From contig JACZWU010000004.1 in assembly GCA_022571985.1 (NCBI GenBank), forward strand, positions 190,319 through 254,318: DNA of 64,000 bases, given 5' to 3'. Position numbers and translations under genes: made by a program. The notes beneath the pieces were generated by a model, which was given only the letters and a program-made list of their open reading frames with translations, was not told the origin of the DNA and made no database searches. Positions within the stretch are counted from its first letter, which is position 1. The number at the start of each line of letters is the position of its first letter. Source of the stretch: Candidatus Zixiibacteriota bacterium (GTDB taxonomy: Bacteria; Zixibacteria; MSB-5A5; GN15; FEB-12). Shown here one piece after another: positions 1 through 64,000 of the stretch.

Positions 1-461
1 TAAACCTGATCGCCTCAATGCAGCCTTCGCATTGTCCCTCAGACATAAAAATGATCAGAAAGTACTGGGGCAAGCGCGGCGCCAACGCTTTTATTTTTCG
101 CACACTTATCGACAAAGGCATTGATCTTGCTTTTGGCTCCGACGTCCCCATAGAACCGCTTGACCCCATTGCCGGAATAGCTGCCGCAGTTCGTCGCGCC
201 TTGCCCAAAAGCCGTGACGTTTTCTATCCCAACCAGCGCATCAGCGCTCTTGAAGCTCTTTACGGATTTACGCTCGGCCCTGCTATTGCGGTCGGGCAGC
301 AAGACTGTCGGGGGATGTTAGCAGCCGGTTATCCTGCCGATTTTGTTCTGCTCTCAGATGATATCGCCAGAGTGGCAGCCTCAAAAATCTACGATATCAA
401 AGTCCTGGCTACTATTTTGGATGGCGACATAAAATACTGTGATTCCAGCCTGAAACTGTAG
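1..461 (+). CDS. Amidohydrolase family protein (YtcJ-like), 3' end only
   Basis: The gene enters from the left edge; the frame is open from base 3 and reads NLIASMQPSHCPSD before continuing to a TAG at 459-461, so the internal ATG at 18 is not the true start. The visible ~153 residues match the C-terminal part of the amidohydrolase-3/YtcJ family: the IASMQPSH segment that follows the barrel core, the FGSDVPIEPLDP strand whose Asp is a metal/catalytic residue in this superfamily, and a closing GYPADFVLLSDD composite-sandwich strand. These are metal-dependent hydrolases, often of unknown substrate, frequently exported. The N-terminal metal-binding half is outside the window, so substrate and location cannot be given. 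Confidence 0.85.
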   Translation, partial: NLIASMQPSHCPSDIKMIRKYWGKRGANAFIFRTLIDKGIDLAFGSDVPIEPLDPIAGIAAAVRRALPKSRDVFYPNQRISALEALYGFTLGPAIAVGQQDCRGMLAAGYPADFVLLSDDIARVAASKIYDIKVLATILDGDIKYCDSSLKL

Positions 462-485
462 AGAATACGGCCAATCCCTTTTCAT

Positions 486-514
486 TTGACTTCAACTGCC
501 CAAAATCTCATATT
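486..514 (+). promoter_or_regulatory. Putative sigma70-type promoter of nfeD, leaderless geometry
   Basis: TTGACT (486-491), a 17-nt spacer and CATATT (509-514) sit directly before nfeD. Only six bases separate the -10 from the ATG at 521, so transcription would begin at or next to the start codon. No Shine-Dalgarno sequence is present. Confidence 0.5.
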
Positions 515-520
515 GTCAGT

Positions 521-1882
521 ATGAATAAGTTTCGTAGGGTATTGTTACTGTTTTTTGCATTTCTTTTGGTTATTCCGTTCTTGTCGATTACCATTCAGTT
601 CGCGCTGGCGCAGGATACGACCAAACCAATAGATACACTTCTGTCTGATACGCTCGAAGAAGCCGAAAAACTTCTAGCTGCCAAAGTCTTCGTTCTGAAA
701 ATAGATGGTGCTATTGGTGCTGTTACCGATGAACGCATCGAACAGGCAATAGAGCTGGCCGAAAACGAAAACGCCGAGCTTTTGGTAGTAATGTTAAACA
801 CCCCGGGCGGATTTGCGCCTGCCACGCGGTCAATCTGCTCAAACTTTCTTAATTCAAAAGTGCCTGTTTGTGTTTATGTCTCTCCGTCGGGGGCGCATGC
901 CGGTTCGGCCGGTGTTTACATGACCTACGCCGCTCATATTGCCGCCATGGCACCGAGTACAAATATCGGCTCGGCCCATCCGGTCTCCGGAAGCGGCGAG
1001 GAGATAGACTCGATTATGAATGAAAAAGTTACCAACGATGCTGTTGCCCAGATTCGTGCCTACGCACAGAAAAAAGGCCGCAACGAAGAATGGGCGGAAA
1101 AAGCTGTTCGTGAATCTGTCTCTATAACTGATAAAGATGCCCTGGAAATCAATGTTATTGATGTTATTGCCAAAGATATAGACGACCTGCTCGAACAATT
1201 AAACGGCCGCGAAGTTGAACTTACTTACGGTAAAAAAACACTCGCTCTGGATAATCCGGAAATTGAAGAAATTGAAACTTCATTCGCGCATAAAATCCTC
1301 GAAATCATCACCAATCCGAATATTGCCTTTATGCTGATGTCAATTGGCGGTCTTGGCATTATGCTCGAACTATATAACCCCGGTTCGATATTCCCCGGAG
1401 TGGTCGGCGTTATCTCGCTTATTCTGGCGTTCTACGCCTTTCAGACTCTGCCCATAAATTATGCCGGACTGGCTTTGATTTTACTGGCGGCCGCACTGTT
1501 CATTGCAGAAATAAAAATAGTCAGCCATGGTCTGCTTACAGTCGGCGGTGTAATTTCACTTTTCTTTGGAGGGCTTATGCTTATAGACACAGTCGACCCG
1601 GCCTTGGGAATCTCGAGGTCATTTTTGATTGGTATGGTTGTTTTTGTTGGCGCTGTTGTTTTTCTTGTCACTTGGCTGGTAATCAAAGCGCAAAAGAATC
1701 GTCCAATAGTCGGCAACGAAGGATTAATCGGGCAGGCCGGTGAGATACGAACAGGAGGCTATGTTTATGTTGAAGGCGCCTTATGGAAGATAGATTCGAC
1801 AGAAGAATATGAAACAGGCAGCAAGGTAGAAATAACAGCTGTCGATGGACTTAAACTAAAGGTAAGAAAACTTAATAGTTAA
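521..1882 (+). CDS. nfeD: NfeD-type membrane-bound ClpP-class serine protease, long form
   Basis: A 453-residue long-form NfeD. Residues 1-30 form a signal/anchor segment. Residues ~53-235 are the ClpP-class protease domain, with NTPGG (93-97) and GAHAGSAG carrying the probable nucleophile Ser129; Lys169 in NEKV is the likely dyad partner, as in archaeal 1510-N proteases. About five membrane segments follow (~265-390), then a short C-terminal OB-fold domain (~395-453). The family cleaves the hydrophobic C-terminus of stomatin-like partners, and a slipin gene follows after 12 bases, so this is the usual nfeD-slipin operon. No Shine-Dalgarno precedes the ATG; see the leaderless promoter at 486. 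Identification is secure, the in vivo substrate inferred. Confidence 0.95.
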   Translation: MNKFRRVLLLFFAFLLVIPFLSITIQFALAQDTTKPIDTLLSDTLEEAEKLLAAKVFVLKIDGAIGAVTDERIEQAIELAENENAELLVVMLNTPGGFAPATRSICSNFLNSKVPVCVYVSPSGAHAGSAGVYMTYAAHIAAMAPSTNIGSAHPVSGSGEEIDSIMNEKVTNDAVAQIRAYAQKKGRNEEWAEKAVRESVSITDKDALEINVIDVIAKDIDDLLEQLNGREVELTYGKKTLALDNPEIEEIETSFAHKILEIITNPNIAFMLMSIGGLGIMLELYNPGSIFPGVVGVISLILAFYAFQTLPINYAGLALILLAAALFIAEIKIVSHGLLTVGGVISLFFGGLMLIDTVDPALGISRSFLIGMVVFVGAVVFLVTWLVIKAQKNRPIVGNEGLIGQAGEIRTGGYVYVEGALWKIDSTEEYETGSKVEITAVDGLKLKVRKLNS

Positions 1883-1894
1883 AGAGGTGAAAAA

Positions 1895-2665
1895 ATGGGT
1901 GGACCTATATTTATAATCATAATTGCTTTTATGGGATTTTTGACATTGCTGAATATGATAGTTCGCATACTCAAGGAATACGAGCGCGGCGTGGTATTCC
2001 GACTGGGTCGATTAATCGGCGCCAAAGGGCCCGGAATTATTTTCTTAATACCGTTCGTTGATAAACTGGTAAGAGTAGATTTGCGCGTAATTACCTACGA
2101 CATCCCCCCGCAGGATGTTATCACCAAAGATAACGTGTCAATAAAGGTCAACGCGGTGCTTTATTTTCAAGTGACAGATGCCAACCGCTCGATAGTTTCA
2201 GTTGCCAACTTTTTCGAAGCAACTTCACAAATTGCACAGACAACTCTGCGTTCGGTGCTGGGGCAGGTAGAACTTGATGAGCTTTTGGCGGATCGCGAAA
2301 AAATAAACGCCCAACTGCAAAAAATTATTGACGATCAGACAGAACCGTGGGGCGTTAAGGTCTCGGTAGTTGAAGTAAAAAATGTCGACCTGCCGCCGGA
2401 AATGGTGCGAGCCATAGCCAAACAAGCCGAAGCCGAGCGCGAACGTCGCGCAAAAATTATCCACGCCCAGGGTGAATTTGAGGCGGCCCAGAAATTAAGT
2501 GAAGCTGCCGCTGTTATTGCAACATCCCCCGGAACAATGCAGCTGAGATATCTCCAAACTCTTACGGAAGTTGCCTCAGAGAAAAACTCCACGCTGATAT
2601 TCCCGATCCCGATAGACATCCTGGAAGGCATTAACAGATTCATCCAGAAAAAGGTAGCGGAGTAG
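1895..2665 (+). CDS. Slipin / stomatin-like SPFH-domain membrane protein
   Basis: A 256-residue SPFH protein: one N-terminal membrane segment (~4-24), a [13 protein letters not shown] motif opening the SPFH domain, then a long charged helix (~170-200, [17 protein letters not shown]) that drives oligomerisation. Such proteins scaffold membrane microdomains and are clients of NfeD, encoded just upstream. AAAGAGGTG at 1881-1889 gives a good ribosome-binding site for the ATG at 1895. The C-terminal stretch [10 protein letters not shown] resembles the hydrophobic tail cleaved by NfeD in archaeal pairs. The TAG at 2663-2665 is odd in context: the same frame remains open behind it and continues into the TIR gene. 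Confidence 0.93.
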
Positions 2666-2749
2666 GTTACGAGCTCAGACGATTTATTTAAGTCACTCTT
2701 CGGTCGAACGGGTCAAGGACAATCTCGACCAAATCTATTCCTAGAGGAT

Positions 2750-3346
2750 TTGCTCCGATCCTCGTTTACGAGACGAAAAGTATTCATATCTTATTTTAAG
2801 GGTGATAAACAATGGGTCGACAGACTAGTTTACGAATTTGGTCAGCCCAGTTATGGCGTGTTTATTCCACATGTGGTTGGGGTAATGGATGTTGATGATT
2901 TTGTCAACAGCAGCGATGTAGAATATATCATGCGGGCCATACGTCAAAGATATCTTCAAGATACTACTGTAACAATTGTCGTAATTGGACGATGCACACA
3001 CAGCCGCAAATTTGTAGATTGGGAAATAAAAAGTTCGCTAACTCAACCTGCTAATGGAAAGCCCAACGGTTTACTTGGATTAGCTGTTCCGCCACCGATG
3101 GACCTTCGAGGAAAACCGCTTTGGCATAATCTTCCTCTCAGATTTGAAAGGAATTATAGTTATTTGAAAGACAAGGAATCTTTTGCCATTTATCGAGAAT
3201 GGCCTACGACTGGTGAACAATTGCGGCAATGGATAGAAGAAGCATATCAGCGGGTGACAACACACACACACTTTATTGAAAACCCTCAAGAGATTGTCGG
3301 CCGAAATTTGTTGTGTAAAATTCATAATATAGCACATGTGACGTAA
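2750..3346 (+). CDS. TIR-domain protein of the ThsB-like (DUF1863) type
   Basis: About 198 residues. RKVFISYFKGD (9-19) is the first TIR strand and loop; a helix follows, then TVTIVVIG (73-80) and FVDWEIKSSL (88-97), the signature of the DUF1863/ThsB branch. Glu92 in DWEI is the likely catalytic residue of an NAD-cleaving TIR enzyme (family knowledge). Residues ~105-198 are a C-terminal extension I cannot assign. The TTG at 2750 is the only usable start near the domain, but AGAGGA at 2743-2748 lies too close, and the frame is open with no ATG back to the slipin TAG. The stop overlaps the next ATG (TAATG), so the two genes are co-translated. Local base composition is AT-richer than the flanks. 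Probable role: signalling or effector TIR in defence (inference). Confidence 0.85.
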   Translation: MLRSSFTRRKVFISYFKGDKQWVDRLVYEFGQPSYGVFIPHVVGVMDVDDFVNSSDVEYIMRAIRQRYLQDTTVTIVVIGRCTHSRKFVDWEIKSSLTQPANGKPNGLLGLAVPPPMDLRGKPLWHNLPLRFERNYSYLKDKESFAIYREWPTTGEQLRQWIEEAYQRVTTHTHFIENPQEIVGRNLLCKIHNIAHVT

Positions 3347-3756
3347 TGGATGCTGAAGAAAAACGCATAAGGCATTTAGAATTGATTCAGGGGATCATTA
3401 ATCGAATGGCGAAAAACTCTTTTTTACTTAAAGGTTGGAGTGTCGTGTTAGTATCGGCCTTGTTCGCTTTGGGGGCAAAGGATTCAACTAGCCATTATGT
3501 TTACTTGACCTATCTTCCTGCAATAGTTTTTTGGGGATTGGATGGATACTTTTTGCGGCAGGAAAAATTGTTTCGAAACCTTTATGATTCTGTGAGGTTA
3601 ATGGAACTATCACTTGTTGATTTTTCTATGAATACCAAGGAAATTGAGAAAACAGTTGATTCCTGGAGTAAGGTTGTGCTTTCTCGCACGTTAATAAGTT
3701 TTCATGGTATTGTCCTACTGGCGATCATAATTGTAATGATATTACAATTTATTTAG
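3346..3756 (+). CDS. Small three-helix membrane protein coupled to the TIR gene
   Basis: A 136-residue protein with no enzyme motif I recognise. A charged N-terminal helix (1-25, LELIQGIINRMAKNSF) leads into hydrophobic segments at ~27-44, ~51-69 and ~117-136, with a conserved-looking FWGLDGYFLRQEKLFRNLYD between the second and third. The protein ends within the last membrane helix. Its ATG shares an A with the TIR stop codon, which implies translational coupling. I have the impression that similar small proteins occur beside DUF1863 TIR genes elsewhere, but cannot check it here. A plausible role is a membrane effector or sensor for the TIR protein (inference); it lacks the SIR2, SLOG or macro domains of known Thoeris effectors. 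Confidence 0.8.
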   Translation: MDAEEKRIRHLELIQGIINRMAKNSFLLKGWSVVLVSALFALGAKDSTSHYVYLTYLPAIVFWGLDGYFLRQEKLFRNLYDSVRLMELSLVDFSMNTKEIEKTVDSWSKVVLSRTLISFHGIVLLAIIIVMILQFI

Positions 3757-3981
3757 ACTTTCATATTCCACAGGGTCACATTCCGAGAGAATAAATGGAA
3801 AGTAGCTGGAAACCCTCCGAAGCCTATGCCGACTGCGCCCCAAATTTAGTTGACTTACCTGCCTTTCAGCCGCTATTTCGACATTAACATTGTTTCTCTT
3901 TTGAGCCGATATAGGACTAATAGTCCATTCTCGTTATTATAAAGGCAGGTCTGATCGTAATCTGCCGGAGAGGAATCAAAT

Positions 3982-4569
3982 ATGTTCAACCAGGAAAACG
4001 AACCTCACAAACCTGATTCAAATTCTGCTGGCTCACCAGTCCAGCCGCACCCACAAATTTCCGAAAATGCCGCACCGCCGGCTATTGATGAAATGAAAAT
4101 GCAGATGCTGATGAACAGTCTCGAAGAAAACCAGAACCTAAGCATGGGCATTCTGGGCGGCTTTTTAGCCGCTTTGGCCGGAGCCTCAATTTGGGCAATA
4201 ATAACCGCCGTTACAGAATACCAGATTGGCTTCATGGCCATAGGTGTCGGTTTTCTGGTCGGCTATGCCGTTCGCTATCTGGGACAGGGTGTTGACCAGG
4301 TCTACGGCTATATCGGCGGCGGCCTGTCGCTCGTTGGTTGTCTACTTGGAAATGTTCTCACAGCCTGTATTTTTTACGCCGAGGCCGAAGCTGTCCCGTT
4401 TATGGATGTCGTCGGCTCGCTCGATTTCTCGATTGCTTTCGAAATACTGGTTGACACGTTTTCATTTATGGACATTCTCTTTTACGGGATTGCTGTCTAC
4501 TACGGTTACAAATGGTCATTTCGTCAATTGACTGAAGAAGAAATGAGAAGCGTCACCAAACCGGCCTAG
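3982..4569 (+). CDS. Integral membrane protein of unknown function
   Basis: A 195-residue protein: ~45 polar, Pro-rich residues (EPHKPDSNSAGSPVQPHPQ), then about four hydrophobic segments at ~54-75, ~80-98, ~108-132 and ~155-176, and a short charged C-terminus (RQLTEEEMRSV). The glycine-rich membrane pairs (GILGGFLAALAGA, GYIGGGLSLVG) suggest tightly packed helices. GGAGAGGAATCAA-like sequence just before the ATG gives a good ribosome-binding site (GAGAGGA). It is monocistronic, with a strong terminator directly behind it. I do not recognise the family. Confidence 0.85.
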   Translation: MFNQENEPHKPDSNSAGSPVQPHPQISENAAPPAIDEMKMQMLMNSLEENQNLSMGILGGFLAALAGASIWAIITAVTEYQIGFMAIGVGFLVGYAVRYLGQGVDQVYGYIGGGLSLVGCLLGNVLTACIFYAEAEAVPFMDVVGSLDFSIAFEILVDTFSFMDILFYGIAVYYGYKWSFRQLTEEEMRSVTKPA

Positions 4570-4588
4570 ATTTTTGACTTAGTATTTT

Positions 4589-4623
4589 GGGGCAGCTGAG
4601 GACATCAGCTGCCCCTTTTTTTC
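4589..4623 (+). terminator. Rho-independent terminator
   Basis: A perfect 11-bp stem GGGGCAGCTGA / TCAGCTGCCCC (4589-4599 and 4605-4615) with a five-base GGACA loop is followed by eight T. It ends the transcript of the membrane protein at 3982-4569. The loop and inner stem resemble an inverted repeat at 25678-25695. Confidence 0.95.
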
Positions 4624-4708
4624 ACTTAAAATCGTAAGTATCAAAAATTAGTCTTTCGCTAAATCAATTATCTTGGTCAGCACTCTGACATTTGCTACCA
4701 TAAGCGTC

Positions 4709-5284
4709 ATGATAAGAAAAGTAGCCATAATGATTTTCAGCGGCGTAGAAATTTTGGATTTCGCCGGTCCCTATGAAGTATTTGCATCCGATAGAGATCA
4801 TTTCGAAGTCTTCACCATTGCGCCAAACTCTGTGCAAGTTATTACCGGAACTGGCGCCATGAAAGTGACAGCTGATTATTTACTGGATCACTGTCCCAAA
4901 TTCGATATACTGGTTATCCCCGGAGGCGATGGTACCCGCTCACTCTTAAGAAACAAGTCTGTTATCAGCTTCATTATTGAAAGAGAGAAAGAAGCTGAAA
5001 TAATTTTATCCGTCTGCACCGGATCATACGTCTTAGCCCGTACAGGATTGCTGGACGGACTGGAAACAACAACTCATCATAGCGAACTGGACAACCTCGA
5101 AAAGTTTGCGCCGAAATCCAAAGTCAGACGGGATAAACGCTATGTAGATAACGGCAAAATTATTTGTGCGGCTGGAGTATCTTCGGGAATCGATGCCAGT
5201 TTGTATGTGATAGAGCGCTTGCACGGTAAAGAGCGCGCTGATCGTATCGCAGACTATATTGAGCACATCCGAAGAGAAAGCTGA
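4709..5284 (+). CDS. DJ-1/PfpI family protein
   Basis: A 191-residue single-domain class-I glutamine-amidotransferase-like protein. MIRKVAIMIFSGVEILDFAG opens the fold and PYEVF carries the conserved acidic residue; the nucleophile elbow SVCTGSYVLA places Cys103, and TTHHSE provides the downstream His region. This layout matches isonitrile-hydratase-like proteins and the N-terminal domain of GATase-AraC regulators; no AraC domain follows. The frame is open upstream to a TTG at 4673, but that TTG fits better as part of a -35 box: TACCAT (4696-4701) ends seven bases before the ATG at 4709. Exact reaction unknown (hydratase, deglycase-like or chaperone). Confidence 0.85.
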   Translation: MIRKVAIMIFSGVEILDFAGPYEVFASDRDHFEVFTIAPNSVQVITGTGAMKVTADYLLDHCPKFDILVIPGGDGTRSLLRNKSVISFIIEREKEAEIILSVCTGSYVLARTGLLDGLETTTHHSELDNLEKFAPKSKVRRDKRYVDNGKIICAAGVSSGIDASLYVIERLHGKERADRIADYIEHIRRES

Positions 5285-5292
5285 GCCGATTA

Positions 5293-5343
5293 GTCATACT
5301 GAGCATGCACTTGTCCTGAGCGTAGCCGAAGGGTCGAAGTGCT
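5293..5343 (+). repeat. Dispersed intergenic repeat with inverted ends
   Basis: The segment starts GTCATACTGAGC and contains CCTGAGCGTAGCCGAAGG. GCACTT (5307-5312) and AAGTGC (5337-5342) are inverted ends. The first 12 bases recur at 10067-10078 before gatA. It resembles common small dispersed repeats that are found in intergenic DNA of many uncultured bacteria. Confidence 0.6.
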
Positions 5344-5359
5344 ACTTTCTCAAAATCAC

Positions 5360-5388
5360 TTTCCATTACTCCCCAAATCCCTTATCCT
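5360..5388 (+). promoter_or_regulatory. Possible leaderless promoter of dCMP deaminase
   Basis: TTTCCA (5360-5365), 17 nt and TATCCT (5383-5388) each match four of six consensus bases. Seven bases separate the -10 from the ATG at 5396, and no Shine-Dalgarno is present. Weak on its own, but the geometry recurs in this window. Confidence 0.35.
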
Positions 5389-5395
5389 GCCACCT

Positions 5396-5893
5396 ATGCA
5401 GAAAAAACGCACCGACTACATCAGCTGGGATGACTATTTCATGGGGGTAGCCCAGCTCTCGGCCCATCGCTCCAAAGACCCCAGCACTCAGGTGGGGGCC
5501 TGTATAGTTAATTCCAAAAAGCGCATTATCGGTATCGGCTACAACGGCTTTCCGGTTGGCTGCTCCGATGACCTGCTCCCCTGGGACAGAAAAGGCGACT
5601 ATCTGGATACGAAATACCCTTATGTCTGCCACGCCGAAATGAATGCCATCACCAATTCCTCAAACAAGCCTGAACTGGACGGTGCCTCTATATATATTTC
5701 GCTCTTTCCCTGTAACGATTGCGCCAAACTTATTATTCAGGTAGGCATAAAGGAAATCGTATTCCTCTCAGATAAATACAACGGCGACGATATCTTTGTA
5801 GCTGCCCGCCGGATGTTTGAAATGGCCGGTGTCAGCTGCCGCCAGCTCAACCCCGCCCGTAAACATATAAGCCTTGACTTGGAAGTAGATTAA
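5396..5893 (+). CDS. Deoxycytidylate (dCMP) deaminase
   Basis: A 165-residue ComEB/dCMP-deaminase-type zinc enzyme that converts dCMP to dUMP, feeding thymidylate synthesis in the cytosol. The zinc and catalytic motif is CHAEMNAI (His79, Glu81) with PCNDC (Cys106, Cys109); [11 protein letters not shown] and GYNGFPVGC are the substrate-side motifs. The open frame continues 19 codons upstream to 5339, but those residues are proline/leucine-rich and unlike the family, so the ATG at 5396 ([16 protein letters not shown]) is taken. It is not obviously in an operon. Confident family assignment; dCMP rather than cytidine specificity rests on the overall motif order. Confidence 0.93.
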
Positions 5894-5925
5894 CGAGGTC
5901 TTCTAAAGTCGCGCATTAAAATGTA

Positions 5926-5959
5926 GGTCAGGATCCCGCCTCCTTGGCGTGGTCCTGAC
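5926..5959 (+). repeat. Dispersed hairpin repeat, CCTCCTTGGCGTGGT type
   Basis: GTCAGGATC and GGTCCTGAC pair around an inner CGCC/GGCG stem. The core GCCTCCTTGGCGTGGT is repeated at about 7909-7926 after glnA, and the lead GTAGGTCAG recurs near 10012. It lies between dCMP deaminase and glnA. Confidence 0.6.
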
Positions 5960-6000
5960 ATAATTTCTTTCAAGAAATATCGATATTACTTGAATTTTTA

Positions 6001-6028
6001 TTGTCTTTCGCCGGCCAATTTATAGATT
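6001..6028 (+). promoter_or_regulatory. Possible glnA promoter
   Basis: TTGTCT (6001-6006), 16 nt and TAGATT (6023-6028), with GCCAATTT at 6014-6021 inside the spacer as in the promoters at 7940 and 59511. The predicted 5' leader is about 50 nt. Confidence 0.35.
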
Positions 6029-6084
6029 GCAATCTTTCATTATTCTACGGAAATAAGTTCTAATCTGTGTGGAGGAAAGAGTAA

Positions 6085-7410
6085 GTGACCAAGACCAAGG
6101 AGGCAGTACTTAAACAAATTGACGAAGCCGGCGTGGGCTATATCCGGCTTTGCTTCACCGACGTTCTCGGCAAAATCAAAGGGATGTCGATTACCCGTTC
6201 GGAAATCGAGCAGGTTCTCGAAGAAGGCCAGGGCTTCGACGGTTCCTCAGTCGAGGGCTTTGCCCGTATCGAAGAATCCGACCTGATGGCCATGCCTGAC
6301 CCGCTCACTTTCCGAGTAATTCCCTGGGAAATCGGCACCGAAAAAATCGCCATTATGTTTTGCGATATTGAAAATCCCGACGGCACTCCCTACGATGGCG
6401 ACCCGCGCTGGGTGATGAAGCGGAATTTGCAGAAATTAAATGAAAAGAACTGGACTTTTTACCTCGGTCCCGAAATGGAATATTTCTATTTCGAAAATGA
6501 CAGAGAGCCAACTACAATCGATCGCGCCGGATATTTTGACTACGAATCAACAGATTTAGGCACCAAAGTACGCAAGATGACCGTGGCCGCACTCGAGAAC
6601 CTCCACATTCCGGTCGAGTGCTCCCACCATGAAGTGGCACCAAGCCAGCACGAAATCGACCTGAAATATCAGGAAGCTCTGGTGATGGCCGACTTTTCCC
6701 AGATTTACCGGTTTGTCGTCAAAGAAATCGCCCTGCAAAATGGTCTTTATGCCAGTTTTATGCCCAAGCCGATTTTTGGCGAAAACGGAAATGGCATGCA
6801 TGTCCATATGTCGATGTTTGAGGGTGACAAAAATCTCTTTTTTGAAAAAGAAGATTTTTACCACCTCTCAAAAATGGCCAAAAATTTTATGGCCGGCGTC
6901 TTAAAGCACGTTAAAGAGTTCACGCTGGTGACCAACCAGTGGGTCAACTCCTACAAGCGGCTTGTACCGGGCTATGAAGCTCCGGTCTATGTCAGCTGGG
7001 GCAGACGCAACCGCTCCAGCATGGTGCGGGTGCCGATGTACCGCGTCGGCAAAGAAAAAGCGACCCGTATCGAACTGCGCTCGGCCGACCCGGCCGCCAA
7101 TCCCTATCTGGCCTTTACCTGTATGCTGGCCGCCGGCATGAAAGGCATCGAGCAAAACTACGACCTGCCCGAACCGATTGAAGAAAACATCTTTCACATG
7201 AGCGCCGAAAAGAAAGCCGGACTTAATGTCGATGTCCTGCCCGATTCGCTGGAAAACGCCATCATAGAATTCGAAAAATCAGAACTGATGAAAAAAGCGC
7301 TCGGCCAGCATGTTTTCGATAAACTGATAGAAAACAAACGCATCGAATGGGACGCTTACCGCACCAACGTCACCGACTTCGAACTCGACAAGTATCTGCC
7401 GATGCTGTAG
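6085..7410 (+). CDS. glnA: Glutamine synthetase, type I (GSI-alpha-like)
   Basis: A 441-residue enzyme making glutamine from glutamate, ammonia and ATP, acting as a cytosolic dodecamer. GQGFDGSSVEGF is the N-terminal beta-grasp signature, PEMEYF the metal-binding Glu, and GNGMHVHMS plus RNRSSMVRVP the active-site signatures. Length and the PEPIEENIFHMS segment resemble the GSI-alpha branch; the NLYDLP adenylylation tyrosine region of GSI-beta is altered (QNYDLPEP), so control by adenylylation is doubtful. The start is GTG, set by GGAGGA at 6071-6076. The last 17 codons are repeated at 7544-7597, with only synonymous changes and loss of the stop. Confidence 0.97.
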   Translation: MTKTKEAVLKQIDEAGVGYIRLCFTDVLGKIKGMSITRSEIEQVLEEGQGFDGSSVEGFARIEESDLMAMPDPLTFRVIPWEIGTEKIAIMFCDIENPDGTPYDGDPRWVMKRNLQKLNEKNWTFYLGPEMEYFYFENDREPTTIDRAGYFDYESTDLGTKVRKMTVAALENLHIPVECSHHEVAPSQHEIDLKYQEALVMADFSQIYRFVVKEIALQNGLYASFMPKPIFGENGNGMHVHMSMFEGDKNLFFEKEDFYHLSKMAKNFMAGVLKHVKEFTLVTNQWVNSYKRLVPGYEAPVYVSWGRRNRSSMVRVPMYRVGKEKATRIELRSADPAANPYLAFTCMLAAGMKGIEQNYDLPEPIEENIFHMSAEKKAGLNVDVLPDSLENAIIEFEKSELMKKALGQHVFDKLIENKRIEWDAYRTNVTDFELDKYLPML

Positions 7411-7442
7411 GAGGTAGAATATTTCAAAGCGGTGCTCTATTC

Positions 7443-7469
7443 GTCATTCCACGCTTGACGTGGAATCCA
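7443..7469 (+). repeat. GTCATTCC hairpin repeat
   Basis: ATTCCACG and CGTGGAAT (7446-7453, 7459-7466) form a perfect 8-bp stem inside a GTCATTCC...GGAATCCA frame. Related copies lie at 7612-7666 and 49003-49088. Confidence 0.65.
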
Positions 7470-7543
7470 GCCGGTATTACTAGCGCTAATGTTCGAGTAA
7501 TAGTCTTGTTTCGTTATGATCCCACCGCAAGCGGTGGGCGACC

Positions 7544-7597
7544 TACCGCACCAACGTCACTGACTTCGAACTCGACAAGTACCTGCCGATGTTGGAG
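7544..7597 (+). pseudogene. Duplicated 3' end of glnA
   Basis: Fifty of 54 bases match the last 54 bases of glnA (7357-7410). Three differences are synonymous third- or first-position changes (ACC/ACT, TAT/TAC, CTG/TTG) and the fourth turns the TAG stop into GAG. The stretch would encode YRTNVTDFELDKYLPML exactly. No other part of glnA is present beside it. Confidence 0.9.
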
Positions 7598-7611
7598 TCG
7601 GGAAGAGGGTT

Positions 7612-7666
7612 GTCATTCCTGCACCCATCTTGTCTTTCCCGCGCAGGCGGGAATCCATCTTTTCTT
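7612..7666 (+). repeat. GTCATTCC hairpin repeat
   Basis: Same family as 7443-7469. TTCCCGC and GCGGGAA (7636-7642, 7647-7653) form the stem, flanked by CTTGTC and AATCCATCTTTT, which also flank the copy at 49003-49088. Confidence 0.65.
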
Positions 7667-7939
7667 TGCATGTGATAATAGTTCAACGCATTACGGCAAA
7701 TCCGTCACGACCGATAAATGGGTTCGTTTTGTTATATTTTACTTTTCGCATAATAGGATTTGTAGTAATTTTGAGTTAGATAATCGGGGTCGAATTGTTC
7801 TCTGTTCACAGTAATTGAGTTGGACGGAGTATTGTGCAGTGATTTGCGAGTTAATTTGCAACGGGTCTGGCAAGAGAGAACACACCTAAAAGGCGGGCCA
7901 CCCGGCCAGCCTCCTTGGCGTGGTTCTGCCAATTATAGC

Positions 7940-7968
7940 TTGACAAATTAGCCAATTTAGTCTAAATT
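7940..7968 (+). promoter_or_regulatory. Promoter of the S41-like gene
   Basis: A perfect TTGACA (7940-7945), 17-nt spacer and TAAATT (7963-7968) lie about 70 bases before the ATG. The spacer contains AGCCAATTT, shared with the promoter at 59511. Confidence 0.6.
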
Positions 7969-8039
7969 TAAATGTCATATAATTAAGGTAAACATCTCGA
8001 TTTTCTTTGTAACCCTTTGCTCCGACAGAGGAGGAAATC

Positions 8040-10004
8040 ATGAAATTTTTCACAAGTTTCGTTTTATCTACCATAATCCTGACTGGTATATCAAATGCTG
8101 AGGATTCCGGGCAATCTCAGGCAGAGAATGCTACCGGCAAATTTTCTACAGCACATTGGGCGGCGGCCATTGACTCAGTTTGGGGACCGGGACTGTCATG
8201 GTCTGACCATAAGCTAATCTGGGAAACGTTTTGGGACAATATGGACAACCTTTTTGGTGCCTTCCATGGGCTTGATACCAATATCTGGCAGGATGTCTTC
8301 GATCGTTATAATCAAGAGATTCTTGATACAGTTAGTGCGGGGCGTCTCAGTGCCATCATGAATCACGCCTCACTTACTCTGAGAGAGGCGCATGCCTTGA
8401 CATTTGACGATGCTGTCGCGGGAACCCAACTTTTACCGGGTGTGCCTCTGATGAAACTGGGTACATGGGGTGAAAACGATCATTTTGGGGCGGGCCTGAC
8501 AGTAACTCTGGATAGTTCCCTGCTGGTGTATAAAGCGGTTGTCAATCACCCCCTGGGTCTGGTGCCGGGAGATATTGTGCTTGGCTATGACGGCGTGGCC
8601 TGGAAAGATATCTATCCACAGTTACTGGCAGCGGAACTACCTTTCGCCACTTTGCCTGGAAATCAGTGGGGAAGTACAGACGTTTCCTATGAATACACAT
8701 TTCTCGTCAGCGCCGGTAGAAACTGGCATCTCTTCGACACCATAGACGTGGTCAAGTATAGTACCGGCGATACCCTGCACCTGGCTACTGACACCCTGGT
8801 CGGGCAGAATATGACGCTGTATGGCACAGAGCAGATGGATATCCCCGGCGTCACCATACCCGACTTTTTTGCCGATGAGCGAATAAGCTGGGGAATAAAG
8901 GACGGGACTAATATCGGCTACATCTATATAAACTCCATTAGAGCCATAGATGTCGGGATAACTATAACTACCTGGCTAAATGCTCTCGATTCGCTGCAAA
9001 ACTTCTACAACGTTGACGGTCTCATTATTGATTGGAGAATGTTCCGCGGAGCCCAGGCGACCATAAAACCTGTATTGGACTACATGCTCGATACTACCAT
9101 GCAGGTACTCCTTTATGAAAAGCGATGTGCGGGCGGAGATCATTTCGATTTATGTCCACAGCCAGGCCTTACTGCATTCACTACTGTCAATGGCGACAAC
9201 GGCGAATACTGGGACAGGCCAATCGCTCTGCTGACCGGCCCCAGCGCTAGAAGTGGTGGAGATATTTTCCCAATGGTGATATCGCTGCACCGGCTGGCAA
9301 AAGTCTTCGGAAGACCAACGTCCGGAGCTTTTACTTCAGGCCCGAATCGACCTTTTCTTTTCGCAGGTTGGACTCACTGGATTACAAATGGCAACGCTTA
9401 TTTCCCTGCCGATCCGGGTAATTACCTGGCACGTGCTCAATTCCCCGGTCCCAGATTTCCCTGGGCGGAAGCGAAATATGAAGAGGTTTGGTTAACTCCG
9501 GATGGTGTTGCAAATGGACAAGACGATGTCGTTGAAGCGGCTATTGCCTGGATTCTAAGCAGCGACACTGATGGTGACGGCATCCCAGACACGAGTGACA
9601 ACTGCCCCTACACTTTCAATTCCAATCAGTTAAACACAGACGGGGACAGTGTAGGTAATGTCTGTGATGATGATGACGATAATGATACAGTTTTAGATAG
9701 CGTGGATAATTGTCCGCTTATTGCAAATACGGACCAGGCAGACACAGATGGTGACGGTTTAGGAGACGCCTGCGAATTTACATGTTGCTTCGACAACCTT
9801 GGTGATGTCAATGACGACGGCACGGATGCAAACATTCTTGATCTTACATATCTGGTTGACAGAATATTTCGCGGAGGACCACCCGCTTACTGCGATGGTG
9901 AGGCTGACTTAAATGGTGACAGCTCAGCGGCCAACATATTAGACCTTACTTTTCTGGTTGACCGAATCTTCCGCGGAGGTCCGGCGCCGGGACCGTGTTT
10001 ATGA
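8040..10004 (+). CDS. Secreted S41-peptidase-like protein with thrombospondin-3 and dockerin-like tail
   Basis: A 654-residue exported protein. Residues 1-20 are a signal peptide ending SNA. Residues ~40-270 contain a PDZ-like segment (LGLVPGDIVLGYDG). Residues ~285-505 resemble the S41/tail-specific protease fold: GYIYINSI, VDGLIIDWR, and TGPSARSGGD, where Ser405 is the candidate nucleophile; the usual lysine is not identifiable by eye. Residues 509-579 are calcium-binding thrombospondin-3 repeats (DTDGDGIPD, DTDGDGLGD). Residues 587-649 are two dockerin-like repeats (DANILDLTYLVDRIFRGG, then AANILDLTFLVDRIFRGG). GAGGAGG before the ATG is a strong ribosome-binding site. Likely a cell-surface or released hydrolase; the tail may anchor it or bind a cohesin-like partner (inference). 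Confidence 0.88.
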   Translation: MKFFTSFVLSTIILTGISNAEDSGQSQAENATGKFSTAHWAAAIDSVWGPGLSWSDHKLIWETFWDNMDNLFGAFHGLDTNIWQDVFDRYNQEILDTVSAGRLSAIMNHASLTLREAHALTFDDAVAGTQLLPGVPLMKLGTWGENDHFGAGLTVTLDSSLLVYKAVVNHPLGLVPGDIVLGYDGVAWKDIYPQLLAAELPFATLPGNQWGSTDVSYEYTFLVSAGRNWHLFDTIDVVKYSTGDTLHLATDTLVGQNMTLYGTEQMDIPGVTIPDFFADERISWGIKDGTNIGYIYINSIRAIDVGITITTWLNALDSLQNFYNVDGLIIDWRMFRGAQATIKPVLDYMLDTTMQVLLYEKRCAGGDHFDLCPQPGLTAFTTVNGDNGEYWDRPIALLTGPSARSGGDIFPMVISLHRLAKVFGRPTSGAFTSGPNRPFLFAGWTHWITNGNAYFPADPGNYLARAQFPGPRFPWAEAKYEEVWLTPDGVANGQDDVVEAAIAWILSSDTDGDGIPDTSDNCPYTFNSNQLNTDGDSVGNVCDDDDDNDTVLDSVDNCPLIANTDQADTDGDGLGDACEFTCCFDNLGDVNDDGTDANILDLTYLVDRIFRGGPPAYCDGEADLNGDSSAANILDLTFLVDRIFRGGPAPGPCL

Positions 10005-10066
10005 TATAATTGTAGGTCAGTAATGATGTACAGGAGCCTCAATGGCAGAAGTCTTTTCAAAAACTC

Positions 10067-10078
10067 GTCATACTGAGC
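10067..10078 (+). repeat. Fragment of the GTCATACTGAGC repeat
   Basis: Twelve bases identical to the start of the repeat at 5293, located in the 133-bp gap before gatA. Confidence 0.4.
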
Positions 10079-10103
10079 GAAGACGTGGGGTAACATTCTA
10101 AAC

Positions 10104-10131
10104 TTGTCTGCATCTCAATATTTCCTATATT
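10104..10131 (+). promoter_or_regulatory. Leaderless promoter of gatA
   Basis: TTGTCT (10104-10109), 16 nt and TATATT (10126-10131). The only bases between the -10 and the ATG at 10138 are six C, so transcription would start at the start codon and there is no room for a Shine-Dalgarno. Confidence 0.6.
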
Positions 10132-10137
10132 CCCCCC

Positions 10138-11580
10138 ATGCCTGAATACAAAGAATTAACTGCTAAGCAGATGGCTGATGGGGTCAAAGCTGGTAAGCTG
10201 TCGGCGGTAGAGCTTACTAAAGAAGCTATAAAATTAGCCAAGACCGAGGGTAAGGCATTAAATGCCTTTATAACGATCTGTGAAGAGAAGGCTCTCAAGC
10301 AAGCAGCCGCGATAGACGCGCTGGTGAAAAAAGGGACTTCGTCCCCGTCCAAGCCGCTGGCGGGAGTGCCGGTGGCAATCAAAGACAATATCTCCTACAC
10401 CGGCTACGCCACGACTTGTGCTTCACATATTCTCGATGGCTACATTCCGCCTTACGATGCGACTTGCGTAAAAAATCTAATCGATGCCGGGGCCATAATA
10501 ATCGGCAAGACAAATATGGATGAATTCGCCATGGGTTCATCGAACGAAAATTCGTTCTACGGCCCGGTCAAAAATCCGGTCAATCATGAACTTGTCCCGG
10601 GCGGTTCCTCGGGCGGTTCGACTGCCGTAGTGGCACAAAGAATCGTACCCATAGCATTTGGCTCTGAGACAGGCGGCTCTGTGCGTCAGCCGGCAGCGCT
10701 TTGCGGAGTTTTCGGACTAAAACCAACTTATGGCGGTATTTCGCGCTACGGCTTAGTGGCCTTTGCCTCATCGACTGACCAGATCGGCCCGCTGGCTCGA
10801 ACGGCCGAAGATATTGCGCTGGCCTATCAGGTTGCAGCCGGACGCGACGAAAACGATTCGACTTCGGTAGCTTTCGACCATCCGGTATATTCTGAAAAAT
10901 TAACGACTGACAAAAAATTCAAAATCGGCATCCCCAAAGAATATTTTGCCGAGGGGCTTGACGATGAAGTAAAGCAGGTAGTCGAAGAGGCTATCAAACT
11001 GTTAGAAAAAGCCGGTCACACCTTTAAAGAAATTTCACTGCCGATGACCGAGCGAGCCATAGCTGTCTACTACATAATAACCAGCGCCGAAGCGTCGTCC
11101 AATCTGGCCCGTTATGATGGTGTTAAGTATGGTCTTCGCGAAGCCGGCGATCAGGATTTGATGACCATGTATTCGACCACGCGTGCCTCGGGATTCGGTG
11201 CTGAAGTAAAACGACGGATTATGCTGGGCACTTATGTTTTATCAGCGGGCTACTACGACGCTTATTATCGTAAAGCCTCCCAAGTCCGCGAACTGATTAG
11301 ACTCGATTTCGAGAAGGCATTTAATGAGGTCGATTTGATAATCTCGCCAACTTCGCCGACTCCTGCTTTTAAGCTGGGCGAAAAAATCGATGACCCGCTG
11401 ACGATGTATCTGTCAGACATCTATACAGCATCCGCTAGTCTGGCCGGTAACCCCGGCATCTCTGTGCCGTTTGGCAAAACAAAAGACGGACTACCCATCG
11501 GAGTTCAGTTTCTGGCTCCCTGGTTTGCTGAGCTGTCGCTTTTTCAAATTTCAAACATTCTTCAGAAATCCGCCAGCTGA
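10138..11580 (+). CDS. gatA: Asp-tRNA(Asn)/Glu-tRNA(Gln) amidotransferase subunit A
   Basis: A 480-residue amidase-signature protein that releases ammonia from glutamine for transamidation of mischarged Glu-tRNA(Gln) or Asp-tRNA(Asn). The Ser-cisSer-Lys triad is visible as Lys82 (VAIKDNIS), Ser157 (PGGSSGGS) and Ser181 (ETGGSVRQPA); spacing equals that of characterised GatA proteins. Full length. The ATG follows a run of six C with no ribosome-binding site. gatB lies one gene downstream; gatC is not in the window, so the complex must be completed from elsewhere. Confidence 0.97.
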   Translation: MPEYKELTAKQMADGVKAGKLSAVELTKEAIKLAKTEGKALNAFITICEEKALKQAAAIDALVKKGTSSPSKPLAGVPVAIKDNISYTGYATTCASHILDGYIPPYDATCVKNLIDAGAIIIGKTNMDEFAMGSSNENSFYGPVKNPVNHELVPGGSSGGSTAVVAQRIVPIAFGSETGGSVRQPAALCGVFGLKPTYGGISRYGLVAFASSTDQIGPLARTAEDIALAYQVAAGRDENDSTSVAFDHPVYSEKLTTDKKFKIGIPKEYFAEGLDDEVKQVVEEAIKLLEKAGHTFKEISLPMTERAIAVYYIITSAEASSNLARYDGVKYGLREAGDQDLMTMYSTTRASGFGAEVKRRIMLGTYVLSAGYYDAYYRKASQVRELIRLDFEKAFNEVDLIISPTSPTPAFKLGEKIDDPLTMYLSDIYTASASLAGNPGISVPFGKTKDGLPIGVQFLAPWFAELSLFQISNILQKSAS

Positions 11581-11585
11581 TTTAA

Positions 11586-12368
11586 ATGCCGTACTTCCAC
11601 TCCGGTGACGTCAAACTATTCTATCAAGACGAAGGTCAGGGCGAGCCTCTGCTATTTTTGCATGGCTTCGCCTGCGACCATCGCATGTGGCAAACGCAGT
11701 TTGATTTGTTTTCGCAAAACTACCGCGTACTAGTACTCGACAGCCGCGGGCACGGTAAATCCGAGGCACCCGAAACAGGTTACAGCCGTGACCATCGAGC
11801 CCTAGATACCAGGCTGCTTTTAGATGAACTGAAAATAGATAAAGTGCATTTAGTCGGGCTGTCTATGGGCGGCTCGACTGCGATTGGATTTGCGTTTAAA
11901 TACCCGGAACGCTTGAAGTCGTTATCGCTCATTTCAACAGGTGCTGCCGGTCACAGTCCCGGTAAAAAGATGGGGATCTTAGACGAAATTGCTCGAAGCA
12001 GGGGCATAGAGGCCGCTAAAGAGAAATGGCTGGAATGGATTTTGAGCTGGTTCAAAGGACGAAACCCAAAAATTGGCCAATTAATGAGTGATATGACCAG
12101 AGATCATAGCGGTGCTATCTGGGTTGACCCGATGCGAGGCAAATATCCGCGGACAAAAGACCAGGAAAATGTTCATGGCATAAACAATCCAACGCTTATA
12201 ATTGCCGGCCGGTATGACAAAACCTTTCTGGAACTTTCCGAAGAGCTCAATCAGAAAATCGAACAGAGTCAGCTAATAGTGTTTGAAGAAGCCGGACATA
12301 TGCTGAATCTTGAGTTTCCGGACAAATTCAACGCCGAACTCCAGAATTTTATCGAAAGTATTGATTAA
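11586..12368 (+). CDS. Alpha/beta-hydrolase fold protein
   Basis: A 260-residue single-domain hydrolase without a signal peptide. LLFLHGFACD gives the oxyanion HG motif, GLSMGGS the nucleophile elbow (Ser93), AGRYDK the acid and EAGHMLNLE the catalytic His. This is the common 3-oxoadipate-enol-lactonase/esterase-like layout; substrate is unknown. It begins five bases after gatA stops and sits between gatA and gatB, probably carried in the gatA transcript. Confidence 0.9.
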   Translation: MPYFHSGDVKLFYQDEGQGEPLLFLHGFACDHRMWQTQFDLFSQNYRVLVLDSRGHGKSEAPETGYSRDHRALDTRLLLDELKIDKVHLVGLSMGGSTAIGFAFKYPERLKSLSLISTGAAGHSPGKKMGILDEIARSRGIEAAKEKWLEWILSWFKGRNPKIGQLMSDMTRDHSGAIWVDPMRGKYPRTKDQENVHGINNPTLIIAGRYDKTFLELSEELNQKIEQSQLIVFEEAGHMLNLEFPDKFNAELQNFIESID

Positions 12369-12370
12369 AA

Positions 12371-12389
12371 AAAGTGGCTTGGCCACTTT
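12371..12389. repeat. Perfect inverted repeat before gatB
   Basis: AAAGTGGC and GCCACTTT with a TTG spacer. A-rich sequence precedes it and no T run follows on the plus strand, so it is not a clear plus-strand terminator; its right end overlaps the -35 of the gatB promoter, which could make it an operator or attenuator (inference). Confidence 0.4.
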
Positions 12390-12416
12390 GACCCGGAGCA
12401 TAATAGCTTATATATT
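12388..12416 (+). promoter_or_regulatory. gatB promoter
   Basis: TTGACC (12388-12393), 17 nt and TATATT (12411-12416). The start codon at 12431 is 14 bases behind the -10, giving a leader of only about eight bases without a Shine-Dalgarno. Confidence 0.6.
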
Positions 12417-12430
12417 CAGGCTTCAAAATT

Positions 12431-13879
12431 ATGTCAGAATACGACGGCTACGAACCAGTTATAGGGCTTGAAATTCACGCCCAGCTTCAGACAGAAAGCA
12501 AGATTTTCTGCGGCTGCAAAAACGCCTATGGCGAGCCACCAAATACGCTGACCTGTCCGGTCTGTCTGGGTCTGCCCGGAGCGCTGCCGGTGCTGAATAA
12601 GCAGGCGGTCGAAAAAGCTATAAAGATGATTCTGGCTGTGGGCGGTAAAGTTCGCAACCGCTCTGTTTTTGCCCGCAAAAATTATTTTTACCCGGACCTG
12701 CCCAAGGGATATCAAATCTCCCAGTTTGACAAACCTATCGGCGAGGGTGGCGTGATTAACTTCCAACTTGAAGACGGCACCAAGAAAAGCTGTCGCCTGA
12801 CTCGCATTCATATAGAAGAAGACGCCGGCAAATCGCTTCATCCTGAAAAAGGCGAAGGCATTACCAGAGTAGACTTAAATCGCTGCGGTACGCCTCTTAT
12901 TGAAATTGTCTCAGAGCCGGAAATGCGATCTCCCGAAGAAGCCTATGCCTATTTTGTAAAAGTTAAACAGATTTTGCAGTACACTAAAGTCTCAACCGGT
13001 GATATGGAAAAGGGGCACCTTCGCTGCGACGCCAATATTTCTGTACGGCCGGTCGGGCAGGAAGAGTTTGGAACGCGCACTGAAATCAAAAATATGAATT
13101 CTTTTAAAGGTGTCGAACGGGCCATAAAATTTGAAATTCAAAGACAGGTCAAGCTACTCAAATCGGGCGGTTCGGTCACTCAAGCAACGCTGCTGTGGGA
13201 TGAAAGCCGTCAGGTAGCCGAAGCGATGCGCTCCAAAGAAGAGGCGCATGATTATCGTTATTTCCCCGAGCCTGATCTGGTTAATCTGGTCGTCAAAGAT
13301 GACTGGATTGAAAACGTAAAAGAAAATATGCCGGAGCTGCCGGATAAAAAGGCTGAACGCTTTGTCAAAGATTACCAGATTCGCCCCTACGATGCCATGG
13401 TCCTGACCGACACTGTCTCGCTGGCTGATTACTACGACGAAGTTATGCAGAGCGCCAAAGACGGTCGCATTGCTGCCAACTGGGTACAGTCGGAACTATT
13501 GGGTGTGCTCAAAGATTCCGGCGATGATATTTCGACTTTCAGAGTACGTCCGAATATGATAGCGGATATTGTCAATAAGATAGAGTCAAAAGAGATATCT
13601 GGCAAAATGGCCAAGACCGTATTTGCTGAGATGGTTGAGACTGGCAAAGGCGCTGATGCTATTATCAAAGAAAAGGGCTTAGTGCAAATTTCCGATGAAA
13701 AACAGCTGCTGGCCATAATCGACACTATAATTTCTGCAAATTCCGGCAACGTTGACAAATACAAATCGGGCAAAACAAATCTGTTAGGATTTTTTGTGGG
13801 GCAGGTGATGAAAGAAACCAAAGGTCAGGCCAATCCCAAAGTCGTCAACCGTCTCTTAAAACAGAAACTGGACGGATGA
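12431..13879 (+). CDS. gatB: Asp-tRNA(Asn)/Glu-tRNA(Gln) amidotransferase subunit B
   Basis: A 482-residue GatB that activates the mischarged aminoacyl-tRNA by phosphorylation and amidates it with ammonia from GatA. VIGLEIHAQL opens the catalytic cradle, CGCKN with TCPVCLGLPG (28-47) gives the zinc-type cysteines, and the C-terminal ~150 residues form the helical and YqeY-like tRNA-binding tail ending KVVNRLLKQ. Full length. It appears to head a transcript running into purN after a six-base gap. Confidence 0.97.
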   Translation: MSEYDGYEPVIGLEIHAQLQTESKIFCGCKNAYGEPPNTLTCPVCLGLPGALPVLNKQAVEKAIKMILAVGGKVRNRSVFARKNYFYPDLPKGYQISQFDKPIGEGGVINFQLEDGTKKSCRLTRIHIEEDAGKSLHPEKGEGITRVDLNRCGTPLIEIVSEPEMRSPEEAYAYFVKVKQILQYTKVSTGDMEKGHLRCDANISVRPVGQEEFGTRTEIKNMNSFKGVERAIKFEIQRQVKLLKSGGSVTQATLLWDESRQVAEAMRSKEEAHDYRYFPEPDLVNLVVKDDWIENVKENMPELPDKKAERFVKDYQIRPYDAMVLTDTVSLADYYDEVMQSAKDGRIAANWVQSELLGVLKDSGDDISTFRVRPNMIADIVNKIESKEISGKMAKTVFAEMVETGKGADAIIKEKGLVQISDEKQLLAIIDTIISANSGNVDKYKSGKTNLLGFFVGQVMKETKGQANPKVVNRLLKQKLDG

Positions 13880-13885
13880 TTTGTT

Positions 13886-14494
13886 ATGAACGACAGGCAA
13901 ACAAGAATTGCCGTTTTTATTTCAGGCGGAGGAACTAACTTGCAGGCGCTGATAGATGCCTCAAAGACCGCTAGACTTTCTGCTGAAATATCGCTGGTAG
14001 TTTCAAGTAACTCTAAAGCGTTCGGACTGACCCGTGCCGAAAATGCAGAAATAGCAACGTTTGTTTTCAAAGAGAAAAATTATGAATCAAAATCAGAAGC
14101 GTCTCAAGATTTGCTTACTAAACTAAAAGAACACAAAATCGGCTTTATCGCTTTAGCCGGTTACCTGAAATTACTATCGCCAGAGTTAGTCTCAGCTTAT
14201 AATGGGAAAATAATAAATATGCATCCGGCGCTGCTGCCAAAATACGGCGGCCAGGGGATGTATGGTATTTATGTACACCAGGCGGTACTGGCCTCAGGAG
14301 ATAAAGAGACTGGCGTCAGTTTTCATATTGTTGACGAAGTTTATGACCACGGTTGTATCGTTGAGCAGTTTAAGGTGCCTGTATTAGAAAACGACACACC
14401 GGAAAGTTTACAGAAAAGAGTTTTAAAAAAAGAACATGAAGAGTATCCAAAAATATTAGATAAATTTATAAGAGGAGAATATGACAATAACTGA
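13886..14494 (+). CDS. purN: Phosphoribosylglycinamide formyltransferase (GAR transformylase)
   Basis: A 202-residue folate-dependent enzyme that formylates GAR in de novo purine synthesis. RIAVFISGGGTNLQAL is the phosphate-binding N-terminus; NMHPALLP and GVSFHIVDE...DHG carry the Asn/His/Asp active-site set. Starts six bases after gatB and overlaps purC by 14 bases, which implies translational coupling. The last residues are acidic (RGEYDNN) and slightly longer than the minimal family. Confidence 0.95.
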   Translation: MNDRQTRIAVFISGGGTNLQALIDASKTARLSAEISLVVSSNSKAFGLTRAENAEIATFVFKEKNYESKSEASQDLLTKLKEHKIGFIALAGYLKLLSPELVSAYNGKIINMHPALLPKYGGQGMYGIYVHQAVLASGDKETGVSFHIVDEVYDHGCIVEQFKVPVLENDTPESLQKRVLKKEHEEYPKILDKFIRGEYDNN

Positions 14495-15392
14495 TTCACA
14501 GCTGGTTATGACCACCGATATCAAAGAGTTCCCGCTCTTTGCACGTGGGAAAGTACGCGATATATATGATTTAGACGATAAACTTTTGTTTGTGGCATCG
14601 GACAGAATTTCGGCGTTTGACGTTGTTTTACCCAACGGCATTCCCGGCAAGGGAGAAGTCTTAACCAAAATGTCGCTGTTTTGGTTTGACTTCTTAAATG
14701 ATGTGGTCGCTAACCACCTGGTTACAGCCAATGTTGACGAATACCCAAGTGAACTGCATAAGTATAGAGAGCAGCTCGAAGGCCGCTCAATGATAGTTGT
14801 TAAAGCTGAGCGCATCGACGCCGAGTGCATAGTGCGGGGTTATATTTCGGGTTCGATGTGGAAGGAATTAAAAGCGGCCAGAAAAAACGGCTCAAATATC
14901 GTTCATGGTTTTGAATTTGCTGCGGAGTTAAAGGAATCTGAAAAACTTCCGGAAACCTTGTTCACGCCGTCATCGAAAAACGACAGCGGTCATGATGAGA
15001 ACATCAGCTTTCAACAGTTAATCGATATGATTGGTAAAGAAACTGCTGAGTTGTGCCGTGAGAAGTCACTTCAGATTTATCAAAAAGCTGCCGACTACGC
15101 GCTGACCAAAGGAATAATAATCGCCGACACTAAATTCGAATTCGGTTTTCATAACGGCAATTTCATTCTGATAGACGAAGTGCTTTCGCCGGACTCAAGC
15201 CGTTTTTGGCCGGCTGATAAATACGAAATCGGCCAGGGGCAGCCTTCATTTGACAAACAACCCATCAGAGATTATCTGGACACACTTGACTGGGACAAGC
15301 AAGTGCCCGGACCAAAACTGCCTGAAAATGTTGTCACCGAAACCAGCCGGCGCTACAAACAAGTTCAGGAACTTCTGACAGGTAACAACTAA
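14481..15392 (+). CDS. purC: SAICAR synthase
   Basis: A 303-residue phosphoribosylaminoimidazole-succinocarboxamide synthase that joins CAIR and aspartate with ATP. FARGKVRDIYDL is the N-terminal ATP-loop motif, SDRISAFDVVLP the second, ECIVRGYISGSMWKE and DEVLSPDSSRFWP the substrate motifs. The ~300-residue length resembles the larger purC forms. AGAGGAGA inside purN positions the ATG at 14481. Overlaps purN and is followed by purH after one base. Confidence 0.97.
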   Translation: MTITDSQLVMTTDIKEFPLFARGKVRDIYDLDDKLLFVASDRISAFDVVLPNGIPGKGEVLTKMSLFWFDFLNDVVANHLVTANVDEYPSELHKYREQLEGRSMIVVKAERIDAECIVRGYISGSMWKELKAARKNGSNIVHGFEFAAELKESEKLPETLFTPSSKNDSGHDENISFQQLIDMIGKETAELCREKSLQIYQKAADYALTKGIIIADTKFEFGFHNGNFILIDEVLSPDSSRFWPADKYEIGQGQPSFDKQPIRDYLDTLDWDKQVPGPKLPENVVTETSRRYKQVQELLTGNN

Positions 15393-15393
15393 A

Positions 15394-16962
15394 GTGGCCA
15401 GTACTATAAAAATTAAACGGGCGCTGATTTCGGTATTTGACAAGACTGGCATTGTAGAATTAGCTCGTGCACTTGATGAGCTTGGTGTCGAAGTAATCTC
15501 AACCGGTGGCACCCTGAAACTGCTCAAAAAAAACAAAATTCCGGCCGTATCTGTTTCGGCTTTTACCGGATTTCCGGAGGTTATGGGCGGACGTGTCAAA
15601 ACTCTGCATCCGAAAATTTACACCGGTATTCTTCACCGCAGAGACAACCCTGATGACGTCGAGCAGTTAGTTCGGGCCGAGTCAAGGAGCATAGATTTGG
15701 TAATTGTAAATCTCTATCCCTTCAAAGAGACTATTGCCAGGCCCAATGTAACAGATGCAGATGCGATAGAAAATATCGATATTGGCGGACCGACTATGAT
15801 ACGGGCTGCAGCAAAAAATCATGACAGCGTCACAGTCGTAATTGACCCTGAAGATTATACGGAACTTTTAGAGCAGATAAGAGGCAAAGATGGCGCGACT
15901 GATTTTGCGTTCAAAAGAAACTGCGCCAAAAAAGCTTTTGCACTCACAGCCGAGTATGATTCTGCCATAGCCGATTATTTTGCCCAGGATGAAAAGGAAG
16001 GTTCGCAGTTCCCTCAAAATTTGGTCATGCGATTTGATTACAAATCCGCCCTGCGCTATGGCGAAAACCCGCATCAAGAGGCCGCGCTCTATCAGGACAT
16101 TGCTTACCAAACAGCTAGCCTGCTTAAAGCGGAAATTCTCTCAGGCAAAGAACTATCTTACAACAACTATAACGACCTAGATGCCTGTTTGGAGCTGCTG
16201 CTTGCTTTCAAGGAACCGTTCGCCTGTGTTTTAAAACACAGTAACCCCTGTGGTGCTGCTATCGGCAAGACCATCGCCGAAGCATTCGTGGCCGCCTATG
16301 AAAGCGACCCGCTTTCTGCATTTGGTTCAATTATTGGACTAAATCGGGAGATTGATATTGACGTTGCCCATCATTTGCACGAAACTCCGTTTGTGGAGTG
16401 CATACTGGCGCCGTCGTTTACCGAAGAGGCGCTGAAACTTTTGAAAAAGAAAAAAGCCCGCCGATTACTGGCCCTGCCTGAAATCGCAAACGGAAAAACT
16501 TCAGATTTGACCCGCTATCGTCACATTCAAGGCGGACTCCTGGCACAATCAGCAGACGATGCCGAAGTCAGGGCAAACGACCTTAAAGTCGTCACCAAAA
16601 AAGCCCCGACCAAAAAGCAAATCGATGATTTACTGTTTGCCTGGAAAGTTGTCAAGCACACCAAATCGAATGCGATAGTATTGGCCAAAGATGGCGCTAC
16701 TGTCGGCATTGGCATGGGGCAGACCTCTCGGGTAGATTCCGGATTCATGGCAGTTAAACGTGCCGCAGGCAGAGCCGATGGCGCCGTGATGGCTTCCGAC
16801 GCCTTTTTCCCGATGACAGATGGCATTGAAGTCGCCACCGAGGCGGGCATCAAGGCGATAATTCAGCCGGGTGGCTCCAAAGCGGATGATAAGATTATTG
16901 CTGCTGCTGATAAAGCCAAGGTAGCCATGGTTTTTACAGGAATAAGGCATTTTAAGCATTAA
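15394..16962 (+). CDS. purH: Bifunctional AICAR transformylase / IMP cyclohydrolase
   Basis: A 522-residue enzyme for the last two steps to IMP. The N-terminal MGS-like cyclohydrolase domain (~5-195) has ALISVFDKTG, VISTGGT and GGRVKTLHPK; the transformylase domain follows, with LRYGENPHQEA, CVLKHSNPCGAA and the terminal IQPGGSKADD. It starts with GTG one base after purC's stop and closes the purN-purC-purH operon. Confidence 0.97.
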   Translation: MASTIKIKRALISVFDKTGIVELARALDELGVEVISTGGTLKLLKKNKIPAVSVSAFTGFPEVMGGRVKTLHPKIYTGILHRRDNPDDVEQLVRAESRSIDLVIVNLYPFKETIARPNVTDADAIENIDIGGPTMIRAAAKNHDSVTVVIDPEDYTELLEQIRGKDGATDFAFKRNCAKKAFALTAEYDSAIADYFAQDEKEGSQFPQNLVMRFDYKSALRYGENPHQEAALYQDIAYQTASLLKAEILSGKELSYNNYNDLDACLELLLAFKEPFACVLKHSNPCGAAIGKTIAEAFVAAYESDPLSAFGSIIGLNREIDIDVAHHLHETPFVECILAPSFTEEALKLLKKKKARRLLALPEIANGKTSDLTRYRHIQGGLLAQSADDAEVRANDLKVVTKKAPTKKQIDDLLFAWKVVKHTKSNAIVLAKDGATVGIGMGQTSRVDSGFMAVKRAAGRADGAVMASDAFFPMTDGIEVATEAGIKAIIQPGGSKADDKIIAAADKAKVAMVFTGIRHFKH

Positions 16963-17123
16963 GAGTTTTTTAGTATTTAGAGAACAAATCAGGAAGTTTT
17001 TCTGTTACAGAAGCAACCGCCAAGAGTCAGTCAGACATGTATTAAACTTGCTATAACATAGGAACTGTTTAGTTTCGTTTTAAGCTTAAGCCTAAAAAGT
17101 CAAAAAAGCAGGAGAAACCAGTT

Positions 17124-18155
17124 TTGAAAGTTAGCACTATCGCCCCGGCGCTGGTCTTATTTCTGATAATTGCCGCAACCTTGCAGTCTCTGCCGCGACT
17201 GGCCGCAGAACAATCGCTGGCTTGTAAAACCTGTCACATTAATCCCAACGGCGGCGGCGCCCGGACAGAGTTCGGTAATCACGCCGTAGCCTTTCACGAA
17301 CTGACTTTGCAGAAAACAAAAAAATATTTTATAGAAAAATACCACTCACCGAAAATTTCCGAAAGCGTACTGGTCGGATTTGATTCTCGTTATCATGTTC
17401 GAGAGGGGGGCCGCGTCTTCAGAATGCAGACCGACGCTTATATTACTTTTGAACCATACCAAGATTTGATGTACCATCTGCGTTTCTGGGAAAATGGGAC
17501 AAGCGAACAGTATCTGTTGCTCTATCTGGACCACCAAAAGTACTATCTCAAAGTAGGCCGATTTTATCCTGCCTATGGACTCAGAACTCAAGATTATGAT
17601 ACTTTCGTCCGTTCACAAATAGGCTTCGGCTACAATGCCTATATTGACGGCGTCTCTCTTGGTGCCAAGATAGGTGGGTCTAACATAGCAATCGAATTTT
17701 TTAACCCCAACCAGCGGTTTGTCGGTGCCTTTCATATTTTCAGAACCGGCTATTTAAAATCGTTAAGTTTTCTGGCCGGTTTCTCAGCAAGATTTTCAGA
17801 ACAACTGAACGGTTTAAATGGAGCGTATCCACACACCAAAGGAATATTTGGCGGCTTGACTTATGATCGCTTCACTCTATTAGGCGAACTTGACTTGGCT
17901 GGCAAAGCCAATGATTCGCTCCTGTTTTACGCCGGACTTACAACCAGAATCGAATACGGGCTCTATTTTATAGCGGAATACAACTTTTTTGACTATGACC
18001 GAGATTTACAAAGCGGGGTAAACGAATATTTACGCTTTTCGCTGGAGTTTTATCCGATTCCGTTTGTTCAATTCAGACCATCGTATACTTATTACACCAA
18101 TAGAACGCTGGACGGAGAGAACAACTTCTTTCTCCAATTTCATGTTGGTTATTGA
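17124..18155 (+). CDS. Exported protein with one c-haem motif and a beta-barrel-like body
   Basis: A 343-residue protein with TTG start fixed by AGGAGA at 17110-17115. Signal peptide ~1-28; CKTCH (Cys34, Cys37, His38) is a single canonical c-type haem site immediately behind it, followed by NPNGGGARTEFGN. The rest (~60-343) alternates aromatic and polar residues in barrel-like strands and ends QFHVGY with a terminal aromatic residue, like an outer-membrane porin. It may carry electrons at or across the outer membrane (inference). First of a three-gene set with a haem lipoprotein and a YceI protein. Confidence 0.8.
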   Translation: MKVSTIAPALVLFLIIAATLQSLPRLAAEQSLACKTCHINPNGGGARTEFGNHAVAFHELTLQKTKKYFIEKYHSPKISESVLVGFDSRYHVREGGRVFRMQTDAYITFEPYQDLMYHLRFWENGTSEQYLLLYLDHQKYYLKVGRFYPAYGLRTQDYDTFVRSQIGFGYNAYIDGVSLGAKIGGSNIAIEFFNPNQRFVGAFHIFRTGYLKSLSFLAGFSARFSEQLNGLNGAYPHTKGIFGGLTYDRFTLLGELDLAGKANDSLLFYAGLTTRIEYGLYFIAEYNFFDYDRDLQSGVNEYLRFSLEFYPIPFVQFRPSYTYYTNRTLDGENNFFLQFHVGY

Positions 18156-18181
18156 GAAATTAGACAGGAAAGGAACATATA

Positions 18182-18625
18182 ATGCAGAATTTAAAAAGAA
18201 TAATGGGATTGCTCTCAATCGGACTGCTGCTGGTAATCTCTTCCGGCTGTTCAGACAGCGGCTCTCCGACCGATGGTGGAGGCAACGGAGGTGGTAATGG
18301 AGGTACTACAGATACCGTAAGTTTTGCCAATGATATCAGACCTATACTCGTAGCAAGTTGTGCTATTTCGGCTTGCCATGGAAGCGCCCCTATTCAAGGC
18401 GGACTAAATATGGGCACAGCTACCTGGACTCAAATAAGAGCCGCTTCTGGCAATATTGGCGGACTTATCGTCAGACCTGGTAATGCTTCATCAAGCACTC
18501 TCTATACCAAGACAACTTCGAGTCCACCATTTAATGCCAGAATGCCTTTTGGCGGTGGCGCCCTCTCATCAGCGCAGCAGCTCGCTATAAGAGACTGGAT
18601 AAATCAGGGAGCGCTCGACAATTAA
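18182..18625 (+). CDS. Cytochrome c-like lipoprotein with CX4CH motif
   Basis: A 147-residue lipoprotein: lipobox VISSGC with Cys23, a Gly-rich linker (~31-41), then a cytochrome-c-like domain starting FANDIRPIL. The haem site reads CAISACH (Cys60, Cys65, His66), that is CX4CH with two extra residues. NARMPFGGGALSS supplies the likely distal Met, and the tail IRDWINQGA is typical of small monohaem domains found in planctomycete-type cytochromes. AGGAAAGGAA precedes the ATG. If haem is not attached the fold could be structural only. Confidence 0.82.
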   Translation: MQNLKRIMGLLSIGLLLVISSGCSDSGSPTDGGGNGGGNGGTTDTVSFANDIRPILVASCAISACHGSAPIQGGLNMGTATWTQIRAASGNIGGLIVRPGNASSSTLYTKTTSSPPFNARMPFGGGALSSAQQLAIRDWINQGALDN

Positions 18626-18635
18626 GACGCAACTC

Positions 18636-19280
18636 ATGCGAGTGAGATCAATTTTAGGAAGTTTCATGGTTGTCTTTTTGCTGGGGACTACTGTTGCAGC
18701 AGAACGTTATAGCCTTGACCCAACTTATACCGGCGACACCGTCTACTTCAATTCCACGGCCCGGCTGGAATTCGTTAGTGGCAAGACTCAAGATGTTTCA
18801 GGCATGTTCAGTTTTGACCCCGAGAATCCGGAAGGAAGCATAGGCGGCCTGTTGGCTGTTGACCTGCGCACGCTTAAAACAGGCATTGCAACCCGCGATG
18901 GACATATGCGCGACAATCATCTGCATACTGAAAAGTATCCTTTCGCATATTTCGAAGTTGATTCTCTAGTGCCCGTGATTTCTCTTAGCGTGGCTGATTC
19001 TATATATACTGCCAGAGTAATGGGCAAGTTTTACATCCACGGGGTCTATCGTGAAATAGAAGCAGGCCTTTCTATAGTGAGAAGTCTGGCAAGTTCTAAA
19101 AGTGAATCAATAAAAGTAACCGCAAAGTTTGCGATCAAACTTGACGAATTCAAGATTCCCCGCCCCAAGGCTCTATTTTTGAAACTTGCTGAGACTATTG
19201 AAGTTGTGGTGGTTTTCAGAGGATTTTCAGGGATTCCTGCCGAGCAGATTGAACTGCCTGACTGGAAAAAACTTGATTAA
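18636..19280 (+). CDS. YceI-family periplasmic protein
   Basis: A 214-residue protein with signal peptide (~1-21, ending VAA) and a YceI-like lipocalin fold: ARLEFVSGKTQDVSG, then RDGHMRDNHLHTEKYPFAYFE and VMGKFYIHGVYREIE, the family signatures. YceI proteins bind isoprenoid molecules such as quinones in the periplasm. Ten bases separate it from the haem lipoprotein, so a quinone-linked electron-transfer role for the three genes is plausible (inference). Confidence 0.88.
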   Translation: MRVRSILGSFMVVFLLGTTVAAERYSLDPTYTGDTVYFNSTARLEFVSGKTQDVSGMFSFDPENPEGSIGGLLAVDLRTLKTGIATRDGHMRDNHLHTEKYPFAYFEVDSLVPVISLSVADSIYTARVMGKFYIHGVYREIEAGLSIVRSLASSKSESIKVTAKFAIKLDEFKIPRPKALFLKLAETIEVVVVFRGFSGIPAEQIELPDWKKLD

Positions 19281-19367
19281 AATTTGGACACTTTCCTTTT
19301 GTTCTCTTGCATAAAAAAATATGCGGTCATATCTTTTAGGTGACTGTCGATAAGATTTTAAGAAGTT

Positions 19368-19841
19368 ATGAGAAACAGAATATTAGAAATAGTAGTTTTT
19401 CTGATGGATTTCCTGCAACAGGGGGCCAAAGAGAATTTTCACCCTGATGAACTGTCAGATACTCTGGAGCAGATGGGCTATTCTGACTCAGAAATAAGTT
19501 CGGCCTACAAATGGATGCTTGAGAGACTGCACGGCAATCCCGAAAAGTATTTTGATAAATATCCGGAAAAACCTAAATCGCTGAGACTTTTAAGCTCGGT
19601 TGAGAGGCATCAAATTTCTCCGGCTGCTTTTGGCTATGTTCTAAAGCTCAAAAATCTGCAACTCATAACTGATCTGGATATGGAATCAATTCTGGAAAAA
19701 GCTTCACAGATAGGCACTTTCCCGATGAGCAAAAGCCAGATGAAGGTTTTGGTCTCCTCGTTGGTTTTCCCGGAACTGGCCGGTGCAGATATTGAAGAAA
19801 TATCTTCGAATTCCGCTTCCAACCTGAAAAATTTCCACTAA
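19368..19841 (+). CDS. Smg/DUF494 family protein
   Basis: A 157-residue protein resembling Smg (DUF494): N-terminal RNRILEIVVFLMDFLQQG, then LSDTLEQMGYSDSEISSAYKWM. Its function is poorly defined; in proteobacteria it lies near dprA and topA. Here it is followed after eight bases by coaBC. Mostly helical, no membrane segment. Confidence 0.8.
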   Translation: MRNRILEIVVFLMDFLQQGAKENFHPDELSDTLEQMGYSDSEISSAYKWMLERLHGNPEKYFDKYPEKPKSLRLLSSVERHQISPAAFGYVLKLKNLQLITDLDMESILEKASQIGTFPMSKSQMKVLVSSLVFPELAGADIEEISSNSASNLKNFH

Positions 19842-19849
19842 ATTAAAAT

Positions 19850-21055
19850 ATGTCCCTTTCCGGCAGACAACTGGTCGTCGGTTTGACCGGCGGGGTGTCC
19901 TGCTATAAAGTTCCGAATCTGGTTCGGCTGCTTTATAAAGAAGGCGCCTCGGTGCAAGTAATAATGACCGTAGCGGCCACTAAGTTTATTACTCCGCTTA
20001 CTTTGGAGTCGGTTTCGCAGCGGGCGGTAGCCGTCGAAATGTTTCCCGAAGATGAATATGTGGCCACCCGTCACATAGATTATTCAGACTGGGCCGAGCT
20101 GATAATAATCGCGCCTGCTACGGCCAATTTTATGGGCAAAATTGCCACAGGAATTTCAGATGACCTTTTAACAACGGTAGTCACAGCTCACCGTAATCCA
20201 ATCCTGATAGCCCCGGCTATGAATCCCGGTATGTGGGAAAACCCGATAACTCAGAAAAACTACAACTACTTAAAGGAACTGGGGCATAAGTTTGTGGACC
20301 CGGTCGAAGGGGAGATGGCTTGCGACCATCAGGGTGTCGGAAGAATGGCCGAGCCGGAAGTTATATTCGAAGCTATAAAAGCTCACTTGTCATCTCTAAA
20401 TGTAAAAAAAAAGAGTCTTAGCGGCAAAAAAGTTTTAATAACGGCTGGTCCGACCCGTGAAAAGATTGACGCCGTACGCTTTATAAGTAATTACTCGTCC
20501 GGCAAAATGGGCTACGCTCTGGCACAGGCTGCCATTGAACTGGGAGCCGAGACCACGTTAATCAGCGGTCCGAGTTCGCTCGTTCCTCCCCCAGGCGCCA
20601 GATTTATTCCGATAGAATCGACCGAGCAGCTCTATCAGGCTGTCTCCAAAGAATTTGCGACTACAGACTGCCTTATAATGGCCGCTGCGCCATCGGATTT
20701 TAAAGCCGAGAACGAATCATCTGAAAAAATTAAGAGAAACGGTGGCAACCTTATGCTGTCGCTTGAGCCAACCGTCGATATCTTGAAATCACTCTCCAAT
20801 GGCAAAAGAAAGAACCAGCTGGTGATAGGCTTTGCTCTGGAAACATCCGATGCCATAGCCAATGCGACTAAAAAACTCGACGAGAAAAACTTAGACGCCA
20901 TAGTTGTTAACAAAGTATCCACAACTACCGGTTTTAACACGGATACAAATCAAGTTACATTCATCGCCCGCCACAAAGAGCCCGACCAATGGCCGCTCTT
21001 AAGTAAATTTGAAACTGCTCAGAAAATTCTTGAGAAACTTGTCACTATGATTTAA
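19850..21055 (+). CDS. coaBC: Phosphopantothenoylcysteine decarboxylase / phosphopantothenate-cysteine ligase
   Basis: A 401-residue bifunctional enzyme of coenzyme A synthesis. The flavin-dependent CoaC half (~1-180) has GLTGGVSCYKV, and APAMNPGMWENP carries the PXMNXXMW substrate motif. The CoaB half (~190-401) starts KKVLITAGPTREKIDAVRFI, followed by SNYSSGKMGYALA and AAPSDF. Sits between smg-like and a uracil-DNA glycosylase gene in a compact run. Confidence 0.97.
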   Translation: MSLSGRQLVVGLTGGVSCYKVPNLVRLLYKEGASVQVIMTVAATKFITPLTLESVSQRAVAVEMFPEDEYVATRHIDYSDWAELIIIAPATANFMGKIATGISDDLLTTVVTAHRNPILIAPAMNPGMWENPITQKNYNYLKELGHKFVDPVEGEMACDHQGVGRMAEPEVIFEAIKAHLSSLNVKKKSLSGKKVLITAGPTREKIDAVRFISNYSSGKMGYALAQAAIELGAETTLISGPSSLVPPPGARFIPIESTEQLYQAVSKEFATTDCLIMAAAPSDFKAENESSEKIKRNGGNLMLSLEPTVDILKSLSNGKRKNQLVIGFALETSDAIANATKKLDEKNLDAIVVNKVSTTTGFNTDTNQVTFIARHKEPDQWPLLSKFETAQKILEKLVTMI

Positions 21056-21079
21056 GTTGTCTGGTATAGTATTCATCTT

Positions 21080-21844
21080 ATGAACACGAAACCAGACGAC
21101 ATTCATCGACTGCTGAAAAAAGCAGTCAAATCGCAAATTGACATTGGCACCAGCGAAATTATTATAAATAGAAACTCAGCTAAGTCACATATTAATAAAT
21201 GTGATGGACAAACTGATGTTTTGAGCATAACAAGTGAGGCAGAACTGTTTAATCAATTTGACACTTCAACTCTGGGAGAACCCGAGTTTGATTCGCTTGA
21301 GGCACACTATGATAAAATATGCAACTGCCAGAAATGCCCGCTGGGCAAAACCCGTAACAAGTTTGTCTATGGTGTCGGCAACCCTCATGCTGATCTGGTG
21401 TTTATTGGTGAAGGTCCCGGGCGTGATGAAGATTTAAAAGGGGAGCCGTTTGTAGGCCGGGCCGGCAAACTGCTCGATAAAATATTGGAAGCGATAAAAT
21501 TTACCAGGGAAGACATTTACATCCTCAACATGGTCAAATGTCGGCCTCCGGATAACAGAGACCCGCTGCCCGAAGAGATGGAAGCCTGCAGTCCCTACCT
21601 GATTGAACAACTGCGCCTCATAAAACCAAAACTAATCTGCTTACTGGGACGGGTAGCCGCCCAGAGACTCTTAGATACCAAGACTCCGCTGGGTAAACTT
21701 CGCGGCACTTTTCATAATTTTATGGGTGCTGAAGTGCTGGTAACCTATCATCCGGCGGCGCTGCTTCGTTTTCAGGCCTATAAGAGAGACACCTGGGAAG
21801 ACATGCAAAAATTAAAAGCGCGATACGATGAGGTGACCAGATAA
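21080..21844 (+). CDS. Uracil-DNA glycosylase, family 4-like (iron-sulfur)
   Basis: A 254-residue protein with a ~75-residue polar N-terminal extension and a catalytic core opening CNCQKCPLGKTR, which supplies Fe-S cysteines. GEGPGRDEDLKGEPFVGRAG is the uracil-pocket motif, NMVKCRPPDNRDP adds a further cluster Cys, and VTYHPAALLR holds the catalytic-region HPA motif. It removes uracil from deaminated DNA. Two bases separate it from dnaB, so both are probably one transcript. Confidence 0.93.
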   Translation: MNTKPDDIHRLLKKAVKSQIDIGTSEIIINRNSAKSHINKCDGQTDVLSITSEAELFNQFDTSTLGEPEFDSLEAHYDKICNCQKCPLGKTRNKFVYGVGNPHADLVFIGEGPGRDEDLKGEPFVGRAGKLLDKILEAIKFTREDIYILNMVKCRPPDNRDPLPEEMEACSPYLIEQLRLIKPKLICLLGRVAAQRLLDTKTPLGKLRGTFHNFMGAEVLVTYHPAALLRFQAYKRDTWEDMQKLKARYDEVTR

Positions 21845-21845
21845 A

Positions 21846-23291
21846 ATGGCCCGACCGGCGCATCAGAAAGATAGCATAACCCACCTGCAGCCGCCGCAGT
21901 CTTACGAAGCAGAGCAGGCCGTATTAGGGGCTGTCTTAAAAGACAGCGAAGCCATTGCCCAGGTTCTGGAAGTTTTTGATTCTCCCCATCATTTTTACAA
22001 TAACAAACACCAGACGATATTTCAGATTGCCATAGATTTGTTCAACCGTTCTGAGCCGCGTGATATAACGACCGTCTCGGAAGAACTGATTAAGCTGGGT
22101 AAATTAGATGAAGTCGGCGGCCGGGTATATCTGGTAGAACTGGCAGCTTCGATTGCTTCATCTGCCAATGTTGCCAGCCATGCCAATATCATTCTCGAAA
22201 AATCACTGCTGCGAAAAATGATCAACACTTCCAATCAGATTGTGCGCAGCTGTTACTTGCTGGAGCAGCCGGTTTATGAACTTCTTGACGTAGCTGAAAC
22301 CAACATTTTTGATATCTCGGAAATGCGGCTCAAGCACGGCTTTGTGCCGCTGCAAAAATTGCTGCATGAGGCGCTGGAGCAGCTGGACAATATTGAAGAA
22401 GGGGGCTTGCAGGGGTTTAAGACCGGATTTACGAAGTTTGATGAAATGACACTGGGGCTGCATAGAGGTGACTTGATTATCATAGCCGGTCGTCCATCGA
22501 TGGGTAAAACTGCCCTGGCGCTGAACATCGCCGAAAATTTTGCCGAGATAAATAAAAAAGGTGTGGGCATTTTTTCGATTGAAATGTCAAAAGAACAGCT
22601 GGCCTTTCGAATGCTTTGCGGCAGAGCGAGGCTTAACCAGCAGAAACTCCGTTCCGGCAAGCTTCGTGACGAAGAATGGCAAAAACTTACAATCGCCGGT
22701 CATAATCTGTCGGAAGCGAAAATCTTTATCGATGATTCGGCAACTCTCTCGCCGCTGGAACTGAGAGCCAAAGCCCGCCGCTTAAAGCAACAGCACGATG
22801 TAGAATTGATAATCGTTGACTACCTGCAGCTGATGCACGCTCACGGCAGGCAGGAAAACAGACAGCAGGAAATATCTTTAATTTCAAGAAGTATAAAAGC
22901 GCTGGCCAAAGAACTCAGTATACCCGTCATTGCCATCTCGCAGCTGTCCCGTCAGGTTGAGCAGCGCGGCAAAGAAAAAATACCCCAATTGTCTGACCTT
23001 CGTGAATCAGGAGCCATAGAGCAGGATGCCGATGTCGTAGCCTTTGTCTACCGTCAGGAATTTTATCTTACCAGGGAAGAGCGCATGGAAGAGCAGAGCA
23101 AAGGTCCCTTTGAAACCAAATTAGGTAAAGCTCAGATTATTATAGCCAAACAACGTAACGGTCCGACCGGTGTGATAGACCTGGCTTTCGTGGCTGAGTT
23201 CGCACGTTTTGAAAATCTGGAAACATTGCATCCTGACCTTCCGGCCGGAGCCAGTCCGGTCCGTGATGATGAAGAACTGCCGCCATTTTAA
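21846..23291 (+). CDS. dnaB: Replicative DNA helicase DnaB
   Basis: A 481-residue hexameric helicase. The N-terminal primase-interaction domain (~15-120, PQSYEAEQAVLGAVL) is followed by a RecA-like core with Walker A GRPSMGKTALAL, Walker B LIIVDYLQLM, and VIAISQLSRQVE and SDLRESGAIEQDADVV. C-terminal tail acidic and proline-rich. No intein. Confident. Confidence 0.98.
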   Translation: MARPAHQKDSITHLQPPQSYEAEQAVLGAVLKDSEAIAQVLEVFDSPHHFYNNKHQTIFQIAIDLFNRSEPRDITTVSEELIKLGKLDEVGGRVYLVELAASIASSANVASHANIILEKSLLRKMINTSNQIVRSCYLLEQPVYELLDVAETNIFDISEMRLKHGFVPLQKLLHEALEQLDNIEEGGLQGFKTGFTKFDEMTLGLHRGDLIIIAGRPSMGKTALALNIAENFAEINKKGVGIFSIEMSKEQLAFRMLCGRARLNQQKLRSGKLRDEEWQKLTIAGHNLSEAKIFIDDSATLSPLELRAKARRLKQQHDVELIIVDYLQLMHAHGRQENRQQEISLISRSIKALAKELSIPVIAISQLSRQVEQRGKEKIPQLSDLRESGAIEQDADVVAFVYRQEFYLTREERMEEQSKGPFETKLGKAQIIIAKQRNGPTGVIDLAFVAEFARFENLETLHPDLPAGASPVRDDEELPPF

Positions 23292-23316
23292 TTTTATTCT
23301 GCCACTTTAATTTTAG

Positions 23317-23322
23317 CATATT
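23317..23322 (+). promoter_or_regulatory. Candidate -10 box of a leaderless tgt transcript
   Basis: CATATT ends six bases before the tgt ATG at 23329, with no Shine-Dalgarno. The -35 region is weak (TTATTC). Confidence 0.3.
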
Positions 23323-23328
23323 ACAGCC

Positions 23329-24447
23329 ATGTTTGAACTGAATTCAACCGCTGGCTTGGCCCGTCGCGGCAAAGTTGTTACCGACCATGGCGTTTTTCAG
23401 ACACCGGCTTTTATGCCGGTAGGCACTACCAGCGCTGTCAAAGCTCTTACCTGTGAAGATCTCGAAGAATGTGGCGCCGAAATAATTCTGGGCAACACCT
23501 ATCATCTCTATCTTCGTCCCGGCTCAGAGCTGATAAAAAATATGGGGGGTTTAGCTGAATTTAACAGCTGGAACAAACCGACTCTGACAGATTCCGGCGG
23601 CTTTCAGATTTTTTCGCTGAAAGATATCTCAACTGTCAGTGATAACGGGGTTGAGTTTAAGTCGCATTACGACGGCTCTAAACATTTCTTTTCTCCAGAA
23701 AAGGCGATACAGATTCAGCACGACCTCGGCGCAGATATAATTATGCAGCTTGATGAATGCGTGGCTTATCCTGTCAGCCAGAACGTGGCCGACAAAGGAG
23801 TAGAAAGAACTTACAAGTGGGGGCAGCGTTGCTTCGAAGAACACCGGTGTTTGTCTCAATCAAACGACAGACAAATAAATTTGTTCGGCATAGTGCAAGG
23901 CTCGGTCTATCCCGAACTGAGAAAGAAGTCGGCCGGGCAGATAGTTTCGCTCGATTTTGCAGGCAACGCTATCGGCGGGCTGGCGGTGGGGGAATCAAAA
24001 CAGGAAATGGAAGAGATGCTGGCGCTGACAATCGAATTTTTACCGGAAAACAAGCCAAGATACCTGATGGGTGTCGGTTATCCCGAAGATATTCTGATGG
24101 CCGTCTCCTACGGCGTTGATATGTTCGACTGTGTTCTTCCCACCAGAAACGCCCGCACCGGAGCGGTATTCACTTCGTCCGGTCCCTTAGTTTATAGAAA
24201 TGCAGAATACAGCCAGGATGAGCGCCCGCTTGATACCGAATGCGACTGCAGGGTCTGCCAGAGGTACAGCCGGGCCTATCTGAGGCATCTCTATAATCAA
24301 TCGGAAATCACTGCCATGGTGCTTTCGTCGTATCACTCGACTTATTTCTATCAGAAGCTGATGAAAAATATCCGGCATGCTATTGAATCAAACAGCTTTA
24401 ATTCTTTCAGAAAACAATTTTTGGAAAAATACTTAAACCGGGATTAA
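23329..24447 (+). CDS. tgt: tRNA-guanine transglycosylase (queuine tRNA-ribosyltransferase)
   Basis: A 372-residue TIM-barrel enzyme exchanging guanine-34 for preQ1 in GU(N)-anticodon tRNAs. LTDSGGFQIFSL and DLGADIIMQLDEC contain the catalytic-pocket aspartates, MGVGYPEDI and FDCVLPTRNARTG the nucleophile Asp region, and CDCRVCQRYSRAYLRHL the zinc site. Full length. Convergent with the minus-strand gene at 24454, six bases away, with no terminator visible between. Confidence 0.97.
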   Translation: MFELNSTAGLARRGKVVTDHGVFQTPAFMPVGTTSAVKALTCEDLEECGAEIILGNTYHLYLRPGSELIKNMGGLAEFNSWNKPTLTDSGGFQIFSLKDISTVSDNGVEFKSHYDGSKHFFSPEKAIQIQHDLGADIIMQLDECVAYPVSQNVADKGVERTYKWGQRCFEEHRCLSQSNDRQINLFGIVQGSVYPELRKKSAGQIVSLDFAGNAIGGLAVGESKQEMEEMLALTIEFLPENKPRYLMGVGYPEDILMAVSYGVDMFDCVLPTRNARTGAVFTSSGPLVYRNAEYSQDERPLDTECDCRVCQRYSRAYLRHLYNQSEITAMVLSSYHSTYFYQKLMKNIRHAIESNSFNSFRKQFLEKYLNRD

Positions 24448-24453
24448 GATCAG

Positions 24454-25062
24454 CTAAAGCTCTATCAGATAACCCAGGGTAACACGAAAGTCACTCAGTC
24501 TGACTCCGACTCTTTGAATTGAATAGCGGTAGGCTCCCAGATTCCGCTGGTATACCAGATTTGATCTGATATCGGTCATTCTTATCTCAAACGACCAGAG
24601 GCGGGACTTTCTCAGCCCGAATATAAACCTGTAGCCGGCATTGCCCTGCAAATATACATCGCTGATATTATCAGCGGCAAAGAGCGAGTCAGCCACATCG
24701 CCATCCAGATTCAGGTAGCTCTGGTTATAAACAACGCCCATGCCTATAAAACCCATCAGGTGGTCGGTGCCCCGATAGTACAATATCTCCGCCGAGGTTG
24801 TAATACCATAAATATCACCTTTGGGGAAACTTATCTTGGTCACTCTGCCACGGTTGTATTCAACTCCTGTCCGGATAACTATCGGATGATAAAATAACAG
24901 CTCATATTTGAAAGTGAACTCAGGCCCGCCGGAAGCTAAATCGCTGGGACTAGAAATTCCGGCAGTTATATGGAAATTATTGGAATTTAAGGTATCTCTG
25001 TCGGTCGGGTTTAAAGGGAAAACCGGCAGGCTTAGTAGCGATGTTAATATCAGGCTATACAT
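24454..25062 (-). CDS. Probable outer-membrane beta-barrel protein, unknown
   Basis: A 202-residue protein with a short signal peptide (~1-16, LILTSLLSLPVFP) and strands alternating aromatic and polar residues (FTFKYELLFYHPIVIRTGVE, ILYYRGTDHLMGFIGMG), ending VTLGYLIEL. It looks like an eight-strand-size barrel. No catalytic motif or known family. Alone on the minus strand, convergent with tgt. Confidence 0.65.
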   Translation of the reverse strand: MYSLILTSLLSLPVFPLNPTDRDTLNSNNFHITAGISSPSDLASGGPEFTFKYELLFYHPIVIRTGVEYNRGRVTKISFPKGDIYGITTSAEILYYRGTDHLMGFIGMGVVYNQSYLNLDGDVADSLFAADNISDVYLQGNAGYRFIFGLRKSRLWSFEIRMTDIRSNLVYQRNLGAYRYSIQRVGVRLSDFRVTLGYLIEL

Positions 25063-25176
25063 ATAATCAAATAACTCTCTTACAGATAAATAACGCTATA
25101 TATTTAATATTGTTAAGTACTTTTAATAACAATCCCTAATCGACGGCCAGAAACCGCAATAATTGCCCTTATTCGG

Positions 25177-25192
25177 GCGGTGTCCTAATTTG
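25177..25192 (+). repeat. Left copy of a 16-bp direct repeat
   Basis: GCGGTGTCCTAATTTG, identical to 25794-25809. The two copies enclose about 600 bp containing the small nuclease-fold gene. Confidence 0.75.
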
Positions 25193-25230
25193 GACTAATT
25201 TTCATTTGAAGTATCGTCCACTCTTTTATA

Positions 25231-25259
25231 TTGACATCAAAATCCAGATTTGAGATATA
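25231..25259 (+). promoter_or_regulatory. Possible promoter of the nuclease-fold gene
   Basis: TTGACA (25231-25236), 17 nt and GATATA (25254-25259). A TATATA two bases later is an alternative -10. Confidence 0.4.
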
Positions 25260-25344
25260 TAGAATGAATTGGGGATAGTCCCTAAGACAACCAAGGTAGT
25301 GAAGTGCCGTGGCAACCGTTTATAAGGAACAAAGGAGGCTACGC

Positions 25345-25638
25345 ATGGAACTAAAAAAAACCAGAGTAACCGTGACGGAGGTTATTGACGCTGACACTTT
25401 TAGAGTCAGACCTCATTGGCAGTCAACAGGAAAAGAAGAAGGCGATACTATCAGAATCAACGGGTACACTGCCCCTGAACCAGGGCAAACCGGATTTCAA
25501 GAAGCCAAGAATGATTTAGAAGAGATCATTAGGGGCAAAGACGTTGAACTTAGAAATCCGCAAGCTGCTACTAGTGGGCAATTAGTTTGTGATGTTATGA
25601 TTGAAGGAAAAGACATCACGACACTCTTGAATCGATAG
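25345..25638 (+). CDS. Staphylococcal-nuclease-fold protein, probably catalytically impaired
   Basis: A 97-residue SNase-like OB fold without signal peptide. VTEVIDADTFRV keeps the metal-site Asp15 and Asp17; IRINGYTAPE keeps the equivalents of Arg35 and Glu43 (Arg37, Glu45). The second catalytic Arg (in YGR of active enzymes) is replaced: SGQLVCDV has Gln79. Activity is therefore doubtful and nucleic-acid binding likelier. The frame extends to a GTG at 25309, but AAAGGAGG at 25331-25338 selects the ATG at 25345. It is isolated between 16-bp direct repeats, suggesting acquired or mobile origin (inference). Confidence 0.8.
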   Translation: MELKKTRVTVTEVIDADTFRVRPHWQSTGKEEGDTIRINGYTAPEPGQTGFQEAKNDLEEIIRGKDVELRNPQAATSGQLVCDVMIEGKDITTLLNR

Positions 25639-25677
25639 AAGTAAACCCCGCACGGCACTTATTACCTTTTGAAGACG

Positions 25678-25695
25678 GCAGATGTCCTCATCTGC
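25678..25695. repeat. Inverted repeat GCAGATG/CATCTGC
   Basis: A perfect 7-bp stem with a TCCT loop behind the nuclease-fold gene, without a T run. The reverse strand reads GCAGATGAGGACATCTGC, close to the stem-loop of the terminator at 4589, so both may derive from one dispersed family. Confidence 0.5.
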
Positions 25696-25793
25696 TCCTG
25701 ATGTATCTACCCCACTTACCCCCCTTTACTTTAGGATTTATATTCTTGAGTGATTGAAGCCCTGACAGAGTCCGCCGGAGATACAACTTGCGA

Positions 25794-25809
25794 GCGGTGT
25801 CCTAATTTG
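25794..25809 (+). repeat. Right copy of a 16-bp direct repeat
   Basis: Identical to 25177-25192; lies directly upstream of the aldehyde dehydrogenase promoter. Confidence 0.75.
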
Positions 25810-25816
25810 AATGCTG

Positions 25817-25844
25817 TTGACAGCGCCGCAAGGATTTCTATATT
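25817..25844 (+). promoter_or_regulatory. Aldehyde dehydrogenase promoter
   Basis: A perfect TTGACA (25817-25822), 16 nt and TATATT (25839-25844), one of the best promoter matches in the window, 84 bases before the start codon. Confidence 0.65.
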
Positions 25845-25927
25845 GCCATCTTGCAGCCCCGATGTGAATATTATCACAATAGGTAAAATAAGTCAGTAGA
25901 TAACATTAAAGTTTGAACAGGAATTAA

Positions 25928-27421
25928 ATGAGCAACGTCACCGAATATAAGAACTTTATTAACGGCCAATGGGTGGCCTCAAAATCAGGCCAGACCTACG
26001 AAAACCGAAACCCTGCTAATACTGACCAAATTATCGGACTCTTTCAGCAGTCAGTAGCCGCAGACGCTACCGCTGCAATCGAGGCCGCTTCGGCAGCTTT
26101 CAAAAAGTGGCGCCTGGTGCCGGCACCAAAACGGGGTGAGATTCTCTATAACGTTGCCAAAAGACTTTTTGATAATAAAGAAGAGCTAAGCTCTGATATG
26201 ACCCGCGAGATGGGCAAAGTCATCAAAGAAACCCGCGGCGATGTTCAGGAAGCTATCGATATGACTTTTTATATGGCCGGCGAAGGCCGCCGACTGTTTG
26301 GTATAACTACACCATCGGAGCTGGCTAATAAATTTAATATGACTATCAGGCAGCCGCTGGGTGTCTGCAGTTTCATTGCTCCCTGGAATTTTCCAATGGC
26401 AATTCCGGCCTGGAAAATGATGCCGGCGCTTATTTGCGGCAATACGATTGTGATTAAACCGTCGGAACATACACCTCTCTCGGTTGTCAATCTGATGAAA
26501 GCCTGTCACGAAGAAGGCGTACCCCCCGGTGTTATAAATATGGTCACCGGTGACGGTCCGGTGCTGGGCCCGGCGTTAATAACCGATCCCAGAGTAAAGA
26601 TAGTCTCGTTTACCGGCTCAACCCGCACCGGCCGGATAGTATCCGAAGCCTGCGCCAAAAATTTCAAGCATGCCTGTCTGGAAATGGGCGGCAAGAATGT
26701 AGAAATCGTCATGGATGACGCCAATCTTGAACTGGCGGTCGATGGCGCCTTATGGGGAGCCTTTGGCACCACCGGTCAGAGATGCACCGCCACCAGCCGG
26801 CTGGTCTGTCATAAAGATGTTATCGAAAAATTTACGTCAATGATAGTCGAACGGGCTAAAAAACTGCAAGTAGGCAACGGCCTTGATGAAGCCACCGATA
26901 TGGGACCTATCATAAATCAAAAACAGCTCGACAATGTTATGAAATATATTGAAATCGGAAAATCTGAAGGCGCCAGACTCCAGACCGGCGGGGAGCGTCT
27001 GACCGGAGGAGAATATGACAAGGGCTACTTTGTGCAGCCGACCGTATTTACCGATGTCACTGCCGATATGCGCATCTGGAAAGAAGAAATATTCGGTCCG
27101 GTTTTAAGCATTGTCTCCTGTTCATCTCTGGATGAAGCCATCAATCTGGCCAACGATACTGTATACGGATTGTCGGCTTCAATTTACACTCAGGACGTTA
27201 ACAGCGCTTACACAGCCATGCGCGATATCAACACCGGCATCTTTTATGTCAACGCTCCGACTATCGGGGCCGAGACACATCTGCCCTTTGGCGGTACCAA
27301 AGAGACCGGCAACGGCCATCGCGAGGCCGGCACGGCAGCGCTTGATGTTTTCAGCGAATGGAAATCTATTTATGTTGATTTCTCAGGGAAACTTCAGAGA
27401 GCCCAAATCGACACGGAATAA
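25928..27421 (+). CDS. NAD(P)-dependent aldehyde dehydrogenase
   Basis: A 497-residue ALDH-superfamily enzyme oxidising an aldehyde to an acid. FINGQWV opens the fold, [15 protein letters not shown] and KPSEHTP bind cofactor, LEMGGKN carries general base Glu252, and [12 protein letters not shown] the nucleophile Cys286. The C-terminal [20 protein letters not shown] segment points to the aminoadipate/ketoglutarate-semialdehyde branch, but substrate cannot be fixed. GAACAGGAATTAA gives a modest ribosome-binding site. Confidence 0.92.
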
Positions 27422-27424
27422 AAA

Positions 27425-27514
27425 ATGGCTAAATGCAAATTCATAGATAATCACTTGAGCGGATTTTTGGCTCTCTATCTCATTCTCTTTATCTGGATGG
27501 CTTCCTCCATTTAG
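27425..27514 (+). CDS. Possible 29-residue single-helix membrane peptide
   Basis: An ATG four bases behind the aldehyde dehydrogenase opens a 29-codon frame, MAKCKFIDNHL followed by a hydrophobic helix (SGFLALYLILFIWMASSI). Composition fits a small membrane peptide, but there is no ribosome-binding site and it could be chance. Confidence 0.25.
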   Translation: MAKCKFIDNHLSGFLALYLILFIWMASSI

Positions 27515-27582
27515 TTGTTTTATCACTCTGACAGGCTATCACAGAAAACTAAAATTTATCTTTGAATTTATTGGAGAAAACA

Positions 27583-28941
27583 ATGTCAAATAAGAAAAGA
27601 AAAGTGATAATAATGGGAGCCGCCGGACGGGACTTCCACAATTTTAATACAATGTATCGCGATAACGCACAGGTCGAAGTGGTAGCCTTTACAGCCACTC
27701 AGATTCCTGATATTGACGGACGCAAATATCCGGCAAAACTGGCCGGCAAATTGTATCCCAAAGGGATTCCCATCTACGAAGAAAAAGAATTACTTGGTCT
27801 GATAGCCAAGCATGATATTGATGAAGTCATTTTTTCTTACTCGGACGTGCCTTATCAGTACGTTATGGATAAAGCCGCTCATGTCATGTCCGCCGGTGCC
27901 AGGTTTGCAGTCGAGGGCGGCGATCCGACCATGATTAAGTCAAACAAACCAGTGGTGGCTGTCTGTGCTATCAGAACCGGCTGTGGCAAATCGCAGACAA
28001 CCCGTCGCGTAGCAGAAATTCTGCAGCAGCTGGGCAAAAAAGTGGTGGCTATTCGCCACCCCATGCCTTACGGCGATCTGACCAAACAAATCAACCAGCG
28101 CTTTGCAAAACTAAGTGACCTTGATAAGCACGACTGTACTATCGAAGAGCGGGAAGAATACGAGCCGCATATCAGAGCCGGAGTAATTATCTATGCCGGC
28201 ATTGACTACGAAAAAATTATCCGTGATGCCGAAAAAGAAGCCGACGTAATTCTCTGGGATGGCGGCAACAACGACATGCCTTTTTACAAGCCGGATCTGC
28301 TTATCACAGTCGTTGACCCGCATAGAGCAGGGCATGAGCTGTCATATTATCCCGGCCAGAATAATCTGATCATGGCCGACGTGATTGTTATAAACAAGAT
28401 AGACTCTGCCGATGCCGACGGCATTTCTGAGGTTCGCGCTAATATTAATTCACAAAACCCGAATGCTATCGTAATAGACGCCGCTTCACCGCTGACTCTT
28501 GACAAGCCGCAGCTTATCAAAGGCAAGAGAGTTCTGGTAATCGAAGATGGACCGACTTTAACCCACGGTGAAATGGCCTACGGCGCCGGGGTGGTTGCTG
28601 CCGAAAAATTTGGCGCTGCCGAATTAGTTGACCCTCGGCCATATACAGTCCGTTCAATCTCGGAGACTTTCGAGAAGTATCCGGAGATTGGAATTTTGCT
28701 GCCGGCCATGGGCTATGGCGACAGTCAGGTAAAAGACCTTGAGACCACTATCAACAAAACCAAATGTGATGTCGTCATCATTGCCACCCCGATAGATTTA
28801 AGCCGGATTCTGAAAATTAACAAACCAACTGTACGGGTAAGCTATAACCTTCAGGAAATCGGTTCACCCAACCTTACGGAAGTTCTGACAGACTTTGTTA
28901 ACAAAGGCCAGAAGTCTTCCGCTAAGAAGAGCAAGAAATAG
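27583..28941 (+). CDS. Predicted P-loop GTPase, cyclic 2,3-diphosphoglycerate synthetase-like (COG2403)
   Basis: A 452-residue protein. Residues 1-115 form a Rossmann-like domain (KVIIMGAAGRDFHNF); a second domain carries the P-loop TGCGKSQTT (132-140), DVILWDGGNNDMPF and VVINKIDSAD, a GTPase-like NKxD. This layout matches COG2403, to which archaeal cyclic 2,3-diphosphoglycerate synthetases are related. GGAG at about 27572 places the start at the ATG at 27583 rather than the upstream TTG. It is followed by carbamate kinase, a pairing I recall from other genomes. Substrate in bacteria unknown. Confidence 0.82.
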   Translation: MSNKKRKVIIMGAAGRDFHNFNTMYRDNAQVEVVAFTATQIPDIDGRKYPAKLAGKLYPKGIPIYEEKELLGLIAKHDIDEVIFSYSDVPYQYVMDKAAHVMSAGARFAVEGGDPTMIKSNKPVVAVCAIRTGCGKSQTTRRVAEILQQLGKKVVAIRHPMPYGDLTKQINQRFAKLSDLDKHDCTIEEREEYEPHIRAGVIIYAGIDYEKIIRDAEKEADVILWDGGNNDMPFYKPDLLITVVDPHRAGHELSYYPGQNNLIMADVIVINKIDSADADGISEVRANINSQNPNAIVIDAASPLTLDKPQLIKGKRVLVIEDGPTLTHGEMAYGAGVVAAEKFGAAELVDPRPYTVRSISETFEKYPEIGILLPAMGYGDSQVKDLETTINKTKCDVVIIATPIDLSRILKINKPTVRVSYNLQEIGSPNLTEVLTDFVNKGQKSSAKKSKK

Positions 28942-28966
28942 TTTTTTGCCTGAGGCTTAGAGAATA

Positions 28967-29914
28967 ATGTCCGGTAAAACAGCAGTTGTCGCTCTGGGTG
29001 GGCATGCCATAACGCATCCCGACTTAGAAGACACTATCGCTAATCAGTTCTCAAACACCAGAGAATCTCTGAATGGTGTAATAGATCTGATTAACGAAGG
29101 TTACAATTTAGTCATAACCCACGGCAACGGTCCGCAAGTCGGCAATGTGCTTTTGCGCATTGAACTGGCCAGGGGTCAAGCGCCGATTTTGCCTTTGGGC
29201 GTCTGCGTGGCCGATACCGAAGGCGGTATGGGCTATATGATTGAACAGTCACTGCAAAACAGACTTCGTGCGGAAAAAATAAACAGGCCGGTGGTAACGC
29301 TTATTACGCAGGTAGTAGTAGCTGAAAATGATCCGGCCGTACATAATCCGACTAAGTTTATCGGACAGTTTTACTCAGAAGAAGAGGCCAGAGATTTTGA
29401 GAAGTCCCGCGACTGGACAATGAAAGAAGATTCGGAGCGCGGCTTTCGTCGAGTGGTGCCCTCACCAATGCCCTTAAAAATTGTGGCAGCGGAAACGTTA
29501 AAAAAGTTAGTCGCTAGCGGCACAATTGTAATTGCCGGCGGTGGCGGTGGTATTCCGGTTTACATCGACAAAAACGGCAATTACGAAGGCATGGATGCGG
29601 TCATAGACAAAGACCTGGCCTCGGCTGTAATCGGCAAAGAAATCGGCGCCGACATCCTGGTGATCCTGACTTCGGTTGATAAAGTTGCTCTGAATTTTGG
29701 CACGCCAGAGCAGCAGAATATTGATAAGATGACGCTCTCAGAGGCCAAGAAGTATCACAGCCAGGGTCACTTTGCGGCAGGCTCGATGGGACCCAAAATA
29801 AAAGCCGCTATTAAATTTTTAGAAGAGGGCGGCAGTCTGGTTACTATTTCGAATGTACCGGATGCTCATAATGCAATTCTTGGAAAAGCCGGCACAATTA
29901 TTGTGCCCAATTAG
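28967..29914 (+). CDS. arcC: Carbamate kinase
   Basis: A 315-residue amino-acid-kinase-fold enzyme interconverting carbamoyl phosphate plus ADP with carbamate plus ATP. VVALGGHAI and ITHGNGPQVGN form the substrate loops, AGGGGGIPVY the nucleotide loop, and DKDLASAVIG plus GSMGPKIKAA the conserved C-terminal motifs. No arginine deiminase or ornithine transcarbamylase is nearby, so a link to the upstream COG2403 protein is likelier than the classic ADI pathway here. Confidence 0.95.
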   Translation: MSGKTAVVALGGHAITHPDLEDTIANQFSNTRESLNGVIDLINEGYNLVITHGNGPQVGNVLLRIELARGQAPILPLGVCVADTEGGMGYMIEQSLQNRLRAEKINRPVVTLITQVVVAENDPAVHNPTKFIGQFYSEEEARDFEKSRDWTMKEDSERGFRRVVPSPMPLKIVAAETLKKLVASGTIVIAGGGGGIPVYIDKNGNYEGMDAVIDKDLASAVIGKEIGADILVILTSVDKVALNFGTPEQQNIDKMTLSEAKKYHSQGHFAAGSMGPKIKAAIKFLEEGGSLVTISNVPDAHNAILGKAGTIIVPN

Positions 29915-29921
29915 AAACAAA

Positions 29922-31334
29922 ATGTCAGAAATCAGCCTTGACTTGATAAAAGCCGTTCAAAAAAACGGCATCATATACGAAGTCGGCGGTGCCGTGCGTG
30001 ACCGGCTTTTGCTTCACGAAAAGCCGACCAAAGACTGCGATTATCTGGTCACCGGAATCCCGTACGATGAACTCACTAAAATATTAAGAAAATTCGGACG
30101 GGTCGATCTGGTCGGCCGGAGTTTTGGTGTCATAAAATTTACTCAAGACATAGACGATATCAAGCACACTTTTGACATAACCCTCCCGCGCAAAGAGCAT
30201 TCGACCGGAGTCGGACATAAAGACTTTGCTGTTTCATTTGATCCCTCGCTACCGGTCGAAGAGGACCTCAAGCGCCGCGATTTTACCATAAACGCCATTG
30301 CCAGAGTTCTTGACTCAGGTGAACTGGTCGACCCCTTAGGCGGAGTCAAAGACTTAGAAAACAGAACTTTAAAAATGGTTTCAGAGAATTCTTTCGAAGA
30401 AGACCCCTTAAGAATGCTGCGGGCTGTTCAATTGAGTGCGCGATTTGAACTTACTATTGAAGATAAAACTCTGGACTCATTAAAAGAACACCACGCTTTG
30501 ATATCGTCTATCTCAGCCGAGCGGATTGCCGAGGAACTCAACAAACTTTTGATTCATGCCGAAAAACCATCCGAAGGATTCAGACTGATGCAGTCAACCG
30601 GACTCTTAAATGATATATTACCACAGCTCCAGGAGTGCGTTGCCGTTGACCAGCCCGGCGGCTATCATCGCTGGGATGTTTTTGAGCATACCATCCGTAC
30701 CATAGATGAATGCAGGCAAAATTTGAGACTTCGTCTGGCGGCGCTCTTTCATGATATCAGAAAGCCGCAGCATAAAGAGATTAAAGATGACGGCTGTACT
30801 TTCTACGGGCATGAAATTGGCGGCGCCAAAGCGGCCAAAAGATGGCTGCGTGACTACCGCTATCCCATCGATTTGACCGGCGAAGTTGTCACTCTGGTCG
30901 AGCGGCATATGTTCACCACCGATGTTTTGGACAAAGGCGTAAGACGCTTGATACGCAAGGTCGGCCTGGAACTTATTTTTGACCTGCTTGATCTGCGGCG
31001 GGCGGATGTGATTGCCCAGGGCATGGGTGGCATTACTGATGATGTCGACGAGCTTGAAGCCAGAATCCGTCAGGAAATAGACAAAAAATCTCCCTTTGGA
31101 CTGAAAGATTTGCCACTTAAGGGTGGGCAATTAATGAAATTGCTGAAACTTGAGAGCGGACCGGCCATTGGTGAGATTTTAAATCATCTTTTGGAGCAGG
31201 TTCTGGACTTTCCTGAAAAAAATATCATAAGCGAGCTTGAAAGTATGGCAAAAGATTACTATCAAGAGAACCTGAATAAACTATTGGAACTAAACAGGAA
31301 ACGACTTAAGGACACCAATAATGAAAATTCATGA
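29922..31334 (+). CDS. CCA-adding-type tRNA nucleotidyltransferase with HD domain
   Basis: A 470-residue class-II nucleotidyltransferase. VGGAVRDRLL and CDYLVTG form the catalytic GS/DxD region, RRDFTINAIA and PLRMLRAVQLSARF the neck motifs, and the C-terminal half contains an HD-type site (LAALFHDIRKPQH). It probably repairs or adds the tRNA 3' CCA end; a poly(A) polymerase role is possible since these families share the core. The frame opens earlier at 29853, but the ATG at 29922 lies eight bases behind arcC and starts the recognised domain. It overlaps sucC by 14 bases. Confidence 0.88.
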   Translation: MSEISLDLIKAVQKNGIIYEVGGAVRDRLLLHEKPTKDCDYLVTGIPYDELTKILRKFGRVDLVGRSFGVIKFTQDIDDIKHTFDITLPRKEHSTGVGHKDFAVSFDPSLPVEEDLKRRDFTINAIARVLDSGELVDPLGGVKDLENRTLKMVSENSFEEDPLRMLRAVQLSARFELTIEDKTLDSLKEHHALISSISAERIAEELNKLLIHAEKPSEGFRLMQSTGLLNDILPQLQECVAVDQPGGYHRWDVFEHTIRTIDECRQNLRLRLAALFHDIRKPQHKEIKDDGCTFYGHEIGGAKAAKRWLRDYRYPIDLTGEVVTLVERHMFTTDVLDKGVRRLIRKVGLELIFDLLDLRRADVIAQGMGGITDDVDELEARIRQEIDKKSPFGLKDLPLKGGQLMKLLKLESGPAIGEILNHLLEQVLDFPEKNIISELESMAKDYYQENLNKLLELNRKRLKDTNNENS

Positions 31335-32460
31335 ATACCAGGCTAAGGAACTGTTCAAGCAGGCCGGTATCCCTGTTCCTGAAGGAAAAGTGGCCAGCGA
31401 TGTTGCTGAAGTTGTAAGCATCGCAGAAGAATACAAAAAGTCGGTAATGATCAAGTCTCAGGTGCATGTCGGCGGACGGGGTAAAGCCGGCGGTATCAAA
31501 TATGCAGAGAACCCGGAATCTGCAAAAATTCTGGCTCAGCAGATTATTGGCATGAAAATAAAAGGTCTGACTGTTAAGAAAGTTCTGGTAACAGTCGCCG
31601 AGGATATTTTGTCCGAAGCATATGTCGGCATTATCTTAGATCGTAACAGTAAGACACCGGTCATAATGGTTTCATCAGCCGGCGGCATTGATATTGAAGA
31701 AGTTGCCGCTAAGACTCCTCACAAGATTTTCAAGATGAGTATTGACCCGGTCGAAGGTTTGCAGCCGTTCCAGGCCAAAATACTGGCCTACAAATTGTAC
31801 CGGGATATTGGCCAGGTGCGTGAAGCATCTGATATCATCACAAAAATGTACAGACTTTTCTGGAAATATGACGCTTCTCTTATTGAAATAAATCCTCTGA
31901 TTACCAATCAGTCCGGCAAAGTCGTCGCACTCGATGCCAAATTTAATGTCGATGACAACGGGCTTTTCAGAAACAGCGAAATTGAAAAGATGCGCGACCT
32001 TGACGCCGAAGACCCGGCGGAAATCGAAGCCCGTGATGGCGGCCTGTCGTTTGTCAAACTGGACGGGAATATCGGCTGCATTGTCAACGGAGCCGGACTG
32101 GCTATGGCCACCATGGACTTAGTCAAACGCTACGGTGGGGAGCCGGCAAACTTTCTGGATATCGGAGGCTCGTCAAATCCCCAAAAAGTTGTAACTGCCA
32201 TGAAGATTATTTTAGAAGATTCGAAAGTAAGAGCAATTTTGTTTAATATTTTTGGCGGGATAACGCGCTGTGACGATGTTGCCAACGGCATTGTCGCCGC
32301 CTTTGAAGAACTAAAACCGACCATTCCGGTGGTAGTCAGACTTACCGGCACCAACGAAGAAAAAGCACACAAAATTCTAAAAAAAGTTAAGCTGCCGTAC
32401 GGTGAGACTCTTGACGAAGTTGTCAAAAAAGCCATCGAACTGGCCGGAATTGCCGCCTGA
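31321..32460 (+). CDS. sucC: Succinate-CoA ligase, beta subunit
   Basis: A 379-residue ATP-grasp subunit. [12 protein letters not shown] is the family start, [11 protein letters not shown] the nucleotide loop, EINPLI the metal site, and [13 protein letters not shown] plus [11 protein letters not shown] the CoA/phosphohistidine interface. Converts succinyl-CoA to succinate with ATP/GTP formation together with SucD. AAGGA at about 31306 lies within the end of the preceding gene; sucD follows. Confidence 0.96.
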
Positions 32461-32488
32461 TTTCAAATGTCATCAGAGGAAAGAATTA

Positions 32489-33493
32489 ATGTCAATTTTC
32501 ATAAATAAAAAAACCAGACTTATTGTACAGGGCATAACCGGACGCGACGGCTCGTTTCATGCCGCTCAGATGAAAAGCTACGGCACCAAAGTAGTCGGCG
32601 GTGTTACTCCCGGCAAAGGCGGCAGTAAAGTTTCCGGCATCCCGGTTTTTAATACTGTCGCAGATGCTGTCGAAAAGACAAATGCAAATACATCGGTCAT
32701 CTATGTGCCGCCCCAATTTGCTGCAGATGCGATTTACGAAGCAGTCGATGCCAAAATCGAATTAGTCATCTGCATCACCGAAGGCATCCCGGCCAATGAC
32801 ATGATGAAAGTTTATGCTTATGTCAAAAAAAGAGGCGCCAGGCTGATTGGTCCTAACTGTCCCGGTCTGATTTCACCCGGTGAAAGCAAAGTCGGAATAA
32901 TGCCGGGGAATATAGTTAAAAAGGGAAATGTCGGCGTAGTTTCACGTTCCGGTACTCTCACTTACGAGGCAATCTGGGCGCTGACTCTGGCGGGGATTGG
33001 ACAGTCGACCTGTATCGGCATCGGCGGTGACCAGATAATCGGCACAAATTTTATCGACTGCTTAAGAGAGTTCCAAAATGACCGGTCGACCAAAGCGATT
33101 GTGCTGATCGGTGAAATCGGCGGGTCAGACGAAGAAGAAGCAGCGGCATTTATCAAAAAGAAAGTCAGTAAGCCGGTCGTTGGTTTTATCGCCGGTCGCA
33201 CCGCTCCGGCTGATGTGCGCATGGGTCACGCCGGTGCAATTATATCCGGTTTGAGCGGCACTGCTGAAGATAAGGTCATAGCACTGGAAAAAGCCGGGGT
33301 GCCGGTGGCTGAATCACCGACAGAAATTCCTGCTCTGGTCAAGCTGCTTTTAAGTGGCGGTAAACCGATTTTCAAATCAAGATTGAAAGCAAGAAAGAAA
33401 AAGAAAAGCAGCACAGCTGCCAAAAAAATCAAAATCAAGGCAGTTAAGAAAAAATTTGCAGCCTCAATGACGTTCAAAGGAAAACAAAAATGA
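32489..33493 (+). CDS. sucD: Succinate-CoA ligase, alpha subunit, with lysine-rich C-terminal tail
   Basis: A 334-residue CoA-binding subunit; the family is normally ~290. [22 protein letters not shown] and the phosphorylated His in [10 protein letters not shown] are present. The final 40 residues are an unusual tail with 16 Lys and two Arg (for instance [20 protein letters not shown]). AGAGGAAAG places the ATG at 32489 rather than the longer frame from 32402. The stop overlaps ndk (ATGA). Confidence 0.95.
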
Positions 33494-33891
33494 GCAGAAC
33501 TCTCTTAATAGTCAAACCTGACGCCACCAAAAGAAACCTGATAGGGCATATCGTAAGCCGGCTGGAGAAAGCCCGTTTCAAAATCGTAGAGATGAAAATG
33601 CTCAAGCTCAAAAAAAGTCAGGCCAGAGAATTTTACGCTGTCCACCAGGGCAAACACTTTCTGGATTCACTGGTCAAGTTTATGTGCTCCGGTACTATTG
33701 TCCCCATGGCTCTGGAAAAAGAGAACGCTGTCAAAGATTTAAGAGCCTTAATCGGAGCGACCGACCCTTCCAAAGCAGACTGTGGCACTATCCGTTTTGA
33801 GATTGCCAGAGATATAGAAAAAAATTCGGTGCATGCCTCAGACTCAGACGCCAATGCCAAAAGTGAGATAAGCTTTTTCTTTGATAATTAA
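33490..33891 (+). CDS. ndk: Nucleoside diphosphate kinase
   Basis: A 133-residue enzyme transferring gamma phosphate among nucleotides. [17 protein letters not shown] is the N-terminal signature and NSVHASDS carries phosphorylated His115. ATGA overlap with sucD couples it to succinyl-CoA ligase, which forms NTP; such proximity is seen in other genomes. Slightly shorter than the usual ~140 residues. Confidence 0.96.
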
Positions 33892-33950
33892 ATGCTGTTT
33901 ACGCTGATAAAAAAATTGATGTTACAGATATTATAAAAGGATGAAAAATA

Positions 33951-34877
33951 GTGAATAAGAAAGTTGCTGTGATAGGTGCCGGAAATGTCGGCGCAACCTG
34001 CGCTATGTATCTGGCCGAAGCAAACATAGCTGACATCGTCTTAGTCGATATCGCCGAGGGCATTCCGCAGGGCAAAGGACTTGATCTGACTCAGGCCGGG
34101 CCGGTGCGCGGATACAATGCTATGGTCAATGGCACCAATGATTTCAAAGATATTGAGGGAGCTAACATAATTATCGTCACCGCCGGTATGCCGCGCAAAC
34201 CGGGCATGTCACGTGAAGATTTGCTGACTGCCAATGCTGATATAACCAAATCAGTCGCCGAAAATATCAAAAAATATGCACCGGACAGTTTTGTGGTGAT
34301 GGTCGCCAACCCGCTTGACCTGATGACCTACCATATGCAAAAAATCACCGGTTTTCCCACCAATCGTGTTTTCGGTCAGGCCGGTGTGCTCGATTCGATA
34401 AGATTCAGGGCTTTTATCGCCATGGAACTGAATATTGCCATGACCGACACTCAAGCAATGGTACTCGGTGGCCACGGCGACACCATGGTGCCTATTCCGC
34501 GCTATACTACGGTGGCGGGCATTCCGATTTCTGAGCTTATTTCAGCAGAGCGCATCAAAGCTATCTGCGAACGTACTGCAGCCGGCGGCGGTGAAATAGT
34601 AAAACTTCTCAAAACCGGCTCGGCCTATTACGCACCGGCAGCGGCTTCGGTTGATATGTGTAAAGCAGTATTTAACGATGAAAAAAAATTACTGCCGGCC
34701 TCGGCGCACCTGACCGGACAGTATGGCATTGATGATATTTATATCGGAGTCCCGATTGTCTTAGGAGCCGGCGGCGTTGAAAAGATTATCGAACTGACAC
34801 TTGAAGATGGCGAACTGAAAGCGCTGCAAGGCTCAGCCGCAACCTACAAGAAACATTTAAGCGAACTTGGTTATTAA
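33951..34877 (+). CDS. mdh: Malate dehydrogenase, LDH-like type
   Basis: A 308-residue NAD-dependent enzyme. [14 protein letters not shown] is the Rossmann loop, [15 protein letters not shown] holds the substrate Arg loop that marks malate over lactate, and GGHGDTMVP carries the catalytic His. GTG start with AAAGGATG upstream. Third step of the sucC-sucD-ndk-mdh-icd TCA cluster. Confidence 0.97.
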
Positions 34878-34885
34878 TTTTTAGA

Positions 34886-36130
34886 ATGGCACCGAAATCA
34901 CATATCAAAGTTCCTGCCTCAGGCGAGCGAATCAAAATCAAGAACAAGAAGCTGGTCGTTCCTGATAATCCGATAATTCCTTTTATCGAGGGTGACGGCA
35001 TTGGTCCGGATATTTCCAAGGCAGCACTGCGGGTTCTGGATGCTGCTGTTAAGAAAGCGTTCAACAGCAAAAAGAAAATAGTCTGGATGGAAATCTATGC
35101 CGGCGAAAAAGCCAATAACTTATATAAAGAATGGCTGCCGGATGAAACCATCAAAGCTATCAAAAAATATGTTGTCGCTCTCAAAGGTCCTTTGACAACA
35201 CCGGTTGGCGGCGGCTTTCGCTCGTTAAATGTTACTCTTCGTCAGGTTTTAGACCTTTACGCCTGTGTTCGTCCGGTCCGTTATTTTGAGGGTGTCGGTT
35301 CGCCCGTTAAACATCCCGAAAAACTAGATGTCGTTATTTTTCGTGAGAACATTGAGGATGTCTACGCCGGTATAGAATGGAAAATGGGCAGCGCCGACGC
35401 CAAAAAAGTAATCGGCTGGTTAAATAAAAATATGAAAACTTCGATTCGTTCAGATTCCGGTCTGGGCGTCAAGCCGATTTCTGTTTTTGGCACCAAACGC
35501 TTAGTCCGCAAAGCTATACAGTATGCCATAGAAAAAAACCGTACGACGGTCACTCTGGTACACAAAGGCAACATTATGAAATACACCGAGGGCGCTTTTC
35601 GGGACTGGGGTTATGCTCTGGCCAAAAAAGAATTTGCCGGAAAAGTTATTACAGAAAAAGAACTCTGGAACAAATATAATGGCAAGCGTCCTAAAAATAA
35701 AATTGTCATCAATGATCGCATCGCTGACTCAATGTTTCAGCAGGTGCTCAGCCGTCCCGATGAATACGATATTCTGGCTACTCCGAATCTCAATGGCGAC
35801 TATCTCTCCGATGCCTGCGCCGCGCAGGTCGGCGGACTTGGCCTGGCGCCGGGTGGTAATATAGGAAATTATATCGGGTTGTTTGAGGCGACCCATGGCA
35901 CCGCCCCAAAATATGCCAACAAGGATGTCATAAATCCGGGCTCAGTTATTCTCTCAGGTGCTATGATGCTTGACTATCTCGGCTGGAATAAAGCTGCCAG
36001 ACTTGTCGAGAGTGCCCTTCAGAAAACCATCTCTCAGAAAACTGTTACTTATGACCTCGAAAGACAGATGAAAGGCGCTACCAAAGTCGGTACAGCGGAG
36101 TTTGCCTCAAAAATAATCGATAATATGTAG
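34886..36130 (+). CDS. icd: Isocitrate dehydrogenase, probably NADP-dependent
   Basis: A 414-residue homodimeric-type [14 protein letters not shown] and the substrate loop [11 protein letters not shown] (Ser and Arg contact isocitrate) are present; [30 protein letters not shown] and [16 protein letters not shown] complete the active site; [10 protein letters not shown] is the cofactor-side loop. Starts eight bases after mdh. Its first 25 residues are Lys-rich. Confidence 0.96.
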
Positions 36131-36222
36131 ATTATTCTTAGCCCGTTTTATCTGGCCTCTAATGACTATGATTTGTATAACTTTTGAGAAGATTTAGCGG
36201 AACTAATTTTTTGGAGTAAAAT

Positions 36223-36900
36223 ATGTTCAAAATAACAAAGCTCTTTATAATCCTCGCCGTCGCTCTGGCTCTACTGCCAATAGAAAACGTCAGCGCTATC
36301 ACCCGAGTTGCCAAAACTGTACGCTTTCTTGAATACTATGCGGGAGTTTCAACTCCTGTCGGCAGTCGCAATGGGTTCCCCGGGGATGGAATTGCTTTCC
36401 CAACTTCTAAAAAAGTTAACTCGAGCGATATTTATGATAACTCGTTTCATTTCGGAATTAGCTATGGTCAAATACATCGATCGAATTTATTGGGATTAAT
36501 TGGTTTTCGTTTTACTAAGCACGAATTTCTTGATACAATAAAAATTTCAGATACACTAAGTTTGATATTAACAGGTGACCCTACTCTTAGTCAGTTTGAC
36601 TTGGATTTCAGCATTAATTACCTGCTACTAGATTTCTACAACTCATCATTTGTGCCATATGTGGGCGTTGGAATTCAAGCCGGTATTCTGGTAATATCAG
36701 AAAAGGGCTTTGAGTCCAGACGCGAAACAACTCTCGGTCTGAGTTTAAATTTTGGAGCGGATTTGAAGCTCTCGTCAGCTAAAAATGGTACGCCTATGTG
36801 GACTCTGGCTTCTATAAACAGTTACAATTTATATGGATTCAACGAAAAACCAATATACCTAAATATTGGGCTAGGCCTCAGATACTATTTCCGTCCCTAA
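36223..36900 (+). CDS. Exported, probably outer-membrane barrel protein, unknown
   Basis: A 225-residue protein with signal peptide ~1-25 (LALLPIENVSA). The body alternates hydrophobic and polar residues (FDLDFSINYLLLDFY, FVPYVGVGIQAGILV) and ends LGLRYYFRP. A barrel of about eight strands is the simplest reading. TTGGAG precedes the ATG. No recognised family. Confidence 0.65.
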   Translation: MFKITKLFIILAVALALLPIENVSAITRVAKTVRFLEYYAGVSTPVGSRNGFPGDGIAFPTSKKVNSSDIYDNSFHFGISYGQIHRSNLLGLIGFRFTKHEFLDTIKISDTLSLILTGDPTLSQFDLDFSINYLLLDFYNSSFVPYVGVGIQAGILVISEKGFESRRETTLGLSLNFGADLKLSSAKNGTPMWTLASINSYNLYGFNEKPIYLNIGLGLRYYFRP

Positions 36901-36994
36901 AGAGCCGGTACTATATTTGCTCAAGTATAACCGGATTTGAGTGCTTTCTATTTTATCCGTTTATGGGCACACAATCTGAAATAAGGCATAATTG

Positions 36995-37945
36995 ATGACT
37001 GCATCGAAATTCACATACAGAGCCATTATATTGGCAGCAATGACAATTAGCTTCATCGCTGGCTGTGGGGGAGATAAGCCGACCGATCCGCCGCCTCCGC
37101 CCGGGCCGGATAATATCTTTTCCTTAAATGGCAATTTTTTCAAAGCAGTTATGGGGGATACCCTAACTGACCGCTCTCTGAATTTTGTCGTCAGAGACAA
37201 GAACAACAGTAACCTGCCTGAGCAGTGGCTGTACTTCGATTTATTAAGCGGCGATGGTACCCTTTCAGCTGATTCTATCAAAACAAATTCTACCGGCATA
37301 GCTCACCTGACTTACGCTTTTGACAGCCTGCTGGGATATGCAGATATTCAATTTCTGGCCAGAGATATCGATACCAGCCAGATTCAAATCAGAGCCAATA
37401 CGCTGATTCCGGGTATCGGAGGACAGGCCCAGTATATTCTCTTTGAAGACACTTATCTTGACTGTAAAAATTATAACGGCCTGCCAGCCTCTGTCGATGT
37501 AGACGCCCGTTTTTGGATAACCTATGCTAATTACGAAGACACTTTTAGTGTTGTCTTCGTTATAGATGATAGAGATTCAAGTAATACCGCTGAAGACAAT
37601 GAAGACGTTCTGGCGGTAATTTTGACGAGCGGCTATACCGGCAAAACCAAAGACTCAATCGGCATAGGCTCAACCTTAAGCGAAATTATAGATGTTTATG
37701 GCCCGCCGGACTCTATCTTTTTCGATGCCGGCCAGCCGCCGGCTCTAGGAGTTGTGTATGGCAGTGAGGGCATGCTCTTTTTTATCGATACGGTTACGCC
37801 CGGCACGGTTGACACCAATACTGCTGCTTTTGAAATTCATATGGATGACTTTATTACTAATCCAGCACCCGTAAAGAAAAGATTAAATCAGACTGCATCA
37901 TTAGAAAATTATCGCCGGTCTGATTATCGTAGATATAGAAAATAA
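36995..37945 (+). CDS. Lipoprotein of unknown function
   Basis: A 316-residue lipoprotein: hydrophobic signal, lipobox FIAGC with Cys24, then a PTDPPPPPG linker. A domain at ~45-130 (SLNFVVRDKNNSNLPEQWLYF, GIAHLTYAFD) resembles a bacterial Ig-like (Big_1-type) fold; the remainder is unassigned. The frame opens at a TTG at 36992 but the adjacent ATG is used here. Confidence 0.7.
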   Translation: MTASKFTYRAIILAAMTISFIAGCGGDKPTDPPPPPGPDNIFSLNGNFFKAVMGDTLTDRSLNFVVRDKNNSNLPEQWLYFDLLSGDGTLSADSIKTNSTGIAHLTYAFDSLLGYADIQFLARDIDTSQIQIRANTLIPGIGGQAQYILFEDTYLDCKNYNGLPASVDVDARFWITYANYEDTFSVVFVIDDRDSSNTAEDNEDVLAVILTSGYTGKTKDSIGIGSTLSEIIDVYGPPDSIFFDAGQPPALGVVYGSEGMLFFIDTVTPGTVDTNTAAFEIHMDDFITNPAPVKKRLNQTASLENYRRSDYRRYRK

Positions 37946-38048
37946 ACACGATCAGAGCTATAATCAGATAACTGCCAATGCTTGACACCCGTTACGCCGG
38001 TCTCTATATTCGCCGGACGTTTGATCAACAGAAAGGCTATAAGAAAAC

Positions 38049-38807
38049 ATGATAAAAACTTTATGCGTTATAGGTTTAATGATGATGCCATTTATATTCT
38101 CAAGCAGCTGCTCGAGCGGTGATGATTCTACTAAGAATCAATCAGATAAAGTCAAAAAGGAAGAAAAAGTTAAATTCAGTCCGGTTCCTAAAGTCGGAGA
38201 AGCCGAAAAAATGGGACCAGCCGAAAAAGTCAGCTTCGACAGCCTGGCCGAAAAAACCTCGCCAATTCGGGACCCCAAAAATAAATTTGTAACAATTGAA
38301 ACAGATTTCGGGAAAATGGTTCTGGAGCTTTACCGCGATGTTGCCCCGGGGCATGCTGATTCATTTTTGGTGCGCTCCAAAGATGGCTTCTATGACGGCA
38401 CAATTTTTCACCGGATAGTAAGAAACTTCATGATTCAGGGCGGCGACCCGAAAGGTACCGGCAGGGGCGGCGCCGGTTATTTTCTAAAAGCAGAATTTTC
38501 GGACTTGCCGCATCAGGACGGAACCCTCTCAGCAGCTAGAGGCCGGGATCCCAATTCTGCCTCATCTCAATTTTATATCTGCCTGGGCAGAAACAGGGCG
38601 ACATCGAATCTTGATGGCCAGTACACCGTTTTTGGACAGCTTATCAGAGGTTATAACGTGCTTCACGAAATTGGCAATCTCCCATGTGAGCCAAATCCTG
38701 GGAATCCACAGGAAATATCAAAGCCGCTTGAGGAGGTTGTTCTTCGCCGGGCCTTTGAATCCGATGCCTTTGGCTTCAAACTCTCTGCTTTAGAGAATAA
38801 AGAATAG
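38049..38807 (+). CDS. Cyclophilin-type peptidyl-prolyl isomerase lipoprotein
   Basis: A 252-residue protein. Signal ~1-20 with Cys21 as probable lipidation site, a Lys/Glu-rich linker (~30-70), then a cyclophilin domain: VTIETDFGKMVLELY, FHRIVRNFMIQGGDP (catalytic Arg region), GTLSAARGRDPNSASSQFYI and YTVFGQLIRG. Assists folding of exported proteins at the envelope. Short C-terminal extension after the domain. Confidence 0.9.
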   Translation: MIKTLCVIGLMMMPFIFSSSCSSGDDSTKNQSDKVKKEEKVKFSPVPKVGEAEKMGPAEKVSFDSLAEKTSPIRDPKNKFVTIETDFGKMVLELYRDVAPGHADSFLVRSKDGFYDGTIFHRIVRNFMIQGGDPKGTGRGGAGYFLKAEFSDLPHQDGTLSAARGRDPNSASSQFYICLGRNRATSNLDGQYTVFGQLIRGYNVLHEIGNLPCEPNPGNPQEISKPLEEVVLRRAFESDAFGFKLSALENKE

Positions 38808-38868
38808 CAATTTGTAATCTTTGCGGCAAATTTGAAACTGCGCAGTGTGTTTTTTGTTATTTTGATAT

Positions 38869-40035
38869 ATGGATAGGCGAAATATAGTTCTGCTGGGTTC
38901 GTCAGGCTCTATCGGCAAATCGACCCTCGACGTTGTCAGAAAATTCCGAGACAGGCTGAAAATCAAAGCTCTGGCGGTAAATTCCAATATTGAGCTTCTG
39001 ATAAGCCAGTATCACGAATTTAAACCTCAATATATCTGCGTGGTCGACGAAAGCTTCCACAGCCAGCTTGAGTCAGCTCTTTCAGGCGAGCCTGTAAAAA
39101 TACTCTGCGGCAAAGACGAAATGATACAGCTGTCGGCACTGGATGACGTTGATATCGTGGTAAACGCTATCGTAGGCGCCGCCGGGCTGCTGGCCTCGGT
39201 TGAAGCTCTTAAAAGCCAGAAAACTCTGGCGCTGGCCAATAAAGAGTCTCTGGTTACAGGCGGTCCCTTGTTTCCGTCGCTGCTGGAAAAATCCGGCGCC
39301 AGAATTGTCCCCATAGATTCAGAGCACTCGGCAATTTTTCAGGTTCTTGAATCAAAAAAAATGTCAGAAGTTAGAAATATAATACTGACAGCTTCGGGGG
39401 GGCCTTTCAGAGATTTGCCCAAAGAAAAATTTGCCGAAATTACTCTTGAGCAGGCCTTAAATCATCCTACCTGGAAAATGGGACCGAAAATCACGATTGA
39501 CTCAGCTACTCTGGCGAATAAAGGTCTGGAAGTTATCGAAGCCGTAAATCTCTTTAACGTTTCAGTAGACAGGATAAAGGTAGTAGTTCATCCTCAGTCG
39601 ATAGTTCATTCTATGGTTGAGTTCGTGGATTCTTCGATACTGGCTCAGATATCCCGGCCCGATATGAGGATGCCTATCACCTACGCTTTGTTCTGGCCTG
39701 AGAGAGTAGAGTCAGAATTTGGTCAGCTCGATTTTAGCAGCGGATTGGATTTAAGTTTTGAAGCACCGGATTTTGACAAATTTCCGGCTCTAAGACTGGC
39801 TTTTGAAGCCGCCAAAAGCGGGGGGACAGCCCCGGCCATATATAACGCCGCCAATGAAATCGCTGTCGCTGCTTTTTTGAAAAAAAATATATCATTTGTT
39901 GATATTACCCGTACAATTGATGAGACTCTGGCTCATGCTGAAGTGGTCGGCAAGCCCACTCTTGATGATATTTGGGATGCCGACTTTAGAGCCAGAGAAT
40001 ATGCTAAAGAAATGACAGGACAACTAATATGCTGA
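38869..40035 (+). CDS. dxr: 1-deoxy-D-xylulose 5-phosphate reductoisomerase
   Basis: A 388-residue MEP-pathway enzyme making MEP from DXP with NADPH. NIVLLGSSGSIGKSTLDVV is the NADPH loop, LANKESLVTGG and PIDSEHSAIFQ the metal/substrate motifs, and NHPTWKMGPKI the flexible loop. No Shine-Dalgarno is seen. Overlaps rseP by seven bases, the order also found in many genomes. Confidence 0.97.
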   Translation: MDRRNIVLLGSSGSIGKSTLDVVRKFRDRLKIKALAVNSNIELLISQYHEFKPQYICVVDESFHSQLESALSGEPVKILCGKDEMIQLSALDDVDIVVNAIVGAAGLLASVEALKSQKTLALANKESLVTGGPLFPSLLEKSGARIVPIDSEHSAIFQVLESKKMSEVRNIILTASGGPFRDLPKEKFAEITLEQALNHPTWKMGPKITIDSATLANKGLEVIEAVNLFNVSVDRIKVVVHPQSIVHSMVEFVDSSILAQISRPDMRMPITYALFWPERVESEFGQLDFSSGLDLSFEAPDFDKFPALRLAFEAAKSGGTAPAIYNAANEIAVAAFLKKNISFVDITRTIDETLAHAEVVGKPTLDDIWDADFRAREYAKEMTGQLIC

Positions 40036-41099
40036 CAGCTATTTCGTTTATTTTTGTTTTAGGAGTTTTGATATTTATTCATGAACTGGGCCATTTTGTC
40101 GTTGCCAAAAAGGTCGGTATAAAAGTTCATAAATTTTCGCTCGGTTTTCCTCCCAACATCTTTTCTAAGAAAGTGGGCGATACTACTTACTGCATAGGTC
40201 TTATCCCTCTTGGCGGCTATGTCAAGATGGCCGGTGAAGATCCCAACGATGAGTCTTCGGGCGCAGATGATGAGTTTGCCTCAAAAACAGTCGGCCAGAG
40301 AACAGCCGTTATTATTGCCGGCCCGTTTATGAATTACCTGCTGGCCATATTTCTGATGATTGGCGTACTTTATTTCGGCGGCCGGCCGATTTTTGATAAG
40401 GAGCGGATTATAGTAGGAACAGTTCAGACCGACGCCCCGGCTGACAAAGCCGGACTTAAAGAAGATGATGTTATCATAGCTTTCAACGGTCAGGCTGTTT
40501 CAAATTTTGATTCACTCAGAGTAAAAATAAACAGCAAAGTTAAAGAAGAAATAGAAATCAGCTGGGTATCTAAAGGTACAGATACTACAATTGCTTTAAT
40601 TACTACAGCGGAGCATTTTCAGCCTCGGGTCGATGGAGGAATCGATACTGTCGGAAGAATTGGATTTTCTCCAAAACCAATTGGATATGAGCATCCGTCT
40701 TTATTTAGTGCAGCGATCGAGGGATTTGTAATTACTCATGTAATAGTTAGAGATACATTTAAATTCATTAAACAATTAGTAACTGGGCAGGCCTCTGGCA
40801 AAATGATTGGCGGTCCGCTGTTTATTGCCCAGCAGTCCGGGAAGGAAGCTTCCAAGGGAGCCGCAAATCTTTTCTTTTTCATGGCTCTTCTTTCGGTCAA
40901 CCTGGCGGTTCTAAATGTTATGCCTATTCCGATTCTTGACGGCGGTCATCTGGTGTTTCTGGCCATTGAAAAACTAAAGGGCTCGCCCCTGTCTGTCAAA
41001 GTGCGCGGCATTGCCCAGCAAGTCGGGATGGTACTTTTGTTTACCATGATCATATTTGTAACGTATAATGACATAGTGCGAGTAGTCACCGGACGATAA
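40029..41099 (+). CDS. rseP: RIP site-2 metalloprotease RseP
   Basis: A 356-residue inner-membrane protease. HELGH (18-22) binds zinc in the first membrane helix; one PDZ domain (~125-195, DKAGLKEDDVIIAFNG) lies before the C-terminal NVMPIPILDGGH motif. Proteobacterial homologues have two PDZ domains and ~450 residues; this is the shorter form. Cleaves membrane-spanning segments, for example anti-sigma factors or leftover signal peptides. Base composition drops locally at 40600-40780. Confidence 0.95.
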   Translation: MLTAISFIFVLGVLIFIHELGHFVVAKKVGIKVHKFSLGFPPNIFSKKVGDTTYCIGLIPLGGYVKMAGEDPNDESSGADDEFASKTVGQRTAVIIAGPFMNYLLAIFLMIGVLYFGGRPIFDKERIIVGTVQTDAPADKAGLKEDDVIIAFNGQAVSNFDSLRVKINSKVKEEIEISWVSKGTDTTIALITTAEHFQPRVDGGIDTVGRIGFSPKPIGYEHPSLFSAAIEGFVITHVIVRDTFKFIKQLVTGQASGKMIGGPLFIAQQSGKEASKGAANLFFFMALLSVNLAVLNVMPIPILDGGHLVFLAIEKLKGSPLSVKVRGIAQQVGMVLLFTMIIFVTYNDIVRVVTGR

Positions 41100-41116
41100 T
41101 CATTGAGAGAGAACAA

Positions 41117-41842
41117 ATGAGTCATACCACACCCTCAGATACAGTTTGGGACAACTTCAAGCAGATTATTTTTGCCATTGTTCTGGCCTTAATTATCAAA
41201 ACTTCGATTGTCGAGGCCTACAAGATACCGACGCAGTCAATGGAAGACACTCTTTTAGTCGGTGATTTCCTGCTGGCTAATAAATTTATTTACGGCGCCA
41301 GAGTCCCCATTACAACCTGGAGATTGCCTGCTATTCGTGACCCAAAACCAGGAGATGTTGTAATATTCATTTGGCCAGGTGACGGCGTCACCAAATATAT
41401 CAAGCGCTGCGTGGCAGTAGCAGGAGACACGATTCTGATCAAGAACAAACGATTATATGTCAACGGTGAGAGGTTCGAAGACGGCGAATTTACCAAATTT
41501 ATTGATACCCTCGCGTCCGGACAGCAAAAGATTCGACCCCGCAGGGCCGGCGGGCAGAATAGCCGGGATAATTACGGACCATACATAGTACCGCGGAATT
41601 GTTTTTTTATGATGGGTGACAGCCGGGATAATTCTTCTGATTCCAGATGGTGGGGAGCTGTCCACAGGGATATGGTCCTGGGGGAAGCCATGGCCATTCA
41701 CTGGTCGTGGAATGAAGATGAGTATCCCTCGCCTGAAGTATCGGCCAAAGACCCGCTGTCTGTGCCCAGATTATTTCTTTACAATTCCATTCACTTTTTC
41801 CAAAAAGTTCGCTGGGAAAGGCTTTTCGACAGTATTGAATAG
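41117..41842 (+). CDS. lepB: Signal peptidase I
   Basis: A 241-residue membrane protease that removes signal peptides. One N-terminal anchor (~15-32); IPTQSMEDTL holds nucleophile Ser41, KYIKRCVAVAGD general base Lys96, and FFMMGDSRDNSSDSR the box-E signature. Short leader with GAGAG before the ATG. Lies in the run dxr-rseP-lepB, two envelope proteases together. Confidence 0.95.
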   Translation: MSHTTPSDTVWDNFKQIIFAIVLALIIKTSIVEAYKIPTQSMEDTLLVGDFLLANKFIYGARVPITTWRLPAIRDPKPGDVVIFIWPGDGVTKYIKRCVAVAGDTILIKNKRLYVNGERFEDGEFTKFIDTLASGQQKIRPRRAGGQNSRDNYGPYIVPRNCFFMMGDSRDNSSDSRWWGAVHRDMVLGEAMAIHWSWNEDEYPSPEVSAKDPLSVPRLFLYNSIHFFQKVRWERLFDSIE

Positions 41843-41924
41843 ACCTGATCAGTTTTTCGGGAACCAGACGTAGTTCCGTTGGTATATTTGTAGTATCCAC
41901 CATTTCGAGAGAGGACTCAGATTA

Positions 41925-42662
41925 ATGGTTTTTAAGTTAAGAAAAAATATAAGTTTTATTTTAGCTGCCATGTTTATGATTTCAACGGCTTCGAGCCTGA
42001 TGGCAGGCCCGAAACTGTATATTCCGGAGTCGACATTTAATTTTGGCAAAGTCCCCCAGCGAGCGACAGTCAGCCATACTTTCTGGCTGATATCAAACGG
42101 AGATGATACTCTGAGAATCACCAAAGTCGTGCCCGGCTGCGGCTGTACCAAAGCTCCTTTGATGGATTCAGTTCTGGCACCCGGAGACAGCACTTCCATT
42201 AGCATATATTTTGACTCAAAATCATACCGCGGATTCGTATCAAAGAAACCTTATTTTGAGACCAACATTAGCGATGATAAAATCTATATTCAGATTCACA
42301 CCGAAGTTTTACCTGACCCCGAACAAATGAGGCCGGTAAAACTGAAGCCGTATATTCTGGATGTTTCCCAGTTTTCTGTTAAGCCCAGACGCCGGGCACG
42401 GGCCTGGATTATTAATGAGTCAGAAGAAGACCTGAAAATAAATATGCTTGATGACAAAGGGAAAAGCTTTACGATCAACCTGCCCGAATCTGTCAAAGCC
42501 GGGGACTCAGCGGAAATTATTATAACGGTCAACGAAGATGCCATTGAAACTGAGTTTACTGAATCGTTTACTTTTGAAATAAGCGATGAAGTCGGCTCCC
42601 GTTTCAGTCTGCCGGTAAGGCGGATGTACCGTATTCCGCAGGAAAATAAGTCTGGTAAATAG
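41925..42662 (+). CDS. Exported DUF1573-domain protein
   Basis: A 245-residue protein with signal peptide (~1-27). The N-terminal domain fits DUF1573, an Ig-like fold: FNFGKVPQRATVSHTF, LRITKVVPGCGCTKAPL with the typical CGCT, and LAPGDST. A second, similar beta domain follows (~145-240). The role of DUF1573 is unknown; it is common in the FCB superphylum. Ends before a clear terminator. Confidence 0.85.
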   Translation: MVFKLRKNISFILAAMFMISTASSLMAGPKLYIPESTFNFGKVPQRATVSHTFWLISNGDDTLRITKVVPGCGCTKAPLMDSVLAPGDSTSISIYFDSKSYRGFVSKKPYFETNISDDKIYIQIHTEVLPDPEQMRPVKLKPYILDVSQFSVKPRRRARAWIINESEEDLKINMLDDKGKSFTINLPESVKAGDSAEIIITVNEDAIETEFTESFTFEISDEVGSRFSLPVRRMYRIPQENKSGK

Positions 42663-42685
42663 CACTGACTGAGAATTTGAGACTG

Positions 42686-42720
42686 AGGCGCCGACTAGAT
42701 AGTCCGGCGCCTTTTTCTTT
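42686..42720 (+). terminator. Rho-independent terminator
   Basis: AGGCGCCGACT pairs with AGTCCGGCGCCT around an AGAT loop, with one bulged C, followed by TTTTTCTTT. Ends the transcript of the DUF1573 gene and separates it from the ccm operon. Confidence 0.88.
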
Positions 42721-42723
42721 TGC

Positions 42724-42753
42724 TTGATTGCACGACCGGGTTGGTGGTATTAT
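42724..42753 (+). promoter_or_regulatory. ccm operon promoter, leaderless geometry
   Basis: TTGATT (42724-42729), 18 nt and TATTAT (42748-42753), ending six bases before the GTG at 42760. There is no Shine-Dalgarno. Confidence 0.5.
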
Positions 42754-42759
42754 TTTAAT

Positions 42760-43377
42760 GTGTTGGCAATCAAAGTAGAGAACCTGGGGAAAAGCTTCGG
42801 TGAGCGAAGAGTGATATCATCACTTAATCTTGAGCTCAGGCAGGGGGAATCAGTTGCCATCACAGGTCCCAACGGCTCCGGCAAAACCACGCTCTTAAAA
42901 CTGCTTCTGGCGCTACTAAGGCCGAGCTCCGGCAAAGTAACTTACTACGACGATGACAGAGTTTTGTCGCGGGAAGAACTTCGTCACCGGATTTCCTTTG
43001 TCTCCCCATATCTGAGTCTGTATGACCAACTCTCAGCCGAGGAGAATTTACAATTTTTCACAGCCGTTCGAGGCGGAAATATAACCGGCAAAAATATAGA
43101 CAGCCTCTTACTCAGAGTCGGTCTGGACGGCAGAGGCATGGATTTAGTTTCCGAATATTCAACCGGTATGAAACAGCGGCTAAAATACGCCGTAGCGCTG
43201 AGCAACAAACCTGATTTTTTGCTCATCGATGAACCATCCAGCGGGCTTGACGATTCAGGCAAAGCAATGATGACTGCCCTGATTGAAGAACAGCGTGCCG
43301 GCAGCATTATCATAATTGCCACCAACGAAAAAGAGGAGTACAGCCTTGCCAGCCAGCAATGCCGGCTTGACCAATAA
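42760..43377 (+). CDS. ccmA: Haem exporter ATP-binding protein CcmA
   Basis: A 205-residue ABC ATPase: Walker A GPNGSGKTTLL, Q-loop region SFVSPYLSLYD, signature STGMKQRLKYA and Walker B FLLIDEPSSGLDD. With CcmB and CcmC it supplies energy to release haem-loaded CcmE in System I cytochrome c maturation. The frame runs back to a TTG at 42724, but that TTG is part of a promoter-like -35; the GTG at 42760 starts the domain. The end overlaps ccmB. Confidence 0.9.
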   Translation: MLAIKVENLGKSFGERRVISSLNLELRQGESVAITGPNGSGKTTLLKLLLALLRPSSGKVTYYDDDRVLSREELRHRISFVSPYLSLYDQLSAEENLQFFTAVRGGNITGKNIDSLLLRVGLDGRGMDLVSEYSTGMKQRLKYAVALSNKPDFLLIDEPSSGLDDSGKAMMTALIEEQRAGSIIIIATNEKEEYSLASQQCRLDQ

Positions 43378-44029
43378 AGTATTGGCAGTTTATGTCAAAG
43401 ACCTGCGGTTGGAACTGCGTTCCCGCTACGGCCTTAACGCAATTTTCATGTTTGGTATTTCGTCTCTGACTGTTATCTCTTTTTCGGTCGGCCAGGCAGC
43501 CCTGTCTACCAAAGTCTTAAGCGCCCTGTACTGGATAGTTGTTTTCTTTTCAGCCATGTCGGCTATGGCGCAGGTATTTGTGCGCGAAGAAGAATCGGGC
43601 ACCGCCATGGCTCTGCGTTTGACAACTGAGCCAAATGCTGTCTATCTGGGTAAACTCTTTTTTAATCTGTCGCTCTTAGTGGTTTTAGTTGCTGTCATAA
43701 CGCCGCTTTTTTTCATATTTACCGACGCCCCGGCAGAGGGAATTGTAAATTTCCTGCTGGTCATGATATTAGGCGTCCTGGATTTATGCGCCGCTACGAC
43801 TCTGATAGCGGCTATTATCGCCAGAGCTTCGGTTAAAGGCGCTTTATTCGCCGTGCTATCTTTTCCGATTTTACTGCCTGTTTTAATAGTGCTGGTGTCG
43901 GCGACTGACAAGGTCTGGGCAGGCAGCAGCCTGGGCGAAGTGTCAAAATTGCTGCAATTTTTGCTGGCCTATGTAGTAATAATGGTGACAGCGTCGCTAA
44001 TGTTGTTTAAGTTTGTCTGGGAAGATTAA
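43346..44029 (+). CDS. ccmB: Haem exporter membrane protein CcmB
   Basis: A 227-residue protein with six hydrophobic segments and the CcmB opening KDLRLELRSRYGLNAIFMF; VREEESGTAMALRLTTEP is the conserved cytoplasmic loop. A TTG at 43346, about nine bases behind GAGGAG, is the best start; the frame itself extends to 43316. It overlaps ccmA by 32 bases. Confidence 0.9.
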   Translation: MPASNAGLTNKVLAVYVKDLRLELRSRYGLNAIFMFGISSLTVISFSVGQAALSTKVLSALYWIVVFFSAMSAMAQVFVREEESGTAMALRLTTEPNAVYLGKLFFNLSLLVVLVAVITPLFFIFTDAPAEGIVNFLLVMILGVLDLCAATTLIAAIIARASVKGALFAVLSFPILLPVLIVLVSATDKVWAGSSLGEVSKLLQFLLAYVVIMVTASLMLFKFVWED

Positions 44030-44034
44030 GAATT

Positions 44035-44691
44035 ATGTGGTGGAAAATTTTATTATTTTTAGTGATGTCGGCGGTAATAGTAACCGGATTTATTACCGAG
44101 GCTCCCCAGAAGCAGATTGGCGAAGCCAGCCGCATATTCTATTTCCATATACCCCAGGCCTGGCTTTGCGTGGTTGCTTTCGCTATGTCGGCTTTTTACT
44201 CAGCGCGATTTTTAAAAAATAGAAAGCTCATTGATGATGATTATGCGCTGGATACCGCCCGTCTCGGCTTTATCTTCTGTCTACTGGCGACAATAACCGG
44301 TTCGATATTCGCCAAAGTTACCTGGGGGGCGTTCTGGAACTGGGACCCGAGACAAACCTCGATATTTATCCTGCTGTTGATTTACGGCGCCTTTTTTGCC
44401 CTCAGAAGCGCTGTCGAAGACGAGGACCGCCGGGCCACGCTTTCAGCTGTTTATTCGATTTTTGCCTTTGTGACCGTGCCCTTTTTGATTTTTGTTGTGC
44501 CCAGAATGGTTACCTCGCTGCACCCGACCGATTCGGTCATAGATGAAAATTTGAAATTCACTATGGGAGTGCAGGTTCGTTCGATATTCTTCTCTTCACT
44601 GGCCGCCTTCAGCGTTTTATATTTCTGGATGCTGAGCCTGACTATGAGGTTAAATAGATTAAAAAGAAAACAAATGACAGGGACAGACTAA
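44035..44691 (+). CDS. ccmC: Haem-handling membrane protein CcmC
   Basis: A 218-residue six-helix protein of the WWD family. FHIPQAWL carries the first conserved His, VTWGAFWNWDPRQTS is the tryptophan-rich haem domain, and MVTSLHPTDSV gives the second His. It places haem onto CcmE. Five bases behind ccmB. Confidence 0.95.
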   Translation: MWWKILLFLVMSAVIVTGFITEAPQKQIGEASRIFYFHIPQAWLCVVAFAMSAFYSARFLKNRKLIDDDYALDTARLGFIFCLLATITGSIFAKVTWGAFWNWDPRQTSIFILLLIYGAFFALRSAVEDEDRRATLSAVYSIFAFVTVPFLIFVVPRMVTSLHPTDSVIDENLKFTMGVQVRSIFFSSLAAFSVLYFWMLSLTMRLNRLKRKQMTGTD

Positions 44692-44692
44692 A

Positions 44693-44806
44693 ATGGATGG
44701 AAATTACGTAGCTCTGGCGGTAACGCTGGCAATTTGGGCCGGATTGTTTATATTCCTATTGAAGCTTGATAAGCGCATTAAAAAACTTGAGGAGAAAAGC
44801 AGGTGA
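44693..44806 (+). CDS. ccmD: CcmD-like small membrane protein
   Basis: A 37-residue frame: MDGNYVALAVTLAIWAG, one membrane helix (~6-24), then a Lys-rich cytoplasmic tail (KLDKRIKKLEEKSR). This is the CcmD layout and position, between ccmC (one base upstream) and ccmE, whose GTG overlaps its TGA. CcmD stabilises CcmC-CcmE release. Assignment rests on position, size and topology. Confidence 0.85.
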   Translation: MDGNYVALAVTLAIWAGLFIFLLKLDKRIKKLEEKSR

Positions 44807-45279
44807 ATGCCAAAACAATAATAGGCCTGGTTATTATTACATTGACTATGATATGGGGGATAACCAGTTTTCTTGACTCAACCATAGTTTACGTATCAAT
44901 AGCCGAAGCCAAGACTTCAAGCGAAATGGTTCAGGTCATGGGTAAAATTTCCAAAGATGAGGTCAGCTACAATTCCGATAAATCGAGGCTTGAATTTACA
45001 ATATACGATGCCGAAGCGGAAAGTGCAGAAAATGCCGAGCGGTTGAAAGTTGTCTACTATGGAACAGTCCCGGGAAATTTTGATCAAGCTGTATCGGTTG
45101 TTGCCAAAGGGGTCAACCATGAGAATGAATTCGTCGCTGATAAACTTTTAGTGAAGTGTCCCTCAAAATATCAGGGTGAAGATGGCGAAGAATATGGAGA
45201 CATTAAAAAGCATCAGGGCGGCATTATGGGCGATACCGTAATTAATTCAACGCCGGACTCTGCTGCTTCGTCTATTTAG
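44803..45279 (+). CDS. ccmE: Cytochrome c maturation haem chaperone CcmE, cysteine (CXXXY) type
   Basis: A 158-residue periplasmic OB-fold protein anchored by one N-terminal helix (~5-24). VQVMGKISKDEV and LKVVYYGTVPGNF are the conserved strands. The covalent haem site, normally HXXXY, reads CPSKY (Cys119, Tyr123). Cys-type CcmE is known in Desulfovibrio and archaea, where Ccm lacks CcmG and CcmH. The acidic tail (~126-158) is family-like. GTG start overlaps ccmD. No ccmF follows. Confidence 0.92.
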   Translation: MNAKTIIGLVIITLTMIWGITSFLDSTIVYVSIAEAKTSSEMVQVMGKISKDEVSYNSDKSRLEFTIYDAEAESAENAERLKVVYYGTVPGNFDQAVSVVAKGVNHENEFVADKLLVKCPSKYQGEDGEEYGDIKKHQGGIMGDTVINSTPDSAASSI

Positions 45280-45281
45280 AT

Positions 45282-46151
45282 GTGAAACATAGCATCCGCG
45301 CAGCACTTGTCGTAATTTTACTCGTAAGTTTTGCAGCAGGTCTGATTCTGGCTGCTGAACCGATTCCGTTCAGTCTCAAACGCGGTATTCCAGAAATTGA
45401 AGTAATTATAAACGATTCCATCAAAGCTTCTTTTGTCATAGATACCGGCGCCGACCATATTTATATCGATAAGACTTTTGCCGAAAAGCACGGCCTGTTG
45501 TCCGGCCATATGCAGCCAATGCGGCCTACGCGCGGCTCTATAGGTAGTACTGAAGCAAAGTTATTCAGCGTAGAGAGCCTGAAATTTGGAGACATATTTT
45601 TGTCCGATCTATCTATAGTTGCTATTGATTTAGTGTCACAGATTAAAGACACTTCTAAGGGGTATCCCGATGGCGTGCTTGGGTATTCATTCTTAAAGAA
45701 CTACCAACTTAGTTTTGACAACTATCCAAGGGTGTGGCTAAGTAAGGATTCTATTGGATACAAAAATAGTATTGCAATGTTATATGACTCAGTTTCTTTT
45801 GAATTACAGCGCCATTTCATCGTAGTTGATGTAAGAATAAATGGTACAACTGATGCCAAATTCATTCTTGATACTGGGTCCTCCTATTCAATTTTTTCTC
45901 CGGAATTAGCCATTAAACTCGGGTATCTAGATTCTTCAATGGCAATTATCGCTGAAAGTATTTCACTTGATGATGTGGCATGGCGTGACAGCGTTGTGGT
46001 CTTGGTCCGCGATATTAGTGATGTTAGCGAAGCAATCAAAAATCCACTTATTGAAGGAATCTTGGGAACGTCGTTTTTGAAAGGGCATTCGTTCATTATT
46101 GATTACAGCCGAAGGAATTTGGACTTTGTAATTATTCGATCAATTCGCTGA
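45282..46151 (+). CDS. Exported retropepsin-like aspartic protease with two DTG sites
   Basis: A 289-residue protein with signal peptide (~1-25). Two halves each carry a retropepsin-type site: SFVIDTGADHIYI (Asp54) and KFILDTGSSYSIF (Asp197), each followed later by an ILGT/VLGYSFLK-like flap-end motif (GVLGYSFLK, GILGTSFLK). A tandem pair in one chain would form an internal pepsin-like dimer. GTG start three bases behind ccmE, so probably co-transcribed with the ccm genes. The second half is AT-richer than neighbours. Substrate unknown. Confidence 0.85.
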   Translation: MKHSIRAALVVILLVSFAAGLILAAEPIPFSLKRGIPEIEVIINDSIKASFVIDTGADHIYIDKTFAEKHGLLSGHMQPMRPTRGSIGSTEAKLFSVESLKFGDIFLSDLSIVAIDLVSQIKDTSKGYPDGVLGYSFLKNYQLSFDNYPRVWLSKDSIGYKNSIAMLYDSVSFELQRHFIVVDVRINGTTDAKFILDTGSSYSIFSPELAIKLGYLDSSMAIIAESISLDDVAWRDSVVVLVRDISDVSEAIKNPLIEGILGTSFLKGHSFIIDYSRRNLDFVIIRSIR

Positions 46152-46196
46152 AGATTTTGTTTCCTTGACAAGTTGTTCTGGAAAGTTTAGTTTAAT

Positions 46197-46432
46197 GCAA
46201 ATCGTTGCGGTGTCCCGCCTGATGCGGGAGTAAAAGGGAAGACGGTGAAAAACCGTCGCAGCCCCGCTACTGTAACGGCTACTTTCAAGGCATTTCAAGC
46301 CACCGGTAAAATTGACCGGGAAGGCGCTTTGAAAGGTTTGACGCCGGAGCCAGGAAACCTGCCGTAACCAAATCAATCTAAGACCGAAAACGACGCGGGT
46401 CGTTATCAGGAAACTCGCGCTGGTGGCAGGTC
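46197..46432 (+). ncRNA. Cobalamin riboswitch
   Basis: Conserved landmarks in order: GGGAAGACGGTGAAAAACCG (46236 onward), CGCAGCCCCGCTACTGTAA (46257 on), GGGAAGGC and the B12 box GCCGGAGCCAGGAAACCTGC (46343 on). The sequence ACCTGCC (46357-46363) is complementary to GGCAGGT (46425-46431) just before the receptor's ribosome-binding site, a possible switching element. Cobalamin binding would reduce expression of the downstream receptor. Confidence 0.95.
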
Positions 46433-46448
46433 TTTGGAAAGGCATACC

Positions 46449-48365
46449 ATGAAGCGCTTTTTGCTGTTCATGGCCGCTCTTTTGCTCGTGGAAGCGACGG
46501 GAATCCACGCTCAAGAGACAAGCGGCACTGAAGAAAACCCCAAAGAACTAAACGACTCAATCGTTGTCACAGCCAACCGCACAGCCACGCCGCTGCGCCA
46601 GATAGGCAGCTCTGTTACTGTTATAACCAGCGCTGAGATTAAAAACAGCCAGGCGGTGATGATAACTGACATTCTGCGCCATGTGCCCGGGCTTGATGTT
46701 GTCCAGTCAGGCGGCGCCGGCACGCTGACCTCGCTTTTTTTAAGAGGCGCCAACGCCCACCATACTCTGGTTTTGCTTGACGGCATATCACTTAATGACC
46801 CCAGTTCGCCCAATAACGCCGCCGATTTGTCAAACTTGAGAACCGAAAATATATCACGAATCGAAATCCTGCGCGGGCCACAGAGCGTACTCTATGGACC
46901 GGAAGCAATCGGCGGGGTTGTTCAGCTATTTACTAAAACCGGAAGTGCAAATAGGCAGCTGAGTTTTTCATCCGAGACCGGTTCATTTAACACTCTCAAT
47001 TTCAATACCGGCTTAAGCGGCTCACACAAGATACTCAATTATTCACTTTCCGCATCGTTTCTTGATACAGACGGTATTTCTGCCGCCGACAAAGATGACG
47101 GTGCCACCGAAAACGATGGTTATAAGAACAGCCAGCTATCTTCGCGGCTCGATTTTGACTTAAGCGAAGCGTTATCCCTCAGACTGACTGGCCGCTATAC
47201 CGACTCTGAGTCAGACATTGACAAGACATTCGGCATACTCGATGACCCCAACTATGTTTCAGACCAAAAGGAGCTTCAGTACGGCGCACATTTGATTCAT
47301 AATTCTTTAAATTCATCCTGGCGTCATCAGCTCAGTCTGGCTGTGACTGATATCGAAAGGAATACTTTTGACAGCTACGACGTCGACCATCCCAGCGATT
47401 CACAGTCTACATTTACAACCGGTGAACGAATAGCATTTAGCTGGCAGAGTTCCCTTCAAATAAGCAGACGAAACGCTCTGACGATCGGAATCGAAACTGA
47501 GCACTCAGAATTTTCGAGCGACCTCTTTTTCCGAAGCTTCTTTGGAGATTTCACAGACCGCCTAGACGGCATACATGCCTGGAGCCGGGGCATTTATATT
47601 TTCGACCAGGCACAAATTGGTGAGAAACTGTTTCTGACCGCAGGCGCCCGACTTGATGAACACAAACAATTCGGCACTACTGATACTTACAGAGTTACAG
47701 CCGCCTACCTGTTTGAAAGTGTCAACGCCAGAATTCGCGGCGTCATCGGCACCGGCTACAAAGCGCCGTCAATATTTCAGCTATACCACCCCAGTCCCTT
47801 TATAGGCAACCCCGACCTTTTGCCCGAAAAAAGTCGAAGCTGGGAGATAGGGGCAGAGCACGAACTTGTAAGAGAGTTTCTGACAATTTCTGTCACTTAC
47901 TTCGACAACGACTACAAAGACTTGATTCAAGGAACCGAAAACCTGGCTGAAGCTTCCTCGCATGGCCTTGAGGCGTCGCTTGAGTTGAGCTCACATCAGT
48001 TCCGCACCCGTTTAGACTACACCTATTCCAGGAGCGAAGACAAGGCCACCGGGGCAGAACTAATCAGGCGGCCGGCACAAAAACTTGTCCTGGTTACAAG
48101 CTACCAGCCGAGTCAAAGCCTTATTCTGAATATGACAGCGAGGTATGTGAGCGATCGCTATGACCTTGATTTCCGTCCATTCCCGGCCACGCGAGTTACT
48201 CTGAAAAGTTATACAGTCGTTAATCTGGCAGCCTCGTATGCTTTAAGCCAGAATCTGCAGCTGACCGGACGGATTGATAATCTATTCGATGAAGATTATC
48301 AGGAAGTTCTTACCTACGGCAATATCCCTCTTTCGGCCCATTTTGGATTCAGGGTTTCTATGTAG
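46449..48365 (+). CDS. TonB-dependent outer-membrane receptor, probable cobalamin transporter (BtuB-like)
   Basis: A 638-residue receptor: signal peptide ~1-23, TonB-box-like DSIVVTA, plug domain (~40-160, PLRQIGSSVTVITSAEI, LRGPQSVLYGPEAIGG), then a 22-strand-size barrel with GTGYKAPSIFQLYHPSPFIGN and LLPEKS motifs and terminal IDNLFDEDYQE. The riboswitch directly upstream makes cobalamin the likely ligand. GGAAAGG at 46436-46442 selects the ATG at 46449 over a TTG at 46434. No BtuF/C/D genes in the window. The last residue is Met, not the usual aromatic. Confidence 0.93.
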   Translation: MKRFLLFMAALLLVEATGIHAQETSGTEENPKELNDSIVVTANRTATPLRQIGSSVTVITSAEIKNSQAVMITDILRHVPGLDVVQSGGAGTLTSLFLRGANAHHTLVLLDGISLNDPSSPNNAADLSNLRTENISRIEILRGPQSVLYGPEAIGGVVQLFTKTGSANRQLSFSSETGSFNTLNFNTGLSGSHKILNYSLSASFLDTDGISAADKDDGATENDGYKNSQLSSRLDFDLSEALSLRLTGRYTDSESDIDKTFGILDDPNYVSDQKELQYGAHLIHNSLNSSWRHQLSLAVTDIERNTFDSYDVDHPSDSQSTFTTGERIAFSWQSSLQISRRNALTIGIETEHSEFSSDLFFRSFFGDFTDRLDGIHAWSRGIYIFDQAQIGEKLFLTAGARLDEHKQFGTTDTYRVTAAYLFESVNARIRGVIGTGYKAPSIFQLYHPSPFIGNPDLLPEKSRSWEIGAEHELVREFLTISVTYFDNDYKDLIQGTENLAEASSHGLEASLELSSHQFRTRLDYTYSRSEDKATGAELIRRPAQKLVLVTSYQPSQSLILNMTARYVSDRYDLDFRPFPATRVTLKSYTVVNLAASYALSQNLQLTGRIDNLFDEDYQEVLTYGNIPLSAHFGFRVSM

Positions 48366-48471
48366 GCAGCCTGTCCGGAAAAAAGTAGAATATAGGGGTA
48401 AATATGTCGGATTTGCCCCATTTTCCCTCAGAAACTGCTCTTGAGTTTGTGAATGTTATAACATTTTTTGC

Positions 48472-48499
48472 TTGACGGATTGAACATAATGACTATATT
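48472..48499 (+). promoter_or_regulatory. Promoter of the STAS-like gene
   Basis: TTGACG (48472-48477), 16 nt and TATATT (48494-48499), about 58 bases before the ATG. Confidence 0.6.
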
Positions 48500-48557
48500 A
48501 ACGTCGTATCTTCTGTAGATAGATTTTCAACATTTATTCAATTTTAGAAAGATAAAA

Positions 48558-48989
48558 ATGTCAGATTGGCACTTTCAGTTTAACATAGATATTGATGCTA
48601 AAAACTCGATAGCCAGCGTCAAAATTTATGGAGTATGGCGCGAGGAAACCGCCCGGGAATACTCTGAGCACTTCAAGGAAGAAGTAAAAGCTATTACAGG
48701 CAAGCCCTGGGTACGTCTGGTCGATTTGTCCAACTGGAAGACCGCTTCGGATGAAGTCATTGAGGTAATTGGCGAACTTCTGCAATGGTGCATTGACAAT
48801 AATATGATCCATTCAATCTATATAATTGACAACCCCATTACTTATGGTCAGCTGATGCGCATGGTCAGCAGGGGCAAGGCCAGAGACATTACCAAAACTT
48901 TCCGAACTCGCAACGAAGCTGAAAAATACCTGAAAGAAAAAGGCTTCACAGCCGAATCCCAGACCGACGAAAGCAGCATCTTTAAGTAG
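48558..48989 (+). CDS. STAS/SpoIIAA-like protein
   Basis: A 143-residue protein lacking membrane segments. SVKIYGVWREETAREYSEHF and WVRLVDLSNW followed by an alternating strand/helix pattern fit the SpoIIAA-like STAS fold, used in regulatory or lipid-binding modules. The usual phosphorylatable Ser of anti-sigma antagonists is not evident. It has its own promoter. No partner kinase nearby. Confidence 0.6.
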   Translation: MSDWHFQFNIDIDAKNSIASVKIYGVWREETAREYSEHFKEEVKAITGKPWVRLVDLSNWKTASDEVIEVIGELLQWCIDNNMIHSIYIIDNPITYGQLMRMVSRGKARDITKTFRTRNEAEKYLKEKGFTAESQTDESSIFK

Positions 48990-49002
48990 CCTTCGCGCGC
49001 AA

Positions 49003-49088
49003 GTCATTCCTGCGCACAAATTATTCCCGCACACTTGTCTTTCCTGCTTTAGTCCCTAAGAGGGGCGTAGGCAGGAATCCATCTTTTT
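49003..49088 (+). repeat. GTCATTCC hairpin repeat
   Basis: GTCATTCCTGC at the left, CTTGTCTTTCCTGC in the middle and GCAGGAATCCATCTTTTT at the right; TTCCTGC (49041-49047) pairs with GCAGGAA (49071-49077). It belongs to the family at 7443 and 7612. Confidence 0.65.
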
Positions 49089-49238
49089 GTTTGGTCTTTC
49101 CCTTAAATGAAATAACTGCGACAGGAAAAGCTTTTCTTTAACGGTCTGGGCTGTTATTTTGTAGTGATTGGGGAGGGAAATTGGGGTAGTGAACTCGCCT
49201 GAATTGAGGTCCACCCAGCCGGCTTAGAGTAATATGTT

Positions 49239-50096
49239 CTAAGGGTATACTCGGAAAAGGGAATCGCAAAACAACACTACTTCTTTACCTTTTTTATGGC
49301 GCTGAGCGCTGTGATTGATTGTGAACTTGCGCTTGAAGTATCCGGAGTAGAGCTCGCGCACAAACATACTGTCATCATATGTCATTATCCAATTTAGTTT
49401 CGATTGAGACAGGAAGTCTGCTAGAGAAAGATGGTCATCAATTTTGTAATCATTAAGATACAATGAATCACCTTGTTCGTAGTAGGGAGGGTCGAGAAAC
49501 GCTAAATGCTTCGAACCTTGTGCTCTCTTCTCAATGTTTATTAGAAAATTGATTCCATCGCGATTTGAAACTGAAATTTTGTGTCTAAGTCGACCAATAT
49601 TGCGAAGTCGACTAATGAGAGTGCTCTTGTTAAATCTCGCTCCGATTTTCCATTGGCCATTTTGCGCTAGACCCCCTATCGGTCTTCCACCAATGATCCC
49701 TGACCGGTTTGTACGATTTAAGAAAAGTGTAGCAAAAGCGAGTCGTTTTTCATTTGAAGTTGGATCTAAATAAATTGCCCTTTGTTTGTGCCATTCCTCA
49801 ATCGTAACCTGAACGTGACGGATTTTTCGAATTAGGTATTCTGTTTTGGAAACTGCAATGTTCCAAAAAGAATATATGGCTGGATCCAAGTCATTAAGTA
49901 TGATGCGGTCTACTATACCTGTCTGTAATAAAGTTAGCGAGGCTCCGGCGCCACCTGCGTAGGGTTCCACAAAAACTAATTTGTCATTTGGACAATAGTT
50001 TTTTCGAATCGCTTTTGTCAAAAATGTAGCAAGTCGTGTTTTGCCTCCGGGATACCTCAGAGGGCTAGGGAAGTCATCTATAACACTATTAATCAT
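49239..50096 (-). CDS. D12-class DNA adenine-N6 methyltransferase
   Basis: A 285-residue enzyme of the Dam/M.DpnII group. SPLRYPGGKTRLA opens the protein, FVEPYAGGAGASL (42-54) is the AdoMet motif, LDPPYYEQG contains catalytic DPPY (202-205), and NRTNRSGIIGG is typical of the class. It would methylate adenine, perhaps in GATC (inference). The start codon directly abuts the stop of the upstream ParB-like gene. No restriction endonuclease is adjacent. AT-rich compared with the core genes around it. Confidence 0.92.
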   Translation of the reverse strand: MINSVIDDFPSPLRYPGGKTRLATFLTKAIRKNYCPNDKLVFVEPYAGGAGASLTLLQTGIVDRIILNDLDPAIYSFWNIAVSKTEYLIRKIRHVQVTIEEWHKQRAIYLDPTSNEKRLAFATLFLNRTNRSGIIGGRPIGGLAQNGQWKIGARFNKSTLISRLRNIGRLRHKISVSNRDGINFLINIEKRAQGSKHLAFLDPPYYEQGDSLYLNDYKIDDHLSLADFLSQSKLNWIMTYDDSMFVRELYSGYFKRKFTINHSAQRHKKGKEVVLFCDSLFRVYP

Positions 50097-51473
50097 TTAA
50101 TTTGTTTTAACCCCAGGTACGAGGAATTTGAATAATGTGTACACATTTATCCATAAATCCTTGATGTTTGTCTCTGTAGCAAGAAAAAGCGTATTATGGG
50201 CAACCTGATTTAATGTTTTCGTTAGCAAGTCGTTATGGAGTTGCTCAATAGTTTTCTTAAGGTCCCTGTCATTAACGTAATTATCTTTAATGAAATCTAT
50301 TTTCTTTACAAGTGTTAACTCCAGTTGTTTTGTTTCTTTCTTTTTCTTAAGGTATTCAACAGTTGCTACTTCAATGAGAATACGGACCAGAATACTTGAC
50401 GCGTGAGGACACTCTGAAACGTTTATTTTTTGCAACTCTTGGAAGACGGCTTTTACTTTATCAGAAGCATTTCTTGGTAAAACGAGTTTCGGGTCTATAA
50501 GAGCTAAGAAACCATTAGTTTGAGAACGCTTACGTTTTTGACTAGATTTCTTGCCCTTTTTCTTCTTCTTGCGTTCTGTAGATTGCGCTTCTTTTATTAG
50601 TCTATCAACTTCATCTACATCAATAGGACTAATTGAGCCGAGATACTCCCTTATCGCGCGTTCTTTATTAAGAGTTCTAGAATTGAGAACTCTGGCTCCA
50701 TCAAGTGATTTCTTCTTTACGATATTGTATACAATGATTTTAAGCAGTTTGAGGAATTCACTTTCATCCTCTATACGCAATTCGAATTCGAGTCTTTCAT
50801 ATTTCAATTTCTTTCTACCTTCATTTCCGCCAACTACTCGATAGAGATTGGTGGCATACCCCCTTCCCAATACCGATTGTATGAATGAATTTGGTAAATC
50901 AACTAACTTCACTTTGTCAGCAAAGTTTGCTCTGAAGATGCTATCTTTCTCCATCGGAGACAAAGAATCTGCTGAGGTATCTCTTGTTCTTTTAATATAG
51001 TGGTCTCTTTCGTATTGCTCCCAGCGTTTTTCGTTGTTACCATAATAGTGTTTTCTTTCAATATACCTCATGCCTTCCTTTTTCGTACTAGTGATGAGGG
51101 CTTCAAGCCTAAAATGCTTGTCGATTGAAATTTGTTTCTTAAACGACTCAAATTTGTCTTTCATATCGTCGTCAGAAATGATAGAGGGGTCTACCAAGCA
51201 CTTATAAGTGGCAAGTCTTCTGTTTCCTTCCAGCACAACGAGCTGATTCTTATTTCTCCATACAACTAATTTTTCTAACTGAGGCAAGTCAGCATCTTTA
51301 ATGAAGTCTTTTGCAAGGTTCTCAAGATCATATTTTTTCAAAAGAGTCTGGATCAGATCATATTCATCGCCGCCCAACATGTAATCTGGAATGCGAGAAT
51401 TTTCGTCCCACAATAACAGATCTTTTATAGGTATATGTTTTGTCTCCCAATTTTGTTTGGATCTAGTCATCAT
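50097..51473 (-). CDS. ParB-like N-terminal-domain protein
   Basis: A 458-residue protein. The N-terminal ~110 residues fit the ParB/sulfiredoxin-like fold, with LWDENSRIPD and LVVLEGNRRLATYK (EGNRR at 82-86). A helical middle, a Lys-rich linker (~302-323, RKKKKKGKKSSQKRKR), and an unassigned C-terminal helical domain (~325-458) follow. Not a chromosomal ParB: no ParA and no typical HTH. Its stop is immediately followed by the methyltransferase ATG (TAAATG). ParB-like domains of this kind occur in defence and phage loci as nucleases or NTP-dependent switches (family knowledge); its role here is unknown. Confidence 0.75.
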   Translation of the reverse strand: MMTRSKQNWETKHIPIKDLLLWDENSRIPDYMLGGDEYDLIQTLLKKYDLENLAKDFIKDADLPQLEKLVVWRNKNQLVVLEGNRRLATYKCLVDPSIISDDDMKDKFESFKKQISIDKHFRLEALITSTKKEGMRYIERKHYYGNNEKRWEQYERDHYIKRTRDTSADSLSPMEKDSIFRANFADKVKLVDLPNSFIQSVLGRGYATNLYRVVGGNEGRKKLKYERLEFELRIEDESEFLKLLKIIVYNIVKKKSLDGARVLNSRTLNKERAIREYLGSISPIDVDEVDRLIKEAQSTERKKKKKGKKSSQKRKRSQTNGFLALIDPKLVLPRNASDKVKAVFQELQKINVSECPHASSILVRILIEVATVEYLKKKKETKQLELTLVKKIDFIKDNYVNDRDLKKTIEQLHNDLLTKTLNQVAHNTLFLATETNIKDLWINVYTLFKFLVPGVKTN

Positions 51474-51587
51474 ATAAATTCCCTCCTTTTCTATACCTGC
51501 GTTTTAAGTATATTTGTCCTACTATATTTATAACGAATTTTACCCCAGTAGCGCAAGCGACAAATGAAAACGCTTTCCGCTAATTCC

Positions 51588-53606
51588 CTACTTCATATAC
51601 TTCCCAAACCACCTGGATATCCAGCCCAATCTGGCGATGCGGCGGTCGGGGCGGCCGTGGCGCGAGAGGCCGTGCGGTTCTTCGGGGAATATAACCAGTT
51701 CGACTTTCTTTTTCAATAGTTTCAGTATGACATACATCTGGTGCGCCTGCTCGATAGGACAGCGCAAATCCTGTTCGCTGTGGATAATTAAGACCGGCGT
51801 TTTCACTTTTTTGAAGTATGTCTTGGGTGAGCGCTTCTCGTAGTTTTCGGGGTTGGTCCAGGGGAAGCCATCAAACTCCCGTTCAATATCGTAACCGACA
51901 TCCGAGGAACCGACAAACGAATTTAAATCACAAATCGAGCGCTGTGTCACGGCCGCTTTAAATCTGTTAGTGTGGCCGATTATCCAGTTGGTCATAAAAC
52001 CGCCATAGGAGCCGCCGGTCACGCCGATCTTTTTAGAGTTAATGAAACGTTGCTTTTCCATATAGTCGGCCGCGGCCATACAGTCTTTGTAATCCAAGTC
52101 ACCCCAGCCGCCGCAGATGGACTCAGCCCAGGTTTCACCCCGTCCGGCCCCGCCGCGGGGATTGGTGTAAAATATGACGTAGCCTTTGGCCGCTAAGTAC
52201 TGCATTTCGTGAAAGAAAGTATGGGCATACTGCACCCGCGGTCCGCCGTGAATTTGCAAAATAGCCGGATACTTTTTGTTGGCATTAAATTTCGGCGGCC
52301 GCAGGAGCCAGCCCTGAAGTTCGGTACCATCGAAAGATTTAAACATGACGTCAGTCGTCTTACCCAGCTGAACGTCTGTGCGCAGGAATTTGTTTAGGTC
52401 AGTATGTTTGATTGCTTTTTTCTCGCCCGCAAAAGAAGCCGGGCAGGTCATGATGTCACCCGGATTGCTGATGTCCGCGTAAACCAAAGCGGCGATGCCG
52501 CCCTTGCCGTTTAGCGAAAGTCCTTTTAAGTGGCACTTGCCTCTGAACACCCGGGTTGGCCTGCCGCCGGACTTGGGCACGTAAAAGAGATTGGTGTTGC
52601 CACTGTCGGATGACAAAAAGTAAATACGTTTGGAGTCGTCCGACCAAAATAGTACCGCCGTCTCGTGAACGTCAGATGAATCGGTAATCGACTGGTCATA
52701 GGCCATGCGGTCAAACCCTTTGAGCAGATCCTTGGTCTTCTGCTTACTGCTTAAAGTTACCAGCCAGATATGTTCGTTAGTTATGCTCCAGGCATCGTTG
52801 GGGTTGTCATGGCCGATATAGGCGATCGATTTACCGTCGGGAGAAAACTTTGGGGCGCTAATCGGACCGGCCGGAGTTAAAATCTTTTTCTCTTTGCCGC
52901 CTTTGATTGGCCGCATAAACAAGTCGTGGAACAGATAATTATAATGCGGGTTCTTAGCGCGGTTGGAAACATACGCAATTTGCTTTCCATCGGGAGAGAC
53001 AGTCGGCCAATATTCATCGGTCTTGCCATTTGTTATCTGACTGAGTTTAGCCGAGGCGGTATCAAGAGTGAAAATGTGAAAGACATCTTTGGGGACGTAG
53101 CCTTCACTGTCCATCCGATAAAAAAGCTTGGTGATATGACGATAGAGCGGATCCTTCTTTTTCTCTTTTTCGTCTTTGACATAATGCGAGTCGTTATATC
53201 TTAAAGCAAAGACCAGCGTTTTGCCATCTGGCGCCCACTGCAAACGCGAAATAGTGCCGTCCAGATCGACAACTTTTTTCTCAGCGCCGCCCGAGGTCGG
53301 CATCAGGTAAATGCCGGTCTTTTTGTTTCTGGTCGAGACAAACACAATCTGTGAGCCATCGGGAGACCAGACCGCCTGGCTATCGCTATGGTCGCCGAAA
53401 GTAAACTGGCTGCTTTTCTGGGAAGCGATATTCAGCAGATAGATATTGGCGAAGTACTTTTTCTTTTTTTCATCCATCCGCTCAACAGTATAAGCGACCT
53501 GTTTTTCGTCTGGAGATATCGAAACCGAGGTGGGTACTCTCAGGCGGTACAAATCTTCGGCTGTTATGCTTTTCTTCTTTGACGCTTTTTTAATCGGTTT
53601 ATTCAT
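51588..53606 (-). CDS. S9-family serine peptidase (acylaminoacyl/dipeptidyl peptidase-like)
   Basis: A 672-residue peptidase without signal peptide, probably cytosolic. The N-terminal half is a WD40-like propeller (repeated SPDGKQIAYVS-type motifs, ~30-400). The C-terminal alpha/beta-hydrolase domain has GGSYGGFMTN (Ser533), EQDLRCP (Asp613) and EEPHGL (His645). Cleaves peptides or acylated amino acids. Divergent from the E1 gene. Confidence 0.93.
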   Translation of the reverse strand: MNKPIKKASKKKSITAEDLYRLRVPTSVSISPDEKQVAYTVERMDEKKKKYFANIYLLNIASQKSSQFTFGDHSDSQAVWSPDGSQIVFVSTRNKKTGIYLMPTSGGAEKKVVDLDGTISRLQWAPDGKTLVFALRYNDSHYVKDEKEKKKDPLYRHITKLFYRMDSEGYVPKDVFHIFTLDTASAKLSQITNGKTDEYWPTVSPDGKQIAYVSNRAKNPHYNYLFHDLFMRPIKGGKEKKILTPAGPISAPKFSPDGKSIAYIGHDNPNDAWSITNEHIWLVTLSSKQKTKDLLKGFDRMAYDQSITDSSDVHETAVLFWSDDSKRIYFLSSDSGNTNLFYVPKSGGRPTRVFRGKCHLKGLSLNGKGGIAALVYADISNPGDIMTCPASFAGEKKAIKHTDLNKFLRTDVQLGKTTDVMFKSFDGTELQGWLLRPPKFNANKKYPAILQIHGGPRVQYAHTFFHEMQYLAAKGYVIFYTNPRGGAGRGETWAESICGGWGDLDYKDCMAAADYMEKQRFINSKKIGVTGGSYGGFMTNWIIGHTNRFKAAVTQRSICDLNSFVGSSDVGYDIEREFDGFPWTNPENYEKRSPKTYFKKVKTPVLIIHSEQDLRCPIEQAHQMYVILKLLKKKVELVIFPEEPHGLSRHGRPDRRIARLGWISRWFGKYMK

Positions 53607-53880
53607 GCAGAAGATTCCTTTAGGTCTAAGTCATTGAATTGAACAGAGAATTTACCTAAAATCACAGGCCGGACAAGCCCTAAGTCGCTGGATATGGCTC
53701 CAAAAGGCGCCAAGTCTTGAAAAACTACACAAATGCCGATATCTTAACAAAATACATTGCCTTTTGGCAGAAAAAGTATATTTTGGCCGGAGTATTTTGA
53801 ATGGACTGGCGTTTTAATTGTTGAAACTGCCAATTAAGAAGATAAACAGCTGTTTGCGAAAAGATTAAGGAGGACCTGTC

Positions 53881-56175
53881 TTGGAGGTTCTGGCGCTCAT
53901 TGATAAAGTCAAAAATTACAACGGCAAAGCTACCAAAAAGGTAAAAGCTACCGAGCCATTAAGCGAATATTCCGGAAAAACCCCTAAAGAGCTGAAAGCG
54001 ATGCTTCGTTCGATGCTGATGGCGCGCCGTTTGGAGCGCGAAGAAAAGCTGCTTTTGCGTAAAGGTTACAACCGCTTTTTTATAGGCTGTGGCGGTAAGG
54101 AAATGTGTGATGTTGTTTTTGCCGAATATCTGCGCCCCGATGACCCGTTTTTCGGGTACTATCGTAACAAGGCTTTTGATGTTCATCGCGGTGTGCCGCT
54201 GGAATGGAAAATGCTCGAAGCAATCGGCGATCCCCGTTCTCCCAACAAAGGCCTGCAGATTCCCTCGCACCCGGCTTATCAGGAATTTGCCATAATTCCG
54301 CAGTCTTCTCCGACCGGTGGTCATGCGCTCGATACAGCAGCTGTGGCCGAGGCTATCAAGCATCCTCTGCCGGTTTCGGAGCAGTCGCATCATCCGGGCG
54401 GAAGATTTCCTGAAGATGCCGTGTCGCTGATGTGTATCGGCGAAGGTTCTACCTCGGAAATGGAATTTGGTAAAGCCGTTTTCTATGCAACTTTCTACAA
54501 AACGGCCTGCATATTTGCAGTTTACAATTGCGGCTGGGCCATATCCGTGGCAGTCGACGAGCAATTTCCCGAGGGTGACATTAGTGCACCACACCAGGGT
54601 CTTACAAAATATGGTCTTAAAATTATGAAATGCGACGGCACCGATATCAAAGAATGTCTGGTCAAATTCGCCGAAGCAATAGATTACACCCGCGCGGGCA
54701 ACGGCCCGGTGTTTATGGATATCCGCACTACCCGCGAGGGTTCGCATTCCGGCTCCGATGACCAGTCGTTCTACATGGACCCGGTCGAGCAGGACTGGCA
54801 TACTTACAATGACTCTCTCTTAAAGACCTGCAATATGTTTATCGAAGATGGCGTGATTACGCCGAAAGAAATTGGTGAAATCTGGGATGAACTTGATAAA
54901 GAAGTCACAGCCGAGTCCCAAAAAGCGGTTAAAGGATTCAAACCCAAGACAGCCGAATTTATCAAGAGCTTTGTTTATAGTTATAATTTTGATGACTGTC
55001 AGGCGACCTGGAAAAAATTCCGTGATGCCTGCAAAGTTGACCGCGTCAAAAAGTATAAAGAATTCCACGACAAAGGCTATTTTCCTTCTCCGGAAATTCC
55101 GGAAAAAGCCGGTCCGATGACAATGCGCTTTGCCATCAACTATACTCTGTTCGATTTGATGATGCTGACAAAAGATACTCTGATGTTTGGCGAAGATGTT
55201 GCCGATTTTTCTGCACATATGATTGAAGAGAACAAAAAGTATGCGGATATGAAAGGCAAGGGCGGCGTATTTTTGATTTCCAAAAACCTTCAGAAGGAAT
55301 TTGGCAACGAGCGCTGTTTTAATACGCCTTTAGAAGAAGCCGGAATCTTGAGCCGGGCCTCGGGACATGTTTATCAGGGGCGCAGACCTATGCCGGAAAT
55401 TCAGTTCCTTGACTATATGTCACCGGCTTATCAGATGCTCAAAGACCGCATCTGTACTACGTACCAGCGCTCGGGCGGAACATTTAAGATGCCGATGGTT
55501 ATCCGCTGTACTTACGGTGGCTATAAACAGGGTGCCGGCGCTTTCTGGCATTCCGAAAGTAACTTAGGCACCTGGATGAATATCCCGGGACTCCTGGTCG
55601 TGGTTCCCTCAAATTCTTACGACGCCGCCGGACTGCTCAAAACAGCCTGGGCTTCTGATGACCCGGTTTTGTTCTGCGAATCGGTGGCCCTGTACAACCG
55701 TCGCGACTGGGAAGGCGTGCCAATGGAAGCGGAGCTGCCGGAAATAGATGAACTTATTCCCTTTGGCGTTGCCAAAACTTATGAAGAAGAGAACAGCGAT
55801 GTCGGCGTTATTACTTTTGGCGCTACGGTCCAGATGTGCCGCAAAGCCTCTGAAGTTTTGAGAGAAAAAGGGATAAACATTCGCATTGTAGATTTGCGGA
55901 CTGTTAAGCCGATGGACGAAGGAGCAATCTTAAAGACAGCCGAAGACTGCGGTAAAGTTCTGGTACTCACCGAAGAACGATTTGCCGGCGGCTCGGCAGC
56001 TACTATTGCCTCGGTTATCACTTCCGGCAAAGGTTTGTTTCACTTAGAAGCACCTGTCAAACTGCTGACAGCTATTGACGCCCGTGTCGCTTATGGTGTT
56101 GATGGTGACGAAGCCTGCCTGCCGACAGTCGATAAGATTGTTGCCGCAGTCGAAGAGCTTCACTCAGATTACTAA
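53881..56175 (+). CDS. Fused 2-oxoacid dehydrogenase E1 (alpha-beta), thiamine-diphosphate dependent
   Basis: A 764-residue single chain. Residues ~30-395 are the alpha subunit (CIGEGSTSEMEFGKAV and YNCGWAIS form the TPP/metal motif; here GEGS rather than GDGA). Residues ~420-764 are the beta subunit (FGEDVADF, NTPLEEAGI, GGTFKMPMVIR, RIVDLRTVKPMD). These decarboxylate pyruvate or branched 2-oxo acids and transfer the acyl unit to E2. No E2 or E3 is nearby. TTG start is set by AAGGAGG at 53867-53873. Confidence 0.92.
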   Translation: MEVLALIDKVKNYNGKATKKVKATEPLSEYSGKTPKELKAMLRSMLMARRLEREEKLLLRKGYNRFFIGCGGKEMCDVVFAEYLRPDDPFFGYYRNKAFDVHRGVPLEWKMLEAIGDPRSPNKGLQIPSHPAYQEFAIIPQSSPTGGHALDTAAVAEAIKHPLPVSEQSHHPGGRFPEDAVSLMCIGEGSTSEMEFGKAVFYATFYKTACIFAVYNCGWAISVAVDEQFPEGDISAPHQGLTKYGLKIMKCDGTDIKECLVKFAEAIDYTRAGNGPVFMDIRTTREGSHSGSDDQSFYMDPVEQDWHTYNDSLLKTCNMFIEDGVITPKEIGEIWDELDKEVTAESQKAVKGFKPKTAEFIKSFVYSYNFDDCQATWKKFRDACKVDRVKKYKEFHDKGYFPSPEIPEKAGPMTMRFAINYTLFDLMMLTKDTLMFGEDVADFSAHMIEENKKYADMKGKGGVFLISKNLQKEFGNERCFNTPLEEAGILSRASGHVYQGRRPMPEIQFLDYMSPAYQMLKDRICTTYQRSGGTFKMPMVIRCTYGGYKQGAGAFWHSESNLGTWMNIPGLLVVVPSNSYDAAGLLKTAWASDDPVLFCESVALYNRRDWEGVPMEAELPEIDELIPFGVAKTYEEENSDVGVITFGATVQMCRKASEVLREKGINIRIVDLRTVKPMDEGAILKTAEDCGKVLVLTEERFAGGSAATIASVITSGKGLFHLEAPVKLLTAIDARVAYGVDGDEACLPTVDKIVAAVEELHSDY

Positions 56176-56198
56176 TTATTTATCAGATACGTTTTTAG

Positions 56199-56229
56199 AC
56201 CGGCTCGCAAAACTTCGGGCCGGTTTTTT
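56199..56229 (+). terminator. Rho-independent terminator
   Basis: ACCGGC (56199-56204) pairs with GCCGGT (56219-56224), followed by six T. Ends the E1 transcript; its right edge overlaps the stop codon of the convergent flippase. Confidence 0.88.
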
Positions 56230-57733
56230 ATTTTCTCTTAAATAGATTTTTCAATTTGTCTAAATCTTTTGGCTCAATGATTTTCAGGGCAGGGTAGAGG
56301 TTAGCCAGTAAAATAACCGCGCCGTTAAAAAGCAGCGCCGACCAGCTTTCAGGCGCGATGAATGTCTTAACAGAGAGAGCAGTAATAGCAGTTACCGAGG
56401 CAGCGATAATTCCCGGCAGTAAAACTTGTTTCATTATAAGTCGCCACTTCGTTTTCATGATATTTGCCAGGAAATAAGGATAAATAGTAGTATAAATGAC
56501 CAGCTGCGGCAGTGCCGTAGCTACCGCCATCCCCAGGAGTCCATATTCTTTTACCAGGAATATCGCCAGCAGAATTTTAAAGGCAACTTCAAGGATCAAT
56601 ACCAAAAGCAGTTTGCTGTGTTTTCCCAGTCCTAAAAGAACAGAGTTACCCATAATCTGCGGCAGAAAAAAAGCTCCGCTGACGGCAAGTATCTGCATGA
56701 CCGGTCCGGCCGGAAGAAATTCTTCAGGCAGCCAGAGAGCCACAAATTCATTGGCATACAGGAGAACCGTGGTGCATGTCAAAAACGAGAGGTAAGCAGT
56801 ATATTTTAATACTCTCAGATATAGCCGCTTTACCGTCTCCAGGTCGGTGGTACTTTCCAGATGCGAAACCGCAGGAATCAGCGGCAGTCCGATGGCATTG
56901 ACTGTCATGCGCAGATGAAACATCAGCTGCACGGCCGGGTTATAGATGCCGGCGGCGCTCGATGAACTAATCAGGCCGAGTAAAATAGAATCGCTGTTAA
57001 ATATCAGCATCCAGCCGATTGAAATGCCGAAAGCTGTCTTTGAATAATGCAGTAAAGACGATGCGATTTCGGCGTCTATTTTTTTAAGCGAGAATTTTAT
57101 CTGCGGATAGAGTTTTTTTAATATAACTACACCGGCCAGGTGACGGGACAGATGGATAACTGTTGCCGCAATGGCCATGTCTACCAGGCCGCCGCCTTGA
57201 GACAGAAGGTATATCAAAACACCAGCCCGCGTGATTTCTTCGACAATGTTAAGCAGACTCATCAAATCCTGGCGCTGAAAAGAAGCCAGAGAACCGCCAA
57301 ACGGCAGCAGCATAAAACGCACTCCTATCAATATAGCCAGGATGGAAAGCGCCGTGACACCTTCGGCATATATGGCATCACTTGATATCTGAAAAACATC
57401 AAAGAATAAAATTGCAAAAAGATAAATAGATACAGAGGCAACCAGGCCCACCCCCATATAAAACAGATTGGCGGTGTTGAGCAGCCGGTTAATTTTATCA
57501 AAGTTTTCTTCACCAAGATATTTAGAGACAAACCGCAAGAGCGCCGCACTTACACCCATATCGAGCAGGTAAAAGTAACATATCGTCTGGAAGATAATTA
57601 CCCATATGCCGTATCGTTCATCTCCAAGCGCGGTAGTAATATAGGGTACAAAGAAAAAAGCAATGGCTACTCTGACAGCCTGAGCATACCAGGACGAAAA
57701 AATGTTTATGAGAAACTGTCTGTTTAAGTTCAA
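56228..57733 (-). CDS. Polysaccharide-type flippase (Wzx/MATE-like)
   Basis: A 501-residue integral membrane protein with about 14 hydrophobic segments, starting LNRQFLINIFSSWYAQAVR and continuing GDERYGIWVIIFQ, as in the MOP-superfamily oligosaccharide flippases. It would translocate a lipid-linked glycan. No glycosyltransferases are adjacent. Its 3' end abuts the E1 terminator. Confidence 0.82.
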   Translation of the reverse strand: MNLNRQFLINIFSSWYAQAVRVAIAFFFVPYITTALGDERYGIWVIIFQTICYFYLLDMGVSAALLRFVSKYLGEENFDKINRLLNTANLFYMGVGLVASVSIYLFAILFFDVFQISSDAIYAEGVTALSILAILIGVRFMLLPFGGSLASFQRQDLMSLLNIVEEITRAGVLIYLLSQGGGLVDMAIAATVIHLSRHLAGVVILKKLYPQIKFSLKKIDAEIASSLLHYSKTAFGISIGWMLIFNSDSILLGLISSSSAAGIYNPAVQLMFHLRMTVNAIGLPLIPAVSHLESTTDLETVKRLYLRVLKYTAYLSFLTCTTVLLYANEFVALWLPEEFLPAGPVMQILAVSGAFFLPQIMGNSVLLGLGKHSKLLLVLILEVAFKILLAIFLVKEYGLLGMAVATALPQLVIYTTIYPYFLANIMKTKWRLIMKQVLLPGIIAASVTAITALSVKTFIAPESWSALLFNGAVILLANLYPALKIIEPKDLDKLKNLFKRK

Positions 57734-57921
57734 TTTTTTACCCGGCTCAAGAATTCTTCTTTGTTTTCATACATATTTAAAATCGAAACGTTCTGTTTTC
57801 ATCAAGAAACCATTATATTTGTTGTAAATCAAATCTGGAAACTTCAAATTGCTGCAAGTTTATAATAATTAGTTAATCACCAATGATTAGTCCGATATGG
57901 CCGGGAATTGGTAGAAAAGAT

Positions 57922-59082
57922 ATGGAAATGAACTTTTTCAAACAACTGAAAAATCTAATTAAGCCGCTGACTGTCTTGGTTGCTGCAGCAGTTGTCTTCG
58001 CTGGCTTAAGTGCGCCGGGCATATCTGCTGAGTCCCCTGTTTATCAAGGGTATTCATTGGCTGTTCCCATAAATTCCCAGACACCGGCAACAGAAATATC
58101 AATGCCATTTATCCGCAATGAAACTTTTTTCAAAGTCATCGTATCAGTAGCAGAAAATGGAGAAACCGAAAGTATCAAATTCAGCCAGGGGCTCAATCCC
58201 CCGATAGAAAAATATCTTTCGTCTATAATATCTCAGATTGAGTATCAGCCCGCGGCCTATTTAGGGCAAAGAAGATCCTGTCAGCTGCCTCTTATTATCA
58301 TGGCAAGTCCCAGGTTCGGTAATTCAGTAATTGTTTTTCCGGTCAGCAGCGACTTTGAAGTGTCAGACAACTTTCTGTATTATGAAGCACTCAGGCTAAA
58401 CAAGTTCGAGCTGCCTGAAATATTGAGTTTCCCCCAATACTTTTGCACTCTGAAGCGCTCTGATTCGCTTAAAATACTGCCTTATGTGCTGGAAAAATTG
58501 AGCTTGGACTCTGCCGGCAATGTCATAAAGTCTGAGAATTTTTCAGCTTCAATTAAAGCTGAAGCATACTCATCACAGATTCAAGCGGCCAGCCTCTGGT
58601 CTGAGTTTGCTCCACTAAAATTCGAAGGATTATCCAGGCCATCTGAATGTTATTTGCTGGTTTCGTTTCTCCCGCAAATTCACTATCCCACCAAGAAAAT
58701 AACAGGCTCACAAAGTGACACTTCCCACTGGGCTGAGAAATGGCGGGTGCTGCTGCTGCCGGATACTGCAGGGATAATGGTGCCTCCCCTGCCGCTTGAA
58801 CTGAATATCAGTACTATTACCATAAGGAAGAAGCAGCATAGATATTTGACGGGAGAGATTTTAGCCACAATCTTAATTGATTCACTGGGCAAAGCCAGGG
58901 TCATTAGTATTGATAGAAAGGACATGAAATTTCGCCAGGCTATTAATTCTGCTGTGAGCAGCGTTGGTTTTTTTCCGGCTATGAGTTTCCGTGGCAGACC
59001 GCAGAAATTCACAGGAAAAGCCAGATTTCAGTTCACTTATAGTGCCAATGTACGAGTTGAATATTTATGGCTGGATTTCTAA
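57922..59082 (+). CDS. Exported protein with TonB C-terminal-like domains
   Basis: About 386 residues; signal segment ~15-38 (LTVLVAAAVVFAGL, then AES). At least two TonB_C-like units are visible: FKVIVSVAENGETESIKFSQG with IEYQPAAYLGQ, and ATILIDSLGKARVISI with VGFFPAMSFRGRPQ; a further stretch in the middle (VLEKLSLDSAGNVIKSENF) may be a third, degenerate one. Start uncertain: an ATG at 57883 is possible but 57922 is closer to the signal. No energiser membrane helix of TonB type. Function unknown; ExbB/ExbD genes lie four genes downstream. Confidence 0.6.
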   Translation: MEMNFFKQLKNLIKPLTVLVAAAVVFAGLSAPGISAESPVYQGYSLAVPINSQTPATEISMPFIRNETFFKVIVSVAENGETESIKFSQGLNPPIEKYLSSIISQIEYQPAAYLGQRRSCQLPLIIMASPRFGNSVIVFPVSSDFEVSDNFLYYEALRLNKFELPEILSFPQYFCTLKRSDSLKILPYVLEKLSLDSAGNVIKSENFSASIKAEAYSSQIQAASLWSEFAPLKFEGLSRPSECYLLVSFLPQIHYPTKKITGSQSDTSHWAEKWRVLLLPDTAGIMVPPLPLELNISTITIRKKQHRYLTGEILATILIDSLGKARVISIDRKDMKFRQAINSAVSSVGFFPAMSFRGRPQKFTGKARFQFTYSANVRVEYLWLDF

Positions 59083-59573
59083 GATTTTCGTCAGGCGTAT
59101 ATATTATTGTCCGGCAAGGACTTAAATTCGCTGTACATCTCCGAATCGATATTGAGCCGCACAAACTGCGAATAGTTTGACAAGACGACATTCCCACCAA
59201 AAGAGTGATTTGCTATAAGCCATTGCAGGACAAGGTTTAATTGCAGCAATTCAAATTCTTTGAAACTGCGGCACAGATATTGGTTACAAGAAGTGGCGAA
59301 AAGCAGAAAATTCGGTCTGAAAGAATTTCTGCTTTAAACTGTATAAGTAGCTGAGGAAGTGATAAGTAAATTTAGAGTTCTGGTAGTGAGATTTTGCCGG
59401 TTATAAGAAGCTGGCTGCCCTAAGAATCGCTGATTTTGAGGAATTTATGCGGCTGATTTCTTTAAACGCCGAAGTTGCACCACAGGCAGGAGTTAACGGC
59501 CAATTTAGTCTTGACAATAGCCAATTTGGACTTAGATTGGTCAATCTGTTTAGTTTTAGGAGATTTGATAAGA
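59083..59573. other. Gene-free interval before the TPR gene
   Basis: About 490 bases. The right end contains a promoter (59511-59538) and two GCCAATTT motifs (59499-59506 and 59520-59527). I see no convincing gene, RNA or long repeat in the rest. Confidence 0.5.
59511..59538 (+). promoter_or_regulatory. Promoter of the TPR gene
   Basis: A perfect TTGACA (59511-59516), 16 nt and TAGATT (59533-59538). The segment AGCCAATTT inside the spacer is shared with the promoter at 7940. Confidence 0.55.
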
Positions 59574-61508
59574 GTGACTACTCGTTTTTATAGCTGTTTC
59601 TACATTTGTGCCCTGGCTCTGATGACTCTGGTTGTCTCTGTTGAGCCGGTTTTCGGGCAAAAACTAAGGCAGGACATTCAAGACGCCCTTGATCTGGGGG
59701 ATTCGTCTAAGGCTGTCAGCCTGCTGGCCAATGAAATCAGGTTAGACCCGGCCTACCATATTAATTATTTTACTCTTGGTAGAATTTACTACAATCGCAT
59801 GCAGTATAGTGAGGCGCTGGCTCAATTTGAAAAGGCGCTGAAAAAGAAAAAGAAACACTTTGAGTCTCTTTATTTTCTGGGACTGTCACAACTTAAGCTC
59901 GGCGAAATAGCAGCTGCCGAAAAATCAATGGTTAGAGGTCTTAAGAAAGCCAGCAAATTAAAAGCCTGGTTCGAGAACGGCCTCGGACTTGTCAAACTTG
60001 CCCAGGAAGATTATCAGGAGGCAGACCGTTCGTTCAGGCGGGCACTGGTCATTGAGCCGGACAACGCCGAGTACCATATTAATCTTGGCGACGCCAATTT
60101 CTATCAGGGTATTCCTGCTCTGGCTATTATAGAATATGAAGAGGCTCTCAAAATAGATACTGCTTCACTCGAAGTCTACTACCATTGGGCTGAAGCCTGC
60201 CTGGAGATGAGAGATTACAATTGCGCTATTGAAAAGCTGAAAATAGTTCTCGTAAAAGACAGCACCCATGCACCTGCCTGGATGCGTGCCGGAGGAATTT
60301 ATTATAAAGCCGCCCGCTCTGCCACTACCCGCGATGATCGCACCAAACGTTTCAAAGACGCTATCGGCTCCTATCAAAAATATTTTAAACTTTCCGAAGC
60401 CGCCGCGGATTCTTCAAATTACCGCGCTTACTTTGATATGGCCATGTCGTATTACAGTCTCAGAGGTTACGAAGAAGCTGTTTCATATTTCGAAAAAGTA
60501 CTGGCAATTCCTTATGAGCCAAAAGATATCTATTTCTATTATGGCAAATCTCTCTGGGGTGTCAGAGACTATCTGAAATCCGGCGAGGCTTTGCTCAGCC
60601 AAATTGAATGGTCCGAGGCACAGAACAAAGATATTTACCGCTCTACTGTAAAAGAGGTCGAACTGTATAAGCTATTGGGTGACGCTTTTTATTATCGCAA
60701 ACCGCGCCAGTTTATGAGCGCTATGCCCTGGTATCAGAAGTCACTTGAAGTTGACCCCGACCAGTCCAGGCTTCTTCAGAATATCGCCATCGCCTATCAT
60801 AACAATAAGAGCTATGCTCAGGCTATTGACTTCTATCTGAGAAGAATAGAACTGGGGATAGACTCTACATCTTTCAGTTTTATCAAGAACGCCGGACTCT
60901 GTGCCCTGCATCTGGCCAATAATGGCGCTGAAGGTGAAGATTTGGATATTGATGAAGAAGAATTGGAAGAAGAAAGCGGTAACGGGGAAGAGGAATTTGA
61001 TCAGCAGACAGCAAGCCCTGATGTTGACTATTACCAGCTGGCTATTGACCTGCTGACCCAGTATATCTCACACAAGCCGGATGATGCCAAAGTAGTCAGC
61101 TTGCTGGCCAATACACATCTTTATCAGATGGCCAACTGCAACGAAGGCGTCAAGTGGTTTAAGAGACTCCTTGAGCTTGAGCCCGGTAACTGCGACGCCA
61201 AAAAGGCTATAGGCTTTGCCTATTTCGGGGGACTCTGTACCAGAAATTATTCAAAAGCACTGACTCTTCTAAAAGACGCTAATAAGTGCCTCACTGAGCA
61301 AATGGGTGCCTGCTCTGACGCTGAGCTGATTATGTGGATAGCTCAGTGCTACCACCTGCGCGGCGCCGACAAAATGAATGCAAAAAAAGACTATAACGAT
61401 GACTTCAAGAATGCTTATAATTGGTACGGCAAAGTGCTCAAATGCGAGCCCTCAAACAGTATCGCAAAAAAAGGGCAGGACGATTTACAGTTTGAGTTTA
61501 ACGATTAA
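59574..61508 (+). CDS. Exported tetratricopeptide-repeat protein
   Basis: A 644-residue protein starting at GTG 59574, with AGGAG at 59558-59562; the frame extends to 59475 but those residues are not signal-like. Signal peptide ~1-29 (ALALMTLVVSVEPVFG). At least eight TPR units follow, for example YFTLGRIYYNRMQYSEALAQ and YHINLGDANFYQGIPALAI. A highly acidic spacer (~460-485, DLDIDEEELEEESG) divides the repeats. Probably a periplasmic scaffold for the TolQR-like complex encoded next (inference). Confidence 0.82.
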   Translation: MTTRFYSCFYICALALMTLVVSVEPVFGQKLRQDIQDALDLGDSSKAVSLLANEIRLDPAYHINYFTLGRIYYNRMQYSEALAQFEKALKKKKKHFESLYFLGLSQLKLGEIAAAEKSMVRGLKKASKLKAWFENGLGLVKLAQEDYQEADRSFRRALVIEPDNAEYHINLGDANFYQGIPALAIIEYEEALKIDTASLEVYYHWAEACLEMRDYNCAIEKLKIVLVKDSTHAPAWMRAGGIYYKAARSATTRDDRTKRFKDAIGSYQKYFKLSEAAADSSNYRAYFDMAMSYYSLRGYEEAVSYFEKVLAIPYEPKDIYFYYGKSLWGVRDYLKSGEALLSQIEWSEAQNKDIYRSTVKEVELYKLLGDAFYYRKPRQFMSAMPWYQKSLEVDPDQSRLLQNIAIAYHNNKSYAQAIDFYLRRIELGIDSTSFSFIKNAGLCALHLANNGAEGEDLDIDEEELEEESGNGEEEFDQQTASPDVDYYQLAIDLLTQYISHKPDDAKVVSLLANTHLYQMANCNEGVKWFKRLLELEPGNCDAKKAIGFAYFGGLCTRNYSKALTLLKDANKCLTEQMGACSDAELIMWIAQCYHLRGADKMNAKKDYNDDFKNAYNWYGKVLKCEPSNSIAKKGQDDLQFEFND

Positions 61509-61552
61509 CTTGGGACTAATGCCCAACTTTTGAGATTGACTCAGGAGCTTTG

Positions 61553-62587
61553 ATGACTGAAGAAAAGAAAAATTTAGCTGCTAGTAAACAAATTACTGAA
61601 AAAGAGAGATTCTCTTTTATAGGTTTTGAAGTTTTCCCAAAAGACCCCAAAGAACTGTTTGATTCTGATGCTGAGAAAGAAAAGCTTCTGGCTAATGTTC
61701 GCGCCAAACATGATAAGCACGACCATCTTCGGGAAAGCTGTACTCTCTTAGAAGAGAGAGTCTCATTTTTTGACAGAATAGCGGTTACGGCCGGGGCTGT
61801 TATGGTCTTCGTAGCTTTGTTCTTACCCTGGTATTCTGTTTACAATGAATTTGTCGAAGATACTCCGGTGGCACAGGTGGTGGAAGAAGCGGTAGTTAGT
61901 TCAGACAATTCTGAAGAAGCAGCAATCCAAGACGGCCTTGCTGATCCTGCAGCAGAAGCAGTTGCCGCTGACCTCTCAGCGGGTGATGCCTCTGAAGAAG
62001 TTAATCCTGCAGCTGAAGAAACTCAAGCCGCAGACGCTCTTGATGCTGACGGAGGTGATGCCGCTGCTGATGAAAACGAGCCCGTCTACAGCCCGCTCAC
62101 CTTAACCAGCGAAGAGTTAGATGGTGAGCTGATTACAGCGCTGGTGGCCAAAAAGAAGATTCATAGAGAGTATGTCAGCCTGTCCGGAATCGGAGGCATT
62201 ATAAGTTTCGGCACCACCGGCTCATATCTTTTTTCTTCGGGAATATCGTTGATACTTACAGTTATTCTATTTATTGTTTATACCTTACTTTGTGTCGGGC
62301 TGCCGGCTTACACTCTCTATGGTCTTTATGGCATAAAGGGTAGTGCGGACGAACAGGCCTTAGTATTGAAAAAGCTACTTAGATATAATTGGCTGCCGTT
62401 AATATTATTTCTGACTGGTTTTATGTTTGCGTTTTTTGGAAGCGAATATGGTTTTGATGCCGCCGGAGCATTTACGAGTCTGGGCGACAGTTATGGAATC
62501 GGCGCTTATTTAAGTGTTATTTCGCCGGGAGTATATGTTGCCCTGGCAGGCTCGATCCTTTGTGCGGCTAAAGGTGCGGAAATTTAA
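61553..62587 (+). CDS. Membrane protein of unknown function with acidic-alanine insert
   Basis: A 344-residue protein. A charged cytoplasmic N-terminus (~1-74), one membrane helix (~75-93), then an unusual Ala/Glu/Asp-rich stretch (~102-180), and about four more hydrophobic segments (~215-340). CAGGAG at 61542-61547 selects the ATG at 61553 rather than a TTG three bases earlier. It precedes the ExbB/TolQ gene by 35 bases and may be part of that complex; I do not recognise the family. Confidence 0.78.
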   Translation: MTEEKKNLAASKQITEKERFSFIGFEVFPKDPKELFDSDAEKEKLLANVRAKHDKHDHLRESCTLLEERVSFFDRIAVTAGAVMVFVALFLPWYSVYNEFVEDTPVAQVVEEAVVSSDNSEEAAIQDGLADPAAEAVAADLSAGDASEEVNPAAEETQAADALDADGGDAAADENEPVYSPLTLTSEELDGELITALVAKKKIHREYVSLSGIGGIISFGTTGSYLFSSGISLILTVILFIVYTLLCVGLPAYTLYGLYGIKGSADEQALVLKKLLRYNWLPLILFLTGFMFAFFGSEYGFDAAGAFTSLGDSYGIGAYLSVISPGVYVALAGSILCAAKGAEI

Positions 62588-62622
62588 TTTATTGATGATA
62601 GGTTTAATAAAGGAGCAAATAG

Positions 62623-63381
62623 GTGGTTAAACAGACTGTCTTTATTACGCTGAATGCGATTGTCGCATTAGCAATTGGTTTATTTCTTTTCTACGGTGTC
62701 TTCAGATTATCAGATAACGCCGTTGTTCACTCTATCTATATGGGTGGACCACTGGTAGTCGTTTTGATTATGATGTTTATCATGCTTCTGATTTTTGTGG
62801 GCGAGCGTTATTTGTCGCTCTACAGAGTGGCTAAAGGGCAGAGCTCAGTACAGGTCTTCTTTAAAAAACTGGTACTATTGTTACAGGGGAATGATTTTGA
62901 CGGCGCTATTGCTGCCTGTGATAAACAGCGCGGCACCACAGCCAATGTCCTCCGGGCCGGTATAGAAAGATACCGCGAGGTCAAGGACAACGGTTCATAT
63001 AACGCCGAAAAAAGAATCCAGCTGACTCAGGCCGCTATTGAAGAAGCCAATGCTCTTGAAGGTCCGCTTTTGGAGCGCAACTTGATTGCGCTTTCCACTA
63101 TCGCCTCGATCGCCACCATGGTCGGACTTCTGGGTACTACCGTAGGTATGATTCGAGCCTTTGCCGCGACCGGTAATGTCGAGGGCGGCGTTATTGACGC
63201 TACTCAGCTGGCAGTAGGTATTTCAGAAGCGCTGATTAATACTGCCGGTGGTCTTTTGTCCGGTATCGTGGGTATCTTTTTCTACAACTTTTTTGTGAAT
63301 AAAGTAGATGCCTTTAACTATACCACCGATGAAGCTACTTTTGAAGTGATACAGATACTAAAAGACAAACAGGGTATCTGA
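62623..63381 (+). CDS. MotA/TolQ/ExbB-family proton channel protein
   Basis: A 252-residue three-helix protein. The N-terminal helix (~10-28) and LIMMFIMLLIFVGERYLSLYR are followed by a cytoplasmic loop and the signature LSTIASIATMVGLLGTTVGMIRAF, then AVGISEALINTAGGLLSGIVGI. It conducts protons to energise an outer-membrane partner. GTG start with AAGGAG (62610 region). Confidence 0.92.
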   Translation: MVKQTVFITLNAIVALAIGLFLFYGVFRLSDNAVVHSIYMGGPLVVVLIMMFIMLLIFVGERYLSLYRVAKGQSSVQVFFKKLVLLLQGNDFDGAIAACDKQRGTTANVLRAGIERYREVKDNGSYNAEKRIQLTQAAIEEANALEGPLLERNLIALSTIASIATMVGLLGTTVGMIRAFAATGNVEGGVIDATQLAVGISEALINTAGGLLSGIVGIFFYNFFVNKVDAFNYTTDEATFEVIQILKDKQGI

Positions 63382-63384
63382 TAA

Positions 63385-63858
63385 ATGGCGATAAAAAAGA
63401 AACGCCGTGTCAGTATAAATATCGACATGACCCCGATGGTCGATATCGCATTCTTGCTGCTGATATTTTATATGGCCACCACCCAGTTTAAACCACCGGA
63501 GGCAAAAGCAGTAGAGTTGCCTGATTCGCATTCAATGATAGAATTGCCTGACAAGGATATTATCAATATTACGGTGACCAAGTATGACTCTATCTATGTA
63601 GATTTTGTGCTGAAAACTATAGTTAATTATGAAGGCCGGGATGTCCTGACTACTGCCAGATTAGTCAGAACGGCCGACAAGTTCACAGTGGCCCACGTTA
63701 TAAACCGTGCCCGCGCTAAAGTCCCCCGTGCTTTGGTAGTTATAAAAGCTGACCAGGATGCAAGTTTTGGCGTCATGCAGGACGTCATGAAATCAATGCA
63801 GGAAAACTATCTGGAAAGATTTTTGATAATTACTGACCTGGAAGTGGACGAAAATTAG
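63385..63858 (+). CDS. ExbD/TolR-family protein
   Basis: A 157-residue partner of the upstream channel: KKKRRVSINIDMTPMVDIAF, one membrane helix (~15-33) with the essential Asp in MVDIA, then a periplasmic domain with ALVVIKADQDASFGVMQDVM. Starts three bases after the channel gene. Confidence 0.93.
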   Translation: MAIKKKRRVSINIDMTPMVDIAFLLLIFYMATTQFKPPEAKAVELPDSHSMIELPDKDIINITVTKYDSIYVDFVLKTIVNYEGRDVLTTARLVRTADKFTVAHVINRARAKVPRALVVIKADQDASFGVMQDVMKSMQENYLERFLIITDLEVDEN

Positions 63859-63917
63859 CTTAAGGCTGTAGACAATAATAGAGAATAGTTCGTTTTAATA
63901 ATAGAGAGAGAAATTAG

Positions 63918-64000
63918 ATGTCTGGTGAAGTAGCAGCGCGGGCGCCAAAGCCCGGAAAAGGCGGAGGCCTTAGAAGACCAAAACGAAGGGTGACTATCCG
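63918..64000 (+). CDS. Second ExbD/TolR-like protein, 5' end only
   Basis: ATG at 63918, then MSGEVAARAPKPGKGGG and RRPKRRVTIR, cut by the window edge. KRRVTIR matches KRRVSIN of the preceding ExbD-like protein, suggesting a second copy, as in TolQR operons with two ExbD genes. GAGAGAGAAA precedes the start. Only 27 full codons are visible, so the call is tentative. Confidence 0.6.
   Translation, partial: MSGEVAARAPKPGKGGGLRRPKRRVTI

Follow-up and report, generated by a model that had tools for sequence, protein, structure and literature searches.

A chromosomal ParB-like protein and adenine methyltransferase gene pair matching PD-Lambda-5, and a methyltransferase clade with exchangeable effectors

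Introduction

PD-Lambda-5 is an anti-phage system of Escherichia coli that was obtained by functional selection (Vassallo et al. 2022, PMC9519451). In that paper, the system is labelled 'RM+Abi' and is described as protecting broadly in E. coli, the anti-phage activity being shown for the E. coli system only; the strain used for the selection had the mrr region deleted. We found no description of the domain anatomy or mechanism of PD-Lambda-5 in the open-licence literature.

Proteins of the SspE/GmrSD/BrxU type (DUF262) couple a ParB-fold NTPase domain to an effector domain and to DNA-modification sensing. According to PMC13251355, recognition of DNA modification by SspE is coupled to cleavage through GTP hydrolysis, and because of this coupling SspE serves as a precedent for the mechanism proposed below.

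Here we describe a gene pair from a Candidatus Zixiibacteriota bacterium, located in a stretch of 64,000 nucleotides (hereafter, the window). The locus is new, and it is a member of an already known system, PD-Lambda-5.

Results

The gene pair and its genomic slot

The locus has the following features (positions are those of the window).

50097 to 51473, minus strand: ParB-like effector gene, PD-Lambda-5_A, 458 aa (ORF and translation, PADLOC PDLC03998)
49239 to 50096, minus strand: D12-class DNA adenine methyltransferase (MTase) gene, PD-Lambda-5_B, 285 aa (PF02086, PADLOC PDLC04018)
51481 to 51486, minus strand: GGAGGG, a putative ribosome-binding-like site just 5' of the ParB ATG (from the sequence)
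49194 to 51587, no strand: stretch swapped for another gene in the sister species G033 (blastn against L073)

The initial annotation had described the two genes as abutting, AT-rich and alone between core genes, and all three statements hold. Both are minus-strand ORFs joined at TAAATG, where the TAA of the ParB-like gene (50097–50099) is directly followed by the ATG of the MTase gene (50094–50096). The GC content of the pair is 0.380 as compared with 0.455 for the whole window, and only 0.4% of the 2235-bp steps in the window are as low; the MTase gene has a value of 0.406, and the ParB gene, with 0.364, is the lowest among the 51 long ORFs of the window. In the ORF list, there is no convincing gene in the gaps that separate the pair from a 143-aa gene (48558–48989) on one side and an S9 peptidase gene (51588–53606) on the other. 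A restriction endonuclease (REase) had been said to be missing beside the MTase, and indeed neither the ParB-like gene nor the outer neighbours matched an REase family. The locus resembles a Type II restriction-modification system in that its MTase adjoins what would be a DNA-acting partner, but differs from it in having no REase gene, the partner being a predicted ParB-HEPN protein. ARAGORN detected no tRNA in the window, and scans for promoters and terminators did no better than on shuffled sequence.

In 15 of 30 loci examined from the window's family, the 143-aa gene is convergent with, and directly next to, the S9 peptidase gene, the distance between their stops being 5–570 bp; the peptidase gene lay outside the fetched stretch in the other 15, three of which belong to the window's own genus. 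The gap between the flanking genes is 2598 bp in the window. The flanks in G033 align with those of the window at 83–89% identity up to 49194 and 51587 (blastn against L073), and the slot between them holds a different 603-aa gene instead of the pair. Since the slot is empty in those 15 loci and carries a patchy gene in G033, it seems to accommodate varying cargo, and the pair has the appearance of an insertion into it. PD-Lambda-5 itself is also patchy, being present in 7 of 132 genomes of the window's phylum and in 17 of 369 genomes of a class taken as Gammaproteobacteria (the class of G132, the genome holding the Alcaligenes locus L018).

The 603-aa gene of G033 (L073:2522-4330) was found in 3 of 60 relatives. 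Its protein matched nothing in Pfam or PADLOC at the applied cut-offs and bears RNVSDH, an RX4H-type HEPN-like motif, at its C-terminus. It is possibly an unrecognised defence gene.

The initial annotation had also considered that the pair might be a simple prophage remnant. Many homologues do reside in prophages, where they are cargo pairs, but the window copy has no adjoining phage genes. In E. coli, the ParB pair and an ATPase pair (described below) both adjoin the portal gene of P2-like prophages, a place called the 'P2 defence hotspot' by Vassallo et al. (PMC9519451).

Relation to PD-Lambda-5

The ParB-like protein matched the PADLOC model PDLC03998 with E=1.2e-40 (residues 11–451 on 4–463 of 466), and the MTase matched PDLC04018 with E=1.4e-102 (residues 9–280 on 4–273 of 291). 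Components A and B of PD-Lambda-5 are each matched at full length by genes that are adjacent, and as the two proteins match one component each, the pair is more than a chance resemblance. Judged from these sequence matches, the window pair is a chromosomal copy of PD-Lambda-5. The arrangement is also alike: two genes, the first for a ParB-like protein of ~450–500 aa and the second for a D12 MTase of ~285 aa. The same gene order is seen in a pair from an E. coli P2 prophage; the ParB protein of that pair matches the PD-Lambda-5 A model with E=6.9e-168. Unlike PD-Lambda-5 in prophages, the pair of the window lies in the chromosome. Its ParB protein shares only 15–25% identity with the other aligned members, and its MTase reaches 56% identity at best. 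A restriction-modification-like pair with a ParB-type effector had been proposed for this locus earlier; that proposal agrees with the published system, which already had a name that went unmentioned there.

The MTase is a D12 enzyme (Pfam PF02086, E=3.3e-18) in which the motifs RYPGGK, EPYAGG and DPPY are intact. Two of its segments are located as follows.

49482 to 49493, minus strand: DPPY catalytic motif, MTase residues 202–205 (identical in 16/16 alignment rows)
49698 to 49724, minus strand: FLNRTNRSG, signature of the MTase clade, residues 125–133 (alignment)

From the deletion of the mrr region in the selection strain, we infer that the MTase adds an adenine methylation that Mrr would attack; non-specific methylation of the M.EcoGII kind is conceivable for the same reason. 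Assignment to Dam (TIGR00571) was rejected, the score of 64.3 bits being below the curated cut-off of 114.85.

Domains of the ParB-like protein

An AlphaFold2 model of the ParB-like protein was built from a 30-row alignment (pLDDT 83.6, pTM 0.59) and yielded the following anatomy.

51024 to 51446, minus strand: predicted ParB/sulfiredoxin-type NTP-binding domain, residues ~10–150 (AlphaFold2 and VIA)
51216 to 51230, minus strand: EGNRR motif, residues 82–86, at the position of the ParB P-motif (alignment)
50514 to 50576, minus strand: Lys-rich disordered linker, residues ~300–320 (sequence; pLDDT <50 at 309–320)
50106 to 50474, minus strand: predicted C-terminal HEPN-fold domain, residues ~334–456 (VIA and column counts)

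The N-terminal domain has a ParB-CTPase fold in the model, with VIA Z values of 7.6–8.9 to structures of ParB, Noc, KorB and PadC; the comparison with ParB-CTPgammaS (7bnr_A) gave Z 8.9 and an rmsd of 2.3 over 95 residues. The domain also matches CTP/CDP-bound ParB structures, and this predicted likeness supports the idea of an NTP-driven switch raised by the initial annotation. As regards NTP binding by this fold, PMC12704722 states that specificity cannot be predicted reliably. The EGNRR motif reported earlier is present at residues 82–86 and is identical in 29 of 30 aligned rows, the remaining row being gapped; both P-motif arginines, R85 and R86, occur in 29/29 ungapped rows. The long Lys-rich linker was likewise located near residues 300–320, where the confidence of the model is at its lowest. 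It is only the fold that identifies the ParB domain clearly, as Pfam ParB_N gave weak matches (E<=0.1 in 5 of 30 rows, best 0.038).

The C-terminal domain gave VIA matches to 2jpu (Z 8.7), 2q00 (Z 8.5), 4nqf (Z 8.2), 8xeh, a HEPN-MNT structure (Z 7.9), 6tug, a Csm6 (Z 7.8), and the ROQ region of Roquin (Z 9.9), which contains a HEPN domain. Unrelated helical bundles can reach Z 8–10, and care is needed under Z 13. From the agreement of many HEPN entries together with a weak similarity to DUF4145 (Pfam, E=0.14), we conclude that the C-terminal domain of the model folds as HEPN. Other than DUF4145, no HEPN family was matched by sequence, and PDB sequence and profile searches returned nothing relevant for this domain; the assignment rests on the predicted fold because sequence searches gave nothing useful. 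Thus, the profile search of this domain suggested by the initial annotation was unhelpful as far as sequence profiles are concerned, and it was the predicted fold that pointed to HEPN. Foldseek alone gave no match at E<=0.001 for this model or for the model of a short-form third gene (see below).

RX4-6H is the HEPN RNase motif. It is absent from the window protein and occurs in no more than 3 of the 30 rows of the alignment. Several positions of the HEPN part are conserved nevertheless: R364 (30/30), E or D at 368 (30/30), E or Q at 346 (30/30) and H426 (29/30), the window protein having E at both 346 and 368. If the HEPN part is catalytic at all, the sequences suggest that catalysis would proceed without the textbook motif. 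The predicted fold is shared with HEPN-MNT toxin-antitoxin pairs, but the window protein differs from these in lacking RX4-6H and in having a DNA MTase, not a nucleotidyltransferase, as partner. It also differs from SspE, GmrSD and BrxU, being HEPN-like instead of HNH and having an MTase partner; no Pfam match to DUF262 or HNH (SspE/GmrSD type) was obtained at E<=1.

These features bear on two other explanations of the pair. One is that the ParB-HEPN protein acts on m6A-bearing DNA, or needs the mark for loading, much as SspE requires phosphorothioate. SspE is a ParB-fold NTPase effector that senses DNA modification (PMC13251355). The SspE structure 6jiv was matched with Z 4.8; this match is weak and limited to the ParB domain, and an effector attacking the mark of its own host would kill that host unless some further step intervened. 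We find this explanation improbable. The other is that the genes do housekeeping for a phage or plasmid, with the MTase shielding the element from restriction, the ParB-like protein partitioning or regulating, and the chromosomal copy being a relic. The many homologues in prophages would suit this. However, the protein matched none of the NCBIfam families and is not a canonical ParB partition protein, no ParA adjoins the pair (the neighbours being the S9 peptidase and the 143-aa protein), and the C-terminus of the model is HEPN-like. In addition, the pair in the window is intact, the slot that it occupies is variable and bounded by core genes, and a published family member stops phages (PMC9519451). 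A housekeeping role thus appears very improbable.

Association with DNA methyltransferases

The ParB protein follows DNA METHYLTRANSFERASES, in viral contigs as well as in bacterial genomes. We scanned viral contigs with a ParB motif, blind to the presence of an MTase, and obtained 40 loci. In all 27 loci of the long form, a D12 MTase gene adjoins (23 on the same strand, 4 convergent), so that the pairing outlasts convergent gene order in 4/27. The remaining 13 loci carry a short form, which is without the HEPN part and adjoins a gene of ~300–380 aa; ten of them have a C5 MTase, two a D12 MTase and one is cut by the contig end. The C5 identity was obtained from Pfam for three loci (E<=1.3e-61) and for the rest from a profile built from six loci. 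The label 'short' denotes a match to the profile of the third gene, which was partly built from the viral loci that it labels; the same profile also found L054, L062, L147, L149 and L153, all outside its building set.

For this third gene, neither Pfam nor PDB returned anything by sequence. Its model folds like a PD-(D/E)XK nuclease, with MspJI, AspBHI, FokI and other nucleases on top and a best Z of 7.9, slightly below the value of 8 that the tool sets as its limit for caution. In 14 rows, D220 and Q241 never vary and D216 hardly does (L033 numbering). As the short form is without HEPN and its third gene is PD-(D/E)XK-like, a separate nuclease would, on the predicted folds, occupy the place of the HEPN domain of the long form. 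The three-gene set of ParB-like protein, PD-(D/E)XK-like nuclease and C5 MTase was observed in the viral contigs at L033, L038, L046, L049, L050, L054, L059, L061, L063 and L066, and its nuclease gene had no PADLOC match where tested.

Bacterial genomes gave a similar picture. All eight loci in the window's phylum have a D12 MTase (six long, two short), as do 13/13 long-form loci in Gammaproteobacteria, one of which is split over two contig ends. Six other gammaproteobacterial matches comprise three with an MTase and three without a visible one; the latter are a second copy in G469, a ParB gene with an inserted ORF in G273 and a match in G244 that was unconfirmed by profile. In G273 (L150), the short-form ParB gene is broken by a 479-aa ORF on the opposite strand, apparently an insertion.

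The distances among ParB proteins and among their MTases are correlated (Mantel r=0.64, 62 pairs), and 0 of 2000 shuffles gave a value as high. A ParB-like gene found mostly alone had been named as the outcome that would contradict a functional pair; this is refuted, as the gene is rarely seen without a DNA MTase. Since the ParB protein stands alongside two MTase chemistries, D12 and C5, the association fits the reading of a methyl mark. With the ParB protein as query, the genome-contig scan found no relative, although the same scan worked with the MTase, and tblastn of the ParB protein gave nothing in phages and one plasmid.

Effector exchange around one methyltransferase clade

METHYLTRANSFERASE has exchangeable partners, namely ParB-HEPN, ParB with a PD-(D/E)XK-like nuclease, or an OLD/PtuA-like ATPase. 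Among the best 40 of 80 listed viral relatives of the MTase (L154–L193; cut at a drop in similarity, and the best-scoring part of the scan, not all of it), the neighbour was ParB alone in 22, ParB with nuclease in 3, an AAA_15 ATPase in 14 and none in 1. The single effector-less relative stands at a contig start, so 39 of these 40 adjoin an effector. The ATPase gene was upstream of the MTase gene and on the same strand in 14/14 of these cases. Among the next 40 of the matches listed, which are distant D12 MTases, a ParB or ATPase neighbour was found in 0/40; in 25 of these, the contig extended for 1.3 kb on either side. In bacterial genomes, 10/10 MTase loci had one module (seven ParB-HEPN, one ParB with nuclease, two ATPase).

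The ATPases are similar to PtuA, retron ATPases and OLD, and as AAA_15 proteins they are unrelated to ParB-HEPN, but their MTases belong to the same clade. The closest MTases with different effectors, L160 (ATPase) and L021 (ParB-HEPN), are 81.6% identical over 271 residues. The MTase tree started from 131 loci whose D12 match was strong; a cut at 85% identity left 100, of which one was removed because of its length. L001, L002, L008, L012, L013, L070 and L080 were left out as duplicate or partial, whereas partial copies of one genome's locus (for example, L130 and L134) stayed in. In this quick tree of 99 rows, with SH-aLRT as its only support measure, the effector label must change at least 15 times when rows labelled 'none' (2) and 'both' (1) are skipped. 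The ATPase label needs 10 changes, and 5 of these are forced by well-supported branches. The labels are nevertheless more clustered than shuffled labels, and distances among ATPases and MTases of the ATPase type give r=0.42 (20 pairs). From the label clustering and the distance correlation, we conclude that the pairs travel together and that effectors are occasionally exchanged. The first half of the PADLOC model PDC-M38A matches the short ParB and its second half the ATPase, as if the ParB and ATPase effector types also existed fused.

AAA_15 ATPase and MTase loci include L014, L017, L024, L026, L075, L077, L079, L157 and L159–L161, and the ATPase and MTase pair, apparently unnamed, is frequent in E. 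coli prophages. Close relatives were found in 85/5426 and 15/5426 E. coli genomes with two ATPase-type queries and in 22/5426 and 9/5426 with two ParB-type queries.

The exchange and the association data also bear on the possibility that the genes form an addiction pair, in which a ParB-HEPN toxin is restrained by the MTase protein or by methylation and defence is a by-product of a phage disturbing the MTase. HEPN is the toxin fold of HEPN-MNT pairs (the 8xeh match), the stop and start codons of the two genes adjoin, and one MTase neutralising several toxins would suit an effector exchange. On the other hand, ParB occurs with the PD-(D/E)XK-like nuclease in 13/40 viral loci, 10/13 of them with a C5 MTase, for which a DNA mark is easier to imagine than one protein contact, and the 4/27 convergent long loci do not form one operon. 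We therefore regard a toxin-antitoxin-like pair as unlikely, albeit the least unlikely of the alternatives.

Discussion

The reading that we prefer, and consider probable, is that PD-Lambda-5 discriminates self from non-self: the MTase marks the host DNA, and the ParB-HEPN protein acts against DNA or cells without that mark. The D12 MTase would put m6A on its target site and so mark the DNA of the host. The NTP-binding ParB-fold protein would then sense unmarked target sites on entering DNA and would switch by NTP binding or hydrolysis, and this switch may activate the C-terminal HEPN domain, which would cut nucleic acid or otherwise stop the infected cell. An unmethylated site would, in other words, be what activates the effector. 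In relatives, a separate PD-(D/E)XK-like nuclease gene stands in the place of the HEPN domain, or an OLD/PtuA-like ATPase replaces the whole ParB-type effector, the MTase being kept in either case. As ParB occurs with both D12 and C5 MTases, and as different effectors occur with near-identical MTases, a mark on DNA would be the simplest common language between the modules. Against this, unrelated effectors that share nearly the same MTase could be reading the MTase protein instead.

A broader reading, to which we assign even chances, is that one D12 MTase clade is the fixed 'self' module of a large defence family with plug-in effectors, where unrelated effectors read the same mark or are restrained by it and PD-Lambda-5 is only one branch. 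The ParB protein would then be a clamp gated by methylation, with HEPN in the place of the usual ParB dimer domain. The open-licence literature yielded no account of the exchangeable-effector family, the ParB-nuclease-C5 form and the ATPase form as one family.

The anatomy turns PD-Lambda-5 into testable claims, that a ParB-fold NTP switch gates HEPN and that the MTase marks self. Repeated effector exchange with the MTase clade as its constant part would account for many of the 'orphan' adenine methylases of prophages, and it predicts an ATPase-type system that, by the close-relative counts, is more frequent in E. coli than the ParB type.

Some loci hold both effector types round one MTase. 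In the Vibrio phage ValB1MD-2 (L027:3132-7150), a two-piece ParB gene and the MTase gene are accompanied by a convergent ATPase gene, and L056 and L185 hold both types too. Another Vibrio phage (L025:4989-9431) has an MTase of the clade without a ParB or ATPase match; beside it lie genes for a 462-aa protein of no assigned family, a P-loop protein and a HerA-like protein, which perhaps represent a further type of effector.
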